Assembly (NCBI RefSeq): GCF_024807035.1 | Contig: NZ_JANUCQ010000001.1 | Location: 371,990-435,989, forward strand | Source of the DNA: Methanococcus voltae PS | GTDB lineage: Archaea; AGJL01; Methanococci; Methanococcales; Methanococcaceae | Reading direction: 5' to 3' | DNA length: 64,000 bases | Shown: piece after piece, positions 1 to 64,000 of the stretch | How positions within the stretch are numbered: position 1 is the stretch's first letter | How the letters are laid out: each line of letters starts with the position of its first letter | The notes under the pieces: model-generated | The model's input: only the letters and a program-made list of their open reading frames with translations | What the model was told of the DNA's origin: nothing | Database searches by the model: none | Position numbers and translations under genes: made by a program

Positions 1-576
1 GATATAATCGGAAAATTGGTCGATAACTTCTTTATTTTGACTTTGCAATACTAGTAAAGATACTAAACCTTGCATAAATCTGTCATCCCTTGAGTATGAA
101 ATGTTGTCATTAAACAGTGAGGGGATAAGTGTACATAATAAGTTAGGGTCCGTAGGGAATATTTTCCAAACTTTTGTAACTGCATTCATCCTAACTAATA
201 CATCAGAGGAATACAATTCTTTCGATAATATTGTATTGTATCTATCTTTTGTATATCTCATACCAGGTTTTGTTAACATATCTCTTGCAATGTTTTTTGT
301 AGCAACTACTTTACTATCTGCCATTTTTAAGATATATGGAAATGCTAAATACGATAGTTCAGGGTATTGTTTTAATATATTGTTAATGGCCCATAGGGCT
401 CTTGTTTGAACAACAGCTTTTGAAGATGTTAATTCCATAATCAAGCTTAATAATGATATTTTAGCATCATAATGATTTTGGAAGATTAAGCCTCCAAGCG
501 TGTTTATTGAGTTTAATTTAGAGTACCAACTATCTTTTTTTAAATTATTTAGCACTTTGGTTAAATTTTCATTCAT
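1..576 (-). CDS. HEAT-repeat-like protein, 3' end cut by the window edge
   Basis: The minus strand is open from an ATG at 576 to the first base of the window, so at least 192 residues are encoded and the C-terminus lies outside. A GAGGGA ribosome binding site sits about 6 bases before the ATG. The translation begins MNENLTKVLNNLKKDSWYSK and is a run of amphipathic helices with recurring units such as VVQTRALWAINNIL and VLVRMNAVTKVWKI. This spacing is typical of HEAT or armadillo-type helical repeats that serve as protein-binding scaffolds. No catalytic motif, signal peptide or membrane segment is visible. The function is unknown; the HEAT assignment is by pattern only. Confidence 0.6.
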   Translation of the reverse strand, partial: MNENLTKVLNNLKKDSWYSKLNSINTLGGLIFQNHYDAKISLLSLIMELTSSKAVVQTRALWAINNILKQYPELSYLAFPYILKMADSKVVATKNIARDMLTKPGMRYTKDRYNTILSKELYSSDVLVRMNAVTKVWKIFPTDPNLLCTLIPSLFNDNISYSRDDRFMQGLVSLLVLQSQNKEVIDQFSDYI

Positions 577-1282
577 AAAATCCCTCAGTTACTCGTTGGT
601 GAAATTTGAATCTCATAATCCTTTTAGTTGAGTGTTTATTATCCATTTTTGGGATATGTTCTATTTTTGTACACTCCTAAATAACCATGGGGTTAAGTAT
701 TATTTGAGATAATAATTGAGATAATAAATATAGATAATAGATAGTTAAAATTCAAATTAATTTATATGACGAAAATAATTAGCACAATATTAATTATATT
801 CTATATTGTGTTATATAATTCTATGTATTATGTTCGATAATGAACAGTATATTTAACAAAATAATATTTTGTAGAAGCATTCTAAATTCTTTAATAAATT
901 AGGTATTACTTACAATTTTATCGTATATATAAGTTACATACTTAACTTGGGTGGCTACATATCTTAAGTTAATACCTTAAATTAAATACAAAAATACATA
1001 AACTTTAGATACATATTTCAAACACTATTAAAAATATTTAAAATTGAGAACTATATAATAAGTAATAAATATATTTAATAATTATAAATTTAACAAGTCT
1101 ACTAATTTGAGTACTGTATTATATTAAATTGTATTAGAGTATATTATAATTCAAAATTTTTAAATTAAAAAATTAGTAAAATAATAAAAGAATAAAAAAT
1201 AAAATCAGCAAATACATAGGCAATAGGAATAAGGCTAAATTTAACGATTAAAATTAGTAATTTAAAATAATTGGTGTAATTT
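577..1282. other. 706-bp A/T-rich spacer between divergent genes
   Basis: This separates the minus-strand HEAT-like gene from rpa on the plus strand. It is almost pure A/T with several TATA-like stretches, for example TATATATAAG near 925-935, so promoters for one or both genes are expected here. A 24-codon ORF at 766-840 has no ribosome binding site and is not called. No RNA gene or convincing repeat was seen. Confidence 0.5.
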
Positions 1283-3214
1283 ATGAATATCGACAAATTA
1301 AAAAATAATATTTTACAAAAAATGTCTCAAGAAGAAATGGATTCTAAAATATCTGAAAAAATAGATGAAGCTTCGGGTTTAATTGATGAAAAAGGAGCTT
1401 TAATGTTGGTTGCTCAAGAGCTAAATATTGAAATTCCTTACGAGGATGACGAAGATTTCGATTATACAATCTCTGATATTTTAGAAGGTCAAAGGGATGT
1501 AGAAGTTACCGGAAGAATAGTCGAAATTTCAAGTATCAAAGAATTTACTAAAAAAGACGGTTCAACCGGCAAATTAGCATCTTTAAGGATTGCTGATAAT
1601 TCAGGGGCTATAAGATTAACTTTGTGGAATGATAAAGCAGATTTAGTCGCAGATTTGAAAAAAGGAAATGTTATAAAAATTGAAAATGCCTTTGCAAGAA
1701 ATTGGAATAATAAAATGGAGTTAAACAGTGGTTCCGAATTATCCATTGAAAGATTGGAAGAATACGACGAATCAAAATATCCAAAAATAAAGGAAAATTA
1801 CAATATTTCAGAATTAGTGGAAAATTTACCTGCAAGCATTGAAGCAACAATTAAACTAGCATATCCATTAAAAGAATTTAACAAAAAAGACGGTTCAACT
1901 GGTTGTTTAAAATCTTTAATATTGGAAGACGAAACTGGGACAATAAGAGCTACATTATGGAACGAATTAGCAAAAATGGAAATTAACACTGCAGATAAAG
2001 TTAAGATTGATGGTTTTGTTAAGCAAGGCTATTCTGGATTGGAAATCTCAATTAACACAATTGAAGTAACTGAAAAAACAGACCCTAATCAAGCTAAAAA
2101 AGTCGATAATTACGTCTCAATTGAAGATTTACCACATTACGATAAAGAACTAGTTTCTGTAAAGGGTAAAATATTAAACAAAAGCATCGTAAGAGAAGTT
2201 GAATTCCCGGACAGAGTTGCAAAAGTCCAAGAAATCAAAGTTTTCGATGGAACCGGTAGCGTTAGAGTAGTATTCTGGGGTAACAATATAACTAAATTAG
2301 ATGATTTAGATGAAGGCGATGAAATTAGCCTTTCAAACTGTAAAACTAAAAAATATATAAACAGAATGACTGACTTAGAAGTTGTTGATTTAACATTTAC
2401 TTTTGCATCAACCATTGAATTGATAGAAAAATCCAAAGTGGAGATTAAATTAAATTCAGTAACTGATTTAGTTGAAAAATTTAATAAAAACGAATTAGAT
2501 GCAGATGATATTTCATTTGGTGCTAAAGTATACTCATCTTACCCTACAAAAGAATTTAATAGGTATGACGGTTCAAAAGGAATGGTAAAATCCGTTGAAT
2601 TAAGTGACGGAGATAATACTGTTAGGATGACTTTATGGGACGATAATACAAACCTAGAAATAACCGAAGGGGACACTTTAAAAATATTACATGCAAAAAT
2701 AAAGGAAAATAACGGTTACTATGACATAAATACCAATAAATATACAAATATTGAAATAAATCCAAAAGATTTAAACTTAGTTTCAATTAGGACACACATC
2801 GTAGATATCAAAGAAGAATCAAAAGTCGAATTACAGGCAACCGTTGTGGACTTCAGAAAACAAGATTTAATATTAAATTTATGTCCAAACTGTAAGAAAA
2901 GGTTATCTATGGTAGACAGTAACTCAGGAATCGGTATTTGTGAAGCTTGCGGAGAAGTTACACCTAATGAGGTTTTAACAGCCACAGTAGTTTTAGATGA
3001 CGGAACCGGAACCATAAACGGCAGAATTTATGAAGCAAACATTTCAAAGTTAACTGGACTTTCAATTGATGAGTTAAAAGAAAAGAATATAGAAGCATTG
3101 AATTTAGCAATCGGTAATGAATACATATTCTATGGTAACGTAACCATGAGAAATGATGACTTAGAATTGAATATCAGAGGTATTCAAGAATTTGATATAA
3201 ATAAAGAATTTTAA
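1283..3214 (+). CDS. rpa: Replication factor A-like single-stranded DNA-binding protein (multi-OB-fold)
   Basis: This binds single-stranded DNA in replication, repair and recombination. The 643 residues hold a chain of OB-folds at about 66-145, 178-262, 280-380 and 395-485, followed by a C-terminal domain with a four-cysteine zinc site (C534-x2-C537 and C553-x2-C556). Three OB-folds carry nearly the same strand-loop motif, KEFTKKDGSTG, KEFNKKDGSTG and KEFNRYDGSKG, each followed by an RxTLW segment. The length and order match the single large RPA of Methanocaldococcus jannaschii (four OB-folds plus zinc finger). A GGTG site precedes the ATG. It is monocistronic and converges on the cbiQ-like gene. 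The N-terminal 60 residues are acidic and helical. Confidence 0.93.
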   Translation: MNIDKLKNNILQKMSQEEMDSKISEKIDEASGLIDEKGALMLVAQELNIEIPYEDDEDFDYTISDILEGQRDVEVTGRIVEISSIKEFTKKDGSTGKLASLRIADNSGAIRLTLWNDKADLVADLKKGNVIKIENAFARNWNNKMELNSGSELSIERLEEYDESKYPKIKENYNISELVENLPASIEATIKLAYPLKEFNKKDGSTGCLKSLILEDETGTIRATLWNELAKMEINTADKVKIDGFVKQGYSGLEISINTIEVTEKTDPNQAKKVDNYVSIEDLPHYDKELVSVKGKILNKSIVREVEFPDRVAKVQEIKVFDGTGSVRVVFWGNNITKLDDLDEGDEISLSNCKTKKYINRMTDLEVVDLTFTFASTIELIEKSKVEIKLNSVTDLVEKFNKNELDADDISFGAKVYSSYPTKEFNRYDGSKGMVKSVELSDGDNTVRMTLWDDNTNLEITEGDTLKILHAKIKENNGYYDINTNKYTNIEINPKDLNLVSIRTHIVDIKEESKVELQATVVDFRKQDLILNLCPNCKKRLSMVDSNSGIGICEACGEVTPNEVLTATVVLDDGTGTINGRIYEANISKLTGLSIDELKEKNIEALNLAIGNEYIFYGNVTMRNDDLELNIRGIQEFDINKEF

Positions 3215-3240
3215 TTAGATTTTAGGGAAAATTTAATAAA

Positions 3241-3267
3241 TTTTAATTCTTATTTTTGCTTTTTTTA
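3241..3267 (+). terminator. Probable T-tract terminator of rpa
   Basis: T-rich runs (TTTTAATTCT, TATTTTTGC, TTTTTTT) begin 27 bases after the rpa stop codon, in the short gap before the convergent cbiQ-like gene. Archaeal RNA polymerase terminates at oligo-U tracts. Inferred from sequence only. Confidence 0.45.
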
Positions 3268-3279
3268 AATGCAATATTT

Positions 3280-4059
3280 TTAAAATAAATTTATATTATA
3301 AAATAATACCAAAATTGGTATTAAAATTATTGGTACGGTATATATTATATCATAAATACTTATTTTATAGTTTAACTCGCAAATATTGGAATTTTCAGAA
3401 TATCCTCTAGAAAGCATCGCGAAATAAGTTCTTTCACCCTGTTCATAGGATTTTACAAATAATGTACCGATTAAATTTCCAATATTTTTTATTTGTAGTT
3501 TATAACTTACTTTTTTATGGTTTTGACACCTAGATTTATGCGATAGGAGTAATTTTTGCATATTTTCAAAAATTAAATAAAGATATCTAATCATCAAACC
3601 AAGTATCATGGACATAAAAGCAGGTAATCCAAGCTTCTTAAGTGCTTCTACTACTTTAAATGTAGGTGTGGTTGATGAAAGTAATACAATACACGTAATG
3701 CTAACAAAAAACTTAGCAAATAATAGTATTCCAAAATTTAACCCTTCTAAAAATACCGGAATTCCGAATAATGAATATATGACAGTTTCACCACGGATAA
3801 ACGGTTGAAATAACACTATAAAAATTCCAAATGGTAATATCATTAATATTCTTAAAATCGTCATTTTCAGGGATAAATTAGATAATAAAAGACTCATGAT
3901 TAAATAAACCTCAAAAAAGGTCATCATGGTTAAATTATTGAATAAGGAACTGCAAAGTATTATAAAAAGTATGGATATCAATTTTACACGCGGGTCTATA
4001 TTATGTATCGGGCTATTTTTCATAGATTCCAATTCAATTAAATATATGTCCCCGTGCAT
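3280..4059 (-). CDS. cbiQ: CbiQ/EcfT-type energy-coupling transmembrane protein of a cobalt or vitamin transporter
   Basis: This is the membrane component that couples an ABC ATPase to substrate capture in CbiMNQO or ECF transporters. About 259 residues follow ATG 4059, which has GGTGA four bases upstream; a more distal ATG at 4074 has no such site. The N-terminus contains NIDPRVKLISILFIILC, characteristic of CbiQ, followed by five or so hydrophobic helices. The cytoplasmic region contains YEQGERTYFAMLSRGY, matching the conserved R-G signature that contacts the ATPase. No CbiM, CbiN or CbiO gene is adjacent, so partners must be encoded elsewhere. The upstream gene on the same strand is the corrin methyltransferase cbiH, which favours cobalt as the substrate (inference). 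Confidence 0.82.
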   Translation of the reverse strand: MHGDIYLIELESMKNSPIHNIDPRVKLISILFIILCSSLFNNLTMMTFFEVYLIMSLLLSNLSLKMTILRILMILPFGIFIVLFQPFIRGETVIYSLFGIPVFLEGLNFGILLFAKFFVSITCIVLLSSTTPTFKVVEALKKLGLPAFMSMILGLMIRYLYLIFENMQKLLLSHKSRCQNHKKVSYKLQIKNIGNLIGTLFVKSYEQGERTYFAMLSRGYSENSNICELNYKISIYDIIYTVPIILIPILVLFYNINLF

Positions 4060-4289
4060 TTTTTCACCATACAAATCGTTTATTATTAGAACTATATTTG
4101 ATAATTTAATAATACTATTTTTTTAAAAGTATTATCTACTATATTTTTATTATTTATATATTTGTATTATTTTAAAATAATCTTTAATTTACTAAAATTA
4201 ACTTAAAAAATCTAATAATTCCCAAAATAAGTTAAAATAGTGTTAATATGATAATAAAATATTATATATTATATTATTGGGTCATTTAC

Positions 4290-5051
4290 TTATTCATTGT
4301 CAATATATTTCTTAAAGTAACCTCTAGGGGTTATCATTTTTCCATCGATTACTTTTGTATTGGTATTTCCTATAATAAGCGTAGTTTTCATATCTATATA
4401 TTCCATATACTCTTCTAAATTATCTAATAGTTCGTTAATGGTAGTTATTCTAAATTCTTCAGTATCTCGACCTGCATTTTTTACAATGCCGATAATATAG
4501 TTAACGTCCCTATCCTGAGAATATGACTTTATAAAATCCATGGTTTGTAAAAAAGGGTCTTTACGCTTTGTACTAAGTGGATTGTATAATGAAATAACAA
4601 AATCTCCCTCTAAAGCACAAAGAATCCTTTTCATAATAATTTCAAAAGGAGTTAACAAATCGCTTAAGCTAATTGTAACAAAATCATGATTTAAAGGAGC
4701 TCCTAAAATTGAAGAACACATATTTGCGGAAGATAGCCCCGCAACTGTTTTAATTTCTACACCGTAGTCATATTCTCTGTTTAATTCATAGGCTAATGAT
4801 GCCATACCATAGATGGTAGCATCACCACTCGAAACAAGTGCTACATTTTCACTTTTGGATTTTTCCAATGCAAATTTAACTCTATCGATTTCTTTGGTCA
4901 TACCAGTACTGTGTACGGGTTTACCATAAGATTCTACAAATTCTTTATAGCCTAAATAGCACACTATCGAATCTACACTTTTTAATACTTCATCAGCTTC
5001 TTTTGTGATATATTGATTGTTCCCTGGACCTGTTCCTATAACATATAACAT
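4290..5051 (-). CDS. cbiH: Cobalt-precorrin-3 C17-methyltransferase
   Basis: This transfers a methyl group from S-adenosylmethionine to C17 with ring contraction in the anaerobic corrin pathway, supplying the cobamide needed by methanogenesis. The 253 residues form a complete tetrapyrrole methylase domain: the SAM-binding GTGPG loop is at 6-10, a VSSGDATIYGMA segment lies near 84-95, and SLYNPLSTKR and a PRGYF ending are typical of the CobJ/CbiH branch. The ATG has GGTG upstream. It lies about 230 bp upstream of the cbiQ-like gene on the same strand; a shared transcript is possible. A four-copy 10-bp repeat lies just upstream. Confidence 0.9.
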   Translation of the reverse strand: MLYVIGTGPGNNQYITKEADEVLKSVDSIVCYLGYKEFVESYGKPVHSTGMTKEIDRVKFALEKSKSENVALVSSGDATIYGMASLAYELNREYDYGVEIKTVAGLSSANMCSSILGAPLNHDFVTISLSDLLTPFEIIMKRILCALEGDFVISLYNPLSTKRKDPFLQTMDFIKSYSQDRDVNYIIGIVKNAGRDTEEFRITTINELLDNLEEYMEYIDMKTTLIIGNTNTKVIDGKMITPRGYFKKYIDNE

Positions 5052-5371
5052 ATTTACACCATAATTATAAAATATATAATAATATACAATATGATATTAT
5101 TTTAGATTATTTTAGATTATTTTAGATTATTTTAGATTATTTTTAATTTATTAATGTACTGTTTTTAAACTAGTATCTTTTCCTACTATATATTATTTTT
5201 TTATTACTATTCCCTATATAAATCGTATATAATAAATTTACATAAAAATTTACATAAAATTAAGATATAATCTTTAAATTAAAAATGAAAAAAGAGTAGA
5301 AAGATATTAATTTAATATTTATTTTACCATTGGGTTATTACTTTATTTTTAATTATTTTTTTATTTTTAAT
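5052..5371. other. 320-bp A/T-rich spacer upstream of cbiH
   Basis: This lies between cbiH and the end of the chagasin-repeat gene, both on the minus strand. It holds the four-copy 10-bp tandem repeat annotated separately and T/A-rich tracts. No gene was seen. Confidence 0.5.
5101..5140. repeat. Four tandem copies of a 10-bp unit (TTTAGATTAT)
   Basis: Four exact copies run from 5101 to 5140, about 50 bases upstream of the cbiH start codon, so the array lies in the promoter or leader region of that gene. The 10-bp period is close to one helical turn. It may be a regulatory site or only a microsatellite. Confidence 0.85.
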
Positions 5372-7459
5372 TTAATTAACGTAAACAGTCAATAAATATT
5401 CTAAAATTGGTTCTTCTTCCCAACTTCTCTTATATTCAAATTTAATTGTCGTAGAGCCTTTTCCTACTCCTTCAAATACCCAGAATTTAGTTCCGCCACT
5501 ACCTAAGAGTTGGATGTCATTTGGAACGTATTTTTCTTCATTTACCCTAACGACGTTTTCATCATCGATAAAGTAGTACCAAGTATAACCAGTAGTTGGA
5601 TTTTCAGGTAATTCCAAGATGAAATCTTGACCTAACTCAATTCCTTTGTATGATGTGGTATAACTTGGCATAATTGTTAAATTATAAGTCATAGTTTTGA
5701 ATACATAACCACTGGCATTTACATATTCAAAGATTACAGGTATATCTTCCGACCTAGTTGCTTTTAAAATCCAAGTGTTATATCCTTTATCTTCTATTGG
5801 TAATATTCCATTTGCAGACGTCGTATCAGGTATATAGTCTTCATCTACTACCCGTACACCTGTATAATAAGGGCTTAATTTCCAGGTTTTATCTCTATCT
5901 CCATCGTATAATTTTATATCAAACGTTTTATCTTTAGGTAATATTATATTAACCGTATCTGAGCCCTCTGATTCAAGTGCTACGTCATAACTTTCCCCAA
6001 TTATTTTTATTTCATAGAATATATTTCTAACAGATGTATTTTCAAAAGTTCTACCATTCATAAATTTGAGTGAAGAAGTTCCTTCTCTTACCGCTTTAAA
6101 TTTCCAGACGTGACTTCCCCCCTGCCCTACAACTCCTAATATATTTTTATTTGGAATGTATTCTTCACTTAGCAACTCTAGTTTATTATCTTTAATATAT
6201 TGCCATTCGTAACCGGTTGTAGGATTTTCATTGAGTGATACTTCTACCACATCGCCCAATTTAACGATTTTCTCAATGTACTCGGAATCTGGAATTATCG
6301 CACATCCATAATCATTACATTGAACAACATCTCCACTTGGAGCGTATAATTTAAACTGTGCATCAACGTAACAAGGCATAGTACCGCTTAATTCCCAAAT
6401 TTCCATACCTGGGCTTGGACCTACTATCATGGGGTCTCTATTGTATGGCATAAATCCTTTTTCGCCTATCATTAAGCCTTTCCGATATTGTGAATAATTT
6501 TGTAATCCAGTACAATTCTGATAATTGTAGTTATATTTCCAAAAAAATCCAGTTGATGGATTTTCGTTCAACATAACGTATTGAGTATATCCTTGCGGTA
6601 TGTATCGATTTACAGTTTCATTTACCGAAACTATGTATTCCCTAGTCATTAAAGCCTTTGAATTGCTTTCATCCCAGTATGTGAATCTAACTTTTGATAA
6701 ACCCGGTTTAGCACCTTTTATATACCATGTATTTACAGGACCTAAATTATAACCTTGATTATCGTCGTATTCAACGTATTCTATATTGGCAGCGTCCCCA
6801 TCTATCTCCGCAACCCATTTATAACCCATGCCACTTTTAGACATAAAACTTGGATTTATTATTTCTGAAACCCCTATTTCTTTTAAAATAGGCATGCCTT
6901 CATCTAAAATGGTAAAATGATATCCTATCATTTCAACTGGTTCTTCAAGTCCTTCTTGACCCATTCTAGCTTTGTAGAACATTGCATAAGGTTCTGAAGG
7001 AACCTGACTTTTAATGTAGTACTCGTGATATCCTCCACTACCTATCAATCCTTCTTCAGAATTTTGATACATATGATAGCCTTTATCAGTTATAAAGCCT
7101 GCTTCATTCGTATCTGTTGAATAATACCATTTATAGCCCGTAGATGGGTTTTCTGATAATCTTATTATGTATACTTCATCTTTTGCTAATTCCTGACGTA
7201 TCATTTTCATATTGCCATATTGTGACAAATTTCCATCGTAAGGGCAAAATTCATTCATATTGGAATAATCATACTCTAAACAATTACAGTATTGACCTTG
7301 ACCCATTCCAGGTCCCCAAGTATAATATTCGCCTAGTTCTTTTTTTACCATATTCAAATCTTTATTTCCAAGGTTGTAATTTGAATTTTCAGCAAAAACA
7401 ATCCCCGAACTTGCTAGTAGTAGCAATAATCCTATCAAATGATAAATCTTTAAATTCAT
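5372..7459 (-). CDS. Secreted protein with about six tandem chagasin-like (inhibitor I42) domains
   Basis: The 695-residue protein starts with a clear signal peptide (about 1-23, ending VFA). The rest is a string of chagasin-type beta domains. The hallmark NPxTGYxW loop appears at 102-111 (ENPSTGYKW), 299-307 (ENPSTGFFW), 410-419 (ENPTTGYEW) and 618-627 (ENPTTGYTW). The partner GxGG loop is at 140-143, 445-448 and 653-656. Two further domains, about 190-283 and 500-597, are degenerate. Chagasin-family proteins inhibit C1 cysteine proteases by inserting these loops in the active site. Seven cysteines (58, 60, 72, 316, 363, 381, 386) could form disulfides. Family members usually have one domain, so this architecture is unusual. 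It appears monocistronic. Inhibition of any protease is inference. Confidence 0.85.
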   Translation of the reverse strand: MNLKIYHLIGLLLLLASSGIVFAENSNYNLGNKDLNMVKKELGEYYTWGPGMGQGQYCNCLEYDYSNMNEFCPYDGNLSQYGNMKMIRQELAKDEVYIIRLSENPSTGYKWYYSTDTNEAGFITDKGYHMYQNSEEGLIGSGGYHEYYIKSQVPSEPYAMFYKARMGQEGLEEPVEMIGYHFTILDEGMPILKEIGVSEIINPSFMSKSGMGYKWVAEIDGDAANIEYVEYDDNQGYNLGPVNTWYIKGAKPGLSKVRFTYWDESNSKALMTREYIVSVNETVNRYIPQGYTQYVMLNENPSTGFFWKYNYNYQNCTGLQNYSQYRKGLMIGEKGFMPYNRDPMIVGPSPGMEIWELSGTMPCYVDAQFKLYAPSGDVVQCNDYGCAIIPDSEYIEKIVKLGDVVEVSLNENPTTGYEWQYIKDNKLELLSEEYIPNKNILGVVGQGGSHVWKFKAVREGTSSLKFMNGRTFENTSVRNIFYEIKIIGESYDVALESEGSDTVNIILPKDKTFDIKLYDGDRDKTWKLSPYYTGVRVVDEDYIPDTTSANGILPIEDKGYNTWILKATRSEDIPVIFEYVNASGYVFKTMTYNLTIMPSYTTSYKGIELGQDFILELPENPTTGYTWYYFIDDENVVRVNEEKYVPNDIQLLGSGGTKFWVFEGVGKGSTTIKFEYKRSWEEEPILEYLLTVYVN

Positions 7460-7825
7460 TATTTCCCCTCCTTACAATATATAATTTTATTTTTTTTCAT
7501 TTATGTATCTATCTTTGAACCAATTGAAAATTTAAGGTATTGAAAATTTTAATGCCATTTGTTAAAAAAATGACAAGTAATAAAAATAATTAGACCCATA
7601 TAGAAATATACTAGTTTTACAATTCAAAAATATTCATACATTATAATTATATTTGCAAATAATCAAACAATTAATTAGTTAATCAATTAATCAATTAATC
7701 AAGTAAATACTATTAATTCGGAATACTTAATTAAATTTAACTAAAGTTAACTAAAGTTTTGATTTTGTAAAATTATGTTAAATATACTTTGTTCAGTTTT
7801 ATTGAACCAATATTCTGGGGGGAAT
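7460..7825. other. 366-bp divergent promoter region
   Basis: This lies between the chagasin-repeat gene (minus) and a small hypothetical gene (plus). It is A/T-rich, with an 8-bp repeat AATTAATC about three times near 7678-7703. Promoters for both genes are expected. A GGAGGGG-type ribosome binding site for the minus-strand gene lies just after 7460. No RNA gene was seen. Confidence 0.45.
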
Positions 7826-8275
7826 ATGAGTAAAAGTATCAAAAAAGATAAGATTAGCGTCAAAAGTGATTTAGACGTATCTAATTCCGAATATACTGTC
7901 GGGGATTTAGATGAGGAAACTGCTTTGAGAAATCAAATGTTATCCAAAGGAATTGTAGATGTCTCAAAATATGCAAAAAGAAGGGGCGTCATATTACCAG
8001 TATATCTTTCAAATAATAGTTATGCTAAATTATGTGAAAATTGTGAAGAAACATCATATTTTAGTAAATTATACGGACTTTTAAAAGATTTTAGACTTAT
8101 TATACAAGAAGAAAAGAAACCTTTCATAATGTTTAGACATAGTATTGATAACGAAACCTTAGAATTTATGGCAATATTGTATAACGAAGATAGCGAAAAA
8201 GCTTGGTATTTAGTATCGCCAGAGTATTCATTCTATAATTATATGCAAGATTTAAAATTAGATTCTAAAAATTAA
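7826..8275 (+). CDS. Hypothetical protein, soluble, 149 residues
   Basis: I do not recognise this family. ATG 7826 is chosen because it is preceded by a run of six G (GGGGGGAATATG). An upstream in-frame ATG at 7775 would add 17 hydrophobic residues with no ribosome binding site. The N-terminal 30 residues are Lys/Ser/Asp-rich and probably disordered. A compact alpha/beta region follows, with MLSKGIVDVSKYAKRRG near 46-62, two cysteines in KLCENCEE, and a C-terminal beta-rich part with AILYNEDSEKAWYLVSPEY. There is no signal peptide or membrane segment. It stands alone between a divergent and a downstream gene. Confidence 0.7.
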   Translation: MSKSIKKDKISVKSDLDVSNSEYTVGDLDEETALRNQMLSKGIVDVSKYAKRRGVILPVYLSNNSYAKLCENCEETSYFSKLYGLLKDFRLIIQEEKKPFIMFRHSIDNETLEFMAILYNEDSEKAWYLVSPEYSFYNYMQDLKLDSKN

Positions 8276-8309
8276 AGTATTTTAACTTATTTTAAATTAC
8301 TTTATTAAT

Positions 8310-8341
8310 CTTTATTTTTTATTTTTTATTTTATTTTTTAG
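8310..8341 (+). terminator. Probable T-tract terminator
   Basis: Repeated T6 runs separated by single A residues follow the hypothetical gene ending at 8275, consistent with archaeal oligo-U termination. Confidence 0.4.
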
Positions 8342-8470
8342 CTATTTTAATATCCTAATATACCATTTTTATAATACATTATTTTAATAACCAAAATTGT
8401 ATTAAACCTCTATTTTAATATTAATATATATGAATTAATAATCTAATAAAATTAATTCTGAGGTGATACC

Positions 8471-9214
8471 TTGATTGAAATAATAGTGAATCAGGATAAA
8501 TGCTTAGGATATAAAGAATGTGGATTGTGCGTAAATATTTGTGAAGAAAGCATATTGGTACCAGACGAGGAAACGGGGAAAGTAAAAGTAGATCCGGATA
8601 AAAAAGTCAATTGCGATGGTTTAGGAAACTGTTTAGACGTATGTCCGGTAGATGCTTTAACCATAATATGCGATGATGGAAAAAGTGCTTGCGAGCATGC
8701 AACTTCAGAAGGTCACAGTCATGGAAAAGGCTGTTCTTGCCCAAGTTCCGCACCTATGAGCTTAGACAGAACAAAAAGAGCAGAAACTTTAAGTCACAGA
8801 ATAACGAGTACAGATAATAAAGAATCAGGAAACACTTGTGAATGTAATATAGAGCCAAAATTAGCAAATTGGCCGGTTCAATTACACTTATTGTCAGAAA
8901 ATGCACCATATTTAAAAGATGCACATCTTTTGGTAGCAGCCGATTGTGTACCGTTTACATATGCCGATTTCCACAATAAATTATTAGATGGGAAGATATT
9001 GGCTATAGGATGTCCTAAATTGGACGAAATAAGTGATTATGAACGAAAAATAAGGGCAATGGTAGAAAAAAACAATATTAAAAAAGTGACCGTGGCTATT
9101 ATGGAGGTACCTTGTTGTAGCTCGATGTATTCACTTGTTAAAAATGCTTTAGAAGGTCTAGACGTTGAAATAAATAAAATAGTTATTGCTATAAATGGTA
9201 GTATTAAGGAATAA
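8471..9214 (+). CDS. Dicluster ferredoxin-like protein with a C-terminal cysteine domain
   Basis: This is a predicted electron-transfer protein. It starts at TTG 8471, preceded by GAGGTGAT. The N-terminal domain has two 4Fe-4S binding patterns: C11, C17, C20, C24, and C48, C54, C58 with a following C67. A linker contains HSHGKGCSC, which may bind metal. The C-terminal half (about 115-247) begins WPVQLHLLSENAPYL and contains AADCVPFTY, AIGCPKLDE and EVPCCSSM. This architecture occurs widely in anaerobes as an uncharacterised ferredoxin-like protein; I know of no settled function. It has its own spacer on both sides and is probably monocistronic. Confidence 0.8.
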   Translation: MIEIIVNQDKCLGYKECGLCVNICEESILVPDEETGKVKVDPDKKVNCDGLGNCLDVCPVDALTIICDDGKSACEHATSEGHSHGKGCSCPSSAPMSLDRTKRAETLSHRITSTDNKESGNTCECNIEPKLANWPVQLHLLSENAPYLKDAHLLVAADCVPFTYADFHNKLLDGKILAIGCPKLDEISDYERKIRAMVEKNNIKKVTVAIMEVPCCSSMYSLVKNALEGLDVEINKIVIAINGSIKE

Positions 9215-9455
9215 ATTAATACCCTGTATACATTAATTTATAATTGTAAAATTTATTTTTTAAATCTTTTAAATCTTTATTATTTATTATTTATTATTTA
9301 TTTTTTTAGCTTTTTATCACTAGTTTATATATGATTTATTAAAATTAATAAAATAATATATTTAAATTAATCTTCGTAATATTTATATTATATTACTTAT
9401 AAACTTTAATATGTATTTACATTGAACAAAAAATATCTAAAGGAGGAAATAACAT

Positions 9456-10763
9456 ATGTTAAAAAGCATTGCGAATTATTTTGAATTTGAAAAGTACGGT
9501 ACAAACTATAAAACTGAAACCATGGCCGGTATAACAACATTTATGACAATGGGTTATATTATAGCAGTTAATCCTGGAATGTTAAGTTTAACTGGTATGG
9601 ATTACGGTGCGGTATTGGTTGCTACATGTGTCGCAGCAGCAATTTCAACATTTGTTATGGGTGTTTATGCAAAATATCCGTTTGCTTTAGCTCCAGGTAT
9701 GGGTCTTAACGCTTATTTTACCTATTCTGTATGTATGGGAATGGGTGTAGATTGGAAAGTTGCATTAGGTGCTGTTTTTATTTCTGGTATTGTTTTTATT
9801 CTTCTTACGTTAGCAAAAGTTAGGTCATGGATTTTTAATGCCATACCAAAATCTTTAAAGTATGGTACTGCTGTAGGTATCGGTCTTTTTATTACAATCA
9901 TTGGTTTGATTAGTGCTGGTATAATAGTAGATATGCCTGCTACTTTGATAGGTTTAGGTGACGTTAGAAGCCCGGCTGTTATTTTAGCATTATTTGGTTT
10001 ATTATTAATTGGCGTATTATCTGCAAAAAGAGTAAAAGGTGCTATTTTAGTAGGTATCCTATTAACTGCATTTTTAGGTATGATATTAGGTGTATCCCCA
10101 TTCCCTGCAGGAATTGTTTCAATGCCTCCAGACGTAATGCCTACATTTTTACAAATGGATGTTTTAGGGGCATTAAACATGGGTTTTGTTTCAATCATCT
10201 TTGCATTCTTATTTGTAGATTTGTTCGATACAATTGGTACCTTAAATGCTTTGAGTGCACAAGCAGGTTATTTGGATAAAGAAGGTAAATTACCAAGAGT
10301 AGATAAAGCTTTAATGGCAGATTCAGTGGGTACTTCAATAGGTGCTATATTTGGTACTTCAACCGTTACTTCATACGTTGAAGCAGCTTCTGGTATTGGA
10401 GTAGGTGGTAGAACTGGATTTGCAGCAGTAATTGTAGCTTTGTTGTTCTTATTATCAACATTCTTTTACCCGGTAGTTTCTGCAATCCCTGGATACGCTA
10501 CAGCACCAGCTTTAATATTTGTTGGTTCTTTAATGATATTGGCAATCAAGAATATCGATTTAGATGATATAACCGAAGCATTACCTGCATTTATTACAAT
10601 AGTAGGTATTCCATTTACATACAGTATTGCAAATGGTCTTGCATTAGGTTTCATATCATACCCTATATTAAAAGTATTTTCTGGAAGATACAAGGAAGTA
10701 CACCCCTTAGTTTACATATTGGCATTATTATTCATTATTAAATTTGCAATATATGGACAATAA
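9456..10763 (+). CDS. NCS2/AzgA-type purine (hypoxanthine/guanine/adenine) permease
   Basis: This integral membrane transporter probably brings purine bases into the cell by cation symport. The 435 residues form about 12-14 hydrophobic helices. Family signatures include ETMAGITTFMTMGYIIAVNP near the N-terminus, ALAPGMGLNAYF near 73-84, FVDLFDTIGTLNAL near 253-266, and GTSTVTSYVEAASGI near 299-313, which together fit the AzgA/PbuG branch. The start has the perfect ribosome binding site AAGGAGG seven bases upstream. The exact base cannot be told from sequence. It is monocistronic, with a trinucleotide repeat immediately downstream. Confidence 0.88.
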   Translation: MLKSIANYFEFEKYGTNYKTETMAGITTFMTMGYIIAVNPGMLSLTGMDYGAVLVATCVAAAISTFVMGVYAKYPFALAPGMGLNAYFTYSVCMGMGVDWKVALGAVFISGIVFILLTLAKVRSWIFNAIPKSLKYGTAVGIGLFITIIGLISAGIIVDMPATLIGLGDVRSPAVILALFGLLLIGVLSAKRVKGAILVGILLTAFLGMILGVSPFPAGIVSMPPDVMPTFLQMDVLGALNMGFVSIIFAFLFVDLFDTIGTLNALSAQAGYLDKEGKLPRVDKALMADSVGTSIGAIFGTSTVTSYVEAASGIGVGGRTGFAAVIVALLFLLSTFFYPVVSAIPGYATAPALIFVGSLMILAIKNIDLDDITEALPAFITIVGIPFTYSIANGLALGFISYPILKVFSGRYKEVHPLVYILALLFIIKFAIYGQ

Positions 10764-10788
10764 TAGAAAATAGGATAAAAATCAAAAT

Positions 10789-10838
<50 letters not shown>

Positions 10839-10881
10839 AATAGAAAATAAGTTATAAAATTTAACTTATTTACTTTTTTAA

Positions 10882-12360
10882 CTATTTTATTTGAATAAAA
10901 TTCCAAGGTATTTCTTCAGTATCATATTCACAAAGATAAATGTCCTTATCTACAGCTTTTATGAGTTCATTTGGGTTTTTTACAGATTTTAAGACTTCAG
11001 AAATCTCAAAATCACCCCTGCATAAAATTGTTTGTGCAATCATGGAATTAAAATTCTCGTAGTCGACACTGACTTTATACTTTTTGAGTTCTTTTTCAAT
11101 TGTTTTTATTTTCTTTTTACTACTTAAATCAAAAGCATGACTTTCAAATGGGGTATGCGGCTTAGGTATCATCGGATTAATACTTACGTCTACTTTACGG
11201 ACTTTTTCCTTAATTTCTTTTGTTAATGAAATTATTTCATTAATATCTTCAGATTTTTCGCCTTTAAAACCAACCATATAGTATAATTTTACAGTATTTA
11301 TGCCAAATTCTTTTGAAATATCTACTGCATTTAATATATTTTCTTTTGAAACATCTTTGTAAATATTATCCCTCATACGTTGGCTTCCAGCTTCAGGGGC
11401 TATTGTAAGGCTTTTTAATTCCAATATTTCAAGTAATTCTTCGGTAAGAGTATCTGCTCTAAGGGAAGATGGCGAAATTTTAACATCTTTTTCTTTTATA
11501 TATTGACATAATTCTAAAACGTGTTTGTAGTCACTCACTGAAGGAGCTATAAGTGCTACTTTATCGGCATCAGTGTGTTTTAAGCCCTCATCTACAATAT
11601 ATTTTAAATCCTCAAGTTTCCTATATCTTGGAGGATAGTAAATACATTTGGCCATGCAAAATTTACATCTTCGTGGGCAACCCCGCCCTATTTCAAGTAG
11701 AAAAGCTTTTCCGTACGCTCCTTCTTCATGTGTGAGTTGTTCTATCGGGTAATCTTCCAAACCCAATTTTTTGGGATAAATTCTTTTTATGCTATTTTCT
11801 TTCTTAATTTTCTCGATTACGCTTAATAATTCATTATAATAAATTTCTGCCTGTGTTTCTTCGTCGTAATTTGAAAGTTCTAAGTTTGAAAGTCCAGACG
11901 TTTCAAAAATATCTAAAATATCTGATGAAATTAATATACCGGATTTTTGTTCTTTTGAATAGTATTTATCTCTTAAATCATCATCTTGTCCAGTTATGAT
12001 GTCATACATTATATCGCTACCTTCTATTTCTCCAATTACAAAATAATCAAAGAAATTTATCAATGGTAAAGGATTAGCAATTGCACAAGGACCTCCTGCT
12101 ATAAATTTAGCATTTGGATTGGTTTTTTTTAATTCGTTGACGATTTTGATGACATTGAAATAATCATTTTCGTATTGAAGTGTTATTATAATTGCATCGG
12201 AATTTTTTATCGTGCCATAATTTTCTATGAAATACACTCCGGAGTGGATATTTTTGTATTTACTTAGATTTTCGTTCAAAATATGTGTAGCCAGGCAAGC
12301 TATACCGCCTTTAAATTTATTGGGGTATATTATTCCGGCATTATAGTTAAAATTTTGCAT
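10882..12360 (-). CDS. Radical SAM protein with N-terminal B12-binding-like domain
   Basis: The 492 residues have two parts. Residues 1-120 look like a Rossmann-type cobalamin-binding-like domain (NPNAKFIAGGPCAIANPLPL region). Residues about 215-430 form a radical SAM barrel with the cluster motif C228-x3-C232-x2-C235 (GRGCPRRCKFCMAK). EIGRGCP and APEAGSQRMRD are typical of the B12-binding/radical SAM class, which includes methylthiotransferases and methyltransferases. The N-terminal half has no obvious DxHxxG base-off cobalamin motif, so cobalamin use is uncertain. Methanogen genomes encode close relatives of unknown substrate. ATG 12360 is accepted although its ribosome binding site (AAGGGAT) is modest. 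Confidence 0.82.
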   Translation of the reverse strand: MQNFNYNAGIIYPNKFKGGIACLATHILNENLSKYKNIHSGVYFIENYGTIKNSDAIIITLQYENDYFNVIKIVNELKKTNPNAKFIAGGPCAIANPLPLINFFDYFVIGEIEGSDIMYDIITGQDDDLRDKYYSKEQKSGILISSDILDIFETSGLSNLELSNYDEETQAEIYYNELLSVIEKIKKENSIKRIYPKKLGLEDYPIEQLTHEEGAYGKAFLLEIGRGCPRRCKFCMAKCIYYPPRYRKLEDLKYIVDEGLKHTDADKVALIAPSVSDYKHVLELCQYIKEKDVKISPSSLRADTLTEELLEILELKSLTIAPEAGSQRMRDNIYKDVSKENILNAVDISKEFGINTVKLYYMVGFKGEKSEDINEIISLTKEIKEKVRKVDVSINPMIPKPHTPFESHAFDLSSKKKIKTIEKELKKYKVSVDYENFNSMIAQTILCRGDFEISEVLKSVKNPNELIKAVDKDIYLCEYDTEEIPWNFIQIK

Positions 12361-12603
12361 ATTATCCCTTTTAAATGAAGTCCTACGTATTATTATTTTA
12401 CTTATTTATTTTACTTATTTTTATATTAGTTCATATAGTATTTTACATCTTATACTTTGTATTTTACATCTAATTGTATTAATTAGTTTAATTATTTATA
12501 TAATAATTGCATAGTAAAAATACTAAAAGAATAGAAAACATATTGAAATGTATGGCAAGAATACTGATTAACAATAAATAATAAAATAAATTAACTGATT
12601 TAT

Positions 12604-13620
12604 ATGGATGATGCAACACAAAATAACAAGGATAATATTAAAAAGGATAAATTGAATAAAATAGACAAAAAATATAAATTATCTACAGAATTAAAATTTG
12701 CCAAAAAAACAAGAGAATTAGAGGAATTTGGGGCAATTCCATATAACAAATATGCAGAATGCGAGCTATGTATCCACACTAGCGAAACAAGACCTATGTA
12801 TGAATATAATGGAAAAAAATTTTGCATAGAGTGTATAAATGCCTTGAGGTTTCCACGAAACTTTGAAAAAATGAGTGAAGAGCTATTTAATCATTTGAGA
12901 GTACAAAAACAAAAGAACAATAAATATGACTGTATTTTAGGGTTTTCAGGGGGTAAAGATAGTGTAGTGGCACTATATTTATTAGTAAATGATTTAAAAT
13001 TAAAACCCTTGTGTGTAACTGTTGATAATGGATATATGGCCGATGAAGCTATGGAAAATTGCAAAAACATTGCAAAATACTTTAAAGTTGATTGGCTAGT
13101 GCTAAATAGAGATTATACAAAATTTTTTAATAAAATGATAGAACGGGGAGAATCCCCATGTAGAATATGTTCAGATATGAATATGCACGAGTTATGGCAT
13201 TTTGCAAGACAAACAAACATTACTACGATAGTTACAGGTCATGAACTGCCTTTCGGGACTACCGCCTTAAGAAACATGAAAAAAGACATAACTTTAGTAA
13301 GACTCTTGGTAGGTTATAAATTATCTGAAAAAGAGAGATACGAGATATTAGACAACTTACCATGGAATAAACCCGATTTGGGGGGATATACTACAAATTG
13401 TTTAGTATTGGGGTACGCACTACAAGAATTTTATAAAAGGCGCAATATTAGTTTTGAATACGATAGAGTTTCTGCAATGATACGTTATGGTTTAATGACT
13501 AAAGAAGAGGCACTTTCCTCATTAGAATGCCCTGAAGTGCCGTTAGAAGTACTTAAGGAACTTAAAAATAGGGGGCTAAACGTAAAAATAGAAAAAGTGG
13601 AAAAAAGTAATAATATATAA
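12604..13620 (+). CDS. PP-loop ATPase with N-terminal zinc ribbon (tRNA thiolation-like)
   Basis: This probably activates a substrate by adenylation. The SGGKDS pyrophosphatase loop is at 115-120. An N-terminal zinc ribbon is formed by C53-x2-C56 and C74-x2-C77. A further CRIC motif near 192-195 and TGHELPFGTTA follow in the catalytic domain. The layout resembles the TtuA/NcsA group and other N-type ATP-pyrophosphatases, many of which thiolate tRNA, but HELPFGTTALRN and the overall sequence suggest a distinct subfamily. The N-terminal 35 residues are Lys/Asp/Asn-rich and probably disordered. The ribosome binding site is weak (TGAT). The next gene, Pcc1-like, starts 24 bases downstream, so the two are probably cotranscribed. 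Confidence 0.8.
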   Translation: MDDATQNNKDNIKKDKLNKIDKKYKLSTELKFAKKTRELEEFGAIPYNKYAECELCIHTSETRPMYEYNGKKFCIECINALRFPRNFEKMSEELFNHLRVQKQKNNKYDCILGFSGGKDSVVALYLLVNDLKLKPLCVTVDNGYMADEAMENCKNIAKYFKVDWLVLNRDYTKFFNKMIERGESPCRICSDMNMHELWHFARQTNITTIVTGHELPFGTTALRNMKKDITLVRLLVGYKLSEKERYEILDNLPWNKPDLGGYTTNCLVLGYALQEFYKRRNISFEYDRVSAMIRYGLMTKEEALSSLECPEVPLEVLKELKNRGLNVKIEKVEKSNNI

Positions 13621-13644
13621 ATAATATATAACTAGGATGATTTT

Positions 13645-13950
13645 ATGATACAGAATGTAACGTACAAAATGGGCTTTGATTCTTCAAAAATCATAGTGGA
13701 TAGTTTAAAAGTTGACGATGTTAACGCAGGATTGATTATAAAAACTAATTTTGAGGAATTTGAAAATAAAGATATGGATAGATTACAAAATACTGGGAAA
13801 TTGGTGTTTTCTGTTGAAACTAACTCCATAGGTTCTTTAAAAAATATAATTGACGATTTTTTTGTAAACCTTGAAATGGCAGAAAAAATTCAAGAAATTA
13901 ATACATCTAATAAACTTAATAAACTTAATAAAATTAGTGAAAAAAAATAA
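13645..13950 (+). CDS. pcc1: KEOPS complex subunit Pcc1-like protein
   Basis: Pcc1 is the small dimerising subunit of KEOPS, which makes the N6-threonylcarbamoyl modification of tRNA A37. The 101-residue product has the expected size and order: a beta strand (MIQNVTYKMGF), a helix with IIVDSLKVDD, GLIIKTNFEEFENKDMDRL, then LVFSVETNSIGSLKNIIDDFFVNLEMAEKI, which fits the family's ALRAxxNS-type helix entry. The match is by pattern and is not exact. The C-terminus ends in NKLNKLNKI, coded by a short DNA repeat. The start has AGGATGAT upstream and lies 24 bases after the PP-loop gene, consistent with a tRNA-modification operon. Confidence 0.62.
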   Translation: MIQNVTYKMGFDSSKIIVDSLKVDDVNAGLIIKTNFEEFENKDMDRLQNTGKLVFSVETNSIGSLKNIIDDFFVNLEMAEKIQEINTSNKLNKLNKISEKK

Positions 13951-14100
13951 AAAACAGAAAAAAGAATAATATATATTAAAATAAGTCTAACCCCTAATTA
14001 TTAATTATTAATTATCACTTAATGATTAATATATGGATTAAAAATTAAAAATTAAAACTAAATAAATTAAAACTAACAAGTATAATTGAGCGGATTTAAT

Positions 14101-14673
14101 ATGAAATTTAATTTTGAATCAATCAAAATATTTTTAAAAACATTTATCGAGGAATTTGATAAAAGATATGTCGTAAGAGGGCTTATAGATGGCTCATTAT
14201 CCACATTGGGCGTAGTAATCGGTGCAAGCACAGGTTCTGCTTCAATTATAATAGCTGCGGGTATTGGAGGGGGTATTGCAAACGGTATTTCAAACATATT
14301 GGGTGCTTTAACTGCAGAAAGGGCAATGATAGAAGAAGAAAGAAGTTATAAGGAAAAAAATCTATTAATGGAAGAAGGTTACTTAAAAAAGACGAGTGAA
14401 TACAAAGTTAAAGTGGAAAAAAGTGCTTATTGTGGTATTTACGATGGTATAAGTACGATAATAGGCTCTGTAATTCCTGTAATTCCGTTCTTTATAGTCA
14501 AACCTGCTGAAGCGATACTTTTGGCAATTGGCCTAACACTGATAATATTATTCGTATTGGGAATTTATATAGGTAGACTTTCACGTGAAAATCTTATAAT
14601 CGCAGGTTTAAAAATGGTAGCGGGCGGTGTTATAGTCGCTATTATTTCAAAATTAGTAGAAGGTTTCTTCTAA
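14101..14673 (+). CDS. VIT1/CCC1-related membrane protein (TIGR00267-like)
   Basis: This integral membrane protein is of the family related to vacuolar iron transporters. About 190 residues follow ATG 14101; a TTG at 14086 is also possible. Residues about 22-70 contain RGLIDGSLSTLGVVIGASTG and then a glycine-rich helix, GIGGGIANGISNILGA. The second half has YCGIYDGISTIIGSVIPVIPF, a repeat of the same glycine/serine-rich pattern, followed by two hydrophobic helices. This two-fold pattern fits VIT1-like metal transporters. The substrate is unknown. The next gene begins 17 bases after the stop, so they likely form an operon. Confidence 0.72.
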   Translation: MKFNFESIKIFLKTFIEEFDKRYVVRGLIDGSLSTLGVVIGASTGSASIIIAAGIGGGIANGISNILGALTAERAMIEEERSYKEKNLLMEEGYLKKTSEYKVKVEKSAYCGIYDGISTIIGSVIPVIPFFIVKPAEAILLAIGLTLIILFVLGIYIGRLSRENLIIAGLKMVAGGVIVAIISKLVEGFF

Positions 14674-14690
14674 GGTAATAAGGTGAAATT

Positions 14691-15179
14691 TTGGATATTA
14701 AAATGCTATTAGAGGATTTGAAAGAAAAAAGTTTTGAAATAAGTATTTACGACTTTATAAATGCGAAGATAGAGCTTGAAAAGGAATTAAAATATTTACC
14801 TGAAGGGTATAGGCAATGTTATATCGATGATTTTTTTACCTACTTCCCAAAAATAATTAAAGAGATTAAAGCTGTGAATTTAGATAATTTAGAGACTTTT
14901 GAGATACAAGAAGAAGACTTGGAAAGATTACTAAGTAGATTAGAAGTTCTATCAGTTAAAGAAAATAAATCTTATAAGATATTTAGAATTGTGATACCTT
15001 ATTTAGTTTTCTTTGCTAAAAAACCCCTTCACGCATTAACGACTAGATTTCCAGGTAAAAAATCAATAGTATCTAAAAACGGAGTCTATTACTGCCCTAT
15101 AAAAGAAGCGCAAAATAACGAGTTATCGATATGTGAATTTTGCATCTGTAAAGATATTAAAGAACTAGAAAAAAGTTAA
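14691..15179 (+). CDS. DUF2115 (UPF0305) family protein
   Basis: The start is TTG 14691, with AGGTGA six bases upstream. The 162 residues are mainly helical, with the family-like segment YRQCYIDDFFTYFPKI near 41-56 and the C-terminal cysteine-rich tail FPGKKSIVSKNGVYYCPIK followed by SICEFCICK. The four C-terminal cysteines (YCP, CEFCIC) could bind a metal. The family occurs in methanogens and has no known function. It follows the VIT1-like gene by 17 bases, which suggests cotranscription. The last codons overlap a 10-bp repeat (AAAAAAGTTA) that runs through the stop codon. Confidence 0.68.
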   Translation: MDIKMLLEDLKEKSFEISIYDFINAKIELEKELKYLPEGYRQCYIDDFFTYFPKIIKEIKAVNLDNLETFEIQEEDLERLLSRLEVLSVKENKSYKIFRIVIPYLVFFAKKPLHALTTRFPGKKSIVSKNGVYYCPIKEAQNNELSICEFCICKDIKELEKS

Positions 15180-15293
15180 AAAAGTTAAAAAAGTTAAAAA
15201 TTTAACTTATTTATTATTATTTTTTTACTATTTATTATTATTTTTACCATTTTCCATATATTGCAAATTTAATTCAACAAACGCTGTTTTAAA

Positions 15294-17057
15294 TTACATT
15301 TTACCTGGAACTTCAATACCTAAGAGGTCTAATGAATTTTCAAGAACTGTTTTGGTCGCATTAACAATTTTAATTCTTGGAATTTTAATATCGTCTGATT
15401 CTTTCAGGATTGGACAATTTCCATAGAATTTGTTAAATGATTGCGCAACGTCAAGAACGTAATTAGCCAATATTTGAGGTTTTCTAACGTCTGCAGATTT
15501 TTCAATGATTTCAGGAAGTTTTGATAACATTCTTACGAGAACTTTTTCACTATCGTTCATTTCGTAGTTGAATTCAGCATCTAAATTATTTAAATTATTT
15601 AATGTATCTGAATTACCCATTTCTGAAACGTTTTCAAGTATTCTACAGCATCTAGCGTGAGCATACTGGATTACTGGACAACCTACTTTTTCAAAGTCAA
15701 GAGCTTCGTCCCATCTGAATATCATAGGTTTTTCAGGTGAAATTCTAACGATGTTGTATCTGACTGCACCTACTGCTATTTTATTGGCTATTTCTTCGAT
15801 TTCAGCTTCATCGGTAGCCACATTTCTTTTAATAATTTCATCTTTAGCCCTAACTTTTGCTTCTTCGAGTAATTCATCCATACTAATGAATGTACCTCGC
15901 CTTGTACTCATAGAGCCTTCAGGTAATGAAATAAACTCATAAAATACAATATCTGCTTCATTGTAGTCCAATAAGTTGAGTGTTTTATTTACCATAATAG
16001 CGGTTAATTTGTGGTCTGCACCGAGTAAGTTAACCGCTTTATCGCAATTTTCCATTTTAGCAATGTGATAAGCTATATCTCTTGTAGAATACAAGCTAGT
16101 ACCGTTTAATCTTGCAAGAACCATTTTTTTCTCGATTCCGTAGTCGGATAAATCCAATCTGTAAACTTCATCTTTAACTACTTTTCCAGTTTCTTTTAAA
16201 CGAGCTATCAAGTTTTTTACGTCGCCATTTTTAACAAAACTACTTTCCCATACGAATTTGTCATGGTAAATGTTTAAATTTCCCAAAGTTTCTTTAAATC
16301 CATCAAGGGTATAATTTACAGCTTTTTCGAATTTACCCATTATTTCAGATTTTTTACCTTCTTTTTCAAAGATTTCGCAATCACTTTCGTAGTTTCTCAT
16401 TAAATCAAGGATTTCTTGATTAAGTTCTTCATTTTCGTTTAATAACTTGTTAGTTTCAACGTAAACTTCGCCTATTCCGTGGTCGTGTTTCTTTTCTCCG
16501 TCTAATTCAAATTTATCAAGTCCATAAACTACAATAGCTTCTTGTCTGCCCATATCATTTACATAATATTGTGTTTCAACGTCATAGCCTGCATTTATTA
16601 AGATTCTCTTTAAACTGTCTCCTATAACCATGTTTCGACCGTGACCAATGTGGAAAGGACCGTTGGGGTTTGCAGAAGTGTGTTCAAGGATAACTTTTTC
16701 ATTCTTGTTATCTAATTTACCAAAAGACTCTTTTTTAGCTCCTATGGTAGATAAAATATCTTTTGAAAACTCATTGTAATCTACAAAGAAATTTATGTAT
16801 CCGTTTAAAGCTTCTATTTTTTCTATTTTTAAAGCTTTTAAATCGTTTTCATCAATTAATTGAGTTACAATATCTTCTGCAATCATTTTAGGGGCTTTTC
16901 TAAGTGGCTTGGCTAATCTAAAGCAAATATTTGTAGAATAATCGCCCATATTTATGGAAGGAGGCTCATCTAGTCTTATTTCTATTTCTTCGCCGGTTAA
17001 ATTTTTTACTTTTTCGTTTAAAATTTCTATAAGTTTATTTTCAATCTCGTTTGACAT
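15294..17057 (-). CDS. argS: Arginyl-tRNA synthetase
   Basis: This class I synthetase charges tRNA-Arg. ATG 17057 is chosen because GAGGGA lies five bases upstream; the upstream in-frame ATG at 17069 overlaps that site. The 587 residues contain the N-terminal additional domain, [13 protein letters not shown] with the HIGH motif at 136-139, YYVNDMGRQ, and SMSTRRG in the position of the KMSKS loop, which ArgRS often lacks. A C-terminal anticodon-binding DALR domain ends in VPGKM. The lengths and motifs are those of a complete enzyme. It is divergent from rqcH, with a 196-bp shared promoter region. Confidence 0.96.
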
Positions 17058-17253
17058 AATTTCCCTCAATAAGTAATTATTTTTATTGGAATGAATTATA
17101 ATGAATTATAATGAATTAAAATCAAGTATGGTAAATTAAATATAATTTTGAGTACAAGTTTATATGTTTATATATTTATAATATATAATTATTATCGATA
17201 TTATAGATTTTCATCCTATAAAAATCAAATTATCGAATATCGTAGGTGTTACA

Positions 17254-19464
17254 ATGCAAAATAATTCAGATTTATTAAATCATTTAAAGACCGAAAAAAA
17301 AGAAATGACAAACATTGATATAAGTGTAGCTGTTAAAGAACTTCAAAGCTTAATCAATGCCAAATTTGACAAAGCTTTTTTGGTAAATAACCAAGATGGT
17401 AGGGAATTAATTTTAAAAGTCCATAATACCGAGATGGGAACCCAAGAAATAATAATCGGTATCGGAAAATATAAATATATCACTAAAACCGAATATGACC
17501 GTCAAAAACCAAAGAATCCTCATTCTTTTGTTATGCTGTTGAGAAAAAATTTAAGAAATATAAAAATTACCAAAATAGAGCAACATAACTTTGACAGAAT
17601 TGTAAAAATAACCTTTGAATGGAATGAATTAAAATATATGCTGATTATAGAGTTATTTAAAGATGGAAACGTAATTTTATTGGATAGCGACAATAAAATA
17701 ATAATGCCGTTACGTACTGAACGTTTTAGCGACCGTAAATTAATACCTAAGGAAGAATACAGGTTCCCAACTCAAAGAGATTTAGAACCTGCTAATTTAG
17801 AGTATGAAGTCACCAAAAAAATCTTTAAAGAAGAATTGAAGAAAGAAGAATTCATTGATTTGGAAATTGTAAGAATTATCTCAAGACTTTTTGGATTGGC
17901 GGGAGTCTATGCCGAAGAAATTTGTAAAATAGCAAATATGGATAAAAATTTAAAAAATCCAAACGGAGAGCAATCAGAGCAACTCTATAGTGGAATAAAG
18001 GAATTTTTTAAGTTGTTAACTACAACTAAACCTTATACAATAATTGCTGAAGAAAAAACAAAAGAAGAACAAAATAACCAAAATAACCAAAAAGAAGAAC
18101 AACAAAGCATTGCTAAAAAAATAATCGATGTTAGCCCAATTGAGTTAATTAGATATGAAGAAAGCAATTTACCTAATTTAATAAAATTAAAAGTGGAGAA
18201 TAACATAAAGGTCTATAAAAAATACTACACTAGCTATTTAACTGCATTAGATGAGTATTTTTCCCAATTTATACTTCAAAAGGATATTAAAAAAGAAGAA
18301 ACAAAACTTGACAAGCTTATAAAGAAGCAAGAAAGAATTGTAAACAGCCAAATTGAAACAAAAGCCAAGTATGAAAAGCAATCTGCTAAAAACCACGAAA
18401 AAGGTGATTTAATATATGCAAATTTCACAGAAATTGACGAAATAATAAATACAATCCGTTCAGCTCGCGAAAAAATGGAATGGAAGCAAATTAAGAAAAT
18501 CATTTCTGAAAATAAAGACAATCCGATACTTGGTAAAGTTGAAAGTATCAACGAAAAGAACGCTGAATTAAATTTAAAGTTAATTGCTGAATATGGTGGA
18601 GATTTAGGCACTTTAAAAGGAAATGTGGCAATAGATATAAGAAAATCTGCTTTTGAAAATGCAGACGATTATTATACAAAGGCTAAGAAGTTTAAATATA
18701 AAGTAGCTGGTGTAATTACCGCTTTGGAAATATCTCAGAAGAAATTAGCTAAAGTAAAGCAACAAACAGAACTTGACGCTGAACTTTTAAAACAAAAGCA
18801 ACAAAACATTAAGAAAAAGGAAAGAAGAGTATTAAAATGGTATGAAAAGTTAAAATGGACAATAATTGATAATTATTTAGTTATTGCAGGTAAGGATGCA
18901 ACAACGAATGAAATAATTGTTAAAAAATACTTAGAAAAGAACGATATAGTATTTCACACATTAATGGAAGGAGCTCCATTTACTGTTATTAAAAATACGT
19001 CCGAAGAAACTCCAAGTGAAGAAACTTTATTAGAAGTGGCCAAATTCGCAGTTTCTCATTCAAAAGCTTGGAAATTAGGATTGGGTAGTGCAGATGTATA
19101 TTGGGTAACTCCTGAACAAATTTCTAAGACTGCAGAAAGTGGGGAATTCCTTAAAAAAGGTGCTTTTGTAATAAGGGGTAAAAGAAACTTTATTAGAAGT
19201 GCTCCTTTGGATTTAGGTGTGGGTATCTTAGAATATGATGGTGAAAAACGAGTAACAACGGCACCATCAAAAACAATTGAAAATTCATTTGAAAAATATG
19301 AATTAATTAAACCTGGTAAACTTAAGAAGAGTAATTTAGTAAAACAACTATTAAATGAATTCAAGGATTATGAGTTAATCGACGAAGATATATTTAGTAT
19401 ATTGCCACCTGGAGAAAGTGAATACTTGAATAGTAAAGATAGGCGATTACCGCGTAGAAAATAA
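17254..19464 (+). CDS. rqcH: RqcH/NFACT ribosome-associated quality control protein
   Basis: This is the archaeal homologue of Rqc2/NEMF, which binds 60S/50S-nascent chain complexes and can add C-terminal tails to stalled peptides. The 736 residues contain an NFACT-N domain (about 15-190), a helical and coiled-coil middle (about 330-530, rich in KKQERI and EKMEWKQIKK type segments), and the NFACT-R (DUF814) domain at about 530-650 (WYEKLKWTIIDNYLVIAGKD, DIVFHTLMEGAPFTVIKN). The insert near residues 268-290 is Gln/Asn/Glu-rich (NNQNNQKEEQQ), coded by short repeats. AGGTG lies five bases before the ATG. It is divergent from argS. Confidence 0.92.
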   Translation: MQNNSDLLNHLKTEKKEMTNIDISVAVKELQSLINAKFDKAFLVNNQDGRELILKVHNTEMGTQEIIIGIGKYKYITKTEYDRQKPKNPHSFVMLLRKNLRNIKITKIEQHNFDRIVKITFEWNELKYMLIIELFKDGNVILLDSDNKIIMPLRTERFSDRKLIPKEEYRFPTQRDLEPANLEYEVTKKIFKEELKKEEFIDLEIVRIISRLFGLAGVYAEEICKIANMDKNLKNPNGEQSEQLYSGIKEFFKLLTTTKPYTIIAEEKTKEEQNNQNNQKEEQQSIAKKIIDVSPIELIRYEESNLPNLIKLKVENNIKVYKKYYTSYLTALDEYFSQFILQKDIKKEETKLDKLIKKQERIVNSQIETKAKYEKQSAKNHEKGDLIYANFTEIDEIINTIRSAREKMEWKQIKKIISENKDNPILGKVESINEKNAELNLKLIAEYGGDLGTLKGNVAIDIRKSAFENADDYYTKAKKFKYKVAGVITALEISQKKLAKVKQQTELDAELLKQKQQNIKKKERRVLKWYEKLKWTIIDNYLVIAGKDATTNEIIVKKYLEKNDIVFHTLMEGAPFTVIKNTSEETPSEETLLEVAKFAVSHSKAWKLGLGSADVYWVTPEQISKTAESGEFLKKGAFVIRGKRNFIRSAPLDLGVGILEYDGEKRVTTAPSKTIENSFEKYELIKPGKLKKSNLVKQLLNEFKDYELIDEDIFSILPPGESEYLNSKDRRLPRRK

Positions 19465-19544
19465 AAAATAAGTTATTAAATTACTAAAAATAAAATACTA
19501 AATAGTGTACTAAAAATAGAGTACTAAAAAATAAAATTTTTATT

Positions 19545-20090
19545 TTATAATTCTTTTTTCATAATTATTCCGTTGAATTTCCCATCGTTGCAATTAAAAA
19601 ACTCTTCAATTCTGTAAATTTCACTAAATCCATTACGATTATATAGTTTTCTTGCACTAGCCCAATTTTCCGAAACTATTAAACTGACGGCTTCAATACC
19701 GTATTTTAAAATCATTTTATCAATTAATTTGTTAAATATTAAATTTCCATAACCCTTATGTTGGTAATCTTTAGAAATTGCTATCGATGAGATATAAAGC
19801 TCTTTTCCTTCGTCAGTATGAACTTTACTTACATCATGATTCAAATCAAATTTTTTATAATAATCTTTGTTTTCTTTAATAACATCCCATAACTCAGATG
19901 TTACAAAACCTATTATGTTTTTATTTTTTCCTTCAATTACTAAACAGCCATCTTCAAAGATTTTTAATCTGTCAGCATAGGTTTTTTTTACTTCTCTAAT
20001 TCCTGTATCAAAACTATTAATTTCTAAATTCATAATTTGGTCTATATCTTCAATACTTGCATTTCTGATAATTATATCATCTTTTACCAT
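19545..20090 (-). CDS. GNAT family N-acetyltransferase
   Basis: This transfers an acetyl group from acetyl-CoA to an amine. The 181 residues follow the GNAT fold, with IIIRNASIEDIDQIMNLE at the N-terminus, YISSIAISKDYQHKGYGN (acetyl-CoA-binding motif A, near 111-128) and SENWASARKLYNRNGF (motif B). SSIAISKDYQHKGYG resembles RimI-type protein acetyltransferases, but the substrate cannot be assigned. GGGGTAC precedes the ATG. It is convergent with rqcH. Confidence 0.83.
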   Translation of the reverse strand: MVKDDIIIRNASIEDIDQIMNLEINSFDTGIREVKKTYADRLKIFEDGCLVIEGKNKNIIGFVTSELWDVIKENKDYYKKFDLNHDVSKVHTDEGKELYISSIAISKDYQHKGYGNLIFNKLIDKMILKYGIEAVSLIVSENWASARKLYNRNGFSEIYRIEEFFNCNDGKFNGIIMKKEL

Positions 20091-20299
20091 AGTACCCCAT
20101 TTTAATTTTTAAAATATTAAATATTAAATATTAAATTTACTTATTGCGTATTACGTATTAAATATAATTTGACAATTTAATTTTTAAATATTGTTTTTTA
20201 TTTTTTTGTATCAATTCATAATATATATTATATATAGTATATATTACTAAATACTTAATTAAATAGTTAACCGCGAGTAGGGTATTTTTTGGTGTAATT

Positions 20300-21022
20300 A
20301 TGGATTTTAATTTGGAAAATAAAAGCAAAGATAATGAAACTAAAAATAACAGCAAAAACAAAAACAAAAACAAAAATTTGGGCAATAATGTTGTATGTGC
20401 TACACCAAGTAATGATACACGCAATCATTATCAAGCCATGATATCAGAAGTATTTAAAGACTCTAAAAACGATAAATTAATGATTATGGGTGTAGGGAAT
20501 GATTTAAAAGGTGATGACGGTTTTGGTGTAGAGTTAGTAAGATTTTTAAGAAGATATTACGTTAGAAAATTGCACTTACAAGACGAAATTATTAACGAAG
20601 ATATTGATAAATATGAAAATGAAGCTGAAAACGAAACCGATTATATAGAAGTTTTTAAAATTAAAGACAATTTAGTACTTTTAGATTCTGGCGTAGTTCC
20701 TGAAAACTTCACAGATTTGATTAAAGCTGAAAAACCTTCTAAAATAGTAATCGTGGATGCTGCATTAATGCACAAAGAGTTCGGAACAATTGACTTAATC
20801 GACGAAAATCAACTAGCAACAGTAGGTTTTTCTACCCACGCATTACCCTTATCCGTGCTCATTAAGTATGTAAAATCAAATATTGATACAGATATTTCAA
20901 TAGTTGGATTTGAACCTTATTCTTTAGAATTTGGTAATACTTTGTCGAAAGAAGCAGGGTGTATATTGCAAGAATTTTCAAAAGAATTTGCTTTAAAAAT
21001 TGATGAATTCTTAAAATTTTAA
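20300..21022 (+). CDS. hycI: [NiFe]-hydrogenase maturation protease (HycI-like)
   Basis: This endopeptidase removes the C-terminal tail of a hydrogenase large subunit after nickel insertion. Core motifs are MGVGNDLKGDDGFGVELV (metal ligand Asp in the GDDGxG loop, near 62-74), VLLDSGVVPENF, VIVDAALMHKEFG and FSTHALPLSVL, which contains the conserved His. FSTHALPLSVL and the PENF segment fit the HycI branch (hydrogenase 3 and energy-converting hydrogenases) better than FrhD. The 240 residues exceed the usual 150-170 because of a Lys/Asn-rich N-terminus (about 8-30) and an acidic insert (about 89-115). GGTG precedes the ATG. The likely client is Eha or Ehb (inference). Confidence 0.85.
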   Translation: MDFNLENKSKDNETKNNSKNKNKNKNLGNNVVCATPSNDTRNHYQAMISEVFKDSKNDKLMIMGVGNDLKGDDGFGVELVRFLRRYYVRKLHLQDEIINEDIDKYENEAENETDYIEVFKIKDNLVLLDSGVVPENFTDLIKAEKPSKIVIVDAALMHKEFGTIDLIDENQLATVGFSTHALPLSVLIKYVKSNIDTDISIVGFEPYSLEFGNTLSKEAGCILQEFSKEFALKIDEFLKF

Positions 21023-21356
21023 AATTAAATTTTAAGTTTAATTTTTAATTTTAAAACAATAAAATATTCATAAAAGTTAATATAGTATAATAAAGTAACA
21101 TAGATTATTTCATAACATATTTGAAAATAGAATAATAGTAATTTAAAACGTAAATACATGACAGAATATAATACAAAAATATTTATAATGTATCTAATTA
21201 TGATTATTATGATATAAATAAGATAAAATGATAATTTATACTATACGTACTAAATTTATAATCTATACAAGACTTATACAATTATTATACAAGTATTATA
21301 CAAGTATTATACAATTATTATACAATTATAAAATAATTTAATATAAAGGTGAATTA
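21023..21356. other. 334-bp promoter region of lonB with an 11-bp array
   Basis: A/T-rich DNA between the hycI-like gene and lonB. The last third is filled by the 11-bp tandem array annotated separately. No gene was seen. Confidence 0.5.
21274..21328. repeat. Five tandem 11-bp units (TTATACAAGTA/TTATACAATTA) upstream of lonB
   Basis: Five consecutive 11-mers begin at 21274, 21285, 21296, 21307 and 21318, in the order variants B, A, A, B, B (A = TTATACAAGTA, B = TTATACAATTA). A degenerate sixth copy (CTATACAAGAC) precedes them at 21263. The array ends 28 bases before the lonB start codon, in the promoter or leader. An 11-bp period puts all copies on about the same face of the DNA helix. Confidence 0.85.
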
Positions 21357-23474
21357 ATGTTTTCAACCAAATTTACTACTACAGATGATTTACCTGAACC
21401 ATCACCTAATTTGATAAATCAAGTTATCGGACAGGATGAAGCGGTAGAAATCGTATTAAACGCAGTTAAAAATAAAAGACATGCGTTACTTTTAGGAGAC
21501 CCTGGTGTCGGTAAATCTATGATGGTTAAAGCATTTGGTGAGTTATTGGAAAATTCCGGACATTTTACCCCATACACCATAATTTCAAAACCAAATTTAA
21601 AGAACACTGAAAAACCAATGGTTGAACTTTTAGAGGGCAACGTTATCGAAAGAATCATGCCTGAAGAAAAACCAAAGGTTATGAGACAGCCTCCTAGCAT
21701 GTTAACTCTCGTATTAATCATGCTCGGTTTTATCCTAGTGACTCAATTTTTATTAAAAGGGGTTCCAGAAACTCAAATGTTAGGTATAGTAGCAACTACG
21801 ACCATTGTAGGCACCTTAATTGCATTTATTATATTATTCCTTGCAATATTCGGAGCTACAAAAGCATCAATGCCTAATTCAATAAGCCCTGCAGATTTAA
21901 AACCAATGGTTTTATACGAATGCCCAAAAAGACCATTAGTTAGAGCAAGTGCTTACAACACTACAAAATTACTCGGGGATATAAAACACTGTCCTTTAGG
22001 GGGTAAACCTCCAATTGGGACTCCACCACATAAAAGGGTAATTTTAGGTGCTATTCACGAAGCACACAAAGGTATACTTTATGTAGATGAAATTAAAACA
22101 ATGCCTTTAGATGTTCAGGATTACATATTAACAGCAATCCAGGATAAAAAACTAGCAATAAGTGGTAGAAACCCTAATTCAAGTGGTGCATCTGTGGAAA
22201 CAAACCCTATTCCATGTGACTTTACCTTAATAATGTCGGGTAACATGGACGATGTTTCAAATTTAAGAGCTCCTTTAATGGATAGAATTGACTATAAAGT
22301 AGTTTTAAAGAATAAAATGGATAATACTACGGAAAATAGGGATAAATTATTACAATTTATAGTTCAGGAAATTAAAAATAATAATTTAAACCCTATGACT
22401 TATGAAGCTTGCTGTGAATTAGTTAAATTAGCACAATTGTTATCTGGTTCCAAAAATAAGCTTACTTTAAGACTTAGAAGATTATCAAATATCATAAAAA
22501 TGGCAAATGATATTGCTACTGGTAAAGAATTAAGTGAAAGTTTAAATGAGTTTACTAAAAACGGAGCTCTTGATTTAGATGATAATGAAGGAGAATCTGA
22601 TTTAATAATTGAACAATTAAGTCAGGGCGATAAGGAAGCTGGGAAACTTAAGAACGTGGTTAATAAAATAACTGGTAAAACATATAAATCAACTAAAAAA
22701 TCTAATAAAAGTGTAGATGAATTAAGAATTGAATTAAAAGCAAGAATATCTGATTTGAATGCAGCAGAAGGTAAATTAAAAGATAAAAAACCTATCGAGT
22801 TAGCAGACGTTGAAAGAGTTCTTGATACTGGCATATACAGTATGCAAAAGCAAGTTGCAATGGATTACCTCGAAAACTTCAAAGAATATAAGAATATACA
22901 CCCTAATGGTGAACCTACAGTCGGTGTAATTCACGGTTTAGCAGTTCTCGGTGGTGAAGGATTAGGGGATGTTACAAGAATTATAACAAAGGTATTAAAT
23001 GCCAAAAACCCTAAAACAAGCCTTCTTAATATAACAGGAGACATTGCAAAGCACAGTATAACATTAGCATCAGCTTTGTCCAAAAAATTAGTTTCAGACG
23101 GTACATTACCATTAAAAGGAAAAGATGGTGGAACAGATTTATCTGAAAAAGAGATATATATCCAATTCAGCCAATCTTACTCAAAAATAGATGGTGACTC
23201 TGCAACAGCTGCAGTATGCTTAAGCATTATTTCATCATTATTGAATATCCCTATAAAGCAAGACTTCTGTATAACCGGAAGTTTAGATTTAAACGGTGAT
23301 ATGTTAGCTATTGGCGGAGTAAACGAAAAAATAAACGCTGCAAAAGAATACCAATTTAGAAGAGTAATTGTACCTTACTCAAATTACAAAGATGTTATTA
23401 ATATTGAAGGTATAGAAGTAATCCCTGTTAAAACATTGGATGAATTAATACCTTTGGTTTTTGACATACAATAA
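21357..23474 (+). CDS. lonB: Archaeal membrane-bound Lon protease (LonB)
   Basis: This ATP-dependent serine protease degrades misfolded and regulatory proteins at the membrane. The 705 residues contain an AAA+ module with Walker A GDPGVGKS at 47-54 and a large insertion holding two adjacent transmembrane helices (about 119-136 and 143-172), the hallmark of LonB. Walker B is HKGILYVDEIKTM. The C-terminal protease domain has the Ser-Lys dyad S615 (GDSATAA) and K658 (NEKINAA). The Lys-rich linker near 440-470 is variable. AAAGGTGA precedes the ATG. It is monocistronic. Confidence 0.95.
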   Translation: MFSTKFTTTDDLPEPSPNLINQVIGQDEAVEIVLNAVKNKRHALLLGDPGVGKSMMVKAFGELLENSGHFTPYTIISKPNLKNTEKPMVELLEGNVIERIMPEEKPKVMRQPPSMLTLVLIMLGFILVTQFLLKGVPETQMLGIVATTTIVGTLIAFIILFLAIFGATKASMPNSISPADLKPMVLYECPKRPLVRASAYNTTKLLGDIKHCPLGGKPPIGTPPHKRVILGAIHEAHKGILYVDEIKTMPLDVQDYILTAIQDKKLAISGRNPNSSGASVETNPIPCDFTLIMSGNMDDVSNLRAPLMDRIDYKVVLKNKMDNTTENRDKLLQFIVQEIKNNNLNPMTYEACCELVKLAQLLSGSKNKLTLRLRRLSNIIKMANDIATGKELSESLNEFTKNGALDLDDNEGESDLIIEQLSQGDKEAGKLKNVVNKITGKTYKSTKKSNKSVDELRIELKARISDLNAAEGKLKDKKPIELADVERVLDTGIYSMQKQVAMDYLENFKEYKNIHPNGEPTVGVIHGLAVLGGEGLGDVTRIITKVLNAKNPKTSLLNITGDIAKHSITLASALSKKLVSDGTLPLKGKDGGTDLSEKEIYIQFSQSYSKIDGDSATAAVCLSIISSLLNIPIKQDFCITGSLDLNGDMLAIGGVNEKINAAKEYQFRRVIVPYSNYKDVINIEGIEVIPVKTLDELIPLVFDIQ

Positions 23475-23654
23475 AATAAAAAATTAATTCTCTTCTTTTT
23501 TGAATTATTTTCTATTTTAATTTAAAACTACAATTTTATTTTTTAATTTAAAAACTCAATCTGGAAATAATAATTATTTAAAAAATAGTTATTAAAAATA
23601 TAAATATTAAAATGGCATATTATTTTGATAGTTATCATAAATGGAAGTGTAAAA

Positions 23655-24197
23655 ATGACTAATTCAAACCCCGATTCTAACTCGAATTCTAACTCAAACT
23701 ATAAAACAGAAGGCATATCTTGGTCTTGTAGGTTCTGTGGAGGATGTTGTGACAGCCCCTCTGTAACTAAGAAAGATATTGCAAATATTGCAGGTTTTTT
23801 AAAAATAACATTTGAAGAAGTAGTTTCAAAGTATTTAAAAAGCTGGAATGGAAAAAACGGAGTCTTAAAAACCTCAAAGACAAAATGTGTATTTTTAGGC
23901 GAAGATAGAAAATGTACAATTTATAAGGTAAGACCTATAATCTGTAGATTAAGACCTTATTCTATTCAACTCATCGGCAAAAACAAGGGCGGAAAAAAGA
24001 ACAAAAATTCAGCTGAATTAAAATTGACCTATGACCCGTGGTTCCTTGAAAATTGTAAAGGAATGTTTTTAGGCGATTTACCTCCTGAAGAAGAATACTT
24101 TAAACACGCAATAACTGTATACACATACATGGGCGAAGAAAAAGTAACTCCTGAAGAGTTATTTGAAAAAGCTAAAAAGAGATTGGTTAAAAAATAA
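23655..24197 (+). CDS. YkgJ-type (UPF0153) cysteine-cluster protein
   Basis: This is a probable metal- or Fe-S-binding protein of unknown role. ATG 23655 is chosen because GGAAGTG lies six bases upstream; an upstream TTG at 23625 has no such site. The cluster C25, C28, C31, C32 (SCRFCGGCCDSP) and the later pair KCVFLGEDRKCTIY and RPIICRLRPY are characteristic of the YkgJ family. The N-terminal 15 residues are a SerAsn low-complexity run (NSNSNSN), coded by a DNA repeat. It follows lonB by 180 bp on the same strand. Confidence 0.8.
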   Translation: MTNSNPDSNSNSNSNYKTEGISWSCRFCGGCCDSPSVTKKDIANIAGFLKITFEEVVSKYLKSWNGKNGVLKTSKTKCVFLGEDRKCTIYKVRPIICRLRPYSIQLIGKNKGGKKNKNSAELKLTYDPWFLENCKGMFLGDLPPEEEYFKHAITVYTYMGEEKVTPEELFEKAKKRLVKK

Positions 24198-24411
24198 TAG
24201 AAAATAAAAAAAGAAAATAAAAAAAGAAATTAAAATAATAAAATAAAATAAGAATATACTCGAAGATAAAAATACATTATATATGTATTACTATTACTAT
24301 TTTTTAAAAATTTAAAATACTAAAAAATATATTCATTCATTATTTAAACTAAATTAGGACAAAATCACTTATTTTTTAGTTATTTATGCAAAATTAAAAT
24401 TATAATTTAAA

Positions 24412-24690
24412 TTAATCATTTTTAATTGTTTCTAATTCACTTACTATTCCCCATATCTGGGTTCTTGTATGTGTTGGCATGTTTGGGTCTTCGCTAATGT
24501 CATCTAAGTATTGAATTGCTGTAGCACTTCTTACGATAAACTCGTTTTCTTCATTGTTTAAAGCTTCTTTGGCATTATCTGCAGCAGCTCTTATATTTCT
24601 TGGTACGGTAGTATCTTCTATAATTTCTTTTAACATGTATGTAATATTTTTAATTTTATCTTCTGTGCTTACTTCTTTAGCTGTGAACAT
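24412..24690 (-). CDS. UPF0147 family protein
   Basis: The 92-residue helical protein matches UPF0147: IIEDTTVPRNIRAAADNAKE and SATAIQYLDDISEDPNMP, then THTRTQIWGIVSELE. This family of small helical proteins is widespread in archaea with no established function. GAGGTGA precedes the ATG. It is surrounded by long spacers and monocistronic. The promoter region contains a duplicated motif, annotated separately. Confidence 0.85.
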   Translation of the reverse strand: MFTAKEVSTEDKIKNITYMLKEIIEDTTVPRNIRAAADNAKEALNNEENEFIVRSATAIQYLDDISEDPNMPTHTRTQIWGIVSELETIKND

Positions 24691-25085
24691 AAACAGTCAC
24701 CTCAACCGTGTTTAAATTAGATAAATTTATGTATTTGAATTTATTTATAAATATAATCCCATTAAAATTTAGATATGGTTTATATGTCGTATAAAATTTA
24801 TTTATAAATATATGTAGTTATTTTATATATGGTTTACTCTTATTTATGCTTATTATATAATAGTATATAACCCATATTATAAAATACAAATATTCTTTAA
24901 ATTAACGTTGTACTTTCAAATTATTTTTATACTATTTCTTAGATAGATATGATATATCATAAATTTTATGGTAAAAAGAATATTTTACCTTTATTACTAC
25001 AATTTATACTTAAAACTAAAATTTACAATACACAATAAAAATTATAAATTATAAATTATAAATTACACATTTTGCGTGAGAAATT
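24691..25085. other. 395-bp divergent promoter region
   Basis: This lies between the UPF0147 gene (minus) and the AI-2E family gene (plus). It contains the two-copy composite repeat at 24738-24836 and otherwise A/T-rich DNA. No gene or RNA was seen. Confidence 0.45.
24738..24836. repeat. Two-copy composite motif upstream of the UPF0147 gene
   Basis: An exact 18-bp sequence (AATTTATTTATAAATATA) occurs at 24738-24755 and 24795-24812. A second exact 10-mer (ATATGGTTTA) follows each copy at 24773-24782 and 24827-24836. The core TATTTATAAATA is a palindrome that may hold TATA elements. The unit may therefore be a duplicated promoter. Confidence 0.7.
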
Positions 25086-26150
25086 ATGAAAGACAGTGAT
25101 TTTAACCTTATATTAAAATTGGGAAGTTTATTTAGTTTTATACTCATGGTTTATATTTTATTACCATTTATAGACGCAATCTCATTTGGAATAGCTTTTG
25201 CATATATAACAAAGCCAGCATATGATTTATTCAAAAAAAGGTTTTCAAAATCTACATCTGCAATATTAAGTATCTTAGTGCTAACCATTCCAGTTATTGC
25301 AACCATACTAATCATATTAGAGCAGTTAATTTATTATTTATTAAATTTAGACGTAACACAATTAAGTGCTTCGATATCAACTTTGATTACTAAAATATCC
25401 ATCTACGATATAAATTTAACTCAGTATTGGGCGCCAATTTCTGCAGATTTATTTAAATTTTTGGAAGGAATTTTAAATGGTTTGTTGAGTCAATTATCAA
25501 TGATACCATTGGTAATGATAAAAGTACTAATAATCTTATTTATGACTTATTACTTCTTAAAAGACGGTCATAAATTGCTTAGCGCTTCATTAGTTCACGT
25601 CCCAGAGTGTTACCAAGCACACGTTCGAATATTTGCACAGAAATTAAATGATTTCTATAAAAATATGTTTACCGGCACAGCTTTGACCTCTTTAATTGCA
25701 ATGGTGATTGCAATTCTCGGCTATCAATTAATGGGCGTTCCAAGTGCTTTGGCATTGGGAGTTTTAACCGGGATATGTGTTTTATTACCTGTAATAGGTG
25801 GTTGGGGCGTTTATATGCCTTTAGCGATATATTATTTAATACAAGGTAATATAATATATGCACTAGCAATTTATTTATTTGGTACAATATTTTTGTCCTT
25901 TATCTTAGATTTCTACATACGTCCAAAGGTTGTAAAATCTGGTGGTAATGTGCACCCAGTAATGACTTTAGCAGCTTTCTTAATAGCTCCTTTAACATTA
26001 GGAATTGCAGGGTTCGCTTTAGGACCTATAATCGTCGGTGCATTTGATTCATTATATGGTTTAAAAGATGGAGAAATTTCACTTATAAACTTAAGAACAA
26101 ATTGTGAATTATCTTCCGTATCCCAATTAGATGAGGAAGAAGATGAATAG
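25086..26150 (+). CDS. AI-2E family transporter (UPF0118-like permease)
   Basis: This polytopic membrane protein of 354 residues has about seven to eight hydrophobic helices. The family signatures are FGIAFAYITKPAYDLFKKR near the N-terminus, the central KDGHKL segment, GVPSALALGVLTGICVLLPVIG, and the C-terminal PKVVKSGGNVHPVMTL with GFALGPIIVGAFDSLYGL. The family includes the E. coli TqsA and Na+/H+ antiporter-like proteins; substrates are mostly unknown. The C-terminus is acidic (DEEEDE). GTGAG precedes the ATG. It converges on the fucA-like gene. Confidence 0.85.
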   Translation: MKDSDFNLILKLGSLFSFILMVYILLPFIDAISFGIAFAYITKPAYDLFKKRFSKSTSAILSILVLTIPVIATILIILEQLIYYLLNLDVTQLSASISTLITKISIYDINLTQYWAPISADLFKFLEGILNGLLSQLSMIPLVMIKVLIILFMTYYFLKDGHKLLSASLVHVPECYQAHVRIFAQKLNDFYKNMFTGTALTSLIAMVIAILGYQLMGVPSALALGVLTGICVLLPVIGGWGVYMPLAIYYLIQGNIIYALAIYLFGTIFLSFILDFYIRPKVVKSGGNVHPVMTLAAFLIAPLTLGIAGFALGPIIVGAFDSLYGLKDGEISLINLRTNCELSSVSQLDEEEDE

Positions 26151-26230
26151 TAATATACATCAAAAATAAGCCTTAAAATAATCAAAATTTAAAATAGATG
26201 TTTTTTTATTATTTTATTATTATTTTACTA

Positions 26231-26827
26231 TTATTTTTTCATGTTGTGGATAATGTAATTCATTTGTGCTAGCTCTTCCACAACTTCAGTTTTCAAATAA
26301 GCTTCAAGAATATTCTCGCCTAATGTTACTAAGCCGTGATTTTTTAAAACAATTGCACTTTCCCCACATTTAGAAACTGCGTTGGCTAATTCCATACTTC
26401 CGCAAGGGTAATAATCAACATAATCAATTTTCCTAATAAAAAGTTGTCCTTCTGGAGTTATAAGGTCTATTTTTTTATCCATATTTGAGAATGCCGTACA
26501 GTACATACAATGGGTGTGAACAATAGCATTCACATCTTTGCGATTTTTGTATATTCCAAGGTGCATATTCAATTCAGAGGTAGGTTTTCCTTTTAATATA
26601 TCACCATCCATATCAACAATACATATCTTTTCTTTTTCCATAAGGCCTAATATATGACCAGTAGGTGTTATAAATACCAAATTTCCTACTTTAATACTTA
26701 CATTGCCCCCCGAACCAACAACGTATTTTCTTTCATACAGTTTTCTGCAAATATCAACAAATTCTGCCAATATGTAATCCATTTTATTATCTAATTCATC
26801 TAATTCTATATTATCAATTTTTTCCAT
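26231..26827 (-). CDS. Class II aldolase (L-fuculose phosphate aldolase-like)
   Basis: This is a zinc-dependent aldolase that splits or forms sugar phosphates. In M. jannaschii the relative (MJ1418) has been linked to making lactaldehyde for coenzyme F420; extending that here is inference. The 198 residues contain [13 protein letters not shown], the metal-binding HTH motif ([15 protein letters not shown]), and the third zinc His in [17 protein letters not shown], with the catalytic Glu in the PEGQLF region. The length fits single-domain FucA. GGTGA precedes the ATG. It is monocistronic. Confidence 0.83.
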
Positions 26828-27037
26828 TTGTTCACCAAATTTGATACATATTAAATATTTATTTTAACTACAGGTTTATTCATAATTACGTAGGTATAAT
26901 TACATTTAAAAAATATATGATAAAGTATTATTTATATAATTTAGTATTCAAAAAAATAATATAATCTAAAATAAAAAATAAAAATTAATAAAAATTAAAA
27001 TAGATGATTTACCGACTATAGGTTAAATATATGCCGA

Positions 27038-27613
27038 TTAATCTATTCTATAGCGATTTTCATTAACTTTCGCATTTTTATAAGTTTGATAGATATGATT
27101 CATCATAAAAAATGCAATCCCCAAAAGTATTAATCCAATTATTAAATTTGCAGGGTCGTGATGTATCATAGTTTCTGTAACAGGCATGGCTTTTTCAGCC
27201 ATTAAGAGGTTGGCAGAATTTTCAACTGCCTCGTAAGACCCCGCCGTAGTCCTTGCCATCATTGGTGATACAATACTACCTTTTCCGTATATAAATAAGC
27301 TGTAAAACCCACTTACGAAGGCTACGACAGATAATGGGAACAATACGATAGTTTTTTCAAACTGGCTATTCAATATGAGTTTACCTTTACTAGTCATTCC
27401 ATAGTATATCCATTTATGTCCATCATCGTGCTTTTCAACAAGTCCTCCATCAAGCATAATGGATAAATGTTCGTGAACAGTAGATTTAGATAAATTAAGA
27501 GTTTTGGACAATTCTGTAACCGTATATCTTTTTTGATTTAATTTTTTCAATATTTTAATTCTCGAACGGGCAGAAAGGGCTTTTATAACTTTTTTATCGA
27601 TTTCAATTTGCAT
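27038..27613 (-). CDS. Membrane-anchored ArsR-like winged-helix regulator
   Basis: This is a predicted transcription regulator. ATG 27613 is chosen because AAGGGAT lies upstream; an ATG at 27631 has no site. Residues about 8-75 form a winged helix (LSARSRIKILKKLNQKRYTV, LSKTLNLSKSTVHEHLSIM, GLVEKHDDGHKWIYYG). Two hydrophobic segments follow, about 90-108 (LFPLSVVAFVSGFYSLFIY) and 158-175 (LIIGLILLGIAFFMMNHIY), so the protein is probably anchored in the membrane. It is divergent from the aldehyde ferredoxin oxidoreductase homologue, with a 225-bp shared region, so it may control that gene. The signal it senses is unknown. Confidence 0.8.
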   Translation of the reverse strand: MQIEIDKKVIKALSARSRIKILKKLNQKRYTVTELSKTLNLSKSTVHEHLSIMLDGGLVEKHDDGHKWIYYGMTSKGKLILNSQFEKTIVLFPLSVVAFVSGFYSLFIYGKGSIVSPMMARTTAGSYEAVENSANLLMAEKAMPVTETMIHHDPANLIIGLILLGIAFFMMNHIYQTYKNAKVNENRYRID

Positions 27614-27838
27614 AATATCCCTTATATTCAATTTTCAATATTCTTAATTTTAATATAATCTTGTAATTTAAATTATTTTGTTTGTTACTATTTAAAATAC
27701 TTTTAAAATTGTTCGGTTAAATTGAATGTATTATTAAGATATATAATTATACTACGTATTCTATATTATATCTTATATATTATATGTCATATGCTGAAAT
27801 CATAGAAAAATAATGGAAAACAAATAAACGGGGATACA
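27614..27838. promoter_or_regulatory. Divergent promoter region between the regulator and the AOR-like gene
   Basis: 225 bp of A/T-rich DNA contains TATA-like stretches on both strands (for example near 27740-27785). A strong GGGGAT ribosome binding site precedes the AOR-like ATG at 27839. I could not define a clear operator palindrome. Confidence 0.4.
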
Positions 27839-29959
27839 ATGAGAAATATTCTAATCGATGCGTCATCAAAAACCTACGAAACAGTAGAGGGCACATATTT
27901 GCCATTAGATTGGGGTATGAAACTCCATAATGATTATGAAACTTATAAAGAAGACGTATACAGTGATAAAAATATATTTTGTTTTGGAAAGGGTGTATTA
28001 CCGATTATTGGAGGTCATAGGTTAATATTTTCCTTTAGGTCACCATTGTGGAAAGGCTTTCATTTTTCAGCAATGGGGGGAGCCGGATATACCCTTCAAA
28101 ATACTGGATTGGACAACATCGCGATTAAAGGAAGATGTGAAAAACCAAGTCTAATAATTTTAAATGGAAACGGTAATTTTAGCTTAGAATTTAAGGAACT
28201 TGAGGAATTTGAACAAGGAAAGTTTAAAAGTGTTTATGAATTAAACGATTATTTAATAGAGCAATATAAACAGATTGACGAGAATTTTAGAGCCTTTATG
28301 GTGGGACCAAGTGCGATAACTACAGATATGGCAGGGATATATTCTCAAACCATAAAAAATGGTGCAGTTGTAGAGGGTTCCGAAGACTGGGCTGCACGAG
28401 GTGGTTGCGGTTCAGCACTCTATAGGTGCCACAATGTCATAGGTGTCGTATTTTTCGGAGATAACTATCAAAAAGACATCGAAAAAGAATTAAAACTTAA
28501 AAAAATAGTAGAAACATGTCACAACAAGCCTTATATCGAGGCAGTACTTTCTAATACTGAAAAATATCGATACAGTAAAAAGACTGAAACAGGCGGGACT
28601 TTTGGGAATAATTATAAAACAGCAATGGATTTAACACCAATATTCAATTGGAGAACACCATTTATCGAAAAAGATGACCGTTTGTACTTCCACGACAAAA
28701 TTTTAAAGTATTTCGTAGCTCAATTTGATGAAGAATCTATAATACCTAAAAATTGGACAAATTGCGGTGAACCCTGCCCTGTAGCCTGTAAAAAATACCG
28801 AAAAGGAATGCACGTAGATTATGAACCTTACGAAGCAAATGGTCCTTGTTTGGGTATTTTCGATATATATGCGGTTGATAAGGTGGTTCACGCCGTAGAT
28901 AGTTTAGGAATGGATGCAATTGAATTTGGAAACTTATGTGCATGGGTTTTTGAACTTTTAAACGTAGGACTTTTAAAACCTGAAGAAGTAGGTATCAAAA
29001 TGCCTTATTTTGATGTCGAAGATTACGATACTGACGAAAATATCCTAAAATGTTCAAATCACAATGCAGAGCAGGCAATAACTCTTGCAAATTTAATTGT
29101 TTATGGGATAACTGAAAATAAAGAAAATACAAAAGAAATCACAAAAGAATTAATCCAATCAATTCAAAAAAATTTGGAAAATCCAGATTATGAAAAAATT
29201 GAGCAATTAATCTCTTTATTGAGAAAAGACACGAGATATGCGGGAAAAGAATTAAATGAAATTTATAAAGATAGATTACACGAATTAAATACTTCTGATT
29301 GCGATGTAAAAGTTGAAAAGTTCAGAAAATACAAATCAAACTGTATAGAAAGTCAAGAACCATTAAATTTCAATGATTTTGCAGTATATGTCGCATTTGG
29401 ACACAATGGGCAAATATCTCCAACTATGTATTGGGCAATAGGTAACTACATCCCTTACTTAATCCAGGGAAAATACCTCACGTATTATCAAAATGGAGTA
29501 TTTTTAGAGCCTGAAGAATTGGCCACCTTAAGTGTTAAAGGTGCAACTGAAGAAATAACTCTTGAAAACTTAGGCATCTGTCGATTTCATAGAAAATGGA
29601 TATTGCCAGTTTTAGATGAATTATTGGCAGAAGTCTTTAAAGATGAAGAAAAAATGGATATTAGTAAATCTGACGAACTAAATGAGGTTAATGAGGTTAA
29701 TTACTATTTATCAAACAATTTACATAAAGTTAGTTTAAACTTACTTGAAAAAATCTACAGTTACGATTTAAAAGTAGGTTATCCTCACGTCATAGAAAGC
29801 CACAGGGTAAAAGAATTAATGGCTTGTGGTGCAAAAGACTTTGAGAATGAAAAATGGGCTAAAAAATTTGAAGAAGATGGAGATAAAGCTTTAGACGAAT
29901 ATATATCAAGAGTTTTAGCTAAATATAGCGAATTACTTGGTATATCTTGGACGTTATAG
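27839..29959 (+). CDS. Aldehyde:ferredoxin oxidoreductase family protein (tungsten/molybdopterin type)
   Basis: AOR enzymes oxidise aldehydes with ferredoxin using a tungsten-bispyranopterin and a 4Fe-4S cluster. The 706 residues include SAMGGAGYTLQNTGLDNIAIKG (N-terminal domain), GCGSALYRCHNVIGVVFFG, then NCGEPCPVACKK with C309, C313 and C317, and C581 (GICRFHRKW), likely the fourth cluster ligand. The first two cysteines are spaced C-x3-C, one residue more than the usual C-x2-C-x3-C. GPCLGIFDIYAVD and DAIEFGNLCAWVFELL match the family core. The stretch 390-490 is a charged insertion. It is divergent from a membrane-anchored regulator. The substrate is unknown. Confidence 0.8.
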   Translation: MRNILIDASSKTYETVEGTYLPLDWGMKLHNDYETYKEDVYSDKNIFCFGKGVLPIIGGHRLIFSFRSPLWKGFHFSAMGGAGYTLQNTGLDNIAIKGRCEKPSLIILNGNGNFSLEFKELEEFEQGKFKSVYELNDYLIEQYKQIDENFRAFMVGPSAITTDMAGIYSQTIKNGAVVEGSEDWAARGGCGSALYRCHNVIGVVFFGDNYQKDIEKELKLKKIVETCHNKPYIEAVLSNTEKYRYSKKTETGGTFGNNYKTAMDLTPIFNWRTPFIEKDDRLYFHDKILKYFVAQFDEESIIPKNWTNCGEPCPVACKKYRKGMHVDYEPYEANGPCLGIFDIYAVDKVVHAVDSLGMDAIEFGNLCAWVFELLNVGLLKPEEVGIKMPYFDVEDYDTDENILKCSNHNAEQAITLANLIVYGITENKENTKEITKELIQSIQKNLENPDYEKIEQLISLLRKDTRYAGKELNEIYKDRLHELNTSDCDVKVEKFRKYKSNCIESQEPLNFNDFAVYVAFGHNGQISPTMYWAIGNYIPYLIQGKYLTYYQNGVFLEPEELATLSVKGATEEITLENLGICRFHRKWILPVLDELLAEVFKDEEKMDISKSDELNEVNEVNYYLSNNLHKVSLNLLEKIYSYDLKVGYPHVIESHRVKELMACGAKDFENEKWAKKFEEDGDKALDEYISRVLAKYSELLGISWTL

Positions 29960-30287
29960 GTAATTATTAAAATAATTATCGATATATTTATAAATATATT
30001 TACCTTCATAATTAATAATTTTTATTACCTTTTTTTAATAAGTATTATTTAAGTATTACATATTTAAAATTATTAATACTACATTAATTAATATTAATTG
30101 CAAATCATTTTTTTGATACATTACTTTTAAATTTCGTGAAAAATATAGTATAAAATAACTACTTATTTTAAAAATACGACATATATTTTAATTATTTGAA
30201 CATAATTTCCCATATTTTTAATTTTTTTAATATCTATTAACTAATAAAATGATTTAAACTGTTATTAGTTTATTTTTAACAACTTTA

Positions 30288-30309
30288 GGTATTTAATTAA
30301 TTAAATACC
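30288..30309. promoter_or_regulatory. Perfect 22-bp palindrome upstream of the fru promoter
   Basis: Each half reads GGTATTTAATT outward from the centre, so the full site is a perfect inverted repeat. It ends 28 bp before the TATA box at 30338, the usual place for an archaeal activator or a distal repressor site. Hydrogenase operons in Methanococcus respond to selenium and hydrogen; a role in that response is inference. Confidence 0.55.
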
Positions 30310-30337
30310 CCCATTTATATTTTTAAAGAGATATCAG

Positions 30338-30348
30338 TTTATATAATA
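30338..30348 (+). promoter_or_regulatory. Probable TATA box of the fru operon
   Basis: TTTATATAATA is about 60 bp upstream of the GTG start codon and would place transcription start near 30370, giving a leader of about 30 bases carrying the GGAGGTGA ribosome binding site at 30387-30394. A second, weaker TATA-like stretch lies at 30314-30321. Confidence 0.6.
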
Positions 30349-30399
30349 CCCAATAGAAACATAATTCGTTATATGTAGATTACCTCGGAGGTGACCATT

Positions 30400-31635
30400 G
30401 TGGCAGAACCTATAACAATTGCTCCTACAACAAGACATGAGGGGCACGCCAAACTCGTTTTAAATGTGGACGATGACGGAATTGTAACCAAAGCATTTTA
30501 TCCAAATACCACTCCCGTGAGGGGATTTGAAACAATGCTTCAAGGAAAGCCTGCAGCATTTGGACCTATTGCAGTTATGAGAATATGTGGAATATGTCAG
30601 GCTACACACGGTATAGCATCATGTGAAGCTATCGAAAACGCTATCGGTGCGGAAATTCCGCAAGATGGTGCAATATTAAGAGAACTCTTAGGTTTAGGCA
30701 ACAGAATGCATTCACACCCATTACATCATTTGTTAATTGTGGATGATTTGTTAAAACCTGAAGAGGCAGATACTTTAAGAATAGATGGTATCAAATTGAT
30801 TCAGAAAATGAGAAAAGAGGGTCAATTAATCGTAGATATCGTTGGGGGAGAAGGTATCCACCCACCTAACTTAGTAATCGGTGGTATGAGAAATAACATC
30901 ACTGAAAGAGCTAAGTCAAAGTTATACTACGCTTGCAAAGAATACCAAGAAGATGCAAGACAAATGTACGACCTTATTAAAATGTTAACTGAAAGATATT
31001 TGGACGAAATCGGAATCCCTGATTTAGGAAGACACGATTTACCATACATTGCAACCGATACAACATTCGGTAACAGAGATAACTTAAAATTAGATGATAT
31101 AGCAGAACTAACCGCTCAAAATTATTATTCTAATTATCCAGAAATCGCTCAAACCGCAACAAACCAAATTCCATTATACTTGGGAACACCTGCAGAGGGT
31201 GGACCAAGAGCAAGAATGGTTAAATTTGGTTCATTCAGAACAGACGGTGGCGTAATGGATGTTAACCTTGCAAGAGCCTTAGAAAACTTAGGCGCTGTTG
31301 AAAGGTCATTACAGTTACTCGAAGAATTAAACATTGAAGGTGCTACCAAAATTACACCAGAATACAAAGACGGATTCGGTGTAGGTGTACACGAAGCTCC
31401 AAGAGCTACAAATACACACATGGCAGAAATGGGCGCAGATGGTAGAATTAAAAACTACAGAATCATCGCAGCTTCAACATGGAACATGCCAGTAGTTGAA
31501 AAGGCTATTGAAGGCTACCACCACAAATATGCGGAAGTAATCATGAGAGCATACGACATATGAGCTTCATGTGCAACGCACATCATTGTGAAAGATGAAC
31601 AGACTAAAAAAGTAGTAGATTTAAGAAGATTTTAA
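30400..31635 (+). CDS. fruA: F420-reducing hydrogenase alpha subunit, selenocysteine-containing (FruA)
   Basis: This [NiFe] catalytic subunit oxidises hydrogen and passes electrons to F420 with FruG and FruB. GTG 30400 is chosen because GGAGGTGA lies five bases upstream; GTG 30391 overlaps that site. The 411 residues have the N-terminal nickel ligands in RICGICQATHG (C63, C66). The C-terminal site reads D386-I-U388-A-S-C391-A-T-H394, where TGA 31561-31563 replaces the first cysteine of DPCxxCxxH. Translation continues in frame for 23 more codons to TAA 31633, giving a 17-residue tail after H394 that a maturation protease would remove. An archaeal SECIS follows. First gene of fruADGB. Confidence 0.95.
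31561..31563 (+). other. In-frame TGA decoded as selenocysteine
   Basis: The TGA codon is codon 388 of fruA. It occupies the position of the first nickel-ligand cysteine in the C-terminal DPCxxCxxH motif. The downstream frame keeps C391 and H394, and a SECIS element lies just beyond the real stop codon. Confidence 0.93.
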
Positions 31636-31667
31636 GTATTATAAGGAACCGAAAGGACTTATAATAT
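31636..31667 (+). ncRNA. Archaeal SECIS element in the fruA 3' region
   Basis: The RNA can fold into a hairpin immediately after the fruA stop. The lower stem pairs AUUAUAAG (31638-31645) with CUUAUAAU (31658-31665), eight perfect pairs, extendable by two. An asymmetric internal loop has GAA (31646-31648) on the 5' side and A (31657) on the 3' side. An upper CC/GG stem (31649-31650 with 31655-31656) is closed by a GAAA loop (31651-31654). The GAA/A internal loop is the archaeal SECIS signature, and archaeal SECIS elements are located in the 3' untranslated region. It directs SelB-dependent selenocysteine insertion at codon 388. Confidence 0.92.
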
Positions 31668-31819
31668 AATAAAATTAATTAGATAAACTTTACTATGTGA
31701 TTTATTTATATTAGGCTACTTAAATTAATTTATTAATAAATTAATAAAATTAACATAATTAATTCAACATAACTAATATTACAAATATTATTAATATTAA
31801 TTAATATAGGATGTATATT

Positions 31820-32341
31820 ATGAGCAATGAACAAGAATTTGACTTAACCCCATCATATTTGTTAAAAGAAACTTTGATACTAGCTTGTGGAAATATCCTT
31901 TTTGCTGACGATGGATTTAGTGTTCACGTTATCGAAAAATTACAAGATTTGTTAACTGACGAGGAAAAGGGGCACGTAGCACTTGTAGACGCTGGGGCGG
32001 GGGCACCTCAACAGGTACTTACTTTAATTGACGAAAGTTCTAAAGTTAAGAATATAACTGTTGTAGATGTTATTGATTATGGGCTTGAACCTGGCACTAT
32101 TGAGATACTAACAAAGGAAAACCTTCCTAATCCCGAACACACTAGAGTAGATAGTCATGAGTGGCCATTATCCACCACATTAAACAGGGTTTGCACAGAA
32201 AACGACATAAAATACAAAGTTATTGGTTGTCAAGCAAAATACGTTTCAGAACCTGACGTTGTATTGGAATTGTGCGAAGAAGTGGAAAATGCTGTTGATG
32301 ATGCTGTAAAAATCATATTATCTGATATAAGGGGGAACTAG
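31820..32341 (+). CDS. fruD: F420-reducing hydrogenase maturation protease (FruD/FrhD)
   Basis: This protease probably trims the FruA C-terminal tail after nickel insertion. ATG 31820 is preceded by TAGGATGT; an earlier ATG at 31811 overlaps that site. The 173 residues contain [20 protein letters not shown] (first metal-ligand Asp), [11 protein letters not shown] (second), [16 protein letters not shown], and [14 protein letters not shown] with the conserved His. It lies 184 bp after the fruA stop codon, with the SECIS in the gap. Gene order A-D-G-B is the standard frh/fru order. Confidence 0.92.
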
Positions 32342-32658
32342 ATACATCCATACTTAATTAAAAATAAGTAAAATAATGGGAATTGGATTATTATAATTAA
32401 TCAATAATTGATTACTATTGATTGAAAATAATAATATATTTATGGATTTTTAATCATTTATGTGACTAATTGATTTAAAATTTAAGAATAAGATGATATT
32501 GACATTAATTATCATATTTATTCTAATAATATTCTAATAATATTGTATTACAATTAAATTTAGTATTATTAACTTGCTAAATTCACCGTTTATTAAAAAT
32601 TAAGACCAAATTGTTATCTGTCTTAATAACTTATCAAAATGATGAGGGAGGAAATACA
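32342..32658. other. 317-bp spacer within the fru operon
   Basis: A long A/T-rich gap between fruD and fruG with no ORF or recognised RNA. It has several TATA-like sequences (for example near 32432-32442), so an internal promoter is possible. The last bases are a GAGGGAGGAA ribosome binding site for fruG. Confidence 0.5.
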
Positions 32659-33345
32659 ATGGTTAAAGTTGCCCACGTACAATTAAGCAGTTGCTGTGGA
32701 TGCTTAGTATCTCTTACCGACACCTACGAGAAGTTATTGGATGTATTAGGAGCTATTGACTTAGTATATTCACAAACTTTAGCAGATGTTAGGGAAGTAC
32801 CTGACGATGTAGATATCATCTTATTAGAAGGTAGCGTATGCTTAAGCGACCATCACGCATTAGAAACTGCACTCGCTTGTAGAGAAAAAGCTAAAATACT
32901 TGTGGCATTAGGCGCATGTGCTGCAAGTGGAAACATTACAAGATTTTCAAGAGGAGGACAAATGTCAAAACCAGTACATGACGCATTTGCTCCGTTAACT
33001 GAAGTTGTAAAATGTGACCTCGCAATACCAGGATGTCCACCATCCCCTGAGTCAATAGTGGCTGTTATAACCGCTGCACTCGAAGGAGATATGGATTACT
33101 TAGAACCATACGCGGAACTCGCTAAATATGGTAGTGAAGCTTGCGGATGCGATTTAATCGTTAAAGTAATTAACAAATCATTATGTATGGGATGTGGAGC
33201 TTGTGCAGCAGCTTGCCCAACAAGAGCTGTAACAATGGAGTGCGGAAGGCCTGCAATTGACAAAGAAATTTGTATAAAATGCGGTGCTTGTAGCGTACAG
33301 TGTCCAAGAATAAGATTCCCTGAATTAATTGAAAAAATAGAGTAA
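32659..33345 (+). CDS. fruG: F420-reducing hydrogenase gamma (small) subunit
   Basis: This electron-transfer subunit links the [NiFe] site in FruA to FruB. ATG 32659 has GGGAGG upstream; an earlier TTG/ATG extension at 32611 has no site. The 228 residues have the proximal cluster motif in [11 protein letters not shown] (C12, C13, C15), [17 protein letters not shown] and [10 protein letters not shown], which is typical of small hydrogenase subunits. The C-terminal part carries two 4Fe-4S motifs, [12 protein letters not shown] and [12 protein letters not shown]. No twin-arginine signal is present, so the complex is cytoplasmic. Confidence 0.94.
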
Positions 33346-33458
33346 TTAACAAAATAATTGCTAAATTTTTCCTAATTAATAATTATTTCAATTATGTAGA
33401 TAGAATACAAAATTAAAAAATAAAATAAGTTGAAATACTATAAAACAGAGGTGATTGG

Positions 33459-34307
33459 ATGGACCCATTCGGCTCATACAAGTTTGCTATATCCGCAAGA
33501 GCTACTAATAACCAAATCCGTAAAAAATCACAAGACGGTGGTATTGTATCAGCAGCTTACATACACGGTTTAGAAAGTGGATTACTTGATGGGGTAATTG
33601 TTGCAGATAAAGGTGAGGATTTCTGCGCAATACCTAAGGTTGCTACAACTGTTGACGAAGTTTTAAGTGCAGCAGGTACAAAATATACAACTTCACCAAA
33701 CTTATCAGTATTAAAAAGTGCTGTAAGAGAATACGGTTGCGATAAGGTGGGATTCGTAGGTACTCCTTGTCAGGTGCAATCAATCAGAAAAATGTTAAAG
33801 TACCCTGTAGGTTACAGACACGTACCTGACAAAATTGCTTTAATAATGGGTATCTTCTGTATGGAGAACTTCCCATACAACGGTTTAAAAACCATAATTG
33901 AAGAACACTGCGGAATCAAAATGGAAGATGTCGCAAAAACCGATATCGGAAAAGGTAAATTCTGGGTATACTCAAAATGGGGCGATGTAAAAACTATCAA
34001 GTTAAAAGACACGCACCCATACGAGCAACACTCATGCCACGTATGTATGGACTACACCGCAGAACTTGCAGATATCTCAACAGGTTCAGTTGGTAGCCCA
34101 GACGGTTGGAGCACCATATTCATAAGAACCGCAAAAGGTGAAGCATTCTATAAAGCTATGGAAGAAGCTGGCGTTATAGAAATAAAGAATATCGACGATG
34201 TGAAACCAGGATTAGGATTAGTTGAAAAATTGGCTAACTCTAAAAAGGACAACAACGGTAAGGAAAGAGCACATAGAAAAGAAATAGGATTACCATTGCC
34301 TTACTAA
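33459..34307 (+). CDS. fruB: F420-reducing hydrogenase beta subunit (F420-binding)
   Basis: This subunit binds FAD and a 4Fe-4S cluster and reduces F420. The 282 residues include [65 protein letters not shown] and [15 protein letters not shown], all typical of the FrhB family. GGTGAT precedes the ATG. It follows fruG by 113 bp and ends the operon. Confidence 0.95.
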
Positions 34308-34315
34308 TCTTATAA

Positions 34316-34361
34316 TCTTTTTAATTTTATTTTTTTAATATTTTAAATTTGATTTTTATTT
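34316..34361 (+). terminator. Probable T-tract terminator of the fru operon
   Basis: Consecutive T-rich runs begin 9 bases after the fruB stop and fit archaeal termination at oligo-U. Confidence 0.45.
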
Positions 34362-34401
34362 ATCACTCTATCGCGATACTAAATTATATTTTACTAATTT
34401 A

Positions 34402-34433
34402 TTTCAAAATTTTGAAAAAATATTTATATTATG
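34402..34433. promoter_or_regulatory. 16-bp palindrome next to a TATA-like box before a microprotein gene
   Basis: The perfect palindrome TTTCAAAATTTTGAAA occupies 34402-34417 and is followed directly by AAATATTTATATTA (to 34433). A 10-bp palindrome TATCGCGATA lies at 34369-34378. Together they may form the promoter and operator for the tiny gene at 34558. Inferred. Confidence 0.45.
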
Positions 34434-34557
34434 AAATAGTTTATTATATTATAATTATTTATTAATTTTATTTATTGAGGTGATATATCAAATAATAAAA
34501 AAATTGAAAATTAAACTAAAATAAGTGTAAATAAAATAATTAATTTGGCGATAAATT

Positions 34558-34719
34558 ATGAATCAAATGGCGAAAAAATCATTGAAAATTGTAAAATCTG
34601 TATCTGCATATTTTAAGGAATATATATCAACTGAAGATTATGGTAATTTTTTATTAATCCGTCCAAATGACGAAATTGTTAGCAAAGCAGATACAATTAA
34701 CAATTCGGACAAAAAATAA
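34558..34719 (+). CDS. Microprotein, 53 residues, function unknown
   Basis: This small ORF begins MNQMAKKSLKIVKSVSAYFK and ends NNSDKK. The first 22 residues form a basic amphipathic helix; the rest is polar, with YGNFLLIRPNDEIV. It has no signal peptide, membrane helix or known motif. The nearest ribosome binding site is GGCGAT, eight bases upstream, which is weak, while a strong GAGGTGAT at 34477-34484 lies 73 bases upstream and serves no visible start codon. The gene is followed by a wHTH gene on the same strand 100 bp downstream. The call rests on codon length, spacing and reasonable amino-acid use. Confidence 0.5.
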   Translation: MNQMAKKSLKIVKSVSAYFKEYISTEDYGNFLLIRPNDEIVSKADTINNSDKK

Positions 34720-34819
34720 TAGACCAATAGATAATAGACCAATAGATAATAAACTAATAATAAGAAACTAAAAATAAAATAGAAATAATAAAAAGATAAA
34801 TGACCGCACATGTGATAAT

Positions 34820-35038
34820 ATGGCCTCTCAGGAAGAAATTTTGGATTTCATATCGGATAATAATGGAGCAGTAACGTATAAAACTATAAAAAATAAATTT
34901 TCCCCAAATTACAGTGGTTCAAGTTCCTTATCGAATAGATTACGGCAGTTACATAAAAAGAAAATGGTTTCAAAAGTAAATGGTGCACACGGGGAAATTT
35001 TATATTTTATATGTGATTTAAAATTTTTTGAATCCTAA
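34820..35038 (+). CDS. Small winged-helix DNA-binding protein
   Basis: The 72-residue product fits a compact winged helix: EEILDFISDNNGAVTYKTIK (helices 1 and 2), SGSSSLSNRLRQLHKKKMV (recognition helix, rich in basic residues), then the wing SKVNGAHGEILYFI. Such proteins act as local transcription regulators; the target is unknown. GTGAT lies three bases before the ATG. It stands 100 bp after the microprotein gene and may be cotranscribed with it. Confidence 0.68.
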   Translation: MASQEEILDFISDNNGAVTYKTIKNKFSPNYSGSSSLSNRLRQLHKKKMVSKVNGAHGEILYFICDLKFFES

Positions 35039-35188
35039 TTTCTAGATAATTTTATTTTTTTAACGGAAAATTCATATAAATCTTTATTAATTTGTTTAGA
35101 CATACTAATTACTAGTTAAAAATCACAAATTAAAATCACAAATTAAAATACTTAATTATATTTTTAGAATTAAAATCAAGGTGTTAGT

Positions 35189-36049
35189 ATGTCAAGAACC
35201 CCAATCGTAAAAGATATTTTTTATCCTGGAGATGTCAATGAATTAATTAGTATAATAGAGTATTTTTATACAAATCCCTTAGGAATCGGAGAATTACCTT
35301 TAAAAATTAATTCAGAACCAAATTTAAAGAGTTCAATCGGTTTAATATGTCCACACGCAGGTTATGAATATTCAGGAATTACTGCGGGCTATTCGTATTA
35401 TGAACTTTCAAAAAGATTAGGTGACGAAACAACCATTGTTATATTATCTCCTAACCATACAGGTATGGGTGCAAGAGTGGCAATTTCCAATGAAACATGG
35501 GAAACCCCACTGGGCGATATAACGCCGGATTTAGACTTCATAAGTGAGTTAATAATACACGGTTTATTTGAACTTGATGATATCGCACACTTACAAGAGC
35601 ATTCGATAGAGGTTCAACTACCTTTCTTAAAACATTTGGAATTGTTGGGCATTTCGCAATTTAAAATAGTCCCAATATGTTGCCAAGGCATGGAATATGA
35701 AGAGTATATCGAGATGGGAGATTACATCCATAATGTTGCAAAAAAACTAAATAAAAATATTGTCGTGATTGCATCTACTGACTTTTCACACTATGAACCC
35801 CGGGAAACAACCATAAAAAAAGATGCAAAAGTAATCAAAAATGTCTTAGAATTGGACGAAAAAGCACTTTATGATACTGTAATGGATAATAATATAAGTA
35901 TGTGCGGTTTTGGGCAAGTAATTACTATGTTACACATTTTAAAATTATTTGGTGCTAAAAACGCTGATTTATTAAATTACATGACTTCCGGGGATATATC
36001 CAAAGATTATACTTCCGTAGTGGGTTACTGTGCTTTGTTAATCGAATAA
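35189..36049 (+). CDS. MEMO1 family protein
   Basis: The 286 residues match the MEMO1 family (AmmeMemoRadiSam system protein B), related to extradiol dioxygenases. Recognisable segments are VKDIFYPGDVNELI at the N-terminus, GLICPHAGYEYSGITAGYSY with a conserved His, VILSPNHTG, HLQEHSIEVQLPFL, IVVIASTDFSHYEP, and MCGFGQVITMLHIL. The conserved His, Asp and Cys residues suggest metal or redox function, but the physiological role in archaea is not established. GGTG precedes the ATG. Monocistronic. Confidence 0.88.
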   Translation: MSRTPIVKDIFYPGDVNELISIIEYFYTNPLGIGELPLKINSEPNLKSSIGLICPHAGYEYSGITAGYSYYELSKRLGDETTIVILSPNHTGMGARVAISNETWETPLGDITPDLDFISELIIHGLFELDDIAHLQEHSIEVQLPFLKHLELLGISQFKIVPICCQGMEYEEYIEMGDYIHNVAKKLNKNIVVIASTDFSHYEPRETTIKKDAKVIKNVLELDEKALYDTVMDNNISMCGFGQVITMLHILKLFGAKNADLLNYMTSGDISKDYTSVVGYCALLIE

Positions 36050-36146
36050 AACTAAAGAAGATAAAAAACATAAAAAGAAGATAAAAAATTTTAATTTAAT
36101 TATTTACTTATTTATTTACTTATTCTTTTAATTTATTTAATTTATT

Positions 36147-36425
36147 TTAATTTTCTGTAGCTAAATATTCTTTAAGTAATTCAATCAATTGATTTTTATT
36201 TGGTTTTTCCTGTTCAAACATAATTTCGTCGTTTATTGAAAGAGCAGGTACGTTTAATACCTCTTTAAATATTTCTTTTGGGTCTTCAACTTTTAAAACT
36301 TCTGTCTCATAATCTTTTAATTCTTTTTCTTTTAAATCTGCAATCGCGTCGTTTAAATCTTTAAATAATTTATTGCATGAAGCACAACCTAATCCATATA
36401 CTTTAAAAACTAATTTTGAAGACAA
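36147..36425 (-). CDS. Thioredoxin-like small redox protein
   Basis: The 92-residue protein has a thioredoxin-like fold with the active-site motif GLGCASCNKL (C-x2-C) near 12-21 and the cis-proline region NVPALSIND near 76-84, fitting the small archaeal glutaredoxin/thioredoxin_3 family. The start is TTG 36425 with GGGTGA six bases upstream. The permease gene lies 64 bp upstream on the same strand, a common pairing. It may reduce the permease or its substrate (inference). Confidence 0.8.
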   Translation of the reverse strand: MSSKLVFKVYGLGCASCNKLFKDLNDAIADLKEKELKDYETEVLKVEDPKEIFKEVLNVPALSINDEIMFEQEKPNKNQLIELLKEYLATEN

Positions 36426-36488
36426 AATCTCACCCTTTAAATTATTATTGTTATTATTTTAATTTTATTATTTTTTAATTTATTAATT

Positions 36489-37454
36489 TTATGCAAATAA
36501 TATATTAAACATATATCCGGTTAAAATTATTGCAACACTCGTTATTCCAAAAAATACCGCAATTAATTTTGGTTTAATAACCTTTTTTAATAATATGGCT
36601 TCAGGCAATGAAAGTGCAGTAGTAGCCATCATAAATGCTAAAGCCGTCCCAATAGGCACACCCTTACCAATCAAAGCTTCTGCTATTGGTATTGTACCAA
36701 GCGCATTAGAATAAATCGGCACTGCAATAATCGTGGCAATTATCAAAGCAAAAGGATTATCTGGACCTATAAGCTGTATTAAATAACTTTCAGGAGGCAA
36801 ATAACCGTGAATAATTGCACCAATTCCAATACCTATTATTAAGTAAAGCCATACTCTTTTAATTATATCTATAGTATTCTGTTTAGAAAACTCTATTCTA
36901 TCTTTAAATGTAAGTTCTTTTATTTTTGCGGGTCTTCTGCGTCTTATTTCATAAACATACTCTTCTACAAGGTGTTCCATTTTTAATTTACCGATTAATA
37001 AACCACCTAGTACCCCAATTACGACTCCAGAAACGGTATACAACAAAGCAACTTCCCAGCCAAAGGTTGCCAAAAGTATCGCAAAAGCTGCCTCATTTAC
37101 AATAGGTGACGTAATTAAGAATGAGAATGTAACTCCAAGGGGAATTCCTGCTTCAATAAATCCTATGAATATCGGGATTGAGGAACAAGAGCAAAATGGG
37201 GTTACAATACCCAATAAGGAAGCGAATACATTTCCTTTAACGCCCATGTATTTCTCAAGTATTTTTTTAGTTCGTTCAGGCGGGAAATAACTTCTAACAA
37301 ACGATATCACAAATACCATTAAAATTAATAGAAAAAGTATTTTTATAACATCCGCTATGAAAAACTGAACAGAACTACCTATGGGCGATAATAAATCCAT
37401 TTTTAATAGATTTATAACCACATAATTTGCAAATTCGTCTATAAATTCTAACAT
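36489..37454 (-). CDS. Permease of the ArsP/YraQ (UPF0718) family
   Basis: This polytopic membrane protein of about 321 residues has around eight hydrophobic helices. ATG 37454 follows GTGA; GTG 37463 is an alternative. The signature LLGIVTPFCSCSSIPIFIGF (cysteines near 86-89) and SFLITSPIVNEAAFAIL match the ArsP/YraQ permeases. C-terminal segments are IIAVPIYSNALGTIPIAEAL and MMATTALSLPEAILLKK. Relatives export methylarsenicals; here the substrate is unknown. Its partner thioredoxin-like gene lies immediately downstream. Confidence 0.82.
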   Translation of the reverse strand: MLEFIDEFANYVVINLLKMDLLSPIGSSVQFFIADVIKILFLLILMVFVISFVRSYFPPERTKKILEKYMGVKGNVFASLLGIVTPFCSCSSIPIFIGFIEAGIPLGVTFSFLITSPIVNEAAFAILLATFGWEVALLYTVSGVVIGVLGGLLIGKLKMEHLVEEYVYEIRRRRPAKIKELTFKDRIEFSKQNTIDIIKRVWLYLIIGIGIGAIIHGYLPPESYLIQLIGPDNPFALIIATIIAVPIYSNALGTIPIAEALIGKGVPIGTALAFMMATTALSLPEAILLKKVIKPKLIAVFFGITSVAIILTGYMFNILFA

Positions 37455-37536
37455 ATCTTTCACTTTTTTAATTTTATTATTTAATACCTATTACCATACT
37501 CATCATAAACTAATACTAGTCATAAATTCCTAATTC

Positions 37537-37701
37537 TTATTTTTTAATCTTAAAACGAGTATTTGAGAGTTCAAACGTATATTGTTCGCCACAAACTTCG
37601 CATTTTGGTAGTTCCACCTCTGAAGCCATACAGGGGCAAACATCTACCTCATATCTTAACCTTTTTTTACATTTTGGACATATCAAATTCCAAACTATCA
37701 T
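37537..37701 (-). CDS. Zinc-ribbon microprotein, 54 residues
   Basis: The translation begins MIVWNLICPKCKKRLRYEV and continues VCPCMASEVELPKCEVCGEQY. It has cysteine pairs CPKC (8, 11), C22-x-C24 and C34-x2-C37, so CPKC and CEVC probably form one zinc ribbon with an extra CPC pair between. GTGAT lies four bases before the ATG. The stop is TAA at 37537-37539. It lies 82 bp upstream of the permease start, on the same strand. Function unknown; binding of nucleic acid or protein is possible. The regular cysteine pattern makes a chance ORF unlikely. Confidence 0.7.
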   Translation of the reverse strand: MIVWNLICPKCKKRLRYEVDVCPCMASEVELPKCEVCGEQYTFELSNTRFKIKK

Positions 37702-38014
37702 AATATCACGCTAATTTACCATACTCTATTCTAGTCTAATCCATTCTAATGTAACTTTTTACTTAGATATCTATAATACTGTAATTCATAATATTTAAAT
37801 GTGTAGATATATCAATGAATTTAAATATATTTTTAAAATATTTAAATGTATGGATATAATAATATATTATAAAGTAAAATATTGTAAAGTATAATATAAA
37901 ATACTCGAGTTAATCTTTAATATTAAACAAATATAATTAAGTATAAACGAATAATATTGAAATAAAAGAGTTAAAATAGATAAATAATTTAAATGAAATT
38001 ACAATAATTAGAAA
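37702..38014. other. 313-bp A/T-rich spacer
   Basis: Between the zinc-ribbon gene and the PRC-barrel gene, both on the minus strand. It holds a direct repeat, annotated separately. No gene or RNA was seen. Confidence 0.45.
37790..37858. repeat. Direct repeat of about 21 bp
   Basis: Copies at 37790-37810 (AATATTTAAATGTGTAGATA) and 37837-37857 (AATATTTAAATGTATGGATA) differ at two positions. They are upstream of the minus-strand zinc-ribbon gene. Confidence 0.6.
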
Positions 38015-38260
38015 TTAATTGTTTATTGCCATTTTGGATTCATCAACCACAACAACGTCTCTAACAGCTGAAACGGTTCTGTATGGTATAAATACGCTTG
38101 GTTCTTTATTGTAGATAGCACTTTGTTCTGACACTTCTACATTTAATGAAACTAATCTACCAGTTTTTTCATCTATTACCAAGTCATTAACAGTACCTAC
38201 AATACTACCATGGTCGCCTACAATTGACCTACCACATAATGATTTGAAGGATAATTTCAT
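38015..38260 (-). CDS. PRC-barrel domain protein
   Basis: The 81-residue protein is a single PRC-barrel: LCGRSIVGDHGSIVGTVNDLVIDEKTG near 8-34, then SLNVEVSEQ and VFIPYRTVSAVRDVVVVDE. Such stand-alone PRC-barrels are frequent in archaea and are thought to bind RNA or protein. GGTGATT precedes the ATG. It is monocistronic with long spacers either side. Confidence 0.85.
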   Translation of the reverse strand: MKLSFKSLCGRSIVGDHGSIVGTVNDLVIDEKTGRLVSLNVEVSEQSAIYNKEPSVFIPYRTVSAVRDVVVVDESKMAINN

Positions 38261-38534
38261 TTAATCACCTAATGCCCTATATTTTTGACGATAATCTGTT
38301 ATTCTATAAATTATATTTTTTAATTATTATTACATACGATGTTTTTTGTAATTAATATTATTGTTATGTGTGGCAAATTTAAGATAATAATATTTATTCT
38401 TTAAATACTATATATACTTTAGTTATATTTTAGTAAATATCCTCAAAAAATGCCCAAATATTTTAAAAATGTTATGGATATTACACTATATATCAAGCTA
38501 TATTAAGCATTTATGCACCTAATTAGACGAAATT

Positions 38535-39155
38535 CTATAAATTATCCTCAATGACTATTGTAAGGTCTTCTATAGTATTGACGTTTAATATAGGTTCTTT
38601 TAAAACAAATAACTCTTCTTTTTGATATTTTTCATTAGGGCTTACAATATTAATGCCTAATGGGACATAACCTTCAAAATTAATCGTAGGTGTAGCCGGA
38701 TAATCTTCAATAGGAGTTACTACGCATAAAGCTTCTATATCGTTATTTTTTTTGCATATATTAGAATAATATCTAATGATTGTATTAATAGTTTTCGATT
38801 TAACATTTACTAAGTCTCCGGACAATGTTAAAAACGAAGATTTAAAATAAGGGATACATTCGCCCAAATCATGCACATAGTCCTTTCCAGAAGTTTCAAT
38901 TATAAAAATTTTCGCGTCAGAAGTAGTTTTGGAATCTTCCAAGTATTTTGAATAACTTTCTAAATTTTCTAAAATGTGTTTTTTTGTTTCAGGTGTATTT
39001 GGGGAAACTGCAATATAAATATTCTCAATTTCTGAATTTAGTAAATTTTTTATCATATCGTCAATTATTCTAATTCCATTGATTTCCAAAAGTGGTTTTT
39101 CAATATTTAAATTAAGTCTTGTACCTTTTCCGCCTGCCATTATTAATGAGTCCAT
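38535..39155 (-). CDS. cobY: Adenosylcobinamide-phosphate guanylyltransferase (archaeal CobY type)
   Basis: This transfers GMP from GTP to adenosylcobinamide phosphate in the last steps of cobamide assembly. ATG 39155 is chosen because the protein then begins MDSLIMAGGKGTRL, the expected CobY N-terminus, and GGCGAT lies four bases upstream; ATG 39167 is possible. The nucleotide-binding loop is MAGGKGTRLNLNIEKPLLE. The 206 residues fit the family. It complements CbiH and the CbiQ-like gene in the corrinoid theme but is in a separate locus. LSGDLVNVKSKT is typical of the nucleotidyltransferase metal site. Confidence 0.85.
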   Translation of the reverse strand: MDSLIMAGGKGTRLNLNIEKPLLEINGIRIIDDMIKNLLNSEIENIYIAVSPNTPETKKHILENLESYSKYLEDSKTTSDAKIFIIETSGKDYVHDLGECIPYFKSSFLTLSGDLVNVKSKTINTIIRYYSNICKKNNDIEALCVVTPIEDYPATPTINFEGYVPLGINIVSPNEKYQKEELFVLKEPILNVNTIEDLTIVIEDNL

Positions 39156-39407
39156 TTTTATCGCCATATTGTGAATGATAAAATTATATCAAAACTATAC
39201 TTTAATTTATTTTAATTTATTTTAATTTATTTTAAACATATTTTTAATTGTAATATAATTTGTAACAATTTTATATATACATTACTAAAAAATACAACAT
39301 AAAATACAACATAATGTTAAAAATAATATAAAAAATATAAAAAATATAAAGCAAATAATGAATAAAAAACAATAAAAAACTAAAATAAGAAATTATAATG
39401 GGTTAGT

Positions 39408-41333
39408 TTAGAAACCCATTAATCTACCGACTTGGTATACGATTATACCAACAAGTGAGGCAATACCTAAGTTATAGAATACAGAAAATGCAGTCCATTT
39501 TAAGCTCCTAGTTTCAAGGTATATTGTAGCAACGGTGGCAAAACATGGAATGTAGAGCACAGATACCAAGGTAAGTACTAAACCAGTCAATGGAGTTAAA
39601 GCATTTTGTATGCCTTGTGTATATAATATTTCAAGTGTTGAAACAACCAATTCTTTTGCAATTATACCGAATATCAATGAGATACCTGCTGTACCATCTA
39701 AACCCATTAATGAGGTTAATGGAGACAACATGTTACCTAACATGTAAGCATAGCTTGCATCTGCTGTAGGGTAGGTGGTTAAAGCGTAGAATAACACGGA
39801 ACCTGCAGCAATTAAAGTTCCTGCCTTTTTTAAGAATCCTTTTGATTTGGACCATGTACTACTAATTACGTTTTTCCAATCCGGTATCCTATAAGGCGGT
39901 AATTCAAATACAAAGTCTTCATTTTCTCCTTTAATTATGTATTTACTTAATATCCAAGAGGATGCTATAAGTACAAGGAATGAAACTGCAAGGACGAACA
40001 TTGAGAATAGCGCCTGGTTAGCTGGGAAGAATGCCGCAGCCAAAAATGCTATAATCACAAATCTAGCAGAACATGGTACAAATGGGGCAACTAACAAAGT
40101 TGTTAATCTTTCTTTGTATCCTGAGATATAACGAGTACCTACAACCGCAGGTAAGGTACAACCAAACCCTGTTACTAAAGGTATGAATGATTTACCACTT
40201 AATCCAAATTTAGACATTATATTGTGTAATAATGCAGCTACTCTGGATAAGTAACCCGTATTTTCTAATGTAGCTAATGAGAATATCATTACAAATACCA
40301 GTGGGAAGAATTCTAAAACTGCACCTACCCCTCCTACGATACCATCTACTACGATTCCTTGGTATGCTGCAGGCGTTATTGCTGCAATCCAACCGCTAAT
40401 GTATTCTATTATAATTCCCGCCCATTCTGCAGTTATTTCATTCATTGTGAACACGAATGTATATAATAAATACATAACTGCTGCAAAAATTACAAGACCA
40501 TAGACTGGGTGCACAAGAATTACATCGATGTCGTCGTGAACTTCACTATCTTTGTATACATCGGATAATATTTCGTCACATTTACTGTATCTTTGTTCTG
40601 TTACATAGCTTTCTACGTCGTGCTTAATTTCAAATTCAATTTTATTTTTAATTTGTTCATATTCGTGGATAAATTCAGAGTTTAATTTTGAAATTATCTC
40701 TGCATCTCCCTCTAATATAGATAATGATACCCATCGTCTAGGATATTGATTTAATTCCGCGATGTTATGTTTATCTAATAATTTATTTACTTCTAAAACT
40801 GCATTTTCCAAGATTTCAGAATATTCTATTACTATAGGCTGTTTAGTTCTATAATCTGCAATAGCCTTTTTTAAATCATTATGACCTATATTTAACCTAC
40901 CAGATGTTCTAATAATTGGGGCTCCACCTAATTTTTTGGATAACTTATTGTCATCGATGGTAATACCATATTTTTCCGCTTCATCTATAAGGTTTAAACA
41001 AATTATTGGTACAACGCCTAATTCAATCAATTGTAACGTAAGGTATAAATTTCTGTTTAAATTAGGGGTATCGATAATATTCACAAATGTTGCGTCTTTG
41101 TTTTCAACAATAAACTCCCTTGCAATTTTTTGGTCTATGGAATTAGACATTAAGGAGTAAATACCTGGAAGGTCAACCAATGAAAATTCTTTGTTATTGT
41201 AAGTATAATGACCTTCAACTTTTTCAACGGTAACCCCGGTCCAATTACCTACTTTTTGTCTCATACCGGTTAAACTATTAAATAGAGTCGTTTTACCAAC
41301 GTTAGGTTGTCCTATGAATGCTATTTTCGCCAT
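39408..41333 (-). CDS. feoB: Ferrous iron transporter FeoB
   Basis: This GTPase-coupled membrane transporter imports Fe(II). ATG 41333 is preceded by GGTGAT six bases upstream, so the upstream codons at 41357 are excluded. The 641 residues start with a G-domain: G1 GQPNVGKT at 8-15, then LVDLPGIYSL (G3) and NLIDEAEKYG (G4). A helical spacer follows, then a membrane domain with about eight to eleven helices, including the two Gate-type segments FVMIFSLATLENTGYLSR and FIPLVTGFGCTLPAV. The layout is complete. Confidence 0.95.
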   Translation of the reverse strand: MAKIAFIGQPNVGKTTLFNSLTGMRQKVGNWTGVTVEKVEGHYTYNNKEFSLVDLPGIYSLMSNSIDQKIAREFIVENKDATFVNIIDTPNLNRNLYLTLQLIELGVVPIICLNLIDEAEKYGITIDDNKLSKKLGGAPIIRTSGRLNIGHNDLKKAIADYRTKQPIVIEYSEILENAVLEVNKLLDKHNIAELNQYPRRWVSLSILEGDAEIISKLNSEFIHEYEQIKNKIEFEIKHDVESYVTEQRYSKCDEILSDVYKDSEVHDDIDVILVHPVYGLVIFAAVMYLLYTFVFTMNEITAEWAGIIIEYISGWIAAITPAAYQGIVVDGIVGGVGAVLEFFPLVFVMIFSLATLENTGYLSRVAALLHNIMSKFGLSGKSFIPLVTGFGCTLPAVVGTRYISGYKERLTTLLVAPFVPCSARFVIIAFLAAAFFPANQALFSMFVLAVSFLVLIASSWILSKYIIKGENEDFVFELPPYRIPDWKNVISSTWSKSKGFLKKAGTLIAAGSVLFYALTTYPTADASYAYMLGNMLSPLTSLMGLDGTAGISLIFGIIAKELVVSTLEILYTQGIQNALTPLTGLVLTLVSVLYIPCFATVATIYLETRSLKWTAFSVFYNLGIASLVGIIVYQVGRLMGF

Positions 41334-41727
41334 ATAATCACCATATATATAAAACACTAAAAACTTTCTTATCTTTCTAATTTTTTTTAATTAATTTTTA
41401 TATCTGAATCCAAAATAAATAATTGGATATTTTAACGTGTAAATTGTAATTGTTTTTTTAATACCTTTATTTCCTAAAATGAAATAATGATGGTAGTTTG
41501 TGGATTGAATTTTTTATTGACTATTTTAATAAGTAATAATAATTATAATTAATACGTAATAATAATTAATAAAGTAGTGGATTAAGTTAAATCGTTATTT
41601 TATTTTATTTTTTTATTTTATCCGTTTGTTTAAATGTGAATGTAGATTACTGTTTACCAATATTACCAATAAAAGTATATGTTATTTAGAATGTTGAATA
41701 CCAATATCAAAATTTATATTACCAATA
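41334..41727. other. 394-bp spacer between feoB and the small Cys-rich gene
   Basis: A/T-rich DNA with no ORF. It may carry a separate promoter for feoB; no clear site was defined. Confidence 0.4.
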
Positions 41728-41937
41728 TTACTCAGAATACTCTTTTGAATTTTTTGAAGGGCAATGTTCTTTCAACTTACAGTTTCCGCAACTCCCACAG
41801 CTTGCGCTTATAACTGATTTAGAAAGTTTTACCATCAACTTTTCAAAGAGTGATTCCTTATCGTTCCGTTTTTCATTCATATTTTTTTCCTTTTTCGTAT
41901 TTTTTTGCACATTATCCCTATGGTTTATTATTTGCAT
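41728..41937 (-). CDS. Small cysteine-rich protein within the feo locus
   Basis: The 69-residue product has a Lys/Asn-rich N-terminus and a C-terminal cysteine cluster, SASCGSCGNCKLKEHCPSK, with four cysteines (C-x2-C-x2-C-x5-C). This pattern could bind iron or an Fe-S cluster. It lies between feoA and feoB on the same strand, as do small FeoC- or FeoB-associated Cys-rich proteins in other organisms, though I cannot assign it to either. ATG 41937 follows AGGGAC; a shorter start at MNEKRND is also possible. Confidence 0.6.
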   Translation of the reverse strand: MQIINHRDNVQKNTKKEKNMNEKRNDKESLFEKLMVKLSKSVISASCGSCGNCKLKEHCPSKNSKEYSE

Positions 41938-42411
41938 TAAATGTCCCTGTTTGTGACTATTTTACCATACTTACGATATTCACATACATTATTATATTAC
42001 TATCAATGTTTAACTAATTTTAAATATTTGTGACATCTATTTCAATTTTAATTTTATTTAGATTTTATTCCTTTTTTTAATTAACAACTAACCTTTGAAT
42101 TACTTAGACTATTATTCAGAATATTTTTTCGACTATATTTCATATGATATACTAGTATAACTAACCTATTATATCTATTTATTATTTATTCCAAATGTCT
42201 ATTATATTTTTATTTATTCACTTATTTTTAGAATATAGGATATAATTTATTAAAACACTATTGTAATTGAATTTTAATTTTAATTTTAATTTGTGACTGA
42301 AATATAACTTATTTATTTAGAAAACTTTATTATGCGATATCTTTTTCCAATATACATTGTATACACCATTTTATAATAGCTTATTGCTTTTAAATTCGTT
42401 GCCCGGATGGA
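41938..42411. other. 474-bp spacer in the feo locus
   Basis: Between feoA and the Cys-rich gene. A/T-rich, no ORF or RNA seen. The length suggests the two genes may be transcribed separately. Confidence 0.4.
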
Positions 42412-42681
42412 TTAATTTACATAAATGTTATTTGCTATCTTTCTGCTAATGGCAACTTTTGTATTGCCAACTACTACTGTTAACGGACCTTTTTTATCGT
42501 TAATTACAATTTTTACCCTTTTCCCAGTAATAATTCCCAGCTCACTTAATTTCCTGCATGATGAATTCGTTTCAGCGTTATTGTCTACTTTTAAGATTGT
42601 GTATTTTCCTACGCTTTTATCTGCAAGTTTTTCAAGTTCGTCGGTTTCATTACTTTTTATGGGACTTCCAAAATATATCAT
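42412..42681 (-). CDS. feoA: Ferrous iron transport protein A
   Basis: FeoA is the small SH3-like partner of FeoB. The 89 residues contain the family pattern CRKLSELGIITGKRVKIV (near 42-59) and GPLTVVVGNTKVAISRKIANNIYV at the C-terminus, which is the hydrophobic FeoA signature. GGGG lies upstream of the ATG. It is the first gene of the feoA-orf-feoB locus. A TATA box and a palindrome lie about 200-260 bp upstream. Confidence 0.88.
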   Translation of the reverse strand: MIYFGSPIKSNETDELEKLADKSVGKYTILKVDNNAETNSSCRKLSELGIITGKRVKIVINDKKGPLTVVVGNTKVAISRKIANNIYVN

Positions 42682-42878
42682 ATTTTACCCCTTTAAAATA
42701 CCTCTTTGTTTTTATTTCTTTATTTCTTTAGTTTTATGTGGATGTTAACTCATACTAGCACAAAATTAAGTTTTAAATTAAATTTAAGTTACTATAACTA
42801 CATTAAAGTAACGTATGATTAATGTATAATTTCATCATCGTTAAATTTAATAATTTTACTTAATTAATAATGCTTAAT

Positions 42879-42900
42879 ATATTTAAGTTAACTTAAATAT
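42879..42900. promoter_or_regulatory. Perfect 22-bp palindrome in the feoA promoter region
   Basis: The centre is TTAAGTTAACTTAA and the whole site is a perfect inverted repeat. On the minus strand a TATA-like box TTTATATATTA (42937-42927) would start transcription near 42907, so the palindrome falls immediately downstream of the start point. This position favours a repressor operator, for example of a DtxR-type iron regulator (inference). Confidence 0.55.
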
Positions 42901-42926
42901 TTTAACAATGATTAATATACACAACC

Positions 42927-42937
42927 TAATATATAAA
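42927..42937 (-). promoter_or_regulatory. Probable TATA box for feoA
   Basis: TTTATATATTA on the minus strand is the best TATA element in the region and lies 246 bp before the feoA start codon. The long leader this implies is unusual and lowers the confidence. Confidence 0.45.
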
Positions 42938-43078
42938 GGTTACTACTGAAAAAATAAAATAAAGTAATCACCTAATTATAATTAATAAAAATAATAAAAC
43001 TAGTAAAAATAATAAAAAATGAAAGTAAAAGTAAAAAGAAAATAAAAAATTATTAATCATTAACTAATAATATTTCAT

Positions 43079-44125
43079 TTATAAATATTTTTTAACATAT
43101 AATTCCGCATTAAGAACGCTAGCACCTGCAGCGCCTCTAATTGTATTATGTTCCAAAGCAGTGTACTTTGTTGTAAAGATAGGGTCTTCTCTAACTCTTC
43201 CCACCACTATGGACATTCCATTACCTGTGTTTCTATCCAATCTTGGTTGCGGTCTGTCGTTTTCACTTCTAAGTACGATAGGTTTTGCATAACTTGGTAA
43301 GTTAAAGTCTTTTAATGGGTCGAATTCATCCATAGCCTTTTTGATTTCTTCAATTTCTGCTTCTTCGGTAGTTTTAACGAAAATACTTTCAGTGTGTCCG
43401 TCAATAACTGGTACTCTATTGCAAGATACGCCTATTTTAAAATTACCATCTTTAAATTGACCATTTTCAACATTGCCCAATATTTTTAAGTTTTCGGTTT
43501 GCATCTTTTCTTCTTCTCCGCCGATGTAAGGGATCATATTATCTAATATCGCCATCGAAGGTACTCCATCGTAACCTGCACCACTTATAGCCTGCATTGT
43601 TGTAATATTTACTAAATCCAATCCAAATTTGTCCATGATTGGTTTTAAAGTTATTGACGAGCAAATGGTTGAACAATTAGGGTTTGTTACAATACCACCA
43701 TCATATCCTCTGTTATCTCTTTGAGTTTCTAACATTTTAAAGTGTTCGTGGTTAACTTCAGTTATGATTAAAGGTACATCTGCTTCCATTCTCATTGCTG
43801 AAGCGTTTGAAAATACCAATTTACCAGCTTTTGCAAATTCCGGTTCGATGGTTTGTGCGAGATTTGCAGGCAATGCAGAGAATACAATATCAACATTTTC
43901 AAATTCAGGGTGGTTAGCTTCAGTTGGCACAACTATTTTTTTAGCAGTGTCTTCAGGTATTGCCTCTGTTTGATACCAGTAGCAAGCATCTTCATAAGTT
44001 TTTCCTGCACTTCTATGGGATGCACCCAAAGCGGTTAATTCAAACATAGGGTGGTTTTCTAACATTTGAATAAATCTTTGCCCTACATTTCCAGTTGCAC
44101 CTAATATTCCTACGTTTATTTTCAT
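43079..44125 (-). CDS. asd: Aspartate-semialdehyde dehydrogenase
   Basis: This reduces aspartyl phosphate to the semialdehyde for lysine, methionine and threonine synthesis, and in methanogens also for the aromatic amino-acid precursor pathway. The 348 residues have the NADP-binding loop [22 protein letters not shown] and the active-site Cys151 in TNPNCSTIC, plus a late [15 protein letters not shown] segment with the catalytic His. The length fits the archaeal/fungal-type enzyme. GGTGA precedes the ATG. Confidence 0.95.
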
Positions 44126-44469
44126 TTAGTTCACCAATTGATAGTTTTTTTATTTTATTTTATTATTTATTTCTTTTTTATTTCTTTTATTTTTTAGAAC
44201 AATAATCTTTTAAATGTAATTATGAATTCTAATATTTAAATTTCATCATATTCCCACACTATTTCGAGTATTATATGATTTCATACATTAGATTAATTTT
44301 TTATACAATGGAATTAAATAAAATGATAATATTTTTATTTGGATTAGTAGTTATAAATATTGAATGATTAAGTTATATATCAATTTTACGAATTTACTAG
44401 TCAAAAATTAAATCTTAAATTTAAATCTTAAAAATACAATTTAAAATTTAAAACTTACGCGGTGTTATT
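44126..44469. other. 344-bp divergent promoter region of asd and nadA
   Basis: A/T-rich, with TATA-like sequences on both strands. A short repeat AAATCTTAAA occurs twice near 44410-44432. No gene or RNA was seen. Confidence 0.45.
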
Positions 44470-45417
44470 ATGAAAGAATGTATCAATAAAAAGGAAAAGT
44501 TAATAAACCATATAAATGAATTGAAAAACCAAAAAAATGCAATAATTTTGGCTCATAATTATCAACCTAGAGAAATTCAAGAGATAGCCGACTTTATCGG
44601 TGATTCTTTAGAACTCTGTATAATCGCAGAGAAAACTGAGGCTGACATAATAGTATTTTGCGGTGTAGATTTTATGGCCGAAACTGCAAAAATCTTAAAT
44701 CCTACTAAAAAAGTGCTTTTACCCGAAATTGTTGACTCCGAATGTCCAATGGCTCACCAATTACCTCCTGAAGTAATTATACAAGCTAAAAAGGAGCATC
44801 CTGACGCTAAAGTTGTAATTTACGTTAATACATTGGCTTCAGCAAAGGCAATGGCGGATGCCACCTGTACTTCTGCAAATGCCGACAAAGTAGTAAATTT
44901 ATTTGAAGAAGATAAGATATTATTTGGACCAGACAATAATTTAGCTTATTTCGTAGAAAAAAGAACCGATAAAAAAATAATTCCAGTTCCAAAAGGCGGA
45001 CATTGCTATGTACACAAAATGTATACATTAGAGGATGCTAAAAAAGTAAAAGCCGAATATCCTGACGCGGAATTGTTAATTCATCCTGAGAGCAACCCTG
45101 AATTACAAGATATTGCAGATTATGTCATGAGTACAGGCGGAATGGTTAAACACGTATTAAACTCCCCTGTTGAAACCTTTATAATTGGAACAGAATGCGA
45201 TATGATTTCTAGATTAAATATTGAGCTTGAAAAAGTGGGTAAATCTAAAAATCTAGTACCATTAAGGTCTGATGCAATCTGTAAATCTATGAAAAATATA
45301 ACTCTTGAAAAAATAGAAACCTGTTTAATTGAAGAGAAATACGAAGTAAATTTGGATAAAGAAATCATAGAAAAAGCAAAAGTCGCAATTGATAAAATGT
45401 TATCTTTGAATAAATAA
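44470..45417 (+). CDS. nadA: Quinolinate synthase A
   Basis: This condenses iminoaspartate with dihydroxyacetone phosphate in NAD synthesis, using an oxygen-sensitive 4Fe-4S cluster. The 315 residues include ILAHNYQPREIQEIADFIGDS, CGVDFMAETAKIL, and the probable cluster ligands C92 (DSECPMAHQ), C179 (GGHCYVH) and C271 (DAICKSMKNIT). The spacing fits the three-cysteine pattern. GGTG precedes the ATG. It is divergent from asd. Confidence 0.93.
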   Translation: MKECINKKEKLINHINELKNQKNAIILAHNYQPREIQEIADFIGDSLELCIIAEKTEADIIVFCGVDFMAETAKILNPTKKVLLPEIVDSECPMAHQLPPEVIIQAKKEHPDAKVVIYVNTLASAKAMADATCTSANADKVVNLFEEDKILFGPDNNLAYFVEKRTDKKIIPVPKGGHCYVHKMYTLEDAKKVKAEYPDAELLIHPESNPELQDIADYVMSTGGMVKHVLNSPVETFIIGTECDMISRLNIELEKVGKSKNLVPLRSDAICKSMKNITLEKIETCLIEEKYEVNLDKEIIEKAKVAIDKMLSLNK

Positions 45418-45617
45418 TCAAATAATAAATAATCAAATTATTATTTTTTAGTTATATTTTAAATTATCAATATTTTATTTTTTTAAATTTTTAATATAAT
45501 TCTTACTTTTTTACTACTTAATTTCACATATATTGCTATTTATAGTTTAAAATTTATAATTTAATTTAGTAAGTAATGCAAATAATATATACAAAATTAA
45601 ATAGAAAGAGGGGAAAT

Positions 45618-46562
45618 ATGCAATATATTAGCTTAAAAACCGTGGATTATGAAGACCCGCTGGTAATTGTAGGATTTCCGAGTGTAGGGCTCGTAGGAAG
45701 CATTTCATCATATCATATTATAAAAAATTTGGATTTGGAATACATAGGGTATTTTGAAGACCCGCTTTTTCCATTGGCAATGATTGTGGAAGATAGCGTA
45801 GCTTATCCGCCGGTTAGGGTTTATGGCCGAAAAGATTTGATAGTATTCTTTTCAGACGTTTTAATTCCGAGCGAATTAATATATCCTTTTGTAGATGTAA
45901 CCGTAGAACGATTAAAAGATATAAAACCAAAAATGGTTGTAACTTTGGAAGGATTTGCATCTATGCGTCCGGAAAATGTTTATTGGGTATCTACTTCCGA
46001 AACAATTGTAGATAAGTTAATGAAATTCCAAAATCACGCTTTAAAAAATAAAGAAGATTCTACAAAGGGTAAGGAAACCAAAGAAGAAACCAAATCTGAC
46101 GTAGATAATAGTATTAATAATATCGATAGTATGAATAATATAAATAATATAGATTTTGATAATTTACCCGAAGAAACAAGTTTGGAAGAATTGGAGCTAA
46201 TGACTTTGGATACAAATCAAAATATGAATTATGGTAGCTTACAAGAAGAAGTAAACGCCAAAATAGAGACTGGTATGAATAAATTAAAATTGGGAATGGT
46301 CGGAGGTATTTCAGCACATATGATGTTAAAATGCAACTATCAAAATATACCTGCAGCCTGTTTATTGGTGGAAACCGTAGGTTTAAGACCTGACCCTAAA
46401 GCTGCTTCGATAATAATCGGTGTATTAAATAAAGAATATGATATAAACGCTAATATCGATGAATTAATAGAAGAAGCTGAGAAAATACAAAGTAAATTGA
46501 ATAATCTTGCTAAGGAACATGCAAAATTAATGACAAAATCTGAAAATCCAATGTATATGTAA
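45618..46562 (+). CDS. PAC2 family protein (proteasome-assembly-chaperone-like)
   Basis: ATG 45618 follows GAGGGGAAAT; an upstream ATG at 45576 has no site. The 314 residues have DPLVIVGFPSVGLVGSISSY at the N-terminus and end in a helical tail, matching archaeal PAC2 proteins. The family is related to eukaryotic proteasome assembly chaperones, but the archaeal role is not settled. Residues about 145-205 are a low-complexity insert (NNIDSMNNINNIDFDN) coded by short repeats, absent from typical members. The rest has VGGISAHMMLKCNYQNIPAACLLVET, typical of the family. Confidence 0.82.
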   Translation: MQYISLKTVDYEDPLVIVGFPSVGLVGSISSYHIIKNLDLEYIGYFEDPLFPLAMIVEDSVAYPPVRVYGRKDLIVFFSDVLIPSELIYPFVDVTVERLKDIKPKMVVTLEGFASMRPENVYWVSTSETIVDKLMKFQNHALKNKEDSTKGKETKEETKSDVDNSINNIDSMNNINNIDFDNLPEETSLEELELMTLDTNQNMNYGSLQEEVNAKIETGMNKLKLGMVGGISAHMMLKCNYQNIPAACLLVETVGLRPDPKAASIIIGVLNKEYDINANIDELIEEAEKIQSKLNNLAKEHAKLMTKSENPMYM

Positions 46563-46696
46563 TTAATCAATGAAAATCCAATGGAATAAAAATAATAAAA
46601 ATAACAATAACAATAACAATAAAATAATTAAAAAATTACTAAATTTTAAGATATAATTTATAATATTTTTATAATATTTGCATATGGGGGTTATTT

Positions 46697-47080
46697 ATGA
46701 AAACACTTGCTGTAACGGGTATTTCAAGGAATTCGATTTCAGAATTACTGAAAAACCAAGTTAGAACGTTTGTATTAAAAAATATAGCTAATTATTCAGT
46801 TTTAACAAATTCTGAAGTTGGGGATGTATTATTTTTGACCAGTATCCGTAAAAGTGATTTAACGGTGGGTACAGAGGGCTTAATTGCTAAATTAGTTAGC
46901 GTAGACTTATGTAATAATATTGTAACTGATGAAAAAGCTGACGAAAATGAAACTGTGGTTGTAAACGCACAGTTTGAATTTTTAGGTTATGCAGTTTGTT
47001 TGGATATGTCAGAAAATGAGGAATACCCACTAGTAAATCCTAAAACTTTGTTTATACGTATTAAATCAATTTATGGGTAA
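46697..47080 (+). CDS. DUF473-like protein
   Basis: The 127-residue soluble protein begins MKTLAVTGISRNSISELLKN and continues with FVLKNIANYSVLTNSEVGDVLFLTS, then VGTEGLIAKLVSVD. The ending FLGYAVCLDMSENEEY and KTLFIRIKSIYG fits the archaeal DUF473 family as I know it; the match is by recall of pattern. No function is known. GGGGGTT precedes the ATG. It follows the PAC2 gene by 134 bp. Confidence 0.55.
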   Translation: MKTLAVTGISRNSISELLKNQVRTFVLKNIANYSVLTNSEVGDVLFLTSIRKSDLTVGTEGLIAKLVSVDLCNNIVTDEKADENETVVVNAQFEFLGYAVCLDMSENEEYPLVNPKTLFIRIKSIYG

Positions 47081-47120
47081 TAATATTACCTTTAAATTTA
47101 CTATTTTTGGAATTTTATCA

Positions 47121-47164
47121 TTGCTTTTTTTATTATTTTTATTATTTTATTATTTTTATTTTTT
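47121..47164 (+). terminator. T-rich tract between convergent genes
   Basis: T6-T7 runs follow the DUF473-like gene and overlap the end of the convergent helicase gene. On the plus strand this is a plausible terminator. Confidence 0.4.
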
Positions 47165-49192
47165 TAAAACTATATCACGCAATTCTTTCGCATAAGAGTT
47201 ATTAAAGTCTTCTGAATGTAAAATCAAATGTTCAAAAGCCCTAGTAATCCCAACATAGATTAATTTTCTATTTAATATATCTTGAACGTTATTAGTGGGT
47301 TTATTAATTTTTGATAAGTTTGTAATTACGCATACTGGTGATTCTAAACCCTTTGAGGAGTGCAAAGTTAAAATACGAATATAACCAAATTCCAAATTTT
47401 TTGAAAAGCTACATTTCTTTTTTAAATCCGAATCAAGACCGTAATATAATTTTTCACAGCTTTTATTGTCATTACAAAGTATCATTATTTCTTCAGGTTT
47501 GAATTTTGTCAACAATTCTTTGATTTTATCGTTCAATACTTCGTTTTTACCGCTTAAAAATTCAATATTGCCATCCAATACACTAAATGTGTTTGTACCA
47601 TTGTAGAATTTATAAACCTGATTTTTGAGTTCATCATTTTTCATTAAAAAGTTTATTCCTAAGTTTAAATGTTCTTTACCTGTACGATATGTGGATTTTA
47701 ATAGTTTACTCCTTCCCCTCATATCTATGCCTAAACTTTTCCAATTTTGACCATTTAAACGATATATACTCTGTATTCGGTCACCAGCCAAAAATAAATT
47801 AATTCCTTCGGTATTTTTTCCAGCATAATCGATATAAGGGTACTTTTTACAAGATTTTACGCATATTTTAATCCATTCATTCATAAAATCTTGATATTCG
47901 TCAATTAAAACCGCATCGTACTGTTTTAATGACATATTGGTATCAATCCTATCTTCTAAAATATTTAAAACTTTATTTGGTAATTCGTAATTCCAAAACT
48001 GTTTTGATTCAGTTTTAAACTTTATTTTAAAGTTATTAAACTCTTCAGATTCAAAGCATTTATTATATTCATAATAAAGTTCTTTTGCAAATTTATGGAA
48101 TGTAGAAACTTCTATATTATTTAATATATCGTTATTTCCAATTTTTTCACACATAATTTTTAAATTAGCCTTGCATTCTTCTGAAAGTGTTCTATTATAT
48201 GTTAAAATTCTAATTTTCCAAGTTGGATTGTTCAATGCTAAAAAAACCGCCCTTGATAGTAATATTACAGTTTTACCACTACCTGGTACGCCGGTAATCA
48301 TAAAGTGGCCATTGGGTATTTTTTTGCTTATTTTTTCCTGTTCTAAATCTAAAACTTTTATTAATTCCTTAGAATCCTTTTCATAATCAATAATATCTTC
48401 AATACCATCTTTACTGCTTAATTTATTTATTATTTTAAATAAATTTATCAAATTACTTAATTTCTTCAACTTAGAATCTTTTTTATTGTTATATTTATCT
48501 TTATTATGATTTTTATCTTTAATTTTCTGTTTTGAATTACAAATACATATTTCAGGACATAATAAAGACCTAATTCTATTAAATTCAATATTTGACATTT
48601 TTACATCTTTACTTTTATCAAATAGGTCGTCAATAGTTAATTCTGAAATTTTATCCGACGTTATATATTTAGAAGGGGGCTGATTTAAAACTTTATTAAT
48701 TTCAAGTTTTTTAATCTCTTCCGATTTAATCTTACTAAAAACGGCATAAGAGTATATTTTAGGGGGCATTTCAAATTTATTCGAATTTTCAATGTTTTTG
48801 GTATTTATTTTATTTTTTTTACTTTTCTCCTTTTTTTCCCTAAATATTTCATCGTTATAAATCAAATCTTTTAATTTATTAAAATAGATATTTGATATAA
48901 CTATTGGATTTTTAAAAGTCTTATTATCAATTGTTTCCACTTGGTGGGAATTTATATTCTTTAAATATCCTATTTTCCAATCTTTGACTTCTAATATACA
49001 AACCCCTTTAAAACTATCTATCAATATAAAATCAGGTTTTAAACCACAGACTGACTGTTGTAAATACAATACACAGTTCCTATTGCCTTCATAATTGTCA
49101 ATTTCTGAGTATATTTCTTTTATCTTATTTAATAGTTTTAGTTCTCCCTTTTTAAGCCCGTATACGTCATCTGGTATTATATCAATTCCCAT
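47156..49192 (-). CDS. NERD-domain UvrD/Rep-like superfamily 1 helicase
   Basis: This is a predicted DNA helicase fused to a nuclease-related domain. ATG 49192 follows GGGT; TTG 49204 is possible. Residues about 1-115 form a NERD domain with KPDFILIDSFKGVCILEVKDW, matching the PD-(D/E)xK-like core. Walker A is GVPGSGKTV near 295-303, Walker B is VLIDEYQDFM, and the motifs TLHSSKGLESPV and RKLIYVGITRAFEHLIL are typical of UvrD helicases. Residues about 225-265 are a Lys/Asn-rich insert. It is probably used in DNA repair, or possibly in defence against mobile DNA (inference). Confidence 0.82.
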   Translation of the reverse strand: MGIDIIPDDVYGLKKGELKLLNKIKEIYSEIDNYEGNRNCVLYLQQSVCGLKPDFILIDSFKGVCILEVKDWKIGYLKNINSHQVETIDNKTFKNPIVISNIYFNKLKDLIYNDEIFREKKEKSKKNKINTKNIENSNKFEMPPKIYSYAVFSKIKSEEIKKLEINKVLNQPPSKYITSDKISELTIDDLFDKSKDVKMSNIEFNRIRSLLCPEICICNSKQKIKDKNHNKDKYNNKKDSKLKKLSNLINLFKIINKLSSKDGIEDIIDYEKDSKELIKVLDLEQEKISKKIPNGHFMITGVPGSGKTVILLSRAVFLALNNPTWKIRILTYNRTLSEECKANLKIMCEKIGNNDILNNIEVSTFHKFAKELYYEYNKCFESEEFNNFKIKFKTESKQFWNYELPNKVLNILEDRIDTNMSLKQYDAVLIDEYQDFMNEWIKICVKSCKKYPYIDYAGKNTEGINLFLAGDRIQSIYRLNGQNWKSLGIDMRGRSKLLKSTYRTGKEHLNLGINFLMKNDELKNQVYKFYNGTNTFSVLDGNIEFLSGKNEVLNDKIKELLTKFKPEEIMILCNDNKSCEKLYYGLDSDLKKKCSFSKNLEFGYIRILTLHSSKGLESPVCVITNLSKINKPTNNVQDILNRKLIYVGITRAFEHLILHSEDFNNSYAKELRDIVLKK

Positions 49193-49438
49193 TTTAAAAC
49201 CCAATTCTCAATTTTTATAATTTAAACTTAAATAATATATTTCACTATTTTATTAAATTATTTAAAAATATTGTTTAATTAGTATATAAACTGTTGTCCC
49301 AGAAATAACGTATATAATAGAATATAATAATTAATTTAAGTTTTAAAAAAGAAATAACTGAAAAAATAATAAAAATAAGAAATAATTAAAGATTAGAATG
49401 ATTTAGACTAATATATCATAATTTATTTTAATTATATT

Positions 49439-49645
49439 TTATATCTTCGAATTTATCAATCTTAAAATTTCTTCTTCCGTGAATTTATGTAATTCTTTTA
49501 ATTTTTCCAAGTCTTCGCCAGTTTCATGCTTTAGTAACGTTTCAATCATTTTTAAATGTTCTTTTAGCGAATTAAGGTCATCATCTTCCGAACTTCGGGT
49601 AATCAATTCTTTAATTTCGTCAATACATGGTTGGATATTTGTCAT
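49439..49645 (-). CDS. Small helical protein, function unknown
   Basis: ATG 49645 follows GGGGTGA six bases upstream; an in-frame ATG 24 bases earlier is less likely. The product of 68 residues is acidic and almost entirely helical, with LNSLKEHLKMIETLLKHET and a C-terminal EEILRLINSKI. No motif is recognised. It lies between the helicase and thymidylate synthase genes on the same strand, with 246 bp to the helicase. The strong ribosome binding site supports it. Confidence 0.6.
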   Translation of the reverse strand: MTNIQPCIDEIKELITRSSEDDDLNSLKEHLKMIETLLKHETGEDLEKLKELHKFTEEEILRLINSKI

Positions 49646-49785
49646 AGTCACCCCTCCCCATTTATCCACGTATATAATTATATAAATTTTTGTTTTTATG
49701 AGTTACGGTGATGAGTAATAAAATAGTAACCAAAATAATAAAATAATAAAATAATAAAATAAAATAATAAAATAATAAAATAAAA

Positions 49786-50427
49786 TTAAATTTTAAAATC
49801 TTTTCTTAAATTATCAATATCTCTTTTAACATAGACGTGCATTGAAACACTATGATGAGTATACTTTTTTAATGGAATGTTCAATTTATCAGCAACAGTT
49901 TGACCAAGTGCAATTAAACCAAGTGCATTAGCGTGGAAAGCTAAATATGCGTCATTACTTCTAAATAAAACAGTCATATATAGCTCATCGTTTCTCACTA
50001 AAAATTCGATAAACTGCAAGCAAGGAACGTCTTTAACTTGTGTATCAATGTATGGATTCCACGTAATAGCTATAGCCCTTCTAGAACTGTGATTTTCCGA
50101 AAGCTTACCTACAATATAGTCTATTTGGTCAAATTTCTCGGTTTTATCTTGATTTGGGTATTCAAAAATACGTTCATGGTAGTCGTAAACAAATTCTGTA
50201 CTACAGCCATTTATAAGCTGATTAGTATATGATTTAATCGCATTTTCACCGAGAGGATATTTTGAAGACACATCCATATTTGCAGGGTCTGTAATCTCAA
50301 TAACGGTATTCATAATTTCCTTACATTTTTGACCGTCTTCTGTAGTCATATCAATACCTTCATTTAATATTTTAGGTATCAATTCTTCAAAAGCGTTTTT
50401 AACAGATTTCTTTTTTAAAATTAACAA
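49786..50427 (-). CDS. thyA: Thymidylate synthase (archaeal ThyA type)
   Basis: This methylates dUMP to dTMP. The start is TTG 50427 with GGTG five bases upstream. The 213 residues contain the catalytic Cys136 in VPCLQF, RRAIAITWNP, and FRSNDAYLAFHANALGL, which holds the conserved Asn that binds dUMP. The length is shorter than bacterial ThyA, as in the other methanococcal enzymes. It is probably a complete, archaeal-type enzyme that may use tetrahydromethanopterin-type cofactor (inference). A 12-bp tandem repeat lies immediately upstream. Confidence 0.86.
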   Translation of the reverse strand: MLILKKKSVKNAFEELIPKILNEGIDMTTEDGQKCKEIMNTVIEITDPANMDVSSKYPLGENAIKSYTNQLINGCSTEFVYDYHERIFEYPNQDKTEKFDQIDYIVGKLSENHSSRRAIAITWNPYIDTQVKDVPCLQFIEFLVRNDELYMTVLFRSNDAYLAFHANALGLIALGQTVADKLNIPLKKYTHHSVSMHVYVKRDIDNLRKDFKI

Positions 50428-50436
50428 TATAACACC

Positions 50437-50472
50437 TTTAAACTTAAATTTAAACTTAAATTTAAACTGAAG
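50437..50472. repeat. Three tandem 12-bp units upstream of thyA
   Basis: TTTAAACTTAAA occurs at 50437-50448 and 50449-50460, followed by TTTAAACTGAAG at 50461-50472 with two changes. On the minus strand it lies immediately 5' of the thyA ribosome binding site. Possible operator, or microsatellite. Confidence 0.75.
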
Positions 50473-50677
50473 TTAAACAGAAATTAAGCTTAATTTTTTT
50501 AATTATTTAATATTTAAATTCAATTCTATATAAATCATTTAGTTTTAAATAGTATTAAATTTATTTTTCAATACCTATTCATTTAAATGATATATAAATC
50601 ACAATTCAAATATAACAGGGTTACTATATAATATAAATGTAATACAACTAGCATATAATTGTATTTTTGGTGAAATT

Positions 50678-52030
50678 ATGGCGTTATTTTTAAAATCTAA
50701 GTTTTTATATGGCGAGGAATTTGAATTAAAAGAGGGCATTCTTGTAATTGAAAACGGGGTTATAACTGATTTTTTAGAAAATCAAGAAAATTTATCTGAT
50801 ATCTTAACAAAAGAAGATGATAAAATCATAACTTACGAAGGCTTAGTAATCCCTTCTTTTAATAATTTACATACTCATATTGGGGATTCTGCAATTAAAG
50901 ATGTCGGCATAAATAGGACATTAGATGAATTAGTAAAGCCCCCTCACGGTCTCAAACATAGGTTTTTAAATAATTGTAGTGACAAAGATATAGTCAATGG
51001 TATGATAGCGGGTATGTGTGAATTGTATGAAAACGGAACACATATATTTTGCGACTATCGGGAAAATGGTTTAAAAGGTATTCAACTTTTAAATAATGCT
51101 TTAAATTTGTTTAACGTCTCCAAAGGCATTACTAAAAATAGCGATAGTACAAATAATTCAAAAAATTTATTGGAACCTTACGTTTTAGGTCGACCCACAA
51201 TAAGATTGGAAAATACTACTAAAGACGATATTAAAGAAGATTTAAGAAATGAAATTTTCCAAATCTTGGATTTATCTCAAGGAATAGGTCTAAGCGGTTT
51301 AAATGAATATGACGACTGTGAACTCAAATTCATAAGGCGTGTTATTGATGAATACAATAGTCATAATGACAATGACAATGGCGAAGATAATATCAAAGGT
51401 AATATCAAAGGTAATATCAAAGATAATAGCAAGGTCAAATCAAAAAAAGTATTTTCAGTACACGCAGGCGAACATGAGGGTTCGGTTCAATATTCACATA
51501 AAAATTACGGTTTATCTGAAATAGAAAGGTTAATAAATTTGGAATTAAGCCCAAACTTCATAATTCACGCGGTTCACGTATCAGACCAGGAAATACAACA
51601 AATAAAAGAAAATAACATACCATTAGTGGTTTGTCCAAGAGCAAACGCTTCATTCAATGTAGGATTGCCAAAAATAAATGAATTACACGAAAAAGGTATT
51701 TTAATGGCAATAGGGACAGATAATTTTATGGCCAATTCTCCGTCAATATTTAGAGAAATGGACTTCATATATAAATTATACCATTTAGAACCTTTAGAAA
51801 TTTTAAAAATGGCTACTGTAAACGGTAACAAAATATTGGGAAATTCAGACTATAATTATAAGAATACTGGATTAATAAAAGAAGGATTTAAGCCTAATTT
51901 TAGTTTTATAAATTATAACTTTGAAAATTCTAAAAATTTGATTGCTACATTGATAACAAGATGCGAAAGTAAAAATATTGATATAGAATTTAAATATAAA
52001 TTTGAAAGTTTATTATCTAAAAGTTTATAA
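50678..52030 (+). CDS. Amidohydrolase/chlorohydrolase family protein
   Basis: The 450 residues are a metal-dependent hydrolase of the amidohydrolase superfamily, probably a deaminase or N-hydrolase. N-terminal beta sandwich (1-65) and a barrel with LHTHIGDSAI (metal HxH near 68-70), FSVHAGEHEGSVQ, FIIHAVHVSD and MAIGTDNFMANSPS (metal Asp) are present. Typical features of the deaminase branch are H-x-H and the late GTDN. Residues about 225-250 are a low-complexity insert (NIKGNIKGNIKDN), coded by a 12-bp DNA repeat. The substrate is unknown. GGTGAA precedes the ATG. Confidence 0.82.
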   Translation: MALFLKSKFLYGEEFELKEGILVIENGVITDFLENQENLSDILTKEDDKIITYEGLVIPSFNNLHTHIGDSAIKDVGINRTLDELVKPPHGLKHRFLNNCSDKDIVNGMIAGMCELYENGTHIFCDYRENGLKGIQLLNNALNLFNVSKGITKNSDSTNNSKNLLEPYVLGRPTIRLENTTKDDIKEDLRNEIFQILDLSQGIGLSGLNEYDDCELKFIRRVIDEYNSHNDNDNGEDNIKGNIKGNIKDNSKVKSKKVFSVHAGEHEGSVQYSHKNYGLSEIERLINLELSPNFIIHAVHVSDQEIQQIKENNIPLVVCPRANASFNVGLPKINELHEKGILMAIGTDNFMANSPSIFREMDFIYKLYHLEPLEILKMATVNGNKILGNSDYNYKNTGLIKEGFKPNFSFINYNFENSKNLIATLITRCESKNIDIEFKYKFESLLSKSL

Positions 52031-52157
52031 TTTAATATGTTAAATTAAAACAATTTATTTAACTTTTAAAATTAATTAGTCATATACAATATTTACTTTT
52101 CAATTGCATTATAAATGAATTAATTCATCTCTTGGACAATCGCAATGAGGTGAAAAC

Positions 52158-53426
52158 ATGATAGTCGGTAAATTTCACGGCGGTTGTCATCAAATAGGAA
52201 AATCCTGTGTAGAAATAGAGACAAAAAAGTCTAGAATATTAGTAGATTGTGGTATGGACCCATCAAATAATGGTATACCAGATATAAATGACAGCGTTAT
52301 GGATGCAGTTGTGATATCCCACGCACACCTTGACCATTGCGGTGCAGTACCTCATTTTGACCTTAAAAATATATATTGTAATGCACCTACGGCTGATTTA
52401 ATGTACAATGTATGGAAAGATACTGTAGCATTGTCAAAATCGTACAAGGAAGAAGATATTCAAAGGTCTATGAAAAATATCAACATTGTAGATTATAAAG
52501 AACCTAGAAAGATAACTTCGGACATATCTATGAAATTATACGATGCTGGACACATTTTGGGTAGTTCCTCGGTATATTTAGACATAGACGGTAAAAAGTT
52601 ACTATATACTGGCGATATTAATGAAATTGAGACCAGAACTTTAAACCCTGCAGATACAGATATTGATGAAATAGACACCATAATTATCGAATCAACCTAC
52701 GGTTCGCCATTAGATGTTAAACCATCAAGAAAAGTATTGGAAAAACAATTAATTGACGAGATTTCAGAAACCATTGAAGAAAATGGGAAAGTTATAATCC
52801 CTGTTTTTGCAGTAGGTAGGGCTCAGGAGATAATCGTTATTATAAACAACTACATAAGAAGCGGTTTGATTAAAAAGGTTCCAATATACATCTGTGGTTC
52901 ATTAACACATACAACAGGTATGTATATGAGCTATTCAGAATGGTTAAACCCTAAAATAAATAATTTAATGAATAATGGTACTAATCCATTTGGTAATCTT
53001 TTAAAAGCTGATGATAATATATTTAACAATAATGAACCTTGTATAATCATTTCAACGTCTGGAATGGTTCAAGGCGGTCCTGTATTGCAATATTTATCAT
53101 TATTGAAAAATCCAAGAAATAAATTAATATTGACTGGTTACCAAGGTGAAGGTACTATCGGACGTAGTTTAGAAGAAGGAGCAACTGAAATCACTCCATT
53201 CAAAAAGCCTATCCAAATTAAGGGTAAAATATCCAAAATAGAATTTTCAGCTCACGGGGATTACAATTCACTTGTAAGGTATCTTAAAAAGATACCAGAA
53301 CCTAAAAAAGCCATAGTTATGCACGGTGAAAGATATCAGGCTCTTTCCCTCGCAATGACAATATGGAAAATGTTTAAAATCCCTTCAATAGCTCCTACGA
53401 TTGGTAGTACAATACCATTGTTCTAA
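52158..53426 (+). CDS. Metallo-beta-lactamase/beta-CASP ribonuclease (aCPSF2 type)
   Basis: This is a predicted archaeal CPSF-like ribonuclease that processes or degrades RNA. The 422 residues have the zinc motif SHAHLDHCG at 54-62 (H55, H57, D59, H60), LYDAGHILGSSSVYLD, YTGDINE, IESTYG, and a C-terminal FSAHGDYNSL and MHGER. The central beta-CASP region has VIIPVFAVGRAQEIIVII. There are no N-terminal KH domains, which separates it from aCPSF1 and gives it the size of aCPSF2. GAGGTGA precedes the ATG. Confidence 0.9.
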   Translation: MIVGKFHGGCHQIGKSCVEIETKKSRILVDCGMDPSNNGIPDINDSVMDAVVISHAHLDHCGAVPHFDLKNIYCNAPTADLMYNVWKDTVALSKSYKEEDIQRSMKNINIVDYKEPRKITSDISMKLYDAGHILGSSSVYLDIDGKKLLYTGDINEIETRTLNPADTDIDEIDTIIIESTYGSPLDVKPSRKVLEKQLIDEISETIEENGKVIIPVFAVGRAQEIIVIINNYIRSGLIKKVPIYICGSLTHTTGMYMSYSEWLNPKINNLMNNGTNPFGNLLKADDNIFNNNEPCIIISTSGMVQGGPVLQYLSLLKNPRNKLILTGYQGEGTIGRSLEEGATEITPFKKPIQIKGKISKIEFSAHGDYNSLVRYLKKIPEPKKAIVMHGERYQALSLAMTIWKMFKIPSIAPTIGSTIPLF

Positions 53427-53477
53427 GGAATGACTTAAAATAAAAAGAAATTTTATTTTATTCTTATTTTATTATTT

Positions 53478-54164
53478 TTAATTAATTAATTTGTTAAAAC
53501 AAGCTCTTTTGTTTAATTTATGTATCTTTAAATTATTTTTAGTATAATTTATGACGTTTTTAATAAATATATCTTCATAACCTTTGATAATATCGATATT
53601 ATAATTTATATCTTCCAAATATTCTTCAGAGTAAATTTTTACCACATTTAATCTATTCAATTCGTTTGTATCTTCAATAGCTTTTTTAACATTATTTATC
53701 TCAGAGTAATCGAACTCTAATTTGAACTTTGAAGTATCGTATATCCCAATAATTCCTGCGCTTTCGATAGCATCGTTCGCAGTTTCACTGTAAGCTTTGA
53801 CAAGTCCGCCGTAACCTAACTTAATACCTCCAAAGTATCTCGTAACAACTACTGCCAAATTTTGCACATTTTTAAGCTCCAAAACTTTAAAAATAGGTTT
53901 CCCCGAACTTCCTGAAGGTTCACCATCATCATCGTATTTCATAGCTAAATAATTATTATTTTCATGTTCTTTTACATAATAGGCAGACACATTGTGCGTA
54001 GCGTCTTTATGTAGTTCTTTAACATAATTTACAAATTCTTTGGCTTCAATTTCCGTATCTACGGGTTTAACATACCCAATAAATAAGGAATTTTTATAAA
54101 CCTTTTCAATTTTAGCAAATTTTCCAACTGTTTTATATATTAACCCTAATTTATCTTTATTCAT
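53478..54164 (-). CDS. IMPACT/YigZ family protein
   Basis: The 228 residues contain the UPF0029/IMPACT N-terminal domain with SLFIGYVKPV, DATHNVSAYYV, DDDGEPSGSSGKPI and VVVTRYFGGIKLGYGGLVKAYS, all characteristic. The C-terminal half (about 130-205) is an alpha/beta domain like the EF-G-related DUF1949. The physiological role in archaea is unknown. GTGAT precedes the ATG. It converges on aCPSF2. Confidence 0.88.
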   Translation of the reverse strand: MNKDKLGLIYKTVGKFAKIEKVYKNSLFIGYVKPVDTEIEAKEFVNYVKELHKDATHNVSAYYVKEHENNNYLAMKYDDDGEPSGSSGKPIFKVLELKNVQNLAVVVTRYFGGIKLGYGGLVKAYSETANDAIESAGIIGIYDTSKFKLEFDYSEINNVKKAIEDTNELNRLNVVKIYSEEYLEDINYNIDIIKGYEDIFIKNVINYTKNNLKIHKLNKRACFNKLIN

Positions 54165-54255
54165 ATAATCACAAAAAGTTCCAAATTAAAAAAATATTCA
54201 ATATATTTAAAATATTCAAAAAAATAATCTAATAATTAATCCAGCTTACAATGAC

Positions 54256-54543
54256 TTACATTGAGCTAGAATGTTCTTCGCTTTTACGAACTGTAAAGTA
54301 AAAGTATTCTTTTCCGCATTCTTCAATGTTACCAAGGTCTAATAATGTTTTTTCATCTTCCATGAACGCCATTACTTTTTCTAGATTTGTAATTGTAGTT
54401 CTTAGCCAAATAAAAGTTCCAGAAGGCTCCCTTAAAGCTAACCTACAAATATCAACATCTACTTCAACCTCTGAAAAATACTCTAAATTTAAATATCTTA
54501 CAATATTTCCTTTAGTCACGTCTTCAAATCTTATTATTTTCAT
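54256..54543 (-). CDS. Hypothetical protein, 95 residues
   Basis: ATG 54543 is chosen because GTGA lies five bases upstream; an upstream start at 54561 has no site. The product begins MKIIRFEDVTKGNIVRYLNL and has VEVDVDICRLALREPSGTFIW and ITNLEKVMAFMEDEKTLLDL, a mixed alpha/beta pattern with no hydrophobic segment. I do not recognise the family. The tail ends in a Ser-rich stretch. Confidence 0.6.
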   Translation of the reverse strand: MKIIRFEDVTKGNIVRYLNLEYFSEVEVDVDICRLALREPSGTFIWLRTTITNLEKVMAFMEDEKTLLDLGNIEECGKEYFYFTVRKSEEHSSSM

Positions 54544-54717
54544 AGTTTCACTTGCCAACAAGATATATCATATTCATAATTATATTGTATATTAATATAT
54601 TATTTTTAATATATACAATTATTGATTTATCGACAAAAAATATAACAAATACTTAAAAAAATAAATAAAAAATAAATAAAAAATATTATATCAAATAATT
54701 TTTAATTATTAGATTTA

Positions 54718-55275
54718 TTATTGGATTAACTTTTTACCCATATGGTATGCTTTTTCAAGAGCGTACATGTGGTTTTCTGCAGGATTTTGTTCTGATAAAC
54801 CTCCCACTATTAATGTATCAATCACATTTAGCCCTAAGAAGTCTAATACATCATTGTTATGTTTTATATAGTTTATAAATGCGTTTTTATCAGGATTTGC
54901 TTGTGTATATACAGTTATTGTAGCTATATTGGCCAATCTAGTTTCAAAATCATTGGAAATCACTGGATACAATCTATCTATAAAGCATTTAGCCTGCCCT
55001 GTTATTTGCCACATGAATATTGGAGTACCAAAGATTAGGTAGTCAGCCTCTATTAATTCGTCTAGTATTTCGGACATATCGTCGTCTAAACTACAGGCAA
55101 AAGTGTCTCTACAATCCATACACTCGTTACATCCCTCAAAATTAATTTCTTCTAAATTATGTTCATGAAAACATGCTTCACAGCTTTCAGATATACCTTT
55201 CATCATATTGGCTAGTATTTTGGCAGTATTGCCTTGCTTTAGAGGACTTCCATTTATTACAAGTATTTTTTTCAT
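54718..55275 (-). CDS. Iron-sulfur flavoprotein (flavodoxin-like)
   Basis: This is an electron-transfer flavoprotein. ATG 55275 follows GGGTGAT. The 185 residues form a flavodoxin-like fold: FMN loop NGSPLKQGNTAKI near 8-20 and LIFGTPIFMWQITGQAKCFID. The compact cluster motif C49-x2-C52-x2-C55-x5-C61 matches the [4Fe-4S] motif of the Isf family of methanogens and other anaerobes, which reduces oxidised ferredoxin-linked acceptors or O2 products. The other members' partners are unclear. Monocistronic. Confidence 0.87.
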   Translation of the reverse strand: MKKILVINGSPLKQGNTAKILANMMKGISESCEACFHEHNLEEINFEGCNECMDCRDTFACSLDDDMSEILDELIEADYLIFGTPIFMWQITGQAKCFIDRLYPVISNDFETRLANIATITVYTQANPDKNAFINYIKHNNDVLDFLGLNVIDTLIVGGLSEQNPAENHMYALEKAYHMGKKLIQ

Positions 55276-55478
55276 AGAATCACCCGCCATTTGTTTAATA
55301 ATATAGTCAATTAATTTTAGGGTATTTCAGGTATTTACTTACAATAATAATTATCTAATTAAAAATTTATATAATTATACATTTAAATTTTATAATATTA
55401 ATGCCAATATAATTACGTAATTAAAAATAACTAATAAAAAGATAAAATAATAAAAAGATAAAATAATAAATTAATAAA

Positions 55479-56801
55479 TTAGTTAGCTGAACTATTGAGG
55501 TACTCGTCTATTTTTTCACTTAAAGTTTTAAATGTCCATTTCATTAAATTTTCATCTTTTTCAAGTAGTGTAAATCTTAATCCCTCATGTTTTGAACAGA
55601 AAGACGTCAATGGTACCATACAAATACCTGAAGCACCCAATAACTGGTAGACAAATCTCTTGTCTTTTTCAACTAAGGAATGTTGTCCACACTGGTCTAA
55701 AACTCCATTTATATACGTGTCTAATTCATTATCCATTTTTAAATGCTGTTTGTCATTTAAAACACCATCGTCAAAGGTTAAAGCTCCATAAAATGCTCCA
55801 TTTGTAAGATTTACTGAAACACCTTCGACTTTATTAATTGTCTTATATGCGTAATTTGAAGCTTTTTCGTAGTATTTTTTACGTTCACCCAAAGATTTTT
55901 CAAACCTTTTATCGCCCATTACCTTAGGTATAATCGTTTGAGGTAATGTAGTTGAACATACTTCTATCATTTTGAATTTACCGATATTTTCAACGTATTT
56001 TTTGAATACTGGGTCTTTATCTTTATTATAAAATTCTGTCCAGCCACAACGGGAGCCAGGCCATGGTAAATCTTTAGAAATACCTTTCATTGAAATTCCG
56101 CAAACATCGTCTATTACTTCTGAAAGGCTAACATGCTTTTTACCATTGTAAACTAAATTTTGGTAAATTTCGTCACATAATATAAATACGTCGTATTCGT
56201 TAGCTATATCTACAATATCACTTAATACTTTCTTAGAATATACTGCACCTGTGGGATTGCCGGGATTTATTAATAATATACCACTAACCGAAGGATTATA
56301 TTTTACCTTATTTTCCAAATCATCCAAATCGGGATACCATAAATTATCTTTATCCAAACTGTACATCACAGGTGAACTATTTGAGTATAAACCTTCTGCA
56401 GATGAATGTGTGGAGTATGCTGGAGTAGGGCCAATTACCCTACATTCTTTTCTCATTAATCCATAAATATTAGTTATAGCATCCCCTAAGCCATTGAAAA
56501 ATATCATATCGTCGGATGTAATCTGAGCTCCATTTTTACTATTGTTTAAATCTGCTAAAAATTCACGTGTTTCTAATAAACCCTGAGTAGGGCAGTAACC
56601 ATATGTTTTATTTTCTAAAGTACTTTCTGAAACTATTTCTTTAATCCATTCGGGCATTTGTTCCCCTTTTGCGATAGGGTCCCCAATATTTTCCCAGATT
56701 ATTTTTTTGCCTAATTTTTGGGCTCTTTCCGCTACTGCAACAATTCCCCTAATTTCGTAAGATAGTTCTTCAGTTCCCTTGTTTACAATATTGTTTCTCA
56801 T
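55479..56801 (-). CDS. PLP-dependent aminotransferase, class I/II
   Basis: The 440 residues include NPGNPTGAVYS near 179-189, CDEIYQNLVY with the PLP-binding Asp and Tyr (D210, Y213), and SKDLPWPGSRCGW with the Schiff-base Lys243. This is fold type I, close to alanine- and aspartate-type aminotransferases; the exact amino acid cannot be told. GGTGAAATT precedes the ATG. Monocistronic. Confidence 0.87.
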   Translation of the reverse strand: MRNNIVNKGTEELSYEIRGIVAVAERAQKLGKKIIWENIGDPIAKGEQMPEWIKEIVSESTLENKTYGYCPTQGLLETREFLADLNNSKNGAQITSDDMIFFNGLGDAITNIYGLMRKECRVIGPTPAYSTHSSAEGLYSNSSPVMYSLDKDNLWYPDLDDLENKVKYNPSVSGILLINPGNPTGAVYSKKVLSDIVDIANEYDVFILCDEIYQNLVYNGKKHVSLSEVIDDVCGISMKGISKDLPWPGSRCGWTEFYNKDKDPVFKKYVENIGKFKMIEVCSTTLPQTIIPKVMGDKRFEKSLGERKKYYEKASNYAYKTINKVEGVSVNLTNGAFYGALTFDDGVLNDKQHLKMDNELDTYINGVLDQCGQHSLVEKDKRFVYQLLGASGICMVPLTSFCSKHEGLRFTLLEKDENLMKWTFKTLSEKIDEYLNSSAN

Positions 56802-57027
56802 AATTTCACCTGAGTATACAACTCGATTTTTTAATTCGAATTGCAGTAGCTTTAATTTTTATACTTGTTATTTTTAAATTTTTATAATTATGTTTAAAAA
56901 ATAAATATTTAATATTATATTAATTTAGTTAATTTATTTAATATTTAGAGGTTATTTATTGTTCTAAATCATTTTTCTGTCAAATTTATATGATTATTTA
57001 TATTTTATGCTATTCTATGGTGATTAC

Positions 57028-57285
57028 TTGGAGATAATTAAACCACGGAATTTATTAATATTGTTATTCATACCTAGTTATTTATGTCTACTACCAATAT
57101 ATTTAAAAGTATTCAAATCAAAAGTTATCAATCATATAATAGAGTTCTATTACATAATAATAACTTTTCAAAAATATATTAATTGTATTTTTAATATATA
57201 TAGTTTTGCATATTCTTTAACAAAAATAATAATTATCCTAAAAATATTAATTGCTAATCTTTATAATAGAGCTCTATTATACTAA
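57028..57285 (+). CDS. Possible small hydrophobic membrane protein
   Basis: The ORF starts at TTG 57028, with GGTGAT four bases upstream, and would encode about 85 residues rich in Ile, Leu, Tyr and Phe, with three or so hydrophobic stretches (NLLILLFIPSYLCLLPIYL, IIEFYYIIITF, KIIIILKILIANLY). The composition is also what A/T-rich non-coding DNA gives when read in frame. The region overlaps two palindromes. I list it at low confidence. Confidence 0.25.
   Translation: MEIIKPRNLLILLFIPSYLCLLPIYLKVFKSKVINHIIEFYYIIITFQKYINCIFNIYSFAYSLTKIIIILKILIANLYNRALLY
57136..57153. repeat. Near-palindrome ATAATAGAG-TTCTATTAC
   Basis: It shares 16 of 18 positions with the perfect palindrome at 57263 and has the same 9-mer half-site on one side. 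Confidence 0.8.
57263..57280. repeat. Perfect 18-bp palindrome ATAATAGAG-CTCTATTAT
   Basis: The two halves are exact reverse complements of each other, and the half-site ATAATAGAG also occurs in a tandem array at 57541. Confidence 0.85.
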
Positions 57286-57540
57286 ATCTAACGAATTTTT
57301 ATAATTATTTTTTAAATTAAAAGATTTTAACTGAGTTATTTTAATATTGGAGATTATTCAAGTTTCAAATATTTTAAAATACGTTTAGATATTATATCAC
57401 TATGTCATAATAATTCATAAATAACATACTCAAATAACAATTTATTAAATCTCGGGAAACAAATGATAAAAGATTTAATACTAAAATACTATAAAATAAA
57501 TAATATGATTAAAATAGTTTATTTAACAATGTTTATACAA

Positions 57541-57574
57541 ATAATAGAGATAATAGAGATAATAGAGATAATAC
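57541..57574. repeat. Three tandem ATAATAGAG copies plus a partial fourth upstream of smc
   Basis: Exact 9-mers at 57541-57549, 57550-57558 and 57559-57567, followed by ATAATAC. The array ends 68 bases before the smc start codon. The same 9-mer is the half-site of the palindromes at 57136 and 57263. Confidence 0.85.
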
Positions 57575-57642
57575 AATATTAAAAAGATATTTCAGAATAA
57601 TAAAAATCTAAATTTATCTAATTATTAAGTAACGGTGTCCTT

Positions 57643-60600
57643 ATGATTTCAATATCCGAAATTCATTTAAAAAATTTCAAATCATTCAAAAATACGAAGT
57701 TAAAAATCCCTGACGGTTTTACTGCAATACTGGGTCCAAATGGCTCGGGAAAGTCAAATACTATCGACGGTATATGTTTTGTTCTTGGAAAAACCTCCGC
57801 CAAATCCTTGAGAGCAGGAAAATTTAACCAACTTATAACCTACCATAATGGAAAAAGGGCAGATTATGCAGAGGTAACTTTATTTTTTGACAATATAAAT
57901 CGTGAAATACCCATAGATTCTGATAAAGTAGGTATTTGCAGAAAAGTAAAGTTAAACGGCGATAATAATTATTACGTTGTTTGGTATGAAGTTGAAAAGC
58001 AAAATACTAAAATAAATACCGAAAGTAGCCAAAAAAAGACTTCAAAAGCTTCAAAAGTGGAAAAAAGACGTAGGATGAAGAAAAATGAAGTTTTAGACCT
58101 TTTAAGTAAGATATCTTTGATTGCAGATGGTCCAAACATCATTTTACAGGGAGATTTGCTTAGGATAATTGATACTTCGCCAAATGAAAGAAGAAAAATC
58201 CTAGATGAAGTCAGCGGAGTTGCAGAATTCGATGAAAAATCGGAAAAAGCAAAAAAAGAGTTATCTCAAGCAAGGGAATATATTGAAAAAATAGATATTA
58301 GGATAAACGAAGTTCGCGCTAATCTAGAGAAATTAAAGAAAGAAAAAGAAGACGCTGAAAAATATACTGTATATAACAAAAAATTAAAAGTTACAAAGTA
58401 TATTTTAACATCTAAAAAAGTAGAATTCTTAAAAATGGTTCTTGACGAAACAAAAGATGAAATAGAAGCTTTAAAAGAGACCAAAAATTGTTATATTCAA
58501 GATATAAGTAATATAGATAGCGAAATAATCGGATTAAAAGTAAAAATCAACGAGTTAGTCAATGAATTAAATGAGAAAGGTAGCGAAGAAGTAATGGAAC
58601 TTCATAAGTCTATCAAAGAATTGGAAGTAAATCTTAATAATGATAAAAATGCACTGGAAAATGCAATAGATGATTTAAAACACACGTTAAAAATGGAAGA
58701 ATCCAAAAATAATGATTTAAACGAAACAAAAGAGAAAATAAATAACATAAGGATTGACACCTTAAAAAAAGAAGCTGAAGCAAAAGTTTTGATTAAAGAA
58801 ATTGAAAAATTAAACGAAGAAAGGCAAAATTTAGAGAAAAAGGTAGAGCAAAGTGAATCTCAAGTTAAAGCTTTAAAAAATCAAGAAAGTAAGCTTTCAG
58901 AACGTATAAACGATACCCAAAAAGAATTATATGGCTTAAAAAACGAATTAAATCAATTAGAAAATACATTAAATAATAGAACTTTCGATTATCAAAAAAA
59001 CAATGAAACAATTGAAAATTTAACAAACCAGATAGCCGAATTTAGTGATTTAGAAGATACTAAAAAACTATACAAGGAATTAGAAGATATAGCAGTTGAA
59101 TTGGAATTTTCAAAGAAAAAATTGCAAGAAAAAATTACTGAACGAAATGATAGTCAGTCAAAATTAGATAATCTTCACTCTGAATATGTTAAAGAAAATG
59201 CGAGAATTAAAACATTAAAAGATATGGAAAACTTTAGTTTAGATAGGGCAGTCAAGGGCGTGCTTGATGCAAAGTTACCTGGTGTGGTAGATATAGCCGG
59301 TAATTTGGCTAAAACTAAAGGTGAATACAAAACAGCCATAGAAGTAGCAGGCGGTGCCAGGTTAAACCACATAGTGGTTAAGAAAATGGATGACGGTTCA
59401 CGAGCTATCAACTATTTAAAACAGAAGAGATTAGGTAGGGCTACATTCTTACCAATGGATAGAATAAAAGGTATGGATGCAAAAGACATTTCAGACACTG
59501 GTATTATTGGAAAAGCTATTGATTTGGTCGAATTTGATATAAAATACACAAATGTATTTAAATTTATCTTTGGAAATACTCATATAGTTGATAATCTTGA
59601 AAATGCCAAAAAATTATCCTTAAAATACAAGGCAAGATTTGTTACTTTAGAGGGTGAAGTTATAGAGCCATCTGGTGCAATGGTTGGGGGTAATATACGC
59701 AGAAACTCAGCTATTAAAGTAGATATCGATATGAAAAAATTAACTAATCTTTCAGAGGATATAAAAGAATTGGAACAAATTTTATCAAATGTTAAAGATG
59801 AAATAGAGCGTTTAAACAATAAAATTAATACATGCAGTACAAGAAAATTAGAGTTGGATAATCGCTTAAAAATTGCTCGAGACCAGGAATTTAAGAAAGA
59901 AGAGATTACAAAATCAAATAATTTAAAGATAAAAGAATTAAATATGTTAAATTCTAAAATAGATGACGAAATTTCAGAATTAACTGACGAAAAGGAAATA
60001 TTATCCCAAAAAGTTCAAAATCTAGATAATAAACTTTCTGAAGTAATGGGGCAACGTGAAAGAATTGTAAACGAGATAAAATCTTATGAAAATTCTGAAC
60101 TGTCAAAAAGAATTAAAGAAATTGACCATAAAATTAGGGAAAATGAAAGTAGCAAGAATACCTTGGAAAATGAGATTAAAAAAGGAGCCATTTTAGTAAA
60201 AGAAGTTTTAATTCCAAAGATTTCAGAGTTAAATTCCAACATTAAATCTCTTGCAGATAAGAAAAATATGTTTAAAAATAGTGTAGAAATTTATAAATCA
60301 AACATAGAATCAAATTCAAGCATATTATCTGATAAAAGAGGAAAATATGAAGAATTAACAAAGGGTTTAAAGGATTTAACCGATAAAAAAGAATGTTACG
60401 AACTAGAAATTGAGAATCTCCAAAATAATAAAGAAGAATTGAGAGAAAAAGCCACTGATATTGATAATCAGGTAAATGTTATAAATGTTGACCGGGCAAA
60501 ATACGAGACAAGGCTAGAGGAAGAGGAAAGAAAGCTTTATTTATGCGATACTCTAGAAAATATCGAAGATATATCTGACGAAATGATAGAAGAAACTTAT

Positions 60601-61242
60601 TCGTTAGAAATTGATGATTTAGAGAGAAATCAAGCACTTTTGGAAAGTAGTATAAAAAAACTCGAACCTGTAAATATGCGAGCTATTGAAGATTATGATT
60701 TTATTAACGAACGTTACGAAGAGTTATTTGGGAAAAGAAAAGAATATGAACAAGAAGAAGGTAAATATTTACAATTAATTTCAGAAGTTCAAAAAAGAAA
60801 GAAAGAAACGTTTATGAAAACTTACGATAGAGTTGCTGAAAACTATGAGCAAATATATGGTGAGATAGGAGGTAATGGTAAACTATCCCTCGAAAATGAG
60901 GAAGACCCATTTTCAGGAGGTCTTTTAATAGATGCTTCACCCATGAATAAGCAGTTACAGAATTTGGATGTTATGAGCGGTGGGGAAAAATCTTTAACCG
61001 CTTTAGCGTTCTTATTTGCCATTCAAAGATTAAATCCATCTCCATTCTACGTTTTAGATGAGGTAGATGCTGCGTTAGACACTAAAAATGCAAGTTTAAT
61101 TGGGGATATGATAAGTAACGCGTCTAAAGAATCGCAATTTATTGTTATATCCCATAGGGAGCAAATGATAAGTAAATCAAACGTTATGTATGGAGTATGT
61201 ATGGAAAATGGGCTTAGTAAAATAGTTTCGGTTAAATTATAG
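57643..61242 (+). CDS. smc: Chromosome segregation ATPase SMC
   Basis: This long-armed ATPase organises and segregates chromosomes, probably with ScpA/ScpB-like partners encoded elsewhere. The 1199 residues have an N-terminal head with Walker A GPNGSGKS at 31-38, two long coiled-coil arms (about 170-500 and 670-1010), a hinge at about 510-650 (PGVVDIAGNLAKTKGEYKTA, RATFLPMDRIKG), and a C-terminal head with signature LDVMSGGEKSLTALAFLF and Walker B SPFYVLDEVDAALD. Residues near 125-150 are a charged insert. The size is full length. GTGTCC precedes the ATG. Confidence 0.97.
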   Translation: MISISEIHLKNFKSFKNTKLKIPDGFTAILGPNGSGKSNTIDGICFVLGKTSAKSLRAGKFNQLITYHNGKRADYAEVTLFFDNINREIPIDSDKVGICRKVKLNGDNNYYVVWYEVEKQNTKINTESSQKKTSKASKVEKRRRMKKNEVLDLLSKISLIADGPNIILQGDLLRIIDTSPNERRKILDEVSGVAEFDEKSEKAKKELSQAREYIEKIDIRINEVRANLEKLKKEKEDAEKYTVYNKKLKVTKYILTSKKVEFLKMVLDETKDEIEALKETKNCYIQDISNIDSEIIGLKVKINELVNELNEKGSEEVMELHKSIKELEVNLNNDKNALENAIDDLKHTLKMEESKNNDLNETKEKINNIRIDTLKKEAEAKVLIKEIEKLNEERQNLEKKVEQSESQVKALKNQESKLSERINDTQKELYGLKNELNQLENTLNNRTFDYQKNNETIENLTNQIAEFSDLEDTKKLYKELEDIAVELEFSKKKLQEKITERNDSQSKLDNLHSEYVKENARIKTLKDMENFSLDRAVKGVLDAKLPGVVDIAGNLAKTKGEYKTAIEVAGGARLNHIVVKKMDDGSRAINYLKQKRLGRATFLPMDRIKGMDAKDISDTGIIGKAIDLVEFDIKYTNVFKFIFGNTHIVDNLENAKKLSLKYKARFVTLEGEVIEPSGAMVGGNIRRNSAIKVDIDMKKLTNLSEDIKELEQILSNVKDEIERLNNKINTCSTRKLELDNRLKIARDQEFKKEEITKSNNLKIKELNMLNSKIDDEISELTDEKEILSQKVQNLDNKLSEVMGQRERIVNEIKSYENSELSKRIKEIDHKIRENESSKNTLENEIKKGAILVKEVLIPKISELNSNIKSLADKKNMFKNSVEIYKSNIESNSSILSDKRGKYEELTKGLKDLTDKKECYELEIENLQNNKEELREKATDIDNQVNVINVDRAKYETRLEEEERKLYLCDTLENIEDISDEMIEETYSLEIDDLERNQALLESSIKKLEPVNMRAIEDYDFINERYEELFGKRKEYEQEEGKYLQLISEVQKRKKETFMKTYDRVAENYEQIYGEIGGNGKLSLENEEDPFSGGLLIDASPMNKQLQNLDVMSGGEKSLTALAFLFAIQRLNPSPFYVLDEVDAALDTKNASLIGDMISNASKESQFIVISHREQMISKSNVMYGVCMENGLSKIVSVKL

Positions 61243-61289
61243 CCTTTAAACATATACTATTACTTAAATCTGTATAATTATCCTTACTA

Positions 61290-61997
61290 TTAATACCACA
61301 TACCTATTTTATTTTTCTTCGAATTCTCTTCAATTTTTAAAAATTTATCTTTTAACTCAAAATCTGAAACATATACTCGAGCATATCCATTTTTTAATAA
61401 TTCTTCATTAAAATTAATGTATTTTTCATTAGATTCATTATCTTTTAAGAATATATATAATAGATAACGTCCATATTTACCTTTTTTATCACTTTTTTTA
61501 TCAAATAATAAATATACTGTTTTATTATCTAATTTTTCAATTGTATAATTCTTTGCAAGTTTACCCCAGAGTTTTAAGTATGTTAAATTCGAAATAAAGC
61601 TATTATCATAATTTTGATATTCATTGGCTTTATTTAATCCATAAGTTTCCGGCGTATCTACGCCCAAAAGTCTTAATTTTATAATGGATTTATTATATTT
61701 TTCCTTACTTTTTGAATCAAAATCCCAGGGGTCTATTAAATAACTATTAGAGTCATTTAAAATTACATCCATGTAAACCGTATCCCCATCAACTATTTTA
61801 TCAACTTTTACAAGTATTTTTTCGTGCGAATTAAAAAATTCGGTATTGTTCATCTCATTAGGGTTTTTATCTAAAGAAAATGAAAAAGATGAAAAAGATG
61901 TACATCCTGAAAATGATAAAATAGCTGTTAATATAATTATTATAACCATATAAAAAATACAATTTCTAAATTTTAATTTGTTTGAATTATCTCTCAT
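61290..61997 (-). CDS. Thermonuclease-like (SNase) lipoprotein or exported protein
   Basis: This is a predicted calcium-dependent nuclease outside the cell. The N-terminus has a basic region, a hydrophobic stretch (VIIIILTAILSFSG) and SFSGC at about 29-33, which resembles a lipobox. The nuclease domain begins at about 58 with KVDKIVDGDTVYMDV, and continues with LRLLGVDTPETYG (conserved Asp and Glu) and KYGRYLLYIFL with the catalytic Arg. It ends EENSKKNKIGMWY. The C-terminal half is acidic and Lys-rich. GTGAT precedes the ATG. It is convergent with smc and follows rtcB by about 110 bp on the same strand. Confidence 0.83.
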   Translation of the reverse strand: MRDNSNKLKFRNCIFYMVIIIILTAILSFSGCTSFSSFSFSLDKNPNEMNNTEFFNSHEKILVKVDKIVDGDTVYMDVILNDSNSYLIDPWDFDSKSKEKYNKSIIKLRLLGVDTPETYGLNKANEYQNYDNSFISNLTYLKLWGKLAKNYTIEKLDNKTVYLLFDKKSDKKGKYGRYLLYIFLKDNESNEKYINFNEELLKNGYARVYVSDFELKDKFLKIEENSKKNKIGMWY

Positions 61998-62107
61998 AAA
62001 ATCACGAAAAAAAGAAAATTAAATGTTTTTTATTATTTTATTATTAGTTATTTTATTATTTTAGTATTTTTATTATTTTAGTATTTTTATTATATTCTTT
62101 CTTTTAA

Positions 62108-63550
62108 TTATCCTTTTACAACCCCTAAAGGTTTCAATCTACTTACTTTAAGTGCAATACCTGAATTATTACATACATCCGCAACTGCTTCGATATCCTT
62201 GTATGCTTCAGGGCATTCTTCAGCAATAACCCCTTTAGAGTCAGCCATTACTAAAATACCTTCTTTTTCTAATTTCTGTTGAATATCTTCACTATTATAC
62301 ATTTTGAGAGCTTTAACTCTACTCAATGTCCTACCTGCACCGTGTGCAGTTGAGCCGAATGTTTTTTCCATTGCTAAATCTGTACCACTTAATAAGTATG
62401 AAGCAGTGCCCATATCTCCAGGAATAATCACTGGTTGACCTACGGCTTTATATATATCTGGTATTTCAGTATGGTTCGGTCCGAAAGCTCTAGTAGCTCC
62501 TTTTCTGTGCACAACAACTGATTTTTCTTTTCCATCTACAATATGCTTTTCCTTTTTAGCAATGTTATGAGCAACGTCGTAAACTATTTCCATGTCCATA
62601 TCTTCATAGGAAGTTTTGAAGACTTTTTCGAAGGCTTCTCTTACCCAATGGGTAATTAATTGTCTGTTTGCCCAAGCGTAGTTAGCACCACAGGACATAG
62701 CTTTAAAGTAAGCTTCTCCTTCTTCTGAATTAATTGGAGCACAAGCCAACTGTCTATCTGGAATATTTATATTGTATTTTCTCGTAGCGTTCTCCATTTT
62801 TCTTAAGTAATCCGCACATATTTGGTGACCAAGACCTCTTGAACCAGTGTGAACCATAATCATAAGTTGGTCTTTTTCAACGCCGTAAACTTTTGCGGTT
62901 TCATCGTTAAATATTTCATCCACGTATTGAATTTCTAAGAAGTGGTTTCCACTACCTAATGAACCTAGTTGTGGCTTTCCTCTTTTTTTAGCACTTTCTG
63001 AAACAAAACTAGCGTCTGCTTCTTTCATCCTACCGTTTTCTTCTATTCTTTCAAGGTCTCCTTTTAAGCCGTAACCTTCGTTGATTGCCCATTCGACACC
63101 TTCTTCTAAAACAGTGTCAATTTGGTTATTATCAAGCCTAATTTTACCTTTGCTACCTAATCCGGATGGTACATTGACGAATATCTCGTTTAAAAGTTCT
63201 TTTAACTTTGCTTTATCTTCTACATCTTTTTTGAATAAATTGGTTTTTATTAATCTAACACCACAGTTAATATCAAAACCAACTCCTCCTGGACTTATAA
63301 CACCAGTCCTTTCATCAAATGCAGCAACACCGCCAATACAAAAGCCATAGCCATAGTGGCAATCAGGCATTGCTAAAGAATATTTCTGAATACCCGGAAG
63401 GCAAGCAACATTAGCTATTTGCTCAAATACGTCTTTTTGAAGTCCTTCGTATAATTCATCATTTAAATAAACGTTTCCCTTTACTTTCATTCCTTTTTTG
63501 TAAGTTTCAGGTAATTCCCATACATTTTCGTTAATTTTTTGTAGTTCCAT
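62108..63550 (-). CDS. rtcB: RNA-splicing ligase RtcB
   Basis: This ligase joins tRNA halves after intron removal and repairs RNA, using GTP and manganese. The 480 residues include [35 protein letters not shown] with the metal ligand Cys96, [29 protein letters not shown], and the guanylylated histidine H403 in [12 protein letters not shown]. The ending [21 protein letters not shown] is the usual RtcB C-terminus. There is no intein. GGTTGAT precedes the ATG. Confidence 0.96.
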
Positions 63551-63791
63551 TTTATCAACCTTATAATACGATTGTTTTATTTTTAATTATATACTAATAA
63601 ATGTGTTATAAAGATATCTATTAATTTTTTTACCTATATATTATTTTTTGATTTTTCACATAATTACACTAAAAAAATAATTAGCGAATAAGTTAAAAAA
63701 ATAAATCAAAAATCAAAAATCAAAAATATGGAATATAAAATATGGAATATAAAATATAAAATAATTCACAATAATATTAAAATTTGCAATA

Positions 63792-64000
63792 TTATAATTC
63801 ATGTGTTAAAGTGCCGTAAAAGCCATATATCGTATAGGATATAAGGCATAATACCAACGGAATTGGTTGTCCAAGTACTCCAATCAATAATGCTAATGAA
63901 AATACTGATAGGTACACTCTACGAGGATACTTTGGATATCTTATGTCGCAAATCATCAACAACCCGGCCACTAAATAAACAAATAAAACAATATAACCTA
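63792..64000 (-). CDS. pssA: Probable archaetidylserine synthase (PssA-like), C-terminal part only
   Basis: The minus strand is open from the window end to TAA at 63792-63794, giving the last 69 residues; the start lies outside. The translation has three hydrophobic helices and the segment LLMICDIRYPKYPRRVYL. A C-terminal IRYPKxxRR after a membrane helix is typical of the CDP-alcohol phosphatidyltransferase PssA group, which makes archaetidylserine in archaeal membranes. The catalytic motif lies in the missing part, so the assignment is tentative. Confidence 0.5.
   Translation of the reverse strand, partial: GYIVLFVYLVAGLLMICDIRYPKYPRRVYLSVFSLALLIGVLGQPIPLVLCLISYTIYGFYGTLTHEL

Follow-up and report, generated by a model that had tools for sequence, protein, structure and literature searches.

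A predicted selenocysteine codon and SECIS element in fruA of Methanococcus voltae PS, and candidate SECIS hairpins within the coding sequences of other UGA-containing genes

The window analysed here (a stretch of 64,000 nucleotides from Methanococcus voltae PS) carries an intact fruADGB operon. All of its genes lie on the forward strand, and the partners of fruA each exceed the cut-off of the corresponding FrhD, FrhG or FrhB family. The features are:

30400..31635, + strand: fruA, large subunit of the F420-reducing [NiFeSe] hydrogenase (frame read via the TGA, NCBIfam frhA, alignment to solved F420-reducing hydrogenases)
31561..31563, + strand: TGA, codon 388, predicted selenocysteine (Sec), at the proximal nickel ligand position of the C-terminal UxxCxxH (alignments)
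31633..31635, + strand: TAA, actual stop codon of fruA (frame read through the TGA)
31636..31667, + strand: SECIS element (fold, enumeration, covariation, and best genome match of a SECIS model that includes the window sequence)
31811..32341, + strand: fruD, hydrogenase maturation protease (NCBIfam frhD, 184.6 bits, cut-off 134.95)
32611..33345, + strand: open reading frame of fruG, small subunit (NCBIfam FrhG, 359.8 bits, cut-off 245.5, match from residue 18)
33459..34307, + strand: fruB, F420-binding subunit (NCBIfam frhB, 445 bits, cut-off 331.5)

The start codon of fruG is probably the ATG at 32659. Upstream of fruA (27839-29959) lies a relative of aldehyde ferredoxin oxidoreductase that is GAPOR-like but scores below the cut-off, and beside it, on the opposite strand, an ArsR-type helix-turn-helix protein (27038-27631). 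The RadA protein of the genome is identical at 321 of 322 residues to 1t4g, which we take to be the RadA of M. voltae, and the window thus belongs very probably to that species or else to one very close to it.

Read through its single UGA, fruA has 411 codons, from the GTG at 30400 (behind GGAGGTGA) to the TAA at 31633-31635. The product belongs to the FrhA family (NCBIfam TIGR03295, 590.4 bits against a cut-off of 392.5, residues 2-408). After the TGA the frame continues as UASCATHIIVKDEQTKKVVDLRRF, containing U388, C391 and H394, and then reaches the TAA, as the initial annotation had read it. That annotation had also placed the TGA at the position of the C-terminal nickel-ligand cysteine, and two alignments agree: U388 falls opposite the first cysteine of DPCISCATH in 9r51, a solved F420-reducing hydrogenase, and, in the comparison with FrcA that had been proposed, opposite the first cysteine of DPCVSCATH. 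FrcA is a Cys paralogue encoded elsewhere in the same genome. The UGA is thus at the first ligand of a C-terminal CxxCxxH motif. Of the motif originally given, DPCxxCxxH, the ligand spacing holds and the DP does not, since the window protein reads DIUxxCxxH; DP is present instead in FrcA and VhuU. If the UGA were not decoded, FruA would have 387 residues, the length previously stated, counting from GTG 30400; an alternative in-frame GTG at 30391 gives a longer protein, with 390 residues ahead of the TGA.

The hairpin behind fruA begins on the first base past the TAA. It consists of a 10-bp basal stem (nine Watson-Crick pairs and a terminal G-U), a kink-turn-like GAA/A internal loop (GAA at 31646-31648 opposite A31657), a CC/GG apical clamp and a GAAA loop. 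The earlier description of the GAA/A loop, the CC/GG stem and the GAAA loop was accurate, while its 8-bp stem proved to be one of 10 bp. From the UGA to the GAA is 85 nt. The minimum free energy of 31630-31670 is -9.6 kcal/mol, a value that none of 200 dinucleotide shuffles reached (z -4.4), and when hairpins with a [GA]AA/A loop were enumerated across the 128 kb that the two strands of the window make up, this one, at -9.6 kcal/mol, was the only one at or below -4. A covariance model that includes the window sequence, and is therefore partly circular, ranks the element first in the whole genome.

The library check suggested at the outset turned out to be uninformative, because Rfam has no matching family: no family reached its gathering score in the scan, and the matches at E values up to 10 are due to chance. 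With the M. voltae clade left out, a covariance model (recovery by which is a criterion of our own making, not a published one) failed to recover the window element at E <= 1: mostly G+C-rich elements shape that model, and the A+U content of this one is too high for it. The SECIS elements behind fruA in the clade of the window are A+U-rich in general. Judged by its sequence, the window element is a diverged member of its class, given its A+U-rich basal stem, the clamp by the loop with one G-C pair followed by A-U rather than the two or three G-C pairs of typical archaeal elements, and a stem that is continuous over 10 bp, without the internal mismatch found in most relatives. Despite the miss by the model, the motif that defines SECIS function, a GAA/A loop between a basal helix and a G-C apical clamp, is present.

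Both the codon and the hairpin are conserved across the order. A search of 41 genomes with FruA gave matches in 36, and all 35 full-length matches of the order have an in-frame TGA. At the 30 fruA loci examined, the TGA is always at the same codon, a SECIS-like hairpin always follows the stop (UGA-to-loop distance 85-108 nt), and the codons 3' of the TGA are conserved. The two nearest genomes, with 95% identity in FruA, both have the in-frame TGA. Among 20 distinct elements, 10 of the 13 pairs have changed on both sides, that is, by compensatory change; covariation is 0.402 against 0.163 +/- 0.02 in shuffled alignments (0/500 as high), and at most 0.18 in slid versions. In one relative (G008), AAA/A replaces GAA/A. 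Three FruA matches with TGA are irregular: one has an additional in-frame TAA (G034:C7:25814-27010), and in two the alignment stops short of the C-terminus of the query (G025:C1:465262-466434, G031:C1:341678-342859).

The genome contains genes of the archaeal Sec-decoding trait, among them the selB, selD and tRNA-Sec genes for which a search had been recommended. The tRNA-Sec scores 59.3 bits (Rfam cut-off 47) and folds with UCA in the anticodon loop, and there are matches to SepSecS (524 bits), SelB (382 bits, 522 aa) and SelD (216 bits), selD having an in-frame UGA of its own. Other genes with UGA are hdrA, vhuD (two UGA), vhuU, fwuB, fdhA1 and fdhA2. In the 3'UTR of selD (L086), +1072 nt from the UGA, a SECIS-like hairpin, AUCC-UAA-CCUUUUGG-A-GGAU, lies inside a longer stem; with UAA/A for GAA/A it differs from the consensus solely at the first, less critical base, and the unconstrained fold of this segment favours a partly different pairing. 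Within the window, two other candidates were discarded: ORF 101-472, which has an in-frame TGA and is isolated and without a SECIS, and the in-frame TGAs near 52104, which are upstream of a start codon.

Behind the vhu operon lies fwdB (L082:3629-4936), which has a cysteine codon (TGT) where two sister genomes (G002 and G006) have TGA, and which is followed by a canonical SECIS:

L082:3477-3508, - strand: canonical SECIS behind fwdB (hairpin search)

That this element might serve an unseen UGA gene was considered and dropped, because the UGA in the sister genomes is at that very codon. A pseudo-SECIS in M. voltae is on record, in the title of reference 149 in PMC2933860, and, as far as that title goes, the element behind Cys-fwdB fits it.

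The same fwdB codon, TGT here and TGA in sister genomes, lends some plausibility to the idea that the TGA of fruA arose from a Cys codon (TGC or TGT) by a sequencing or assembly error, as a single base separates them. Such an error is the least probable of the explanations considered, and vanishingly so: the nearest genomes have the in-frame TGA, as do all full-length fruA matches in the order, with a covarying SECIS behind it, so that the possibility, named at the start as one that would overturn the Sec reading, is ruled out. Hardly more credible is a genuine stop, with FruA a truncated, inactive pseudogene whose work is done by FrcA. An intact Cys paralogue does exist in the genome, but the conservation of codons past the TGA in 30 genomes argues strongly against decay of the gene, as do the intact operon and the covarying hairpin.

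The hairpin itself could be taken for a transcription terminator, given its position directly past a stop codon. It has no T run on its 3' side, though, fruDGB continue downstream of it, its GAA/A loop is conserved and its pairs covary, and a homologous element acts as a SECIS in vivo (PMC9622424); a terminator in place of a SECIS is accordingly very improbable, about as much so as the pseudogene.

With near certainty, then, fruA of the window is a selenoprotein gene whose UGA at 31561 is read as Sec via the SECIS behind the TAA, and the reading first proposed is supported by the conserved TGA, the covarying hairpin and the Sec machinery of the genome. While the frame, the hairpin, its conservation and the machinery are seen directly, we infer from published work that the codon is decoded in this strain, that selenium ligates the nickel and that the SECIS is linked to SelB. 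In the proposed mechanism, the hairpin just past the TAA would mark UGA 31561 as a Sec codon, SelB would deliver Sec-tRNA-Sec to it, and the first ligand of the nickel in the FruA active site would contain selenium instead of sulfur.

FruA as a selenoprotein, and its SECIS, are already known in the genus Methanococcus: Table 1 of PMC2933860 lists M. voltae FruA as the example of this selenoprotein, and detailed in vivo work on the fruA SECIS of M. maripaludis has shown that it directs Sec insertion (PMC9622424, PMC11881835). The window gene resembles FruA/FrhA of these two species in the enzyme, the fruADGB operon, the position of the UGA and the 3' SECIS, and shows no substantive difference; its UGA stands 75 nt ahead of the 5' base of the stem, against 88 nt in M. 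maripaludis (PMC9622424). The F420-reducing [NiFe] hydrogenase of Methanothermococcus thermolithotrophicus (9r51) is homologous over its whole length and has the same C-terminal ligand motif, with Cys where the window protein has Sec. In its basal stem, GAA opposite A, two apical G-C pairs, 4-nt loop and location in the 3'UTR, the hairpin is like the SECIS of archaeal methanogens. Such elements in the UTR turn UGA into a Sec codon; both adenines in the GAA are required for function, and U-A pairs in place of the basal G-C clamp weaken function without abolishing it (all PMC9622424, PMC11881835).

Four of the other UGA genes, hdrA, fdhA1, fdhA2 and fwuB, have no canonical UTR SECIS within the searched flanks in this genome, and no UTR hairpin with any NAA/A loop at or below -4.5 kcal/mol. 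Kink-turn-like hairpins with a [GA]AA/A loop are found instead inside their coding sequences:

L082:11262 (G000:C1), - strand: hdrA, +108 from the UGA, -9.4 kcal/mol
L084:2913, + strand: fdhA1, +78 from the UGA, -6.3 kcal/mol
L083:2539, + strand: fwuB, +97 from the UGA, -6.8 kcal/mol
L085:4412 and 4319, - strand: fdhA2, +117 (-5.8 kcal/mol) and +210 (-7.1 kcal/mol) from the UGA

The hairpin of fdhA2 at +117 has an 11-nt loop, longer than usual. Synonymous codons were shuffled within each gene and hairpins as good counted within +40 to +250 of the UGA. In 1000 shuffles there were none for fdhA1, hdrA and fdhA2 at +210, and 12 for fwuB; fdhA2 at +117 was matched in 1 of 500. The background of such hairpins in other sequence of the genome is roughly 5 or 6 per 365 kb of strand.

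Comparison with related genomes gives a different picture for each gene. In the case of hdrA, seven other genomes were examined, and all seven carry a SECIS in the 3'UTR (+1476 to +1573) but lack a coding-sequence hairpin close to the UGA, while the three genomes of the voltae clade have the coding-sequence hairpin and no 3'UTR SECIS, the remaining distant hairpin match at their hdrA loci being the vhuD element. For fdhA1, the 5'UTR element is present in the non-voltae genomes except G004, whose UGA-containing copy (L098) has no SECIS that could be found in 5'UTR, 3'UTR or coding sequence. The +117 hairpin of fdhA2 is present in all 7 Methanococcus genomes in which fdhA2 was read, and in 3 of the 7 GCA/TGC is swapped for GCT/AGC, one coupled change of an apical pair. 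In G004 the fwuB gene (L112) is a Cys (TGT) copy, yet the +97 hairpin is there too. In that copy it is a relic or else follows from the protein sequence, and the fwuB hairpin may reflect the encoded protein.

The evidence points, with a slightly better than even chance, to candidate SECIS elements that have been relocated to positions within the coding sequence, 78-117 nt past the UGA, in genes of M. voltae, and partly of the genus Methanococcus, in which Sec is far from the C-terminus; the search was post hoc, and the voltae clade consists of only three close genomes. These distances are similar to those of the 3'UTR elements of FruA (+85) and VhuU (+88). The coding-sequence hairpins of this genome are possibly new. 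Archaeal SECIS are described as UTR elements in the open literature, subscription literature aside (PMC9499178, PMC11227280, PMC13188914, PMC11881835), and a survey of Asgard archaea was confined to the stretch from 30 nt ahead of each gene end to 600 nt beyond it (PMC11227280), a range in which coding-sequence elements would be missed.

For annotation, the fruA result matters because an automatic procedure would truncate the catalytic subunit and drop its nickel ligands. The coding-sequence hairpins deserve testing. If they are SECIS elements, a bacterium-like position would have been reached with an archaeal SECIS, which would explain why M. voltae fdhA appears without the 5'UTR element of its relatives (PMC11881835), and, if real, they would supply a rule for the distance and allow the effect of position on archaeal SECIS to be tested directly.

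Follow-up and report, generated by a model that had tools for sequence, protein, structure and literature searches.

The smc-aminotransferase spacer and its repeats

In the window, the whole 64,000-nucleotide stretch of the Methanococcus voltae PS genome analysed here, smc (positions 57643..61242, forward strand) and a PLP-dependent class-I aminotransferase gene (55479..56801, reverse strand) are transcribed divergently. They are separated by a spacer of 841 bp, the far end of which is the start of the aminotransferase gene. An earlier sequence-only reading gave this length correctly and described in the spacer a nonamer, ATAATAGAG, arranged both as a tandem array and as palindromes. Pattern matching and TRF confirmed that the nonamer, its three-copy array and both palindromes lie where that reading had placed them. 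The nonamer is repeated three times head to tail (starts 57541, 57550 and 57559) and forms a perfect 18-bp palindrome (ATAATAGAGCTCTATTAT) at 57263/57272, while the site at 57136 (ATAATAGAGTTCTATTAC) has two mismatches relative to the perfect palindrome. No Rfam RNA element was found in the spacer. Seven nonamer matches occur in the window against 1.48 expected from dinucleotide shuffles, with 0/100 shuffles reaching seven. Across the genome there are 29 copies versus 51 for the reversed pattern, which served as the genome-wide background, and the enrichment that a genome-wide count was meant to reveal is thus absent, ruling out the nonamer as a genome-wide signal. Six of the 29 copies fall inside one 432-bp stretch upstream of smc, and the 1.78-Mb genome has the palindrome ATAATAGAGNTCTATTA at just two positions, each of them in the smc-aminotransferase spacer.

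The array, delimited by TRF as 3.7 copies of ATAATAGAG with 100 % match (57541..57573), lies in front of smc and is directly preceded by a TATA-like TTTATACA (57532-57539). It was expected to persist in close relatives, yet at the same place the closest genome (G002) has a single full unit plus part of another, and the second closest (G006) has none. The array is therefore best read as a recent, lineage-specific expansion beside the smc promoter, by slippage of a 9-bp unit similar to the half-site. The earlier proposal that the nonamer is a recognition half-site holds for the palindromes, which are conserved and behave like sites for a dimeric DNA-binding protein, but not for the tandem array, which lies outside the conserved element. 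Among the arrangements of the nonamer, the palindromes are the only ancestral functional element. Since the number of array units differs between close relatives, the length of the smc promoter (window positions 57532-57573) may vary by slippage. Other tandem repeats in the window include six copies of an 11-bp unit (TATACAAGTAT; 21264-21329), which can also be read as two copies of 33 bp, and a perfect repeat of ATTATTTTAG in 4.8 copies (5096-5143). A possible long leader or small RNA was also noted at L218:3001-4234 (G000 C1:303954 onward).

Anatomy, conservation and phasing of the palindrome pair

The conserved parts of the two palindromes are near-identical 14-bp palindromic sites, with a consensus of about AATAGRRYYCTATT. 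Box A (AATAGAGTTCTATT; 57138..57151), the aminotransferase-proximal site, is located at -350 from the ATG of this gene in the source genome. The distal box B (AATAGAGCTCTATT; 57265..57278) is a perfect palindrome and lies 127 bp, or 12.1 helical turns, from box A. Between them, ~50 bp upstream of box A, is the TATA box of the aminotransferase promoter (TATATATA; 57195..57202, reverse strand), in a block that is conserved among the three closest genomes. Using a PWM trained without the clade under test and scanned over the 700 bp preceding the aminotransferase gene, the pair constitutes the top two sites in 30/33 Methanococcales genomes, with the third-best site usually far below. With the addition of G017, in which the pair was read separately, the pair, and with it box A, is found in 31/34 assessable Methanococcales; G032, whose contig begins in the aminotransferase gene, stands outside this count. 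The pair is conserved across two families and five genera, at the same aminotransferase gene. In each of the eight genomes where shuffled sequences were compared, 0/1000 shuffles yielded such a pair, and genomes of the Methanocaldococcaceae contain hardly any strong match to the motif other than the pair. No boxes occur upstream of the aminotransferase gene in G025, G031 and G034. On inspection, the gene in these genomes appears to follow closely behind another ORF, and so would be without a promoter of its own.

A TATA-like octamer (TTTATATA or a close variant) lies between the boxes in 30/30 genomes with the pair, with box B upstream and box A downstream of it in every case. The distance from box B to the TATA box ranges from 26 to 78 bp, and in most genomes box A lies near the start codon, often just before it. 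In the source genome and the two genomes closest to it, 330-590 bp separate the pair from the start codon, which implies that the leader is long or that there is a second promoter. At one locus (L172, in G010) both aminotransferase boxes have changed to an identical AATACAGCCCTATA, as if tracking an altered regulator specificity.

The spacings between boxes A and B cluster at 74/75, 85-87, 95-98, 104-106, 116-119 and 127 bp, steps that correspond to whole helical turns from 7 to 12. With related genomes collapsed by a hand-chosen grouping to ~11 independent spacings, the Rayleigh R was 0.82 at 10.5 bp (11 collapsed spacings), with Monte Carlo p-values of 0.0002 at this fixed period and 0.0004 when periods of 10.2-10.8 were allowed; 10.5 bp was the best period anywhere from 5 to 25 bp. 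The B-to-TATA and TATA-to-A distances both step by roughly ten bases. In evolution, whole turns have been inserted or deleted to either side of the TATA box while the boxes stayed on one face of the DNA. Such a phase constraint is the signature expected if the box-bound proteins touch one another, either through a loop or by wrapping of the DNA around one multimer.

Assignment of the pair to the aminotransferase gene

Among relatives, the palindromes were again found in the smc-aminotransferase spacer, where the pair occurs in 17 Methanococcaceae genomes, the spacer being only ~180-200 bp long in some. This proximity would favour the co-regulation of smc and the aminotransferase gene from a shared intergenic region, or even control mainly of smc. 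However, in four Methanococcaceae in which smc lies away from the aminotransferase gene (G007, G009, G011 and G019), there are no boxes at smc, and the pair is present at the aminotransferase gene elsewhere in the genome. In nine genomes of the Methanocaldococcaceae, a family in which the two genes are not adjacent, the pair sits immediately at the aminotransferase gene, and smc, lacking this neighbour, has no boxes in those sampled. The distances point the same way, with a box 14 bp from the aminotransferase start and ~700 bp from smc in G012, ~70 bp and ~1390 bp, respectively, in G017, and the nearest box ~365 bp from the smc start in the source genome. Because the boxes follow the aminotransferase gene rather than smc through these rearrangements, the pair is considered to belong to the former; judged by gene order, the two palindromes are the predicted operator of the divergent aminotransferase gene and not of smc. 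The genomes with rearranged gene order rule out a reading of the pair as the smc operator and, since it accompanies the aminotransferase gene, the suggested role as the site of an SMC regulator falls away, with any shared or mainly smc-directed control being very improbable. Clustering of the motif upstream of smc in relatives, which the sequence-only reading proposed as a check, is seen where the aminotransferase gene adjoins and is lacking where smc stands apart. In G011 (L174) and at loci L228-L231 of the Methanocaldococcaceae, a small ORF rich in cysteine and resembling a zinc ribbon apparently starts divergently upstream of the aminotransferase gene, with smc absent from that position.

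The presence of palindromes near smc in an A/T-rich spacer also lent itself to a chromosome-organisation, SMC-loading or replication-origin element. This can be considered highly improbable for a pair that accompanies the aminotransferase gene through rearrangements, is strong at essentially a single locus in each genome and brackets a promoter TATA box. Conserved motifs near smc thus need not concern chromosome organisation. Chance repetition in A/T-rich DNA would accord with the lack of genome-wide enrichment of the nonamer, the abundance of short A/T-rich tandem repeats in the window and the poor conservation of the array, and for the array this explanation is accepted. For the palindromes it is refuted by their retention at the same gene over two families and five genera and by the shuffles, and as an account of everything seen in the spacer it is scarcely credible.

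A putative two-site operator and its regulator

The positions and phasing of the boxes make it quite likely that they form a two-site operator of the aminotransferase gene, in which one multimeric regulator encloses the core promoter in a loop or wrap of DNA and probably represses it. Each box would bind one dimer of the same regulator, and the dimers, being on the same DNA face, would touch one another or be parts of one octamer. The core promoter, looped or wrapped by the bound regulator, would be shut in repression, which an amino-acid signal, probably alanine, may relieve or reinforce. Repression is regarded as the probable mode from box position only: box A follows the TATA box and sits near, or a little beyond, the point where transcription is expected to begin, a placing that favours repression over activation. 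The alternative, in which the boxes are upstream activating or dual-function sites like those of Ptr2 and BarR and one octamer wraps the promoter to activate the aminotransferase gene, is unlikely but has precedent. Activation by Lrp-type regulators in archaea is frequently exerted from sites immediately before the BRE/TATA (PMC2995911), BarR activates an aminotransferase gene (PMC10201364), and every genome with the pair has box B on the upstream side of the TATA box. Against this, the location of box A, downstream of the TATA box in 30/30 genomes and near the start codon in most, is typical of a repressor, and the distance from box B to the TATA box, 26-78 bp, varies too much for activation by contact.

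One or two Lrp/AsnC proteins are encoded in each genome sampled, with one orthologue being universal. This universal protein (G000 C2:146026 region) is a candidate for the regulator, and by family habit only, because it is also present in the three genomes without boxes (G025, G031 and G034) and its own gene has no conserved box in its promoter. Autoregulation of this Lrp gene through a box was therefore rejected as not conserved.

The aminotransferase and a possible alanine regulon

The aminotransferase protein best matches NCBIfam PRK06855, an unspecified PLP-dependent aminotransferase, followed by the alanine aminotransferase PRK08363. Among solved structures it is closest to two alanine aminotransferases, the transaminase 1xi9 from Pyrococcus furiosus and Escherichia coli AlaA (4cvq). 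An alanine transaminase in Methanococcus maripaludis has also been inferred from similarity to the P. furiosus enzyme (review, PMC4902934). The controlled enzyme is thus probably a glutamate-pyruvate/alanine aminotransferase, as far as its similarities indicate.

Weaker copies of the boxes also occur at two other genes. Three genomes, the source genome and the two nearest to it, have a box upstream of the Na+/alanine symporter gene agcS (PF01235); a further, less strong box ~216 bp on is conserved in all three, and these boxes lie ~1 kb from the gene. In four genomes that have the alanine dehydrogenase gene ald (TIGR00518), a box is found at -189 or -187, exact in one genome, with one mismatch in two and weak in the fourth, so that three or four genomes count, and these boxes vary at core positions. 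With ald found in only 4/22 genomes, it was rejected as a general partner of the boxes. A control indicated that roughly two matches with one mismatch or fewer are expected per genome by chance. Among the other matches with zero or one mismatch, several fall at the same place inside one conserved SecY-like membrane protein gene across genomes and represent a coding coincidence, while the remaining isolated matches near unrelated genes were taken as chance. All three targets, the aminotransferase gene, agcS and ald, concern alanine, which is suggestive of an alanine regulon, and alanine-using Methanococcus appear to have added the same boxes before agcS or ald. More tentatively, and with somewhat less than even confidence, we propose an undescribed alanine-responsive regulon of the Methanococcales, in which a multimeric regulator would enclose the promoter in a DNA loop 7 to 12 helical turns long, free in length but not in phase.

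Archaeal promoters use TATA boxes together with TBP and TFB, and while DNA looping between distant operators is textbook knowledge for bacteria, to our knowledge it has rarely been shown in archaea. If the looping proposal is true, the operator would provide a natural evolutionary series in archaea in which the loop may vary in length but must keep its helical phase. One promoter is available here in about thirty natural versions that differ in spacing, several of them in or near genetically tractable Methanococcus, which makes the idea directly testable; for M. maripaludis, dRNA-seq data have been reported (PMC10450193). The operator also offers a handle with which to fish out the regulator of methanogen alanine metabolism.

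Comparison with known systems

Literature searches, with subscription journals mostly outside their scope, found no paper describing this aminotransferase operator. The NrpR operators of M. maripaludis (GGAAN6TTCC; PMC2723118) are likewise palindromic, control nitrogen-metabolism genes and occur in the same genus, and an NrpR site has been reported at the Na+/alanine symporter gene (PMC2723118). The consensus GGAAN6TTCC was however found in 0/33 aminotransferase upstream regions, and identity with an NrpR operator was ruled out by this absence and the sequence mismatch. Archaeal Lrp-type regulators bind semipalindromic sites on one face of the DNA, which is wrapped, including at an aminotransferase promoter (PMC2995911, PMC10201364). 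The closest parallel of this kind, the BarR operator of the beta-alanine aminotransferase gene in the Sulfolobales (PMC10201364, PMC4977709), shares with the Methanococcales pair the ~14-15 bp semipalindromic sites, several per control region and on one DNA face, and the control of an aminotransferase gene, with the BarR DNA wrapped on an octamer. It differs in having four to five sites, predicted to be about two turns apart, where the Methanococcales operator has two sites 7-12 turns apart around a TATA box. Furthermore, the BarR sites adjoin the divergent barR gene, while the operator described here has a different sequence and no regulator gene next door. Ptr2, an Lrp family protein of Methanocaldococcus jannaschii in the same archaeal order, also uses palindromic paired sites on one DNA face, but these are two or three turns apart rather than 7-12, and the genes it is known to act on encode ferredoxin, rubredoxin and rubrerythrin (PMC2995911). 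The pair thus shares with Lrp/AsnC operators the palindromic sites of 13-15 bp on one face (14 bp, phased at 10.5 bp), but not the centre spacing of two or three turns (PMC2995911). On account of its spacing of 7-12 turns, the pair was not filed as an Lrp/AsnC operator.

The two-operator repression loops of bacteria, gal OE/OI and lac, place similar operators on either side of a core promoter at whole-turn spacing. The Methanococcales pair does the same, with the TATA box between phased boxes in 30/30 genomes. Unlike gal and lac, it flanks an archaeal TATA promoter, and its spacing drifts by whole turns between species. With its flanking operators and integral phasing, the pair appears to work like a two-operator looping repression system, in which the loop and the repression are putative.
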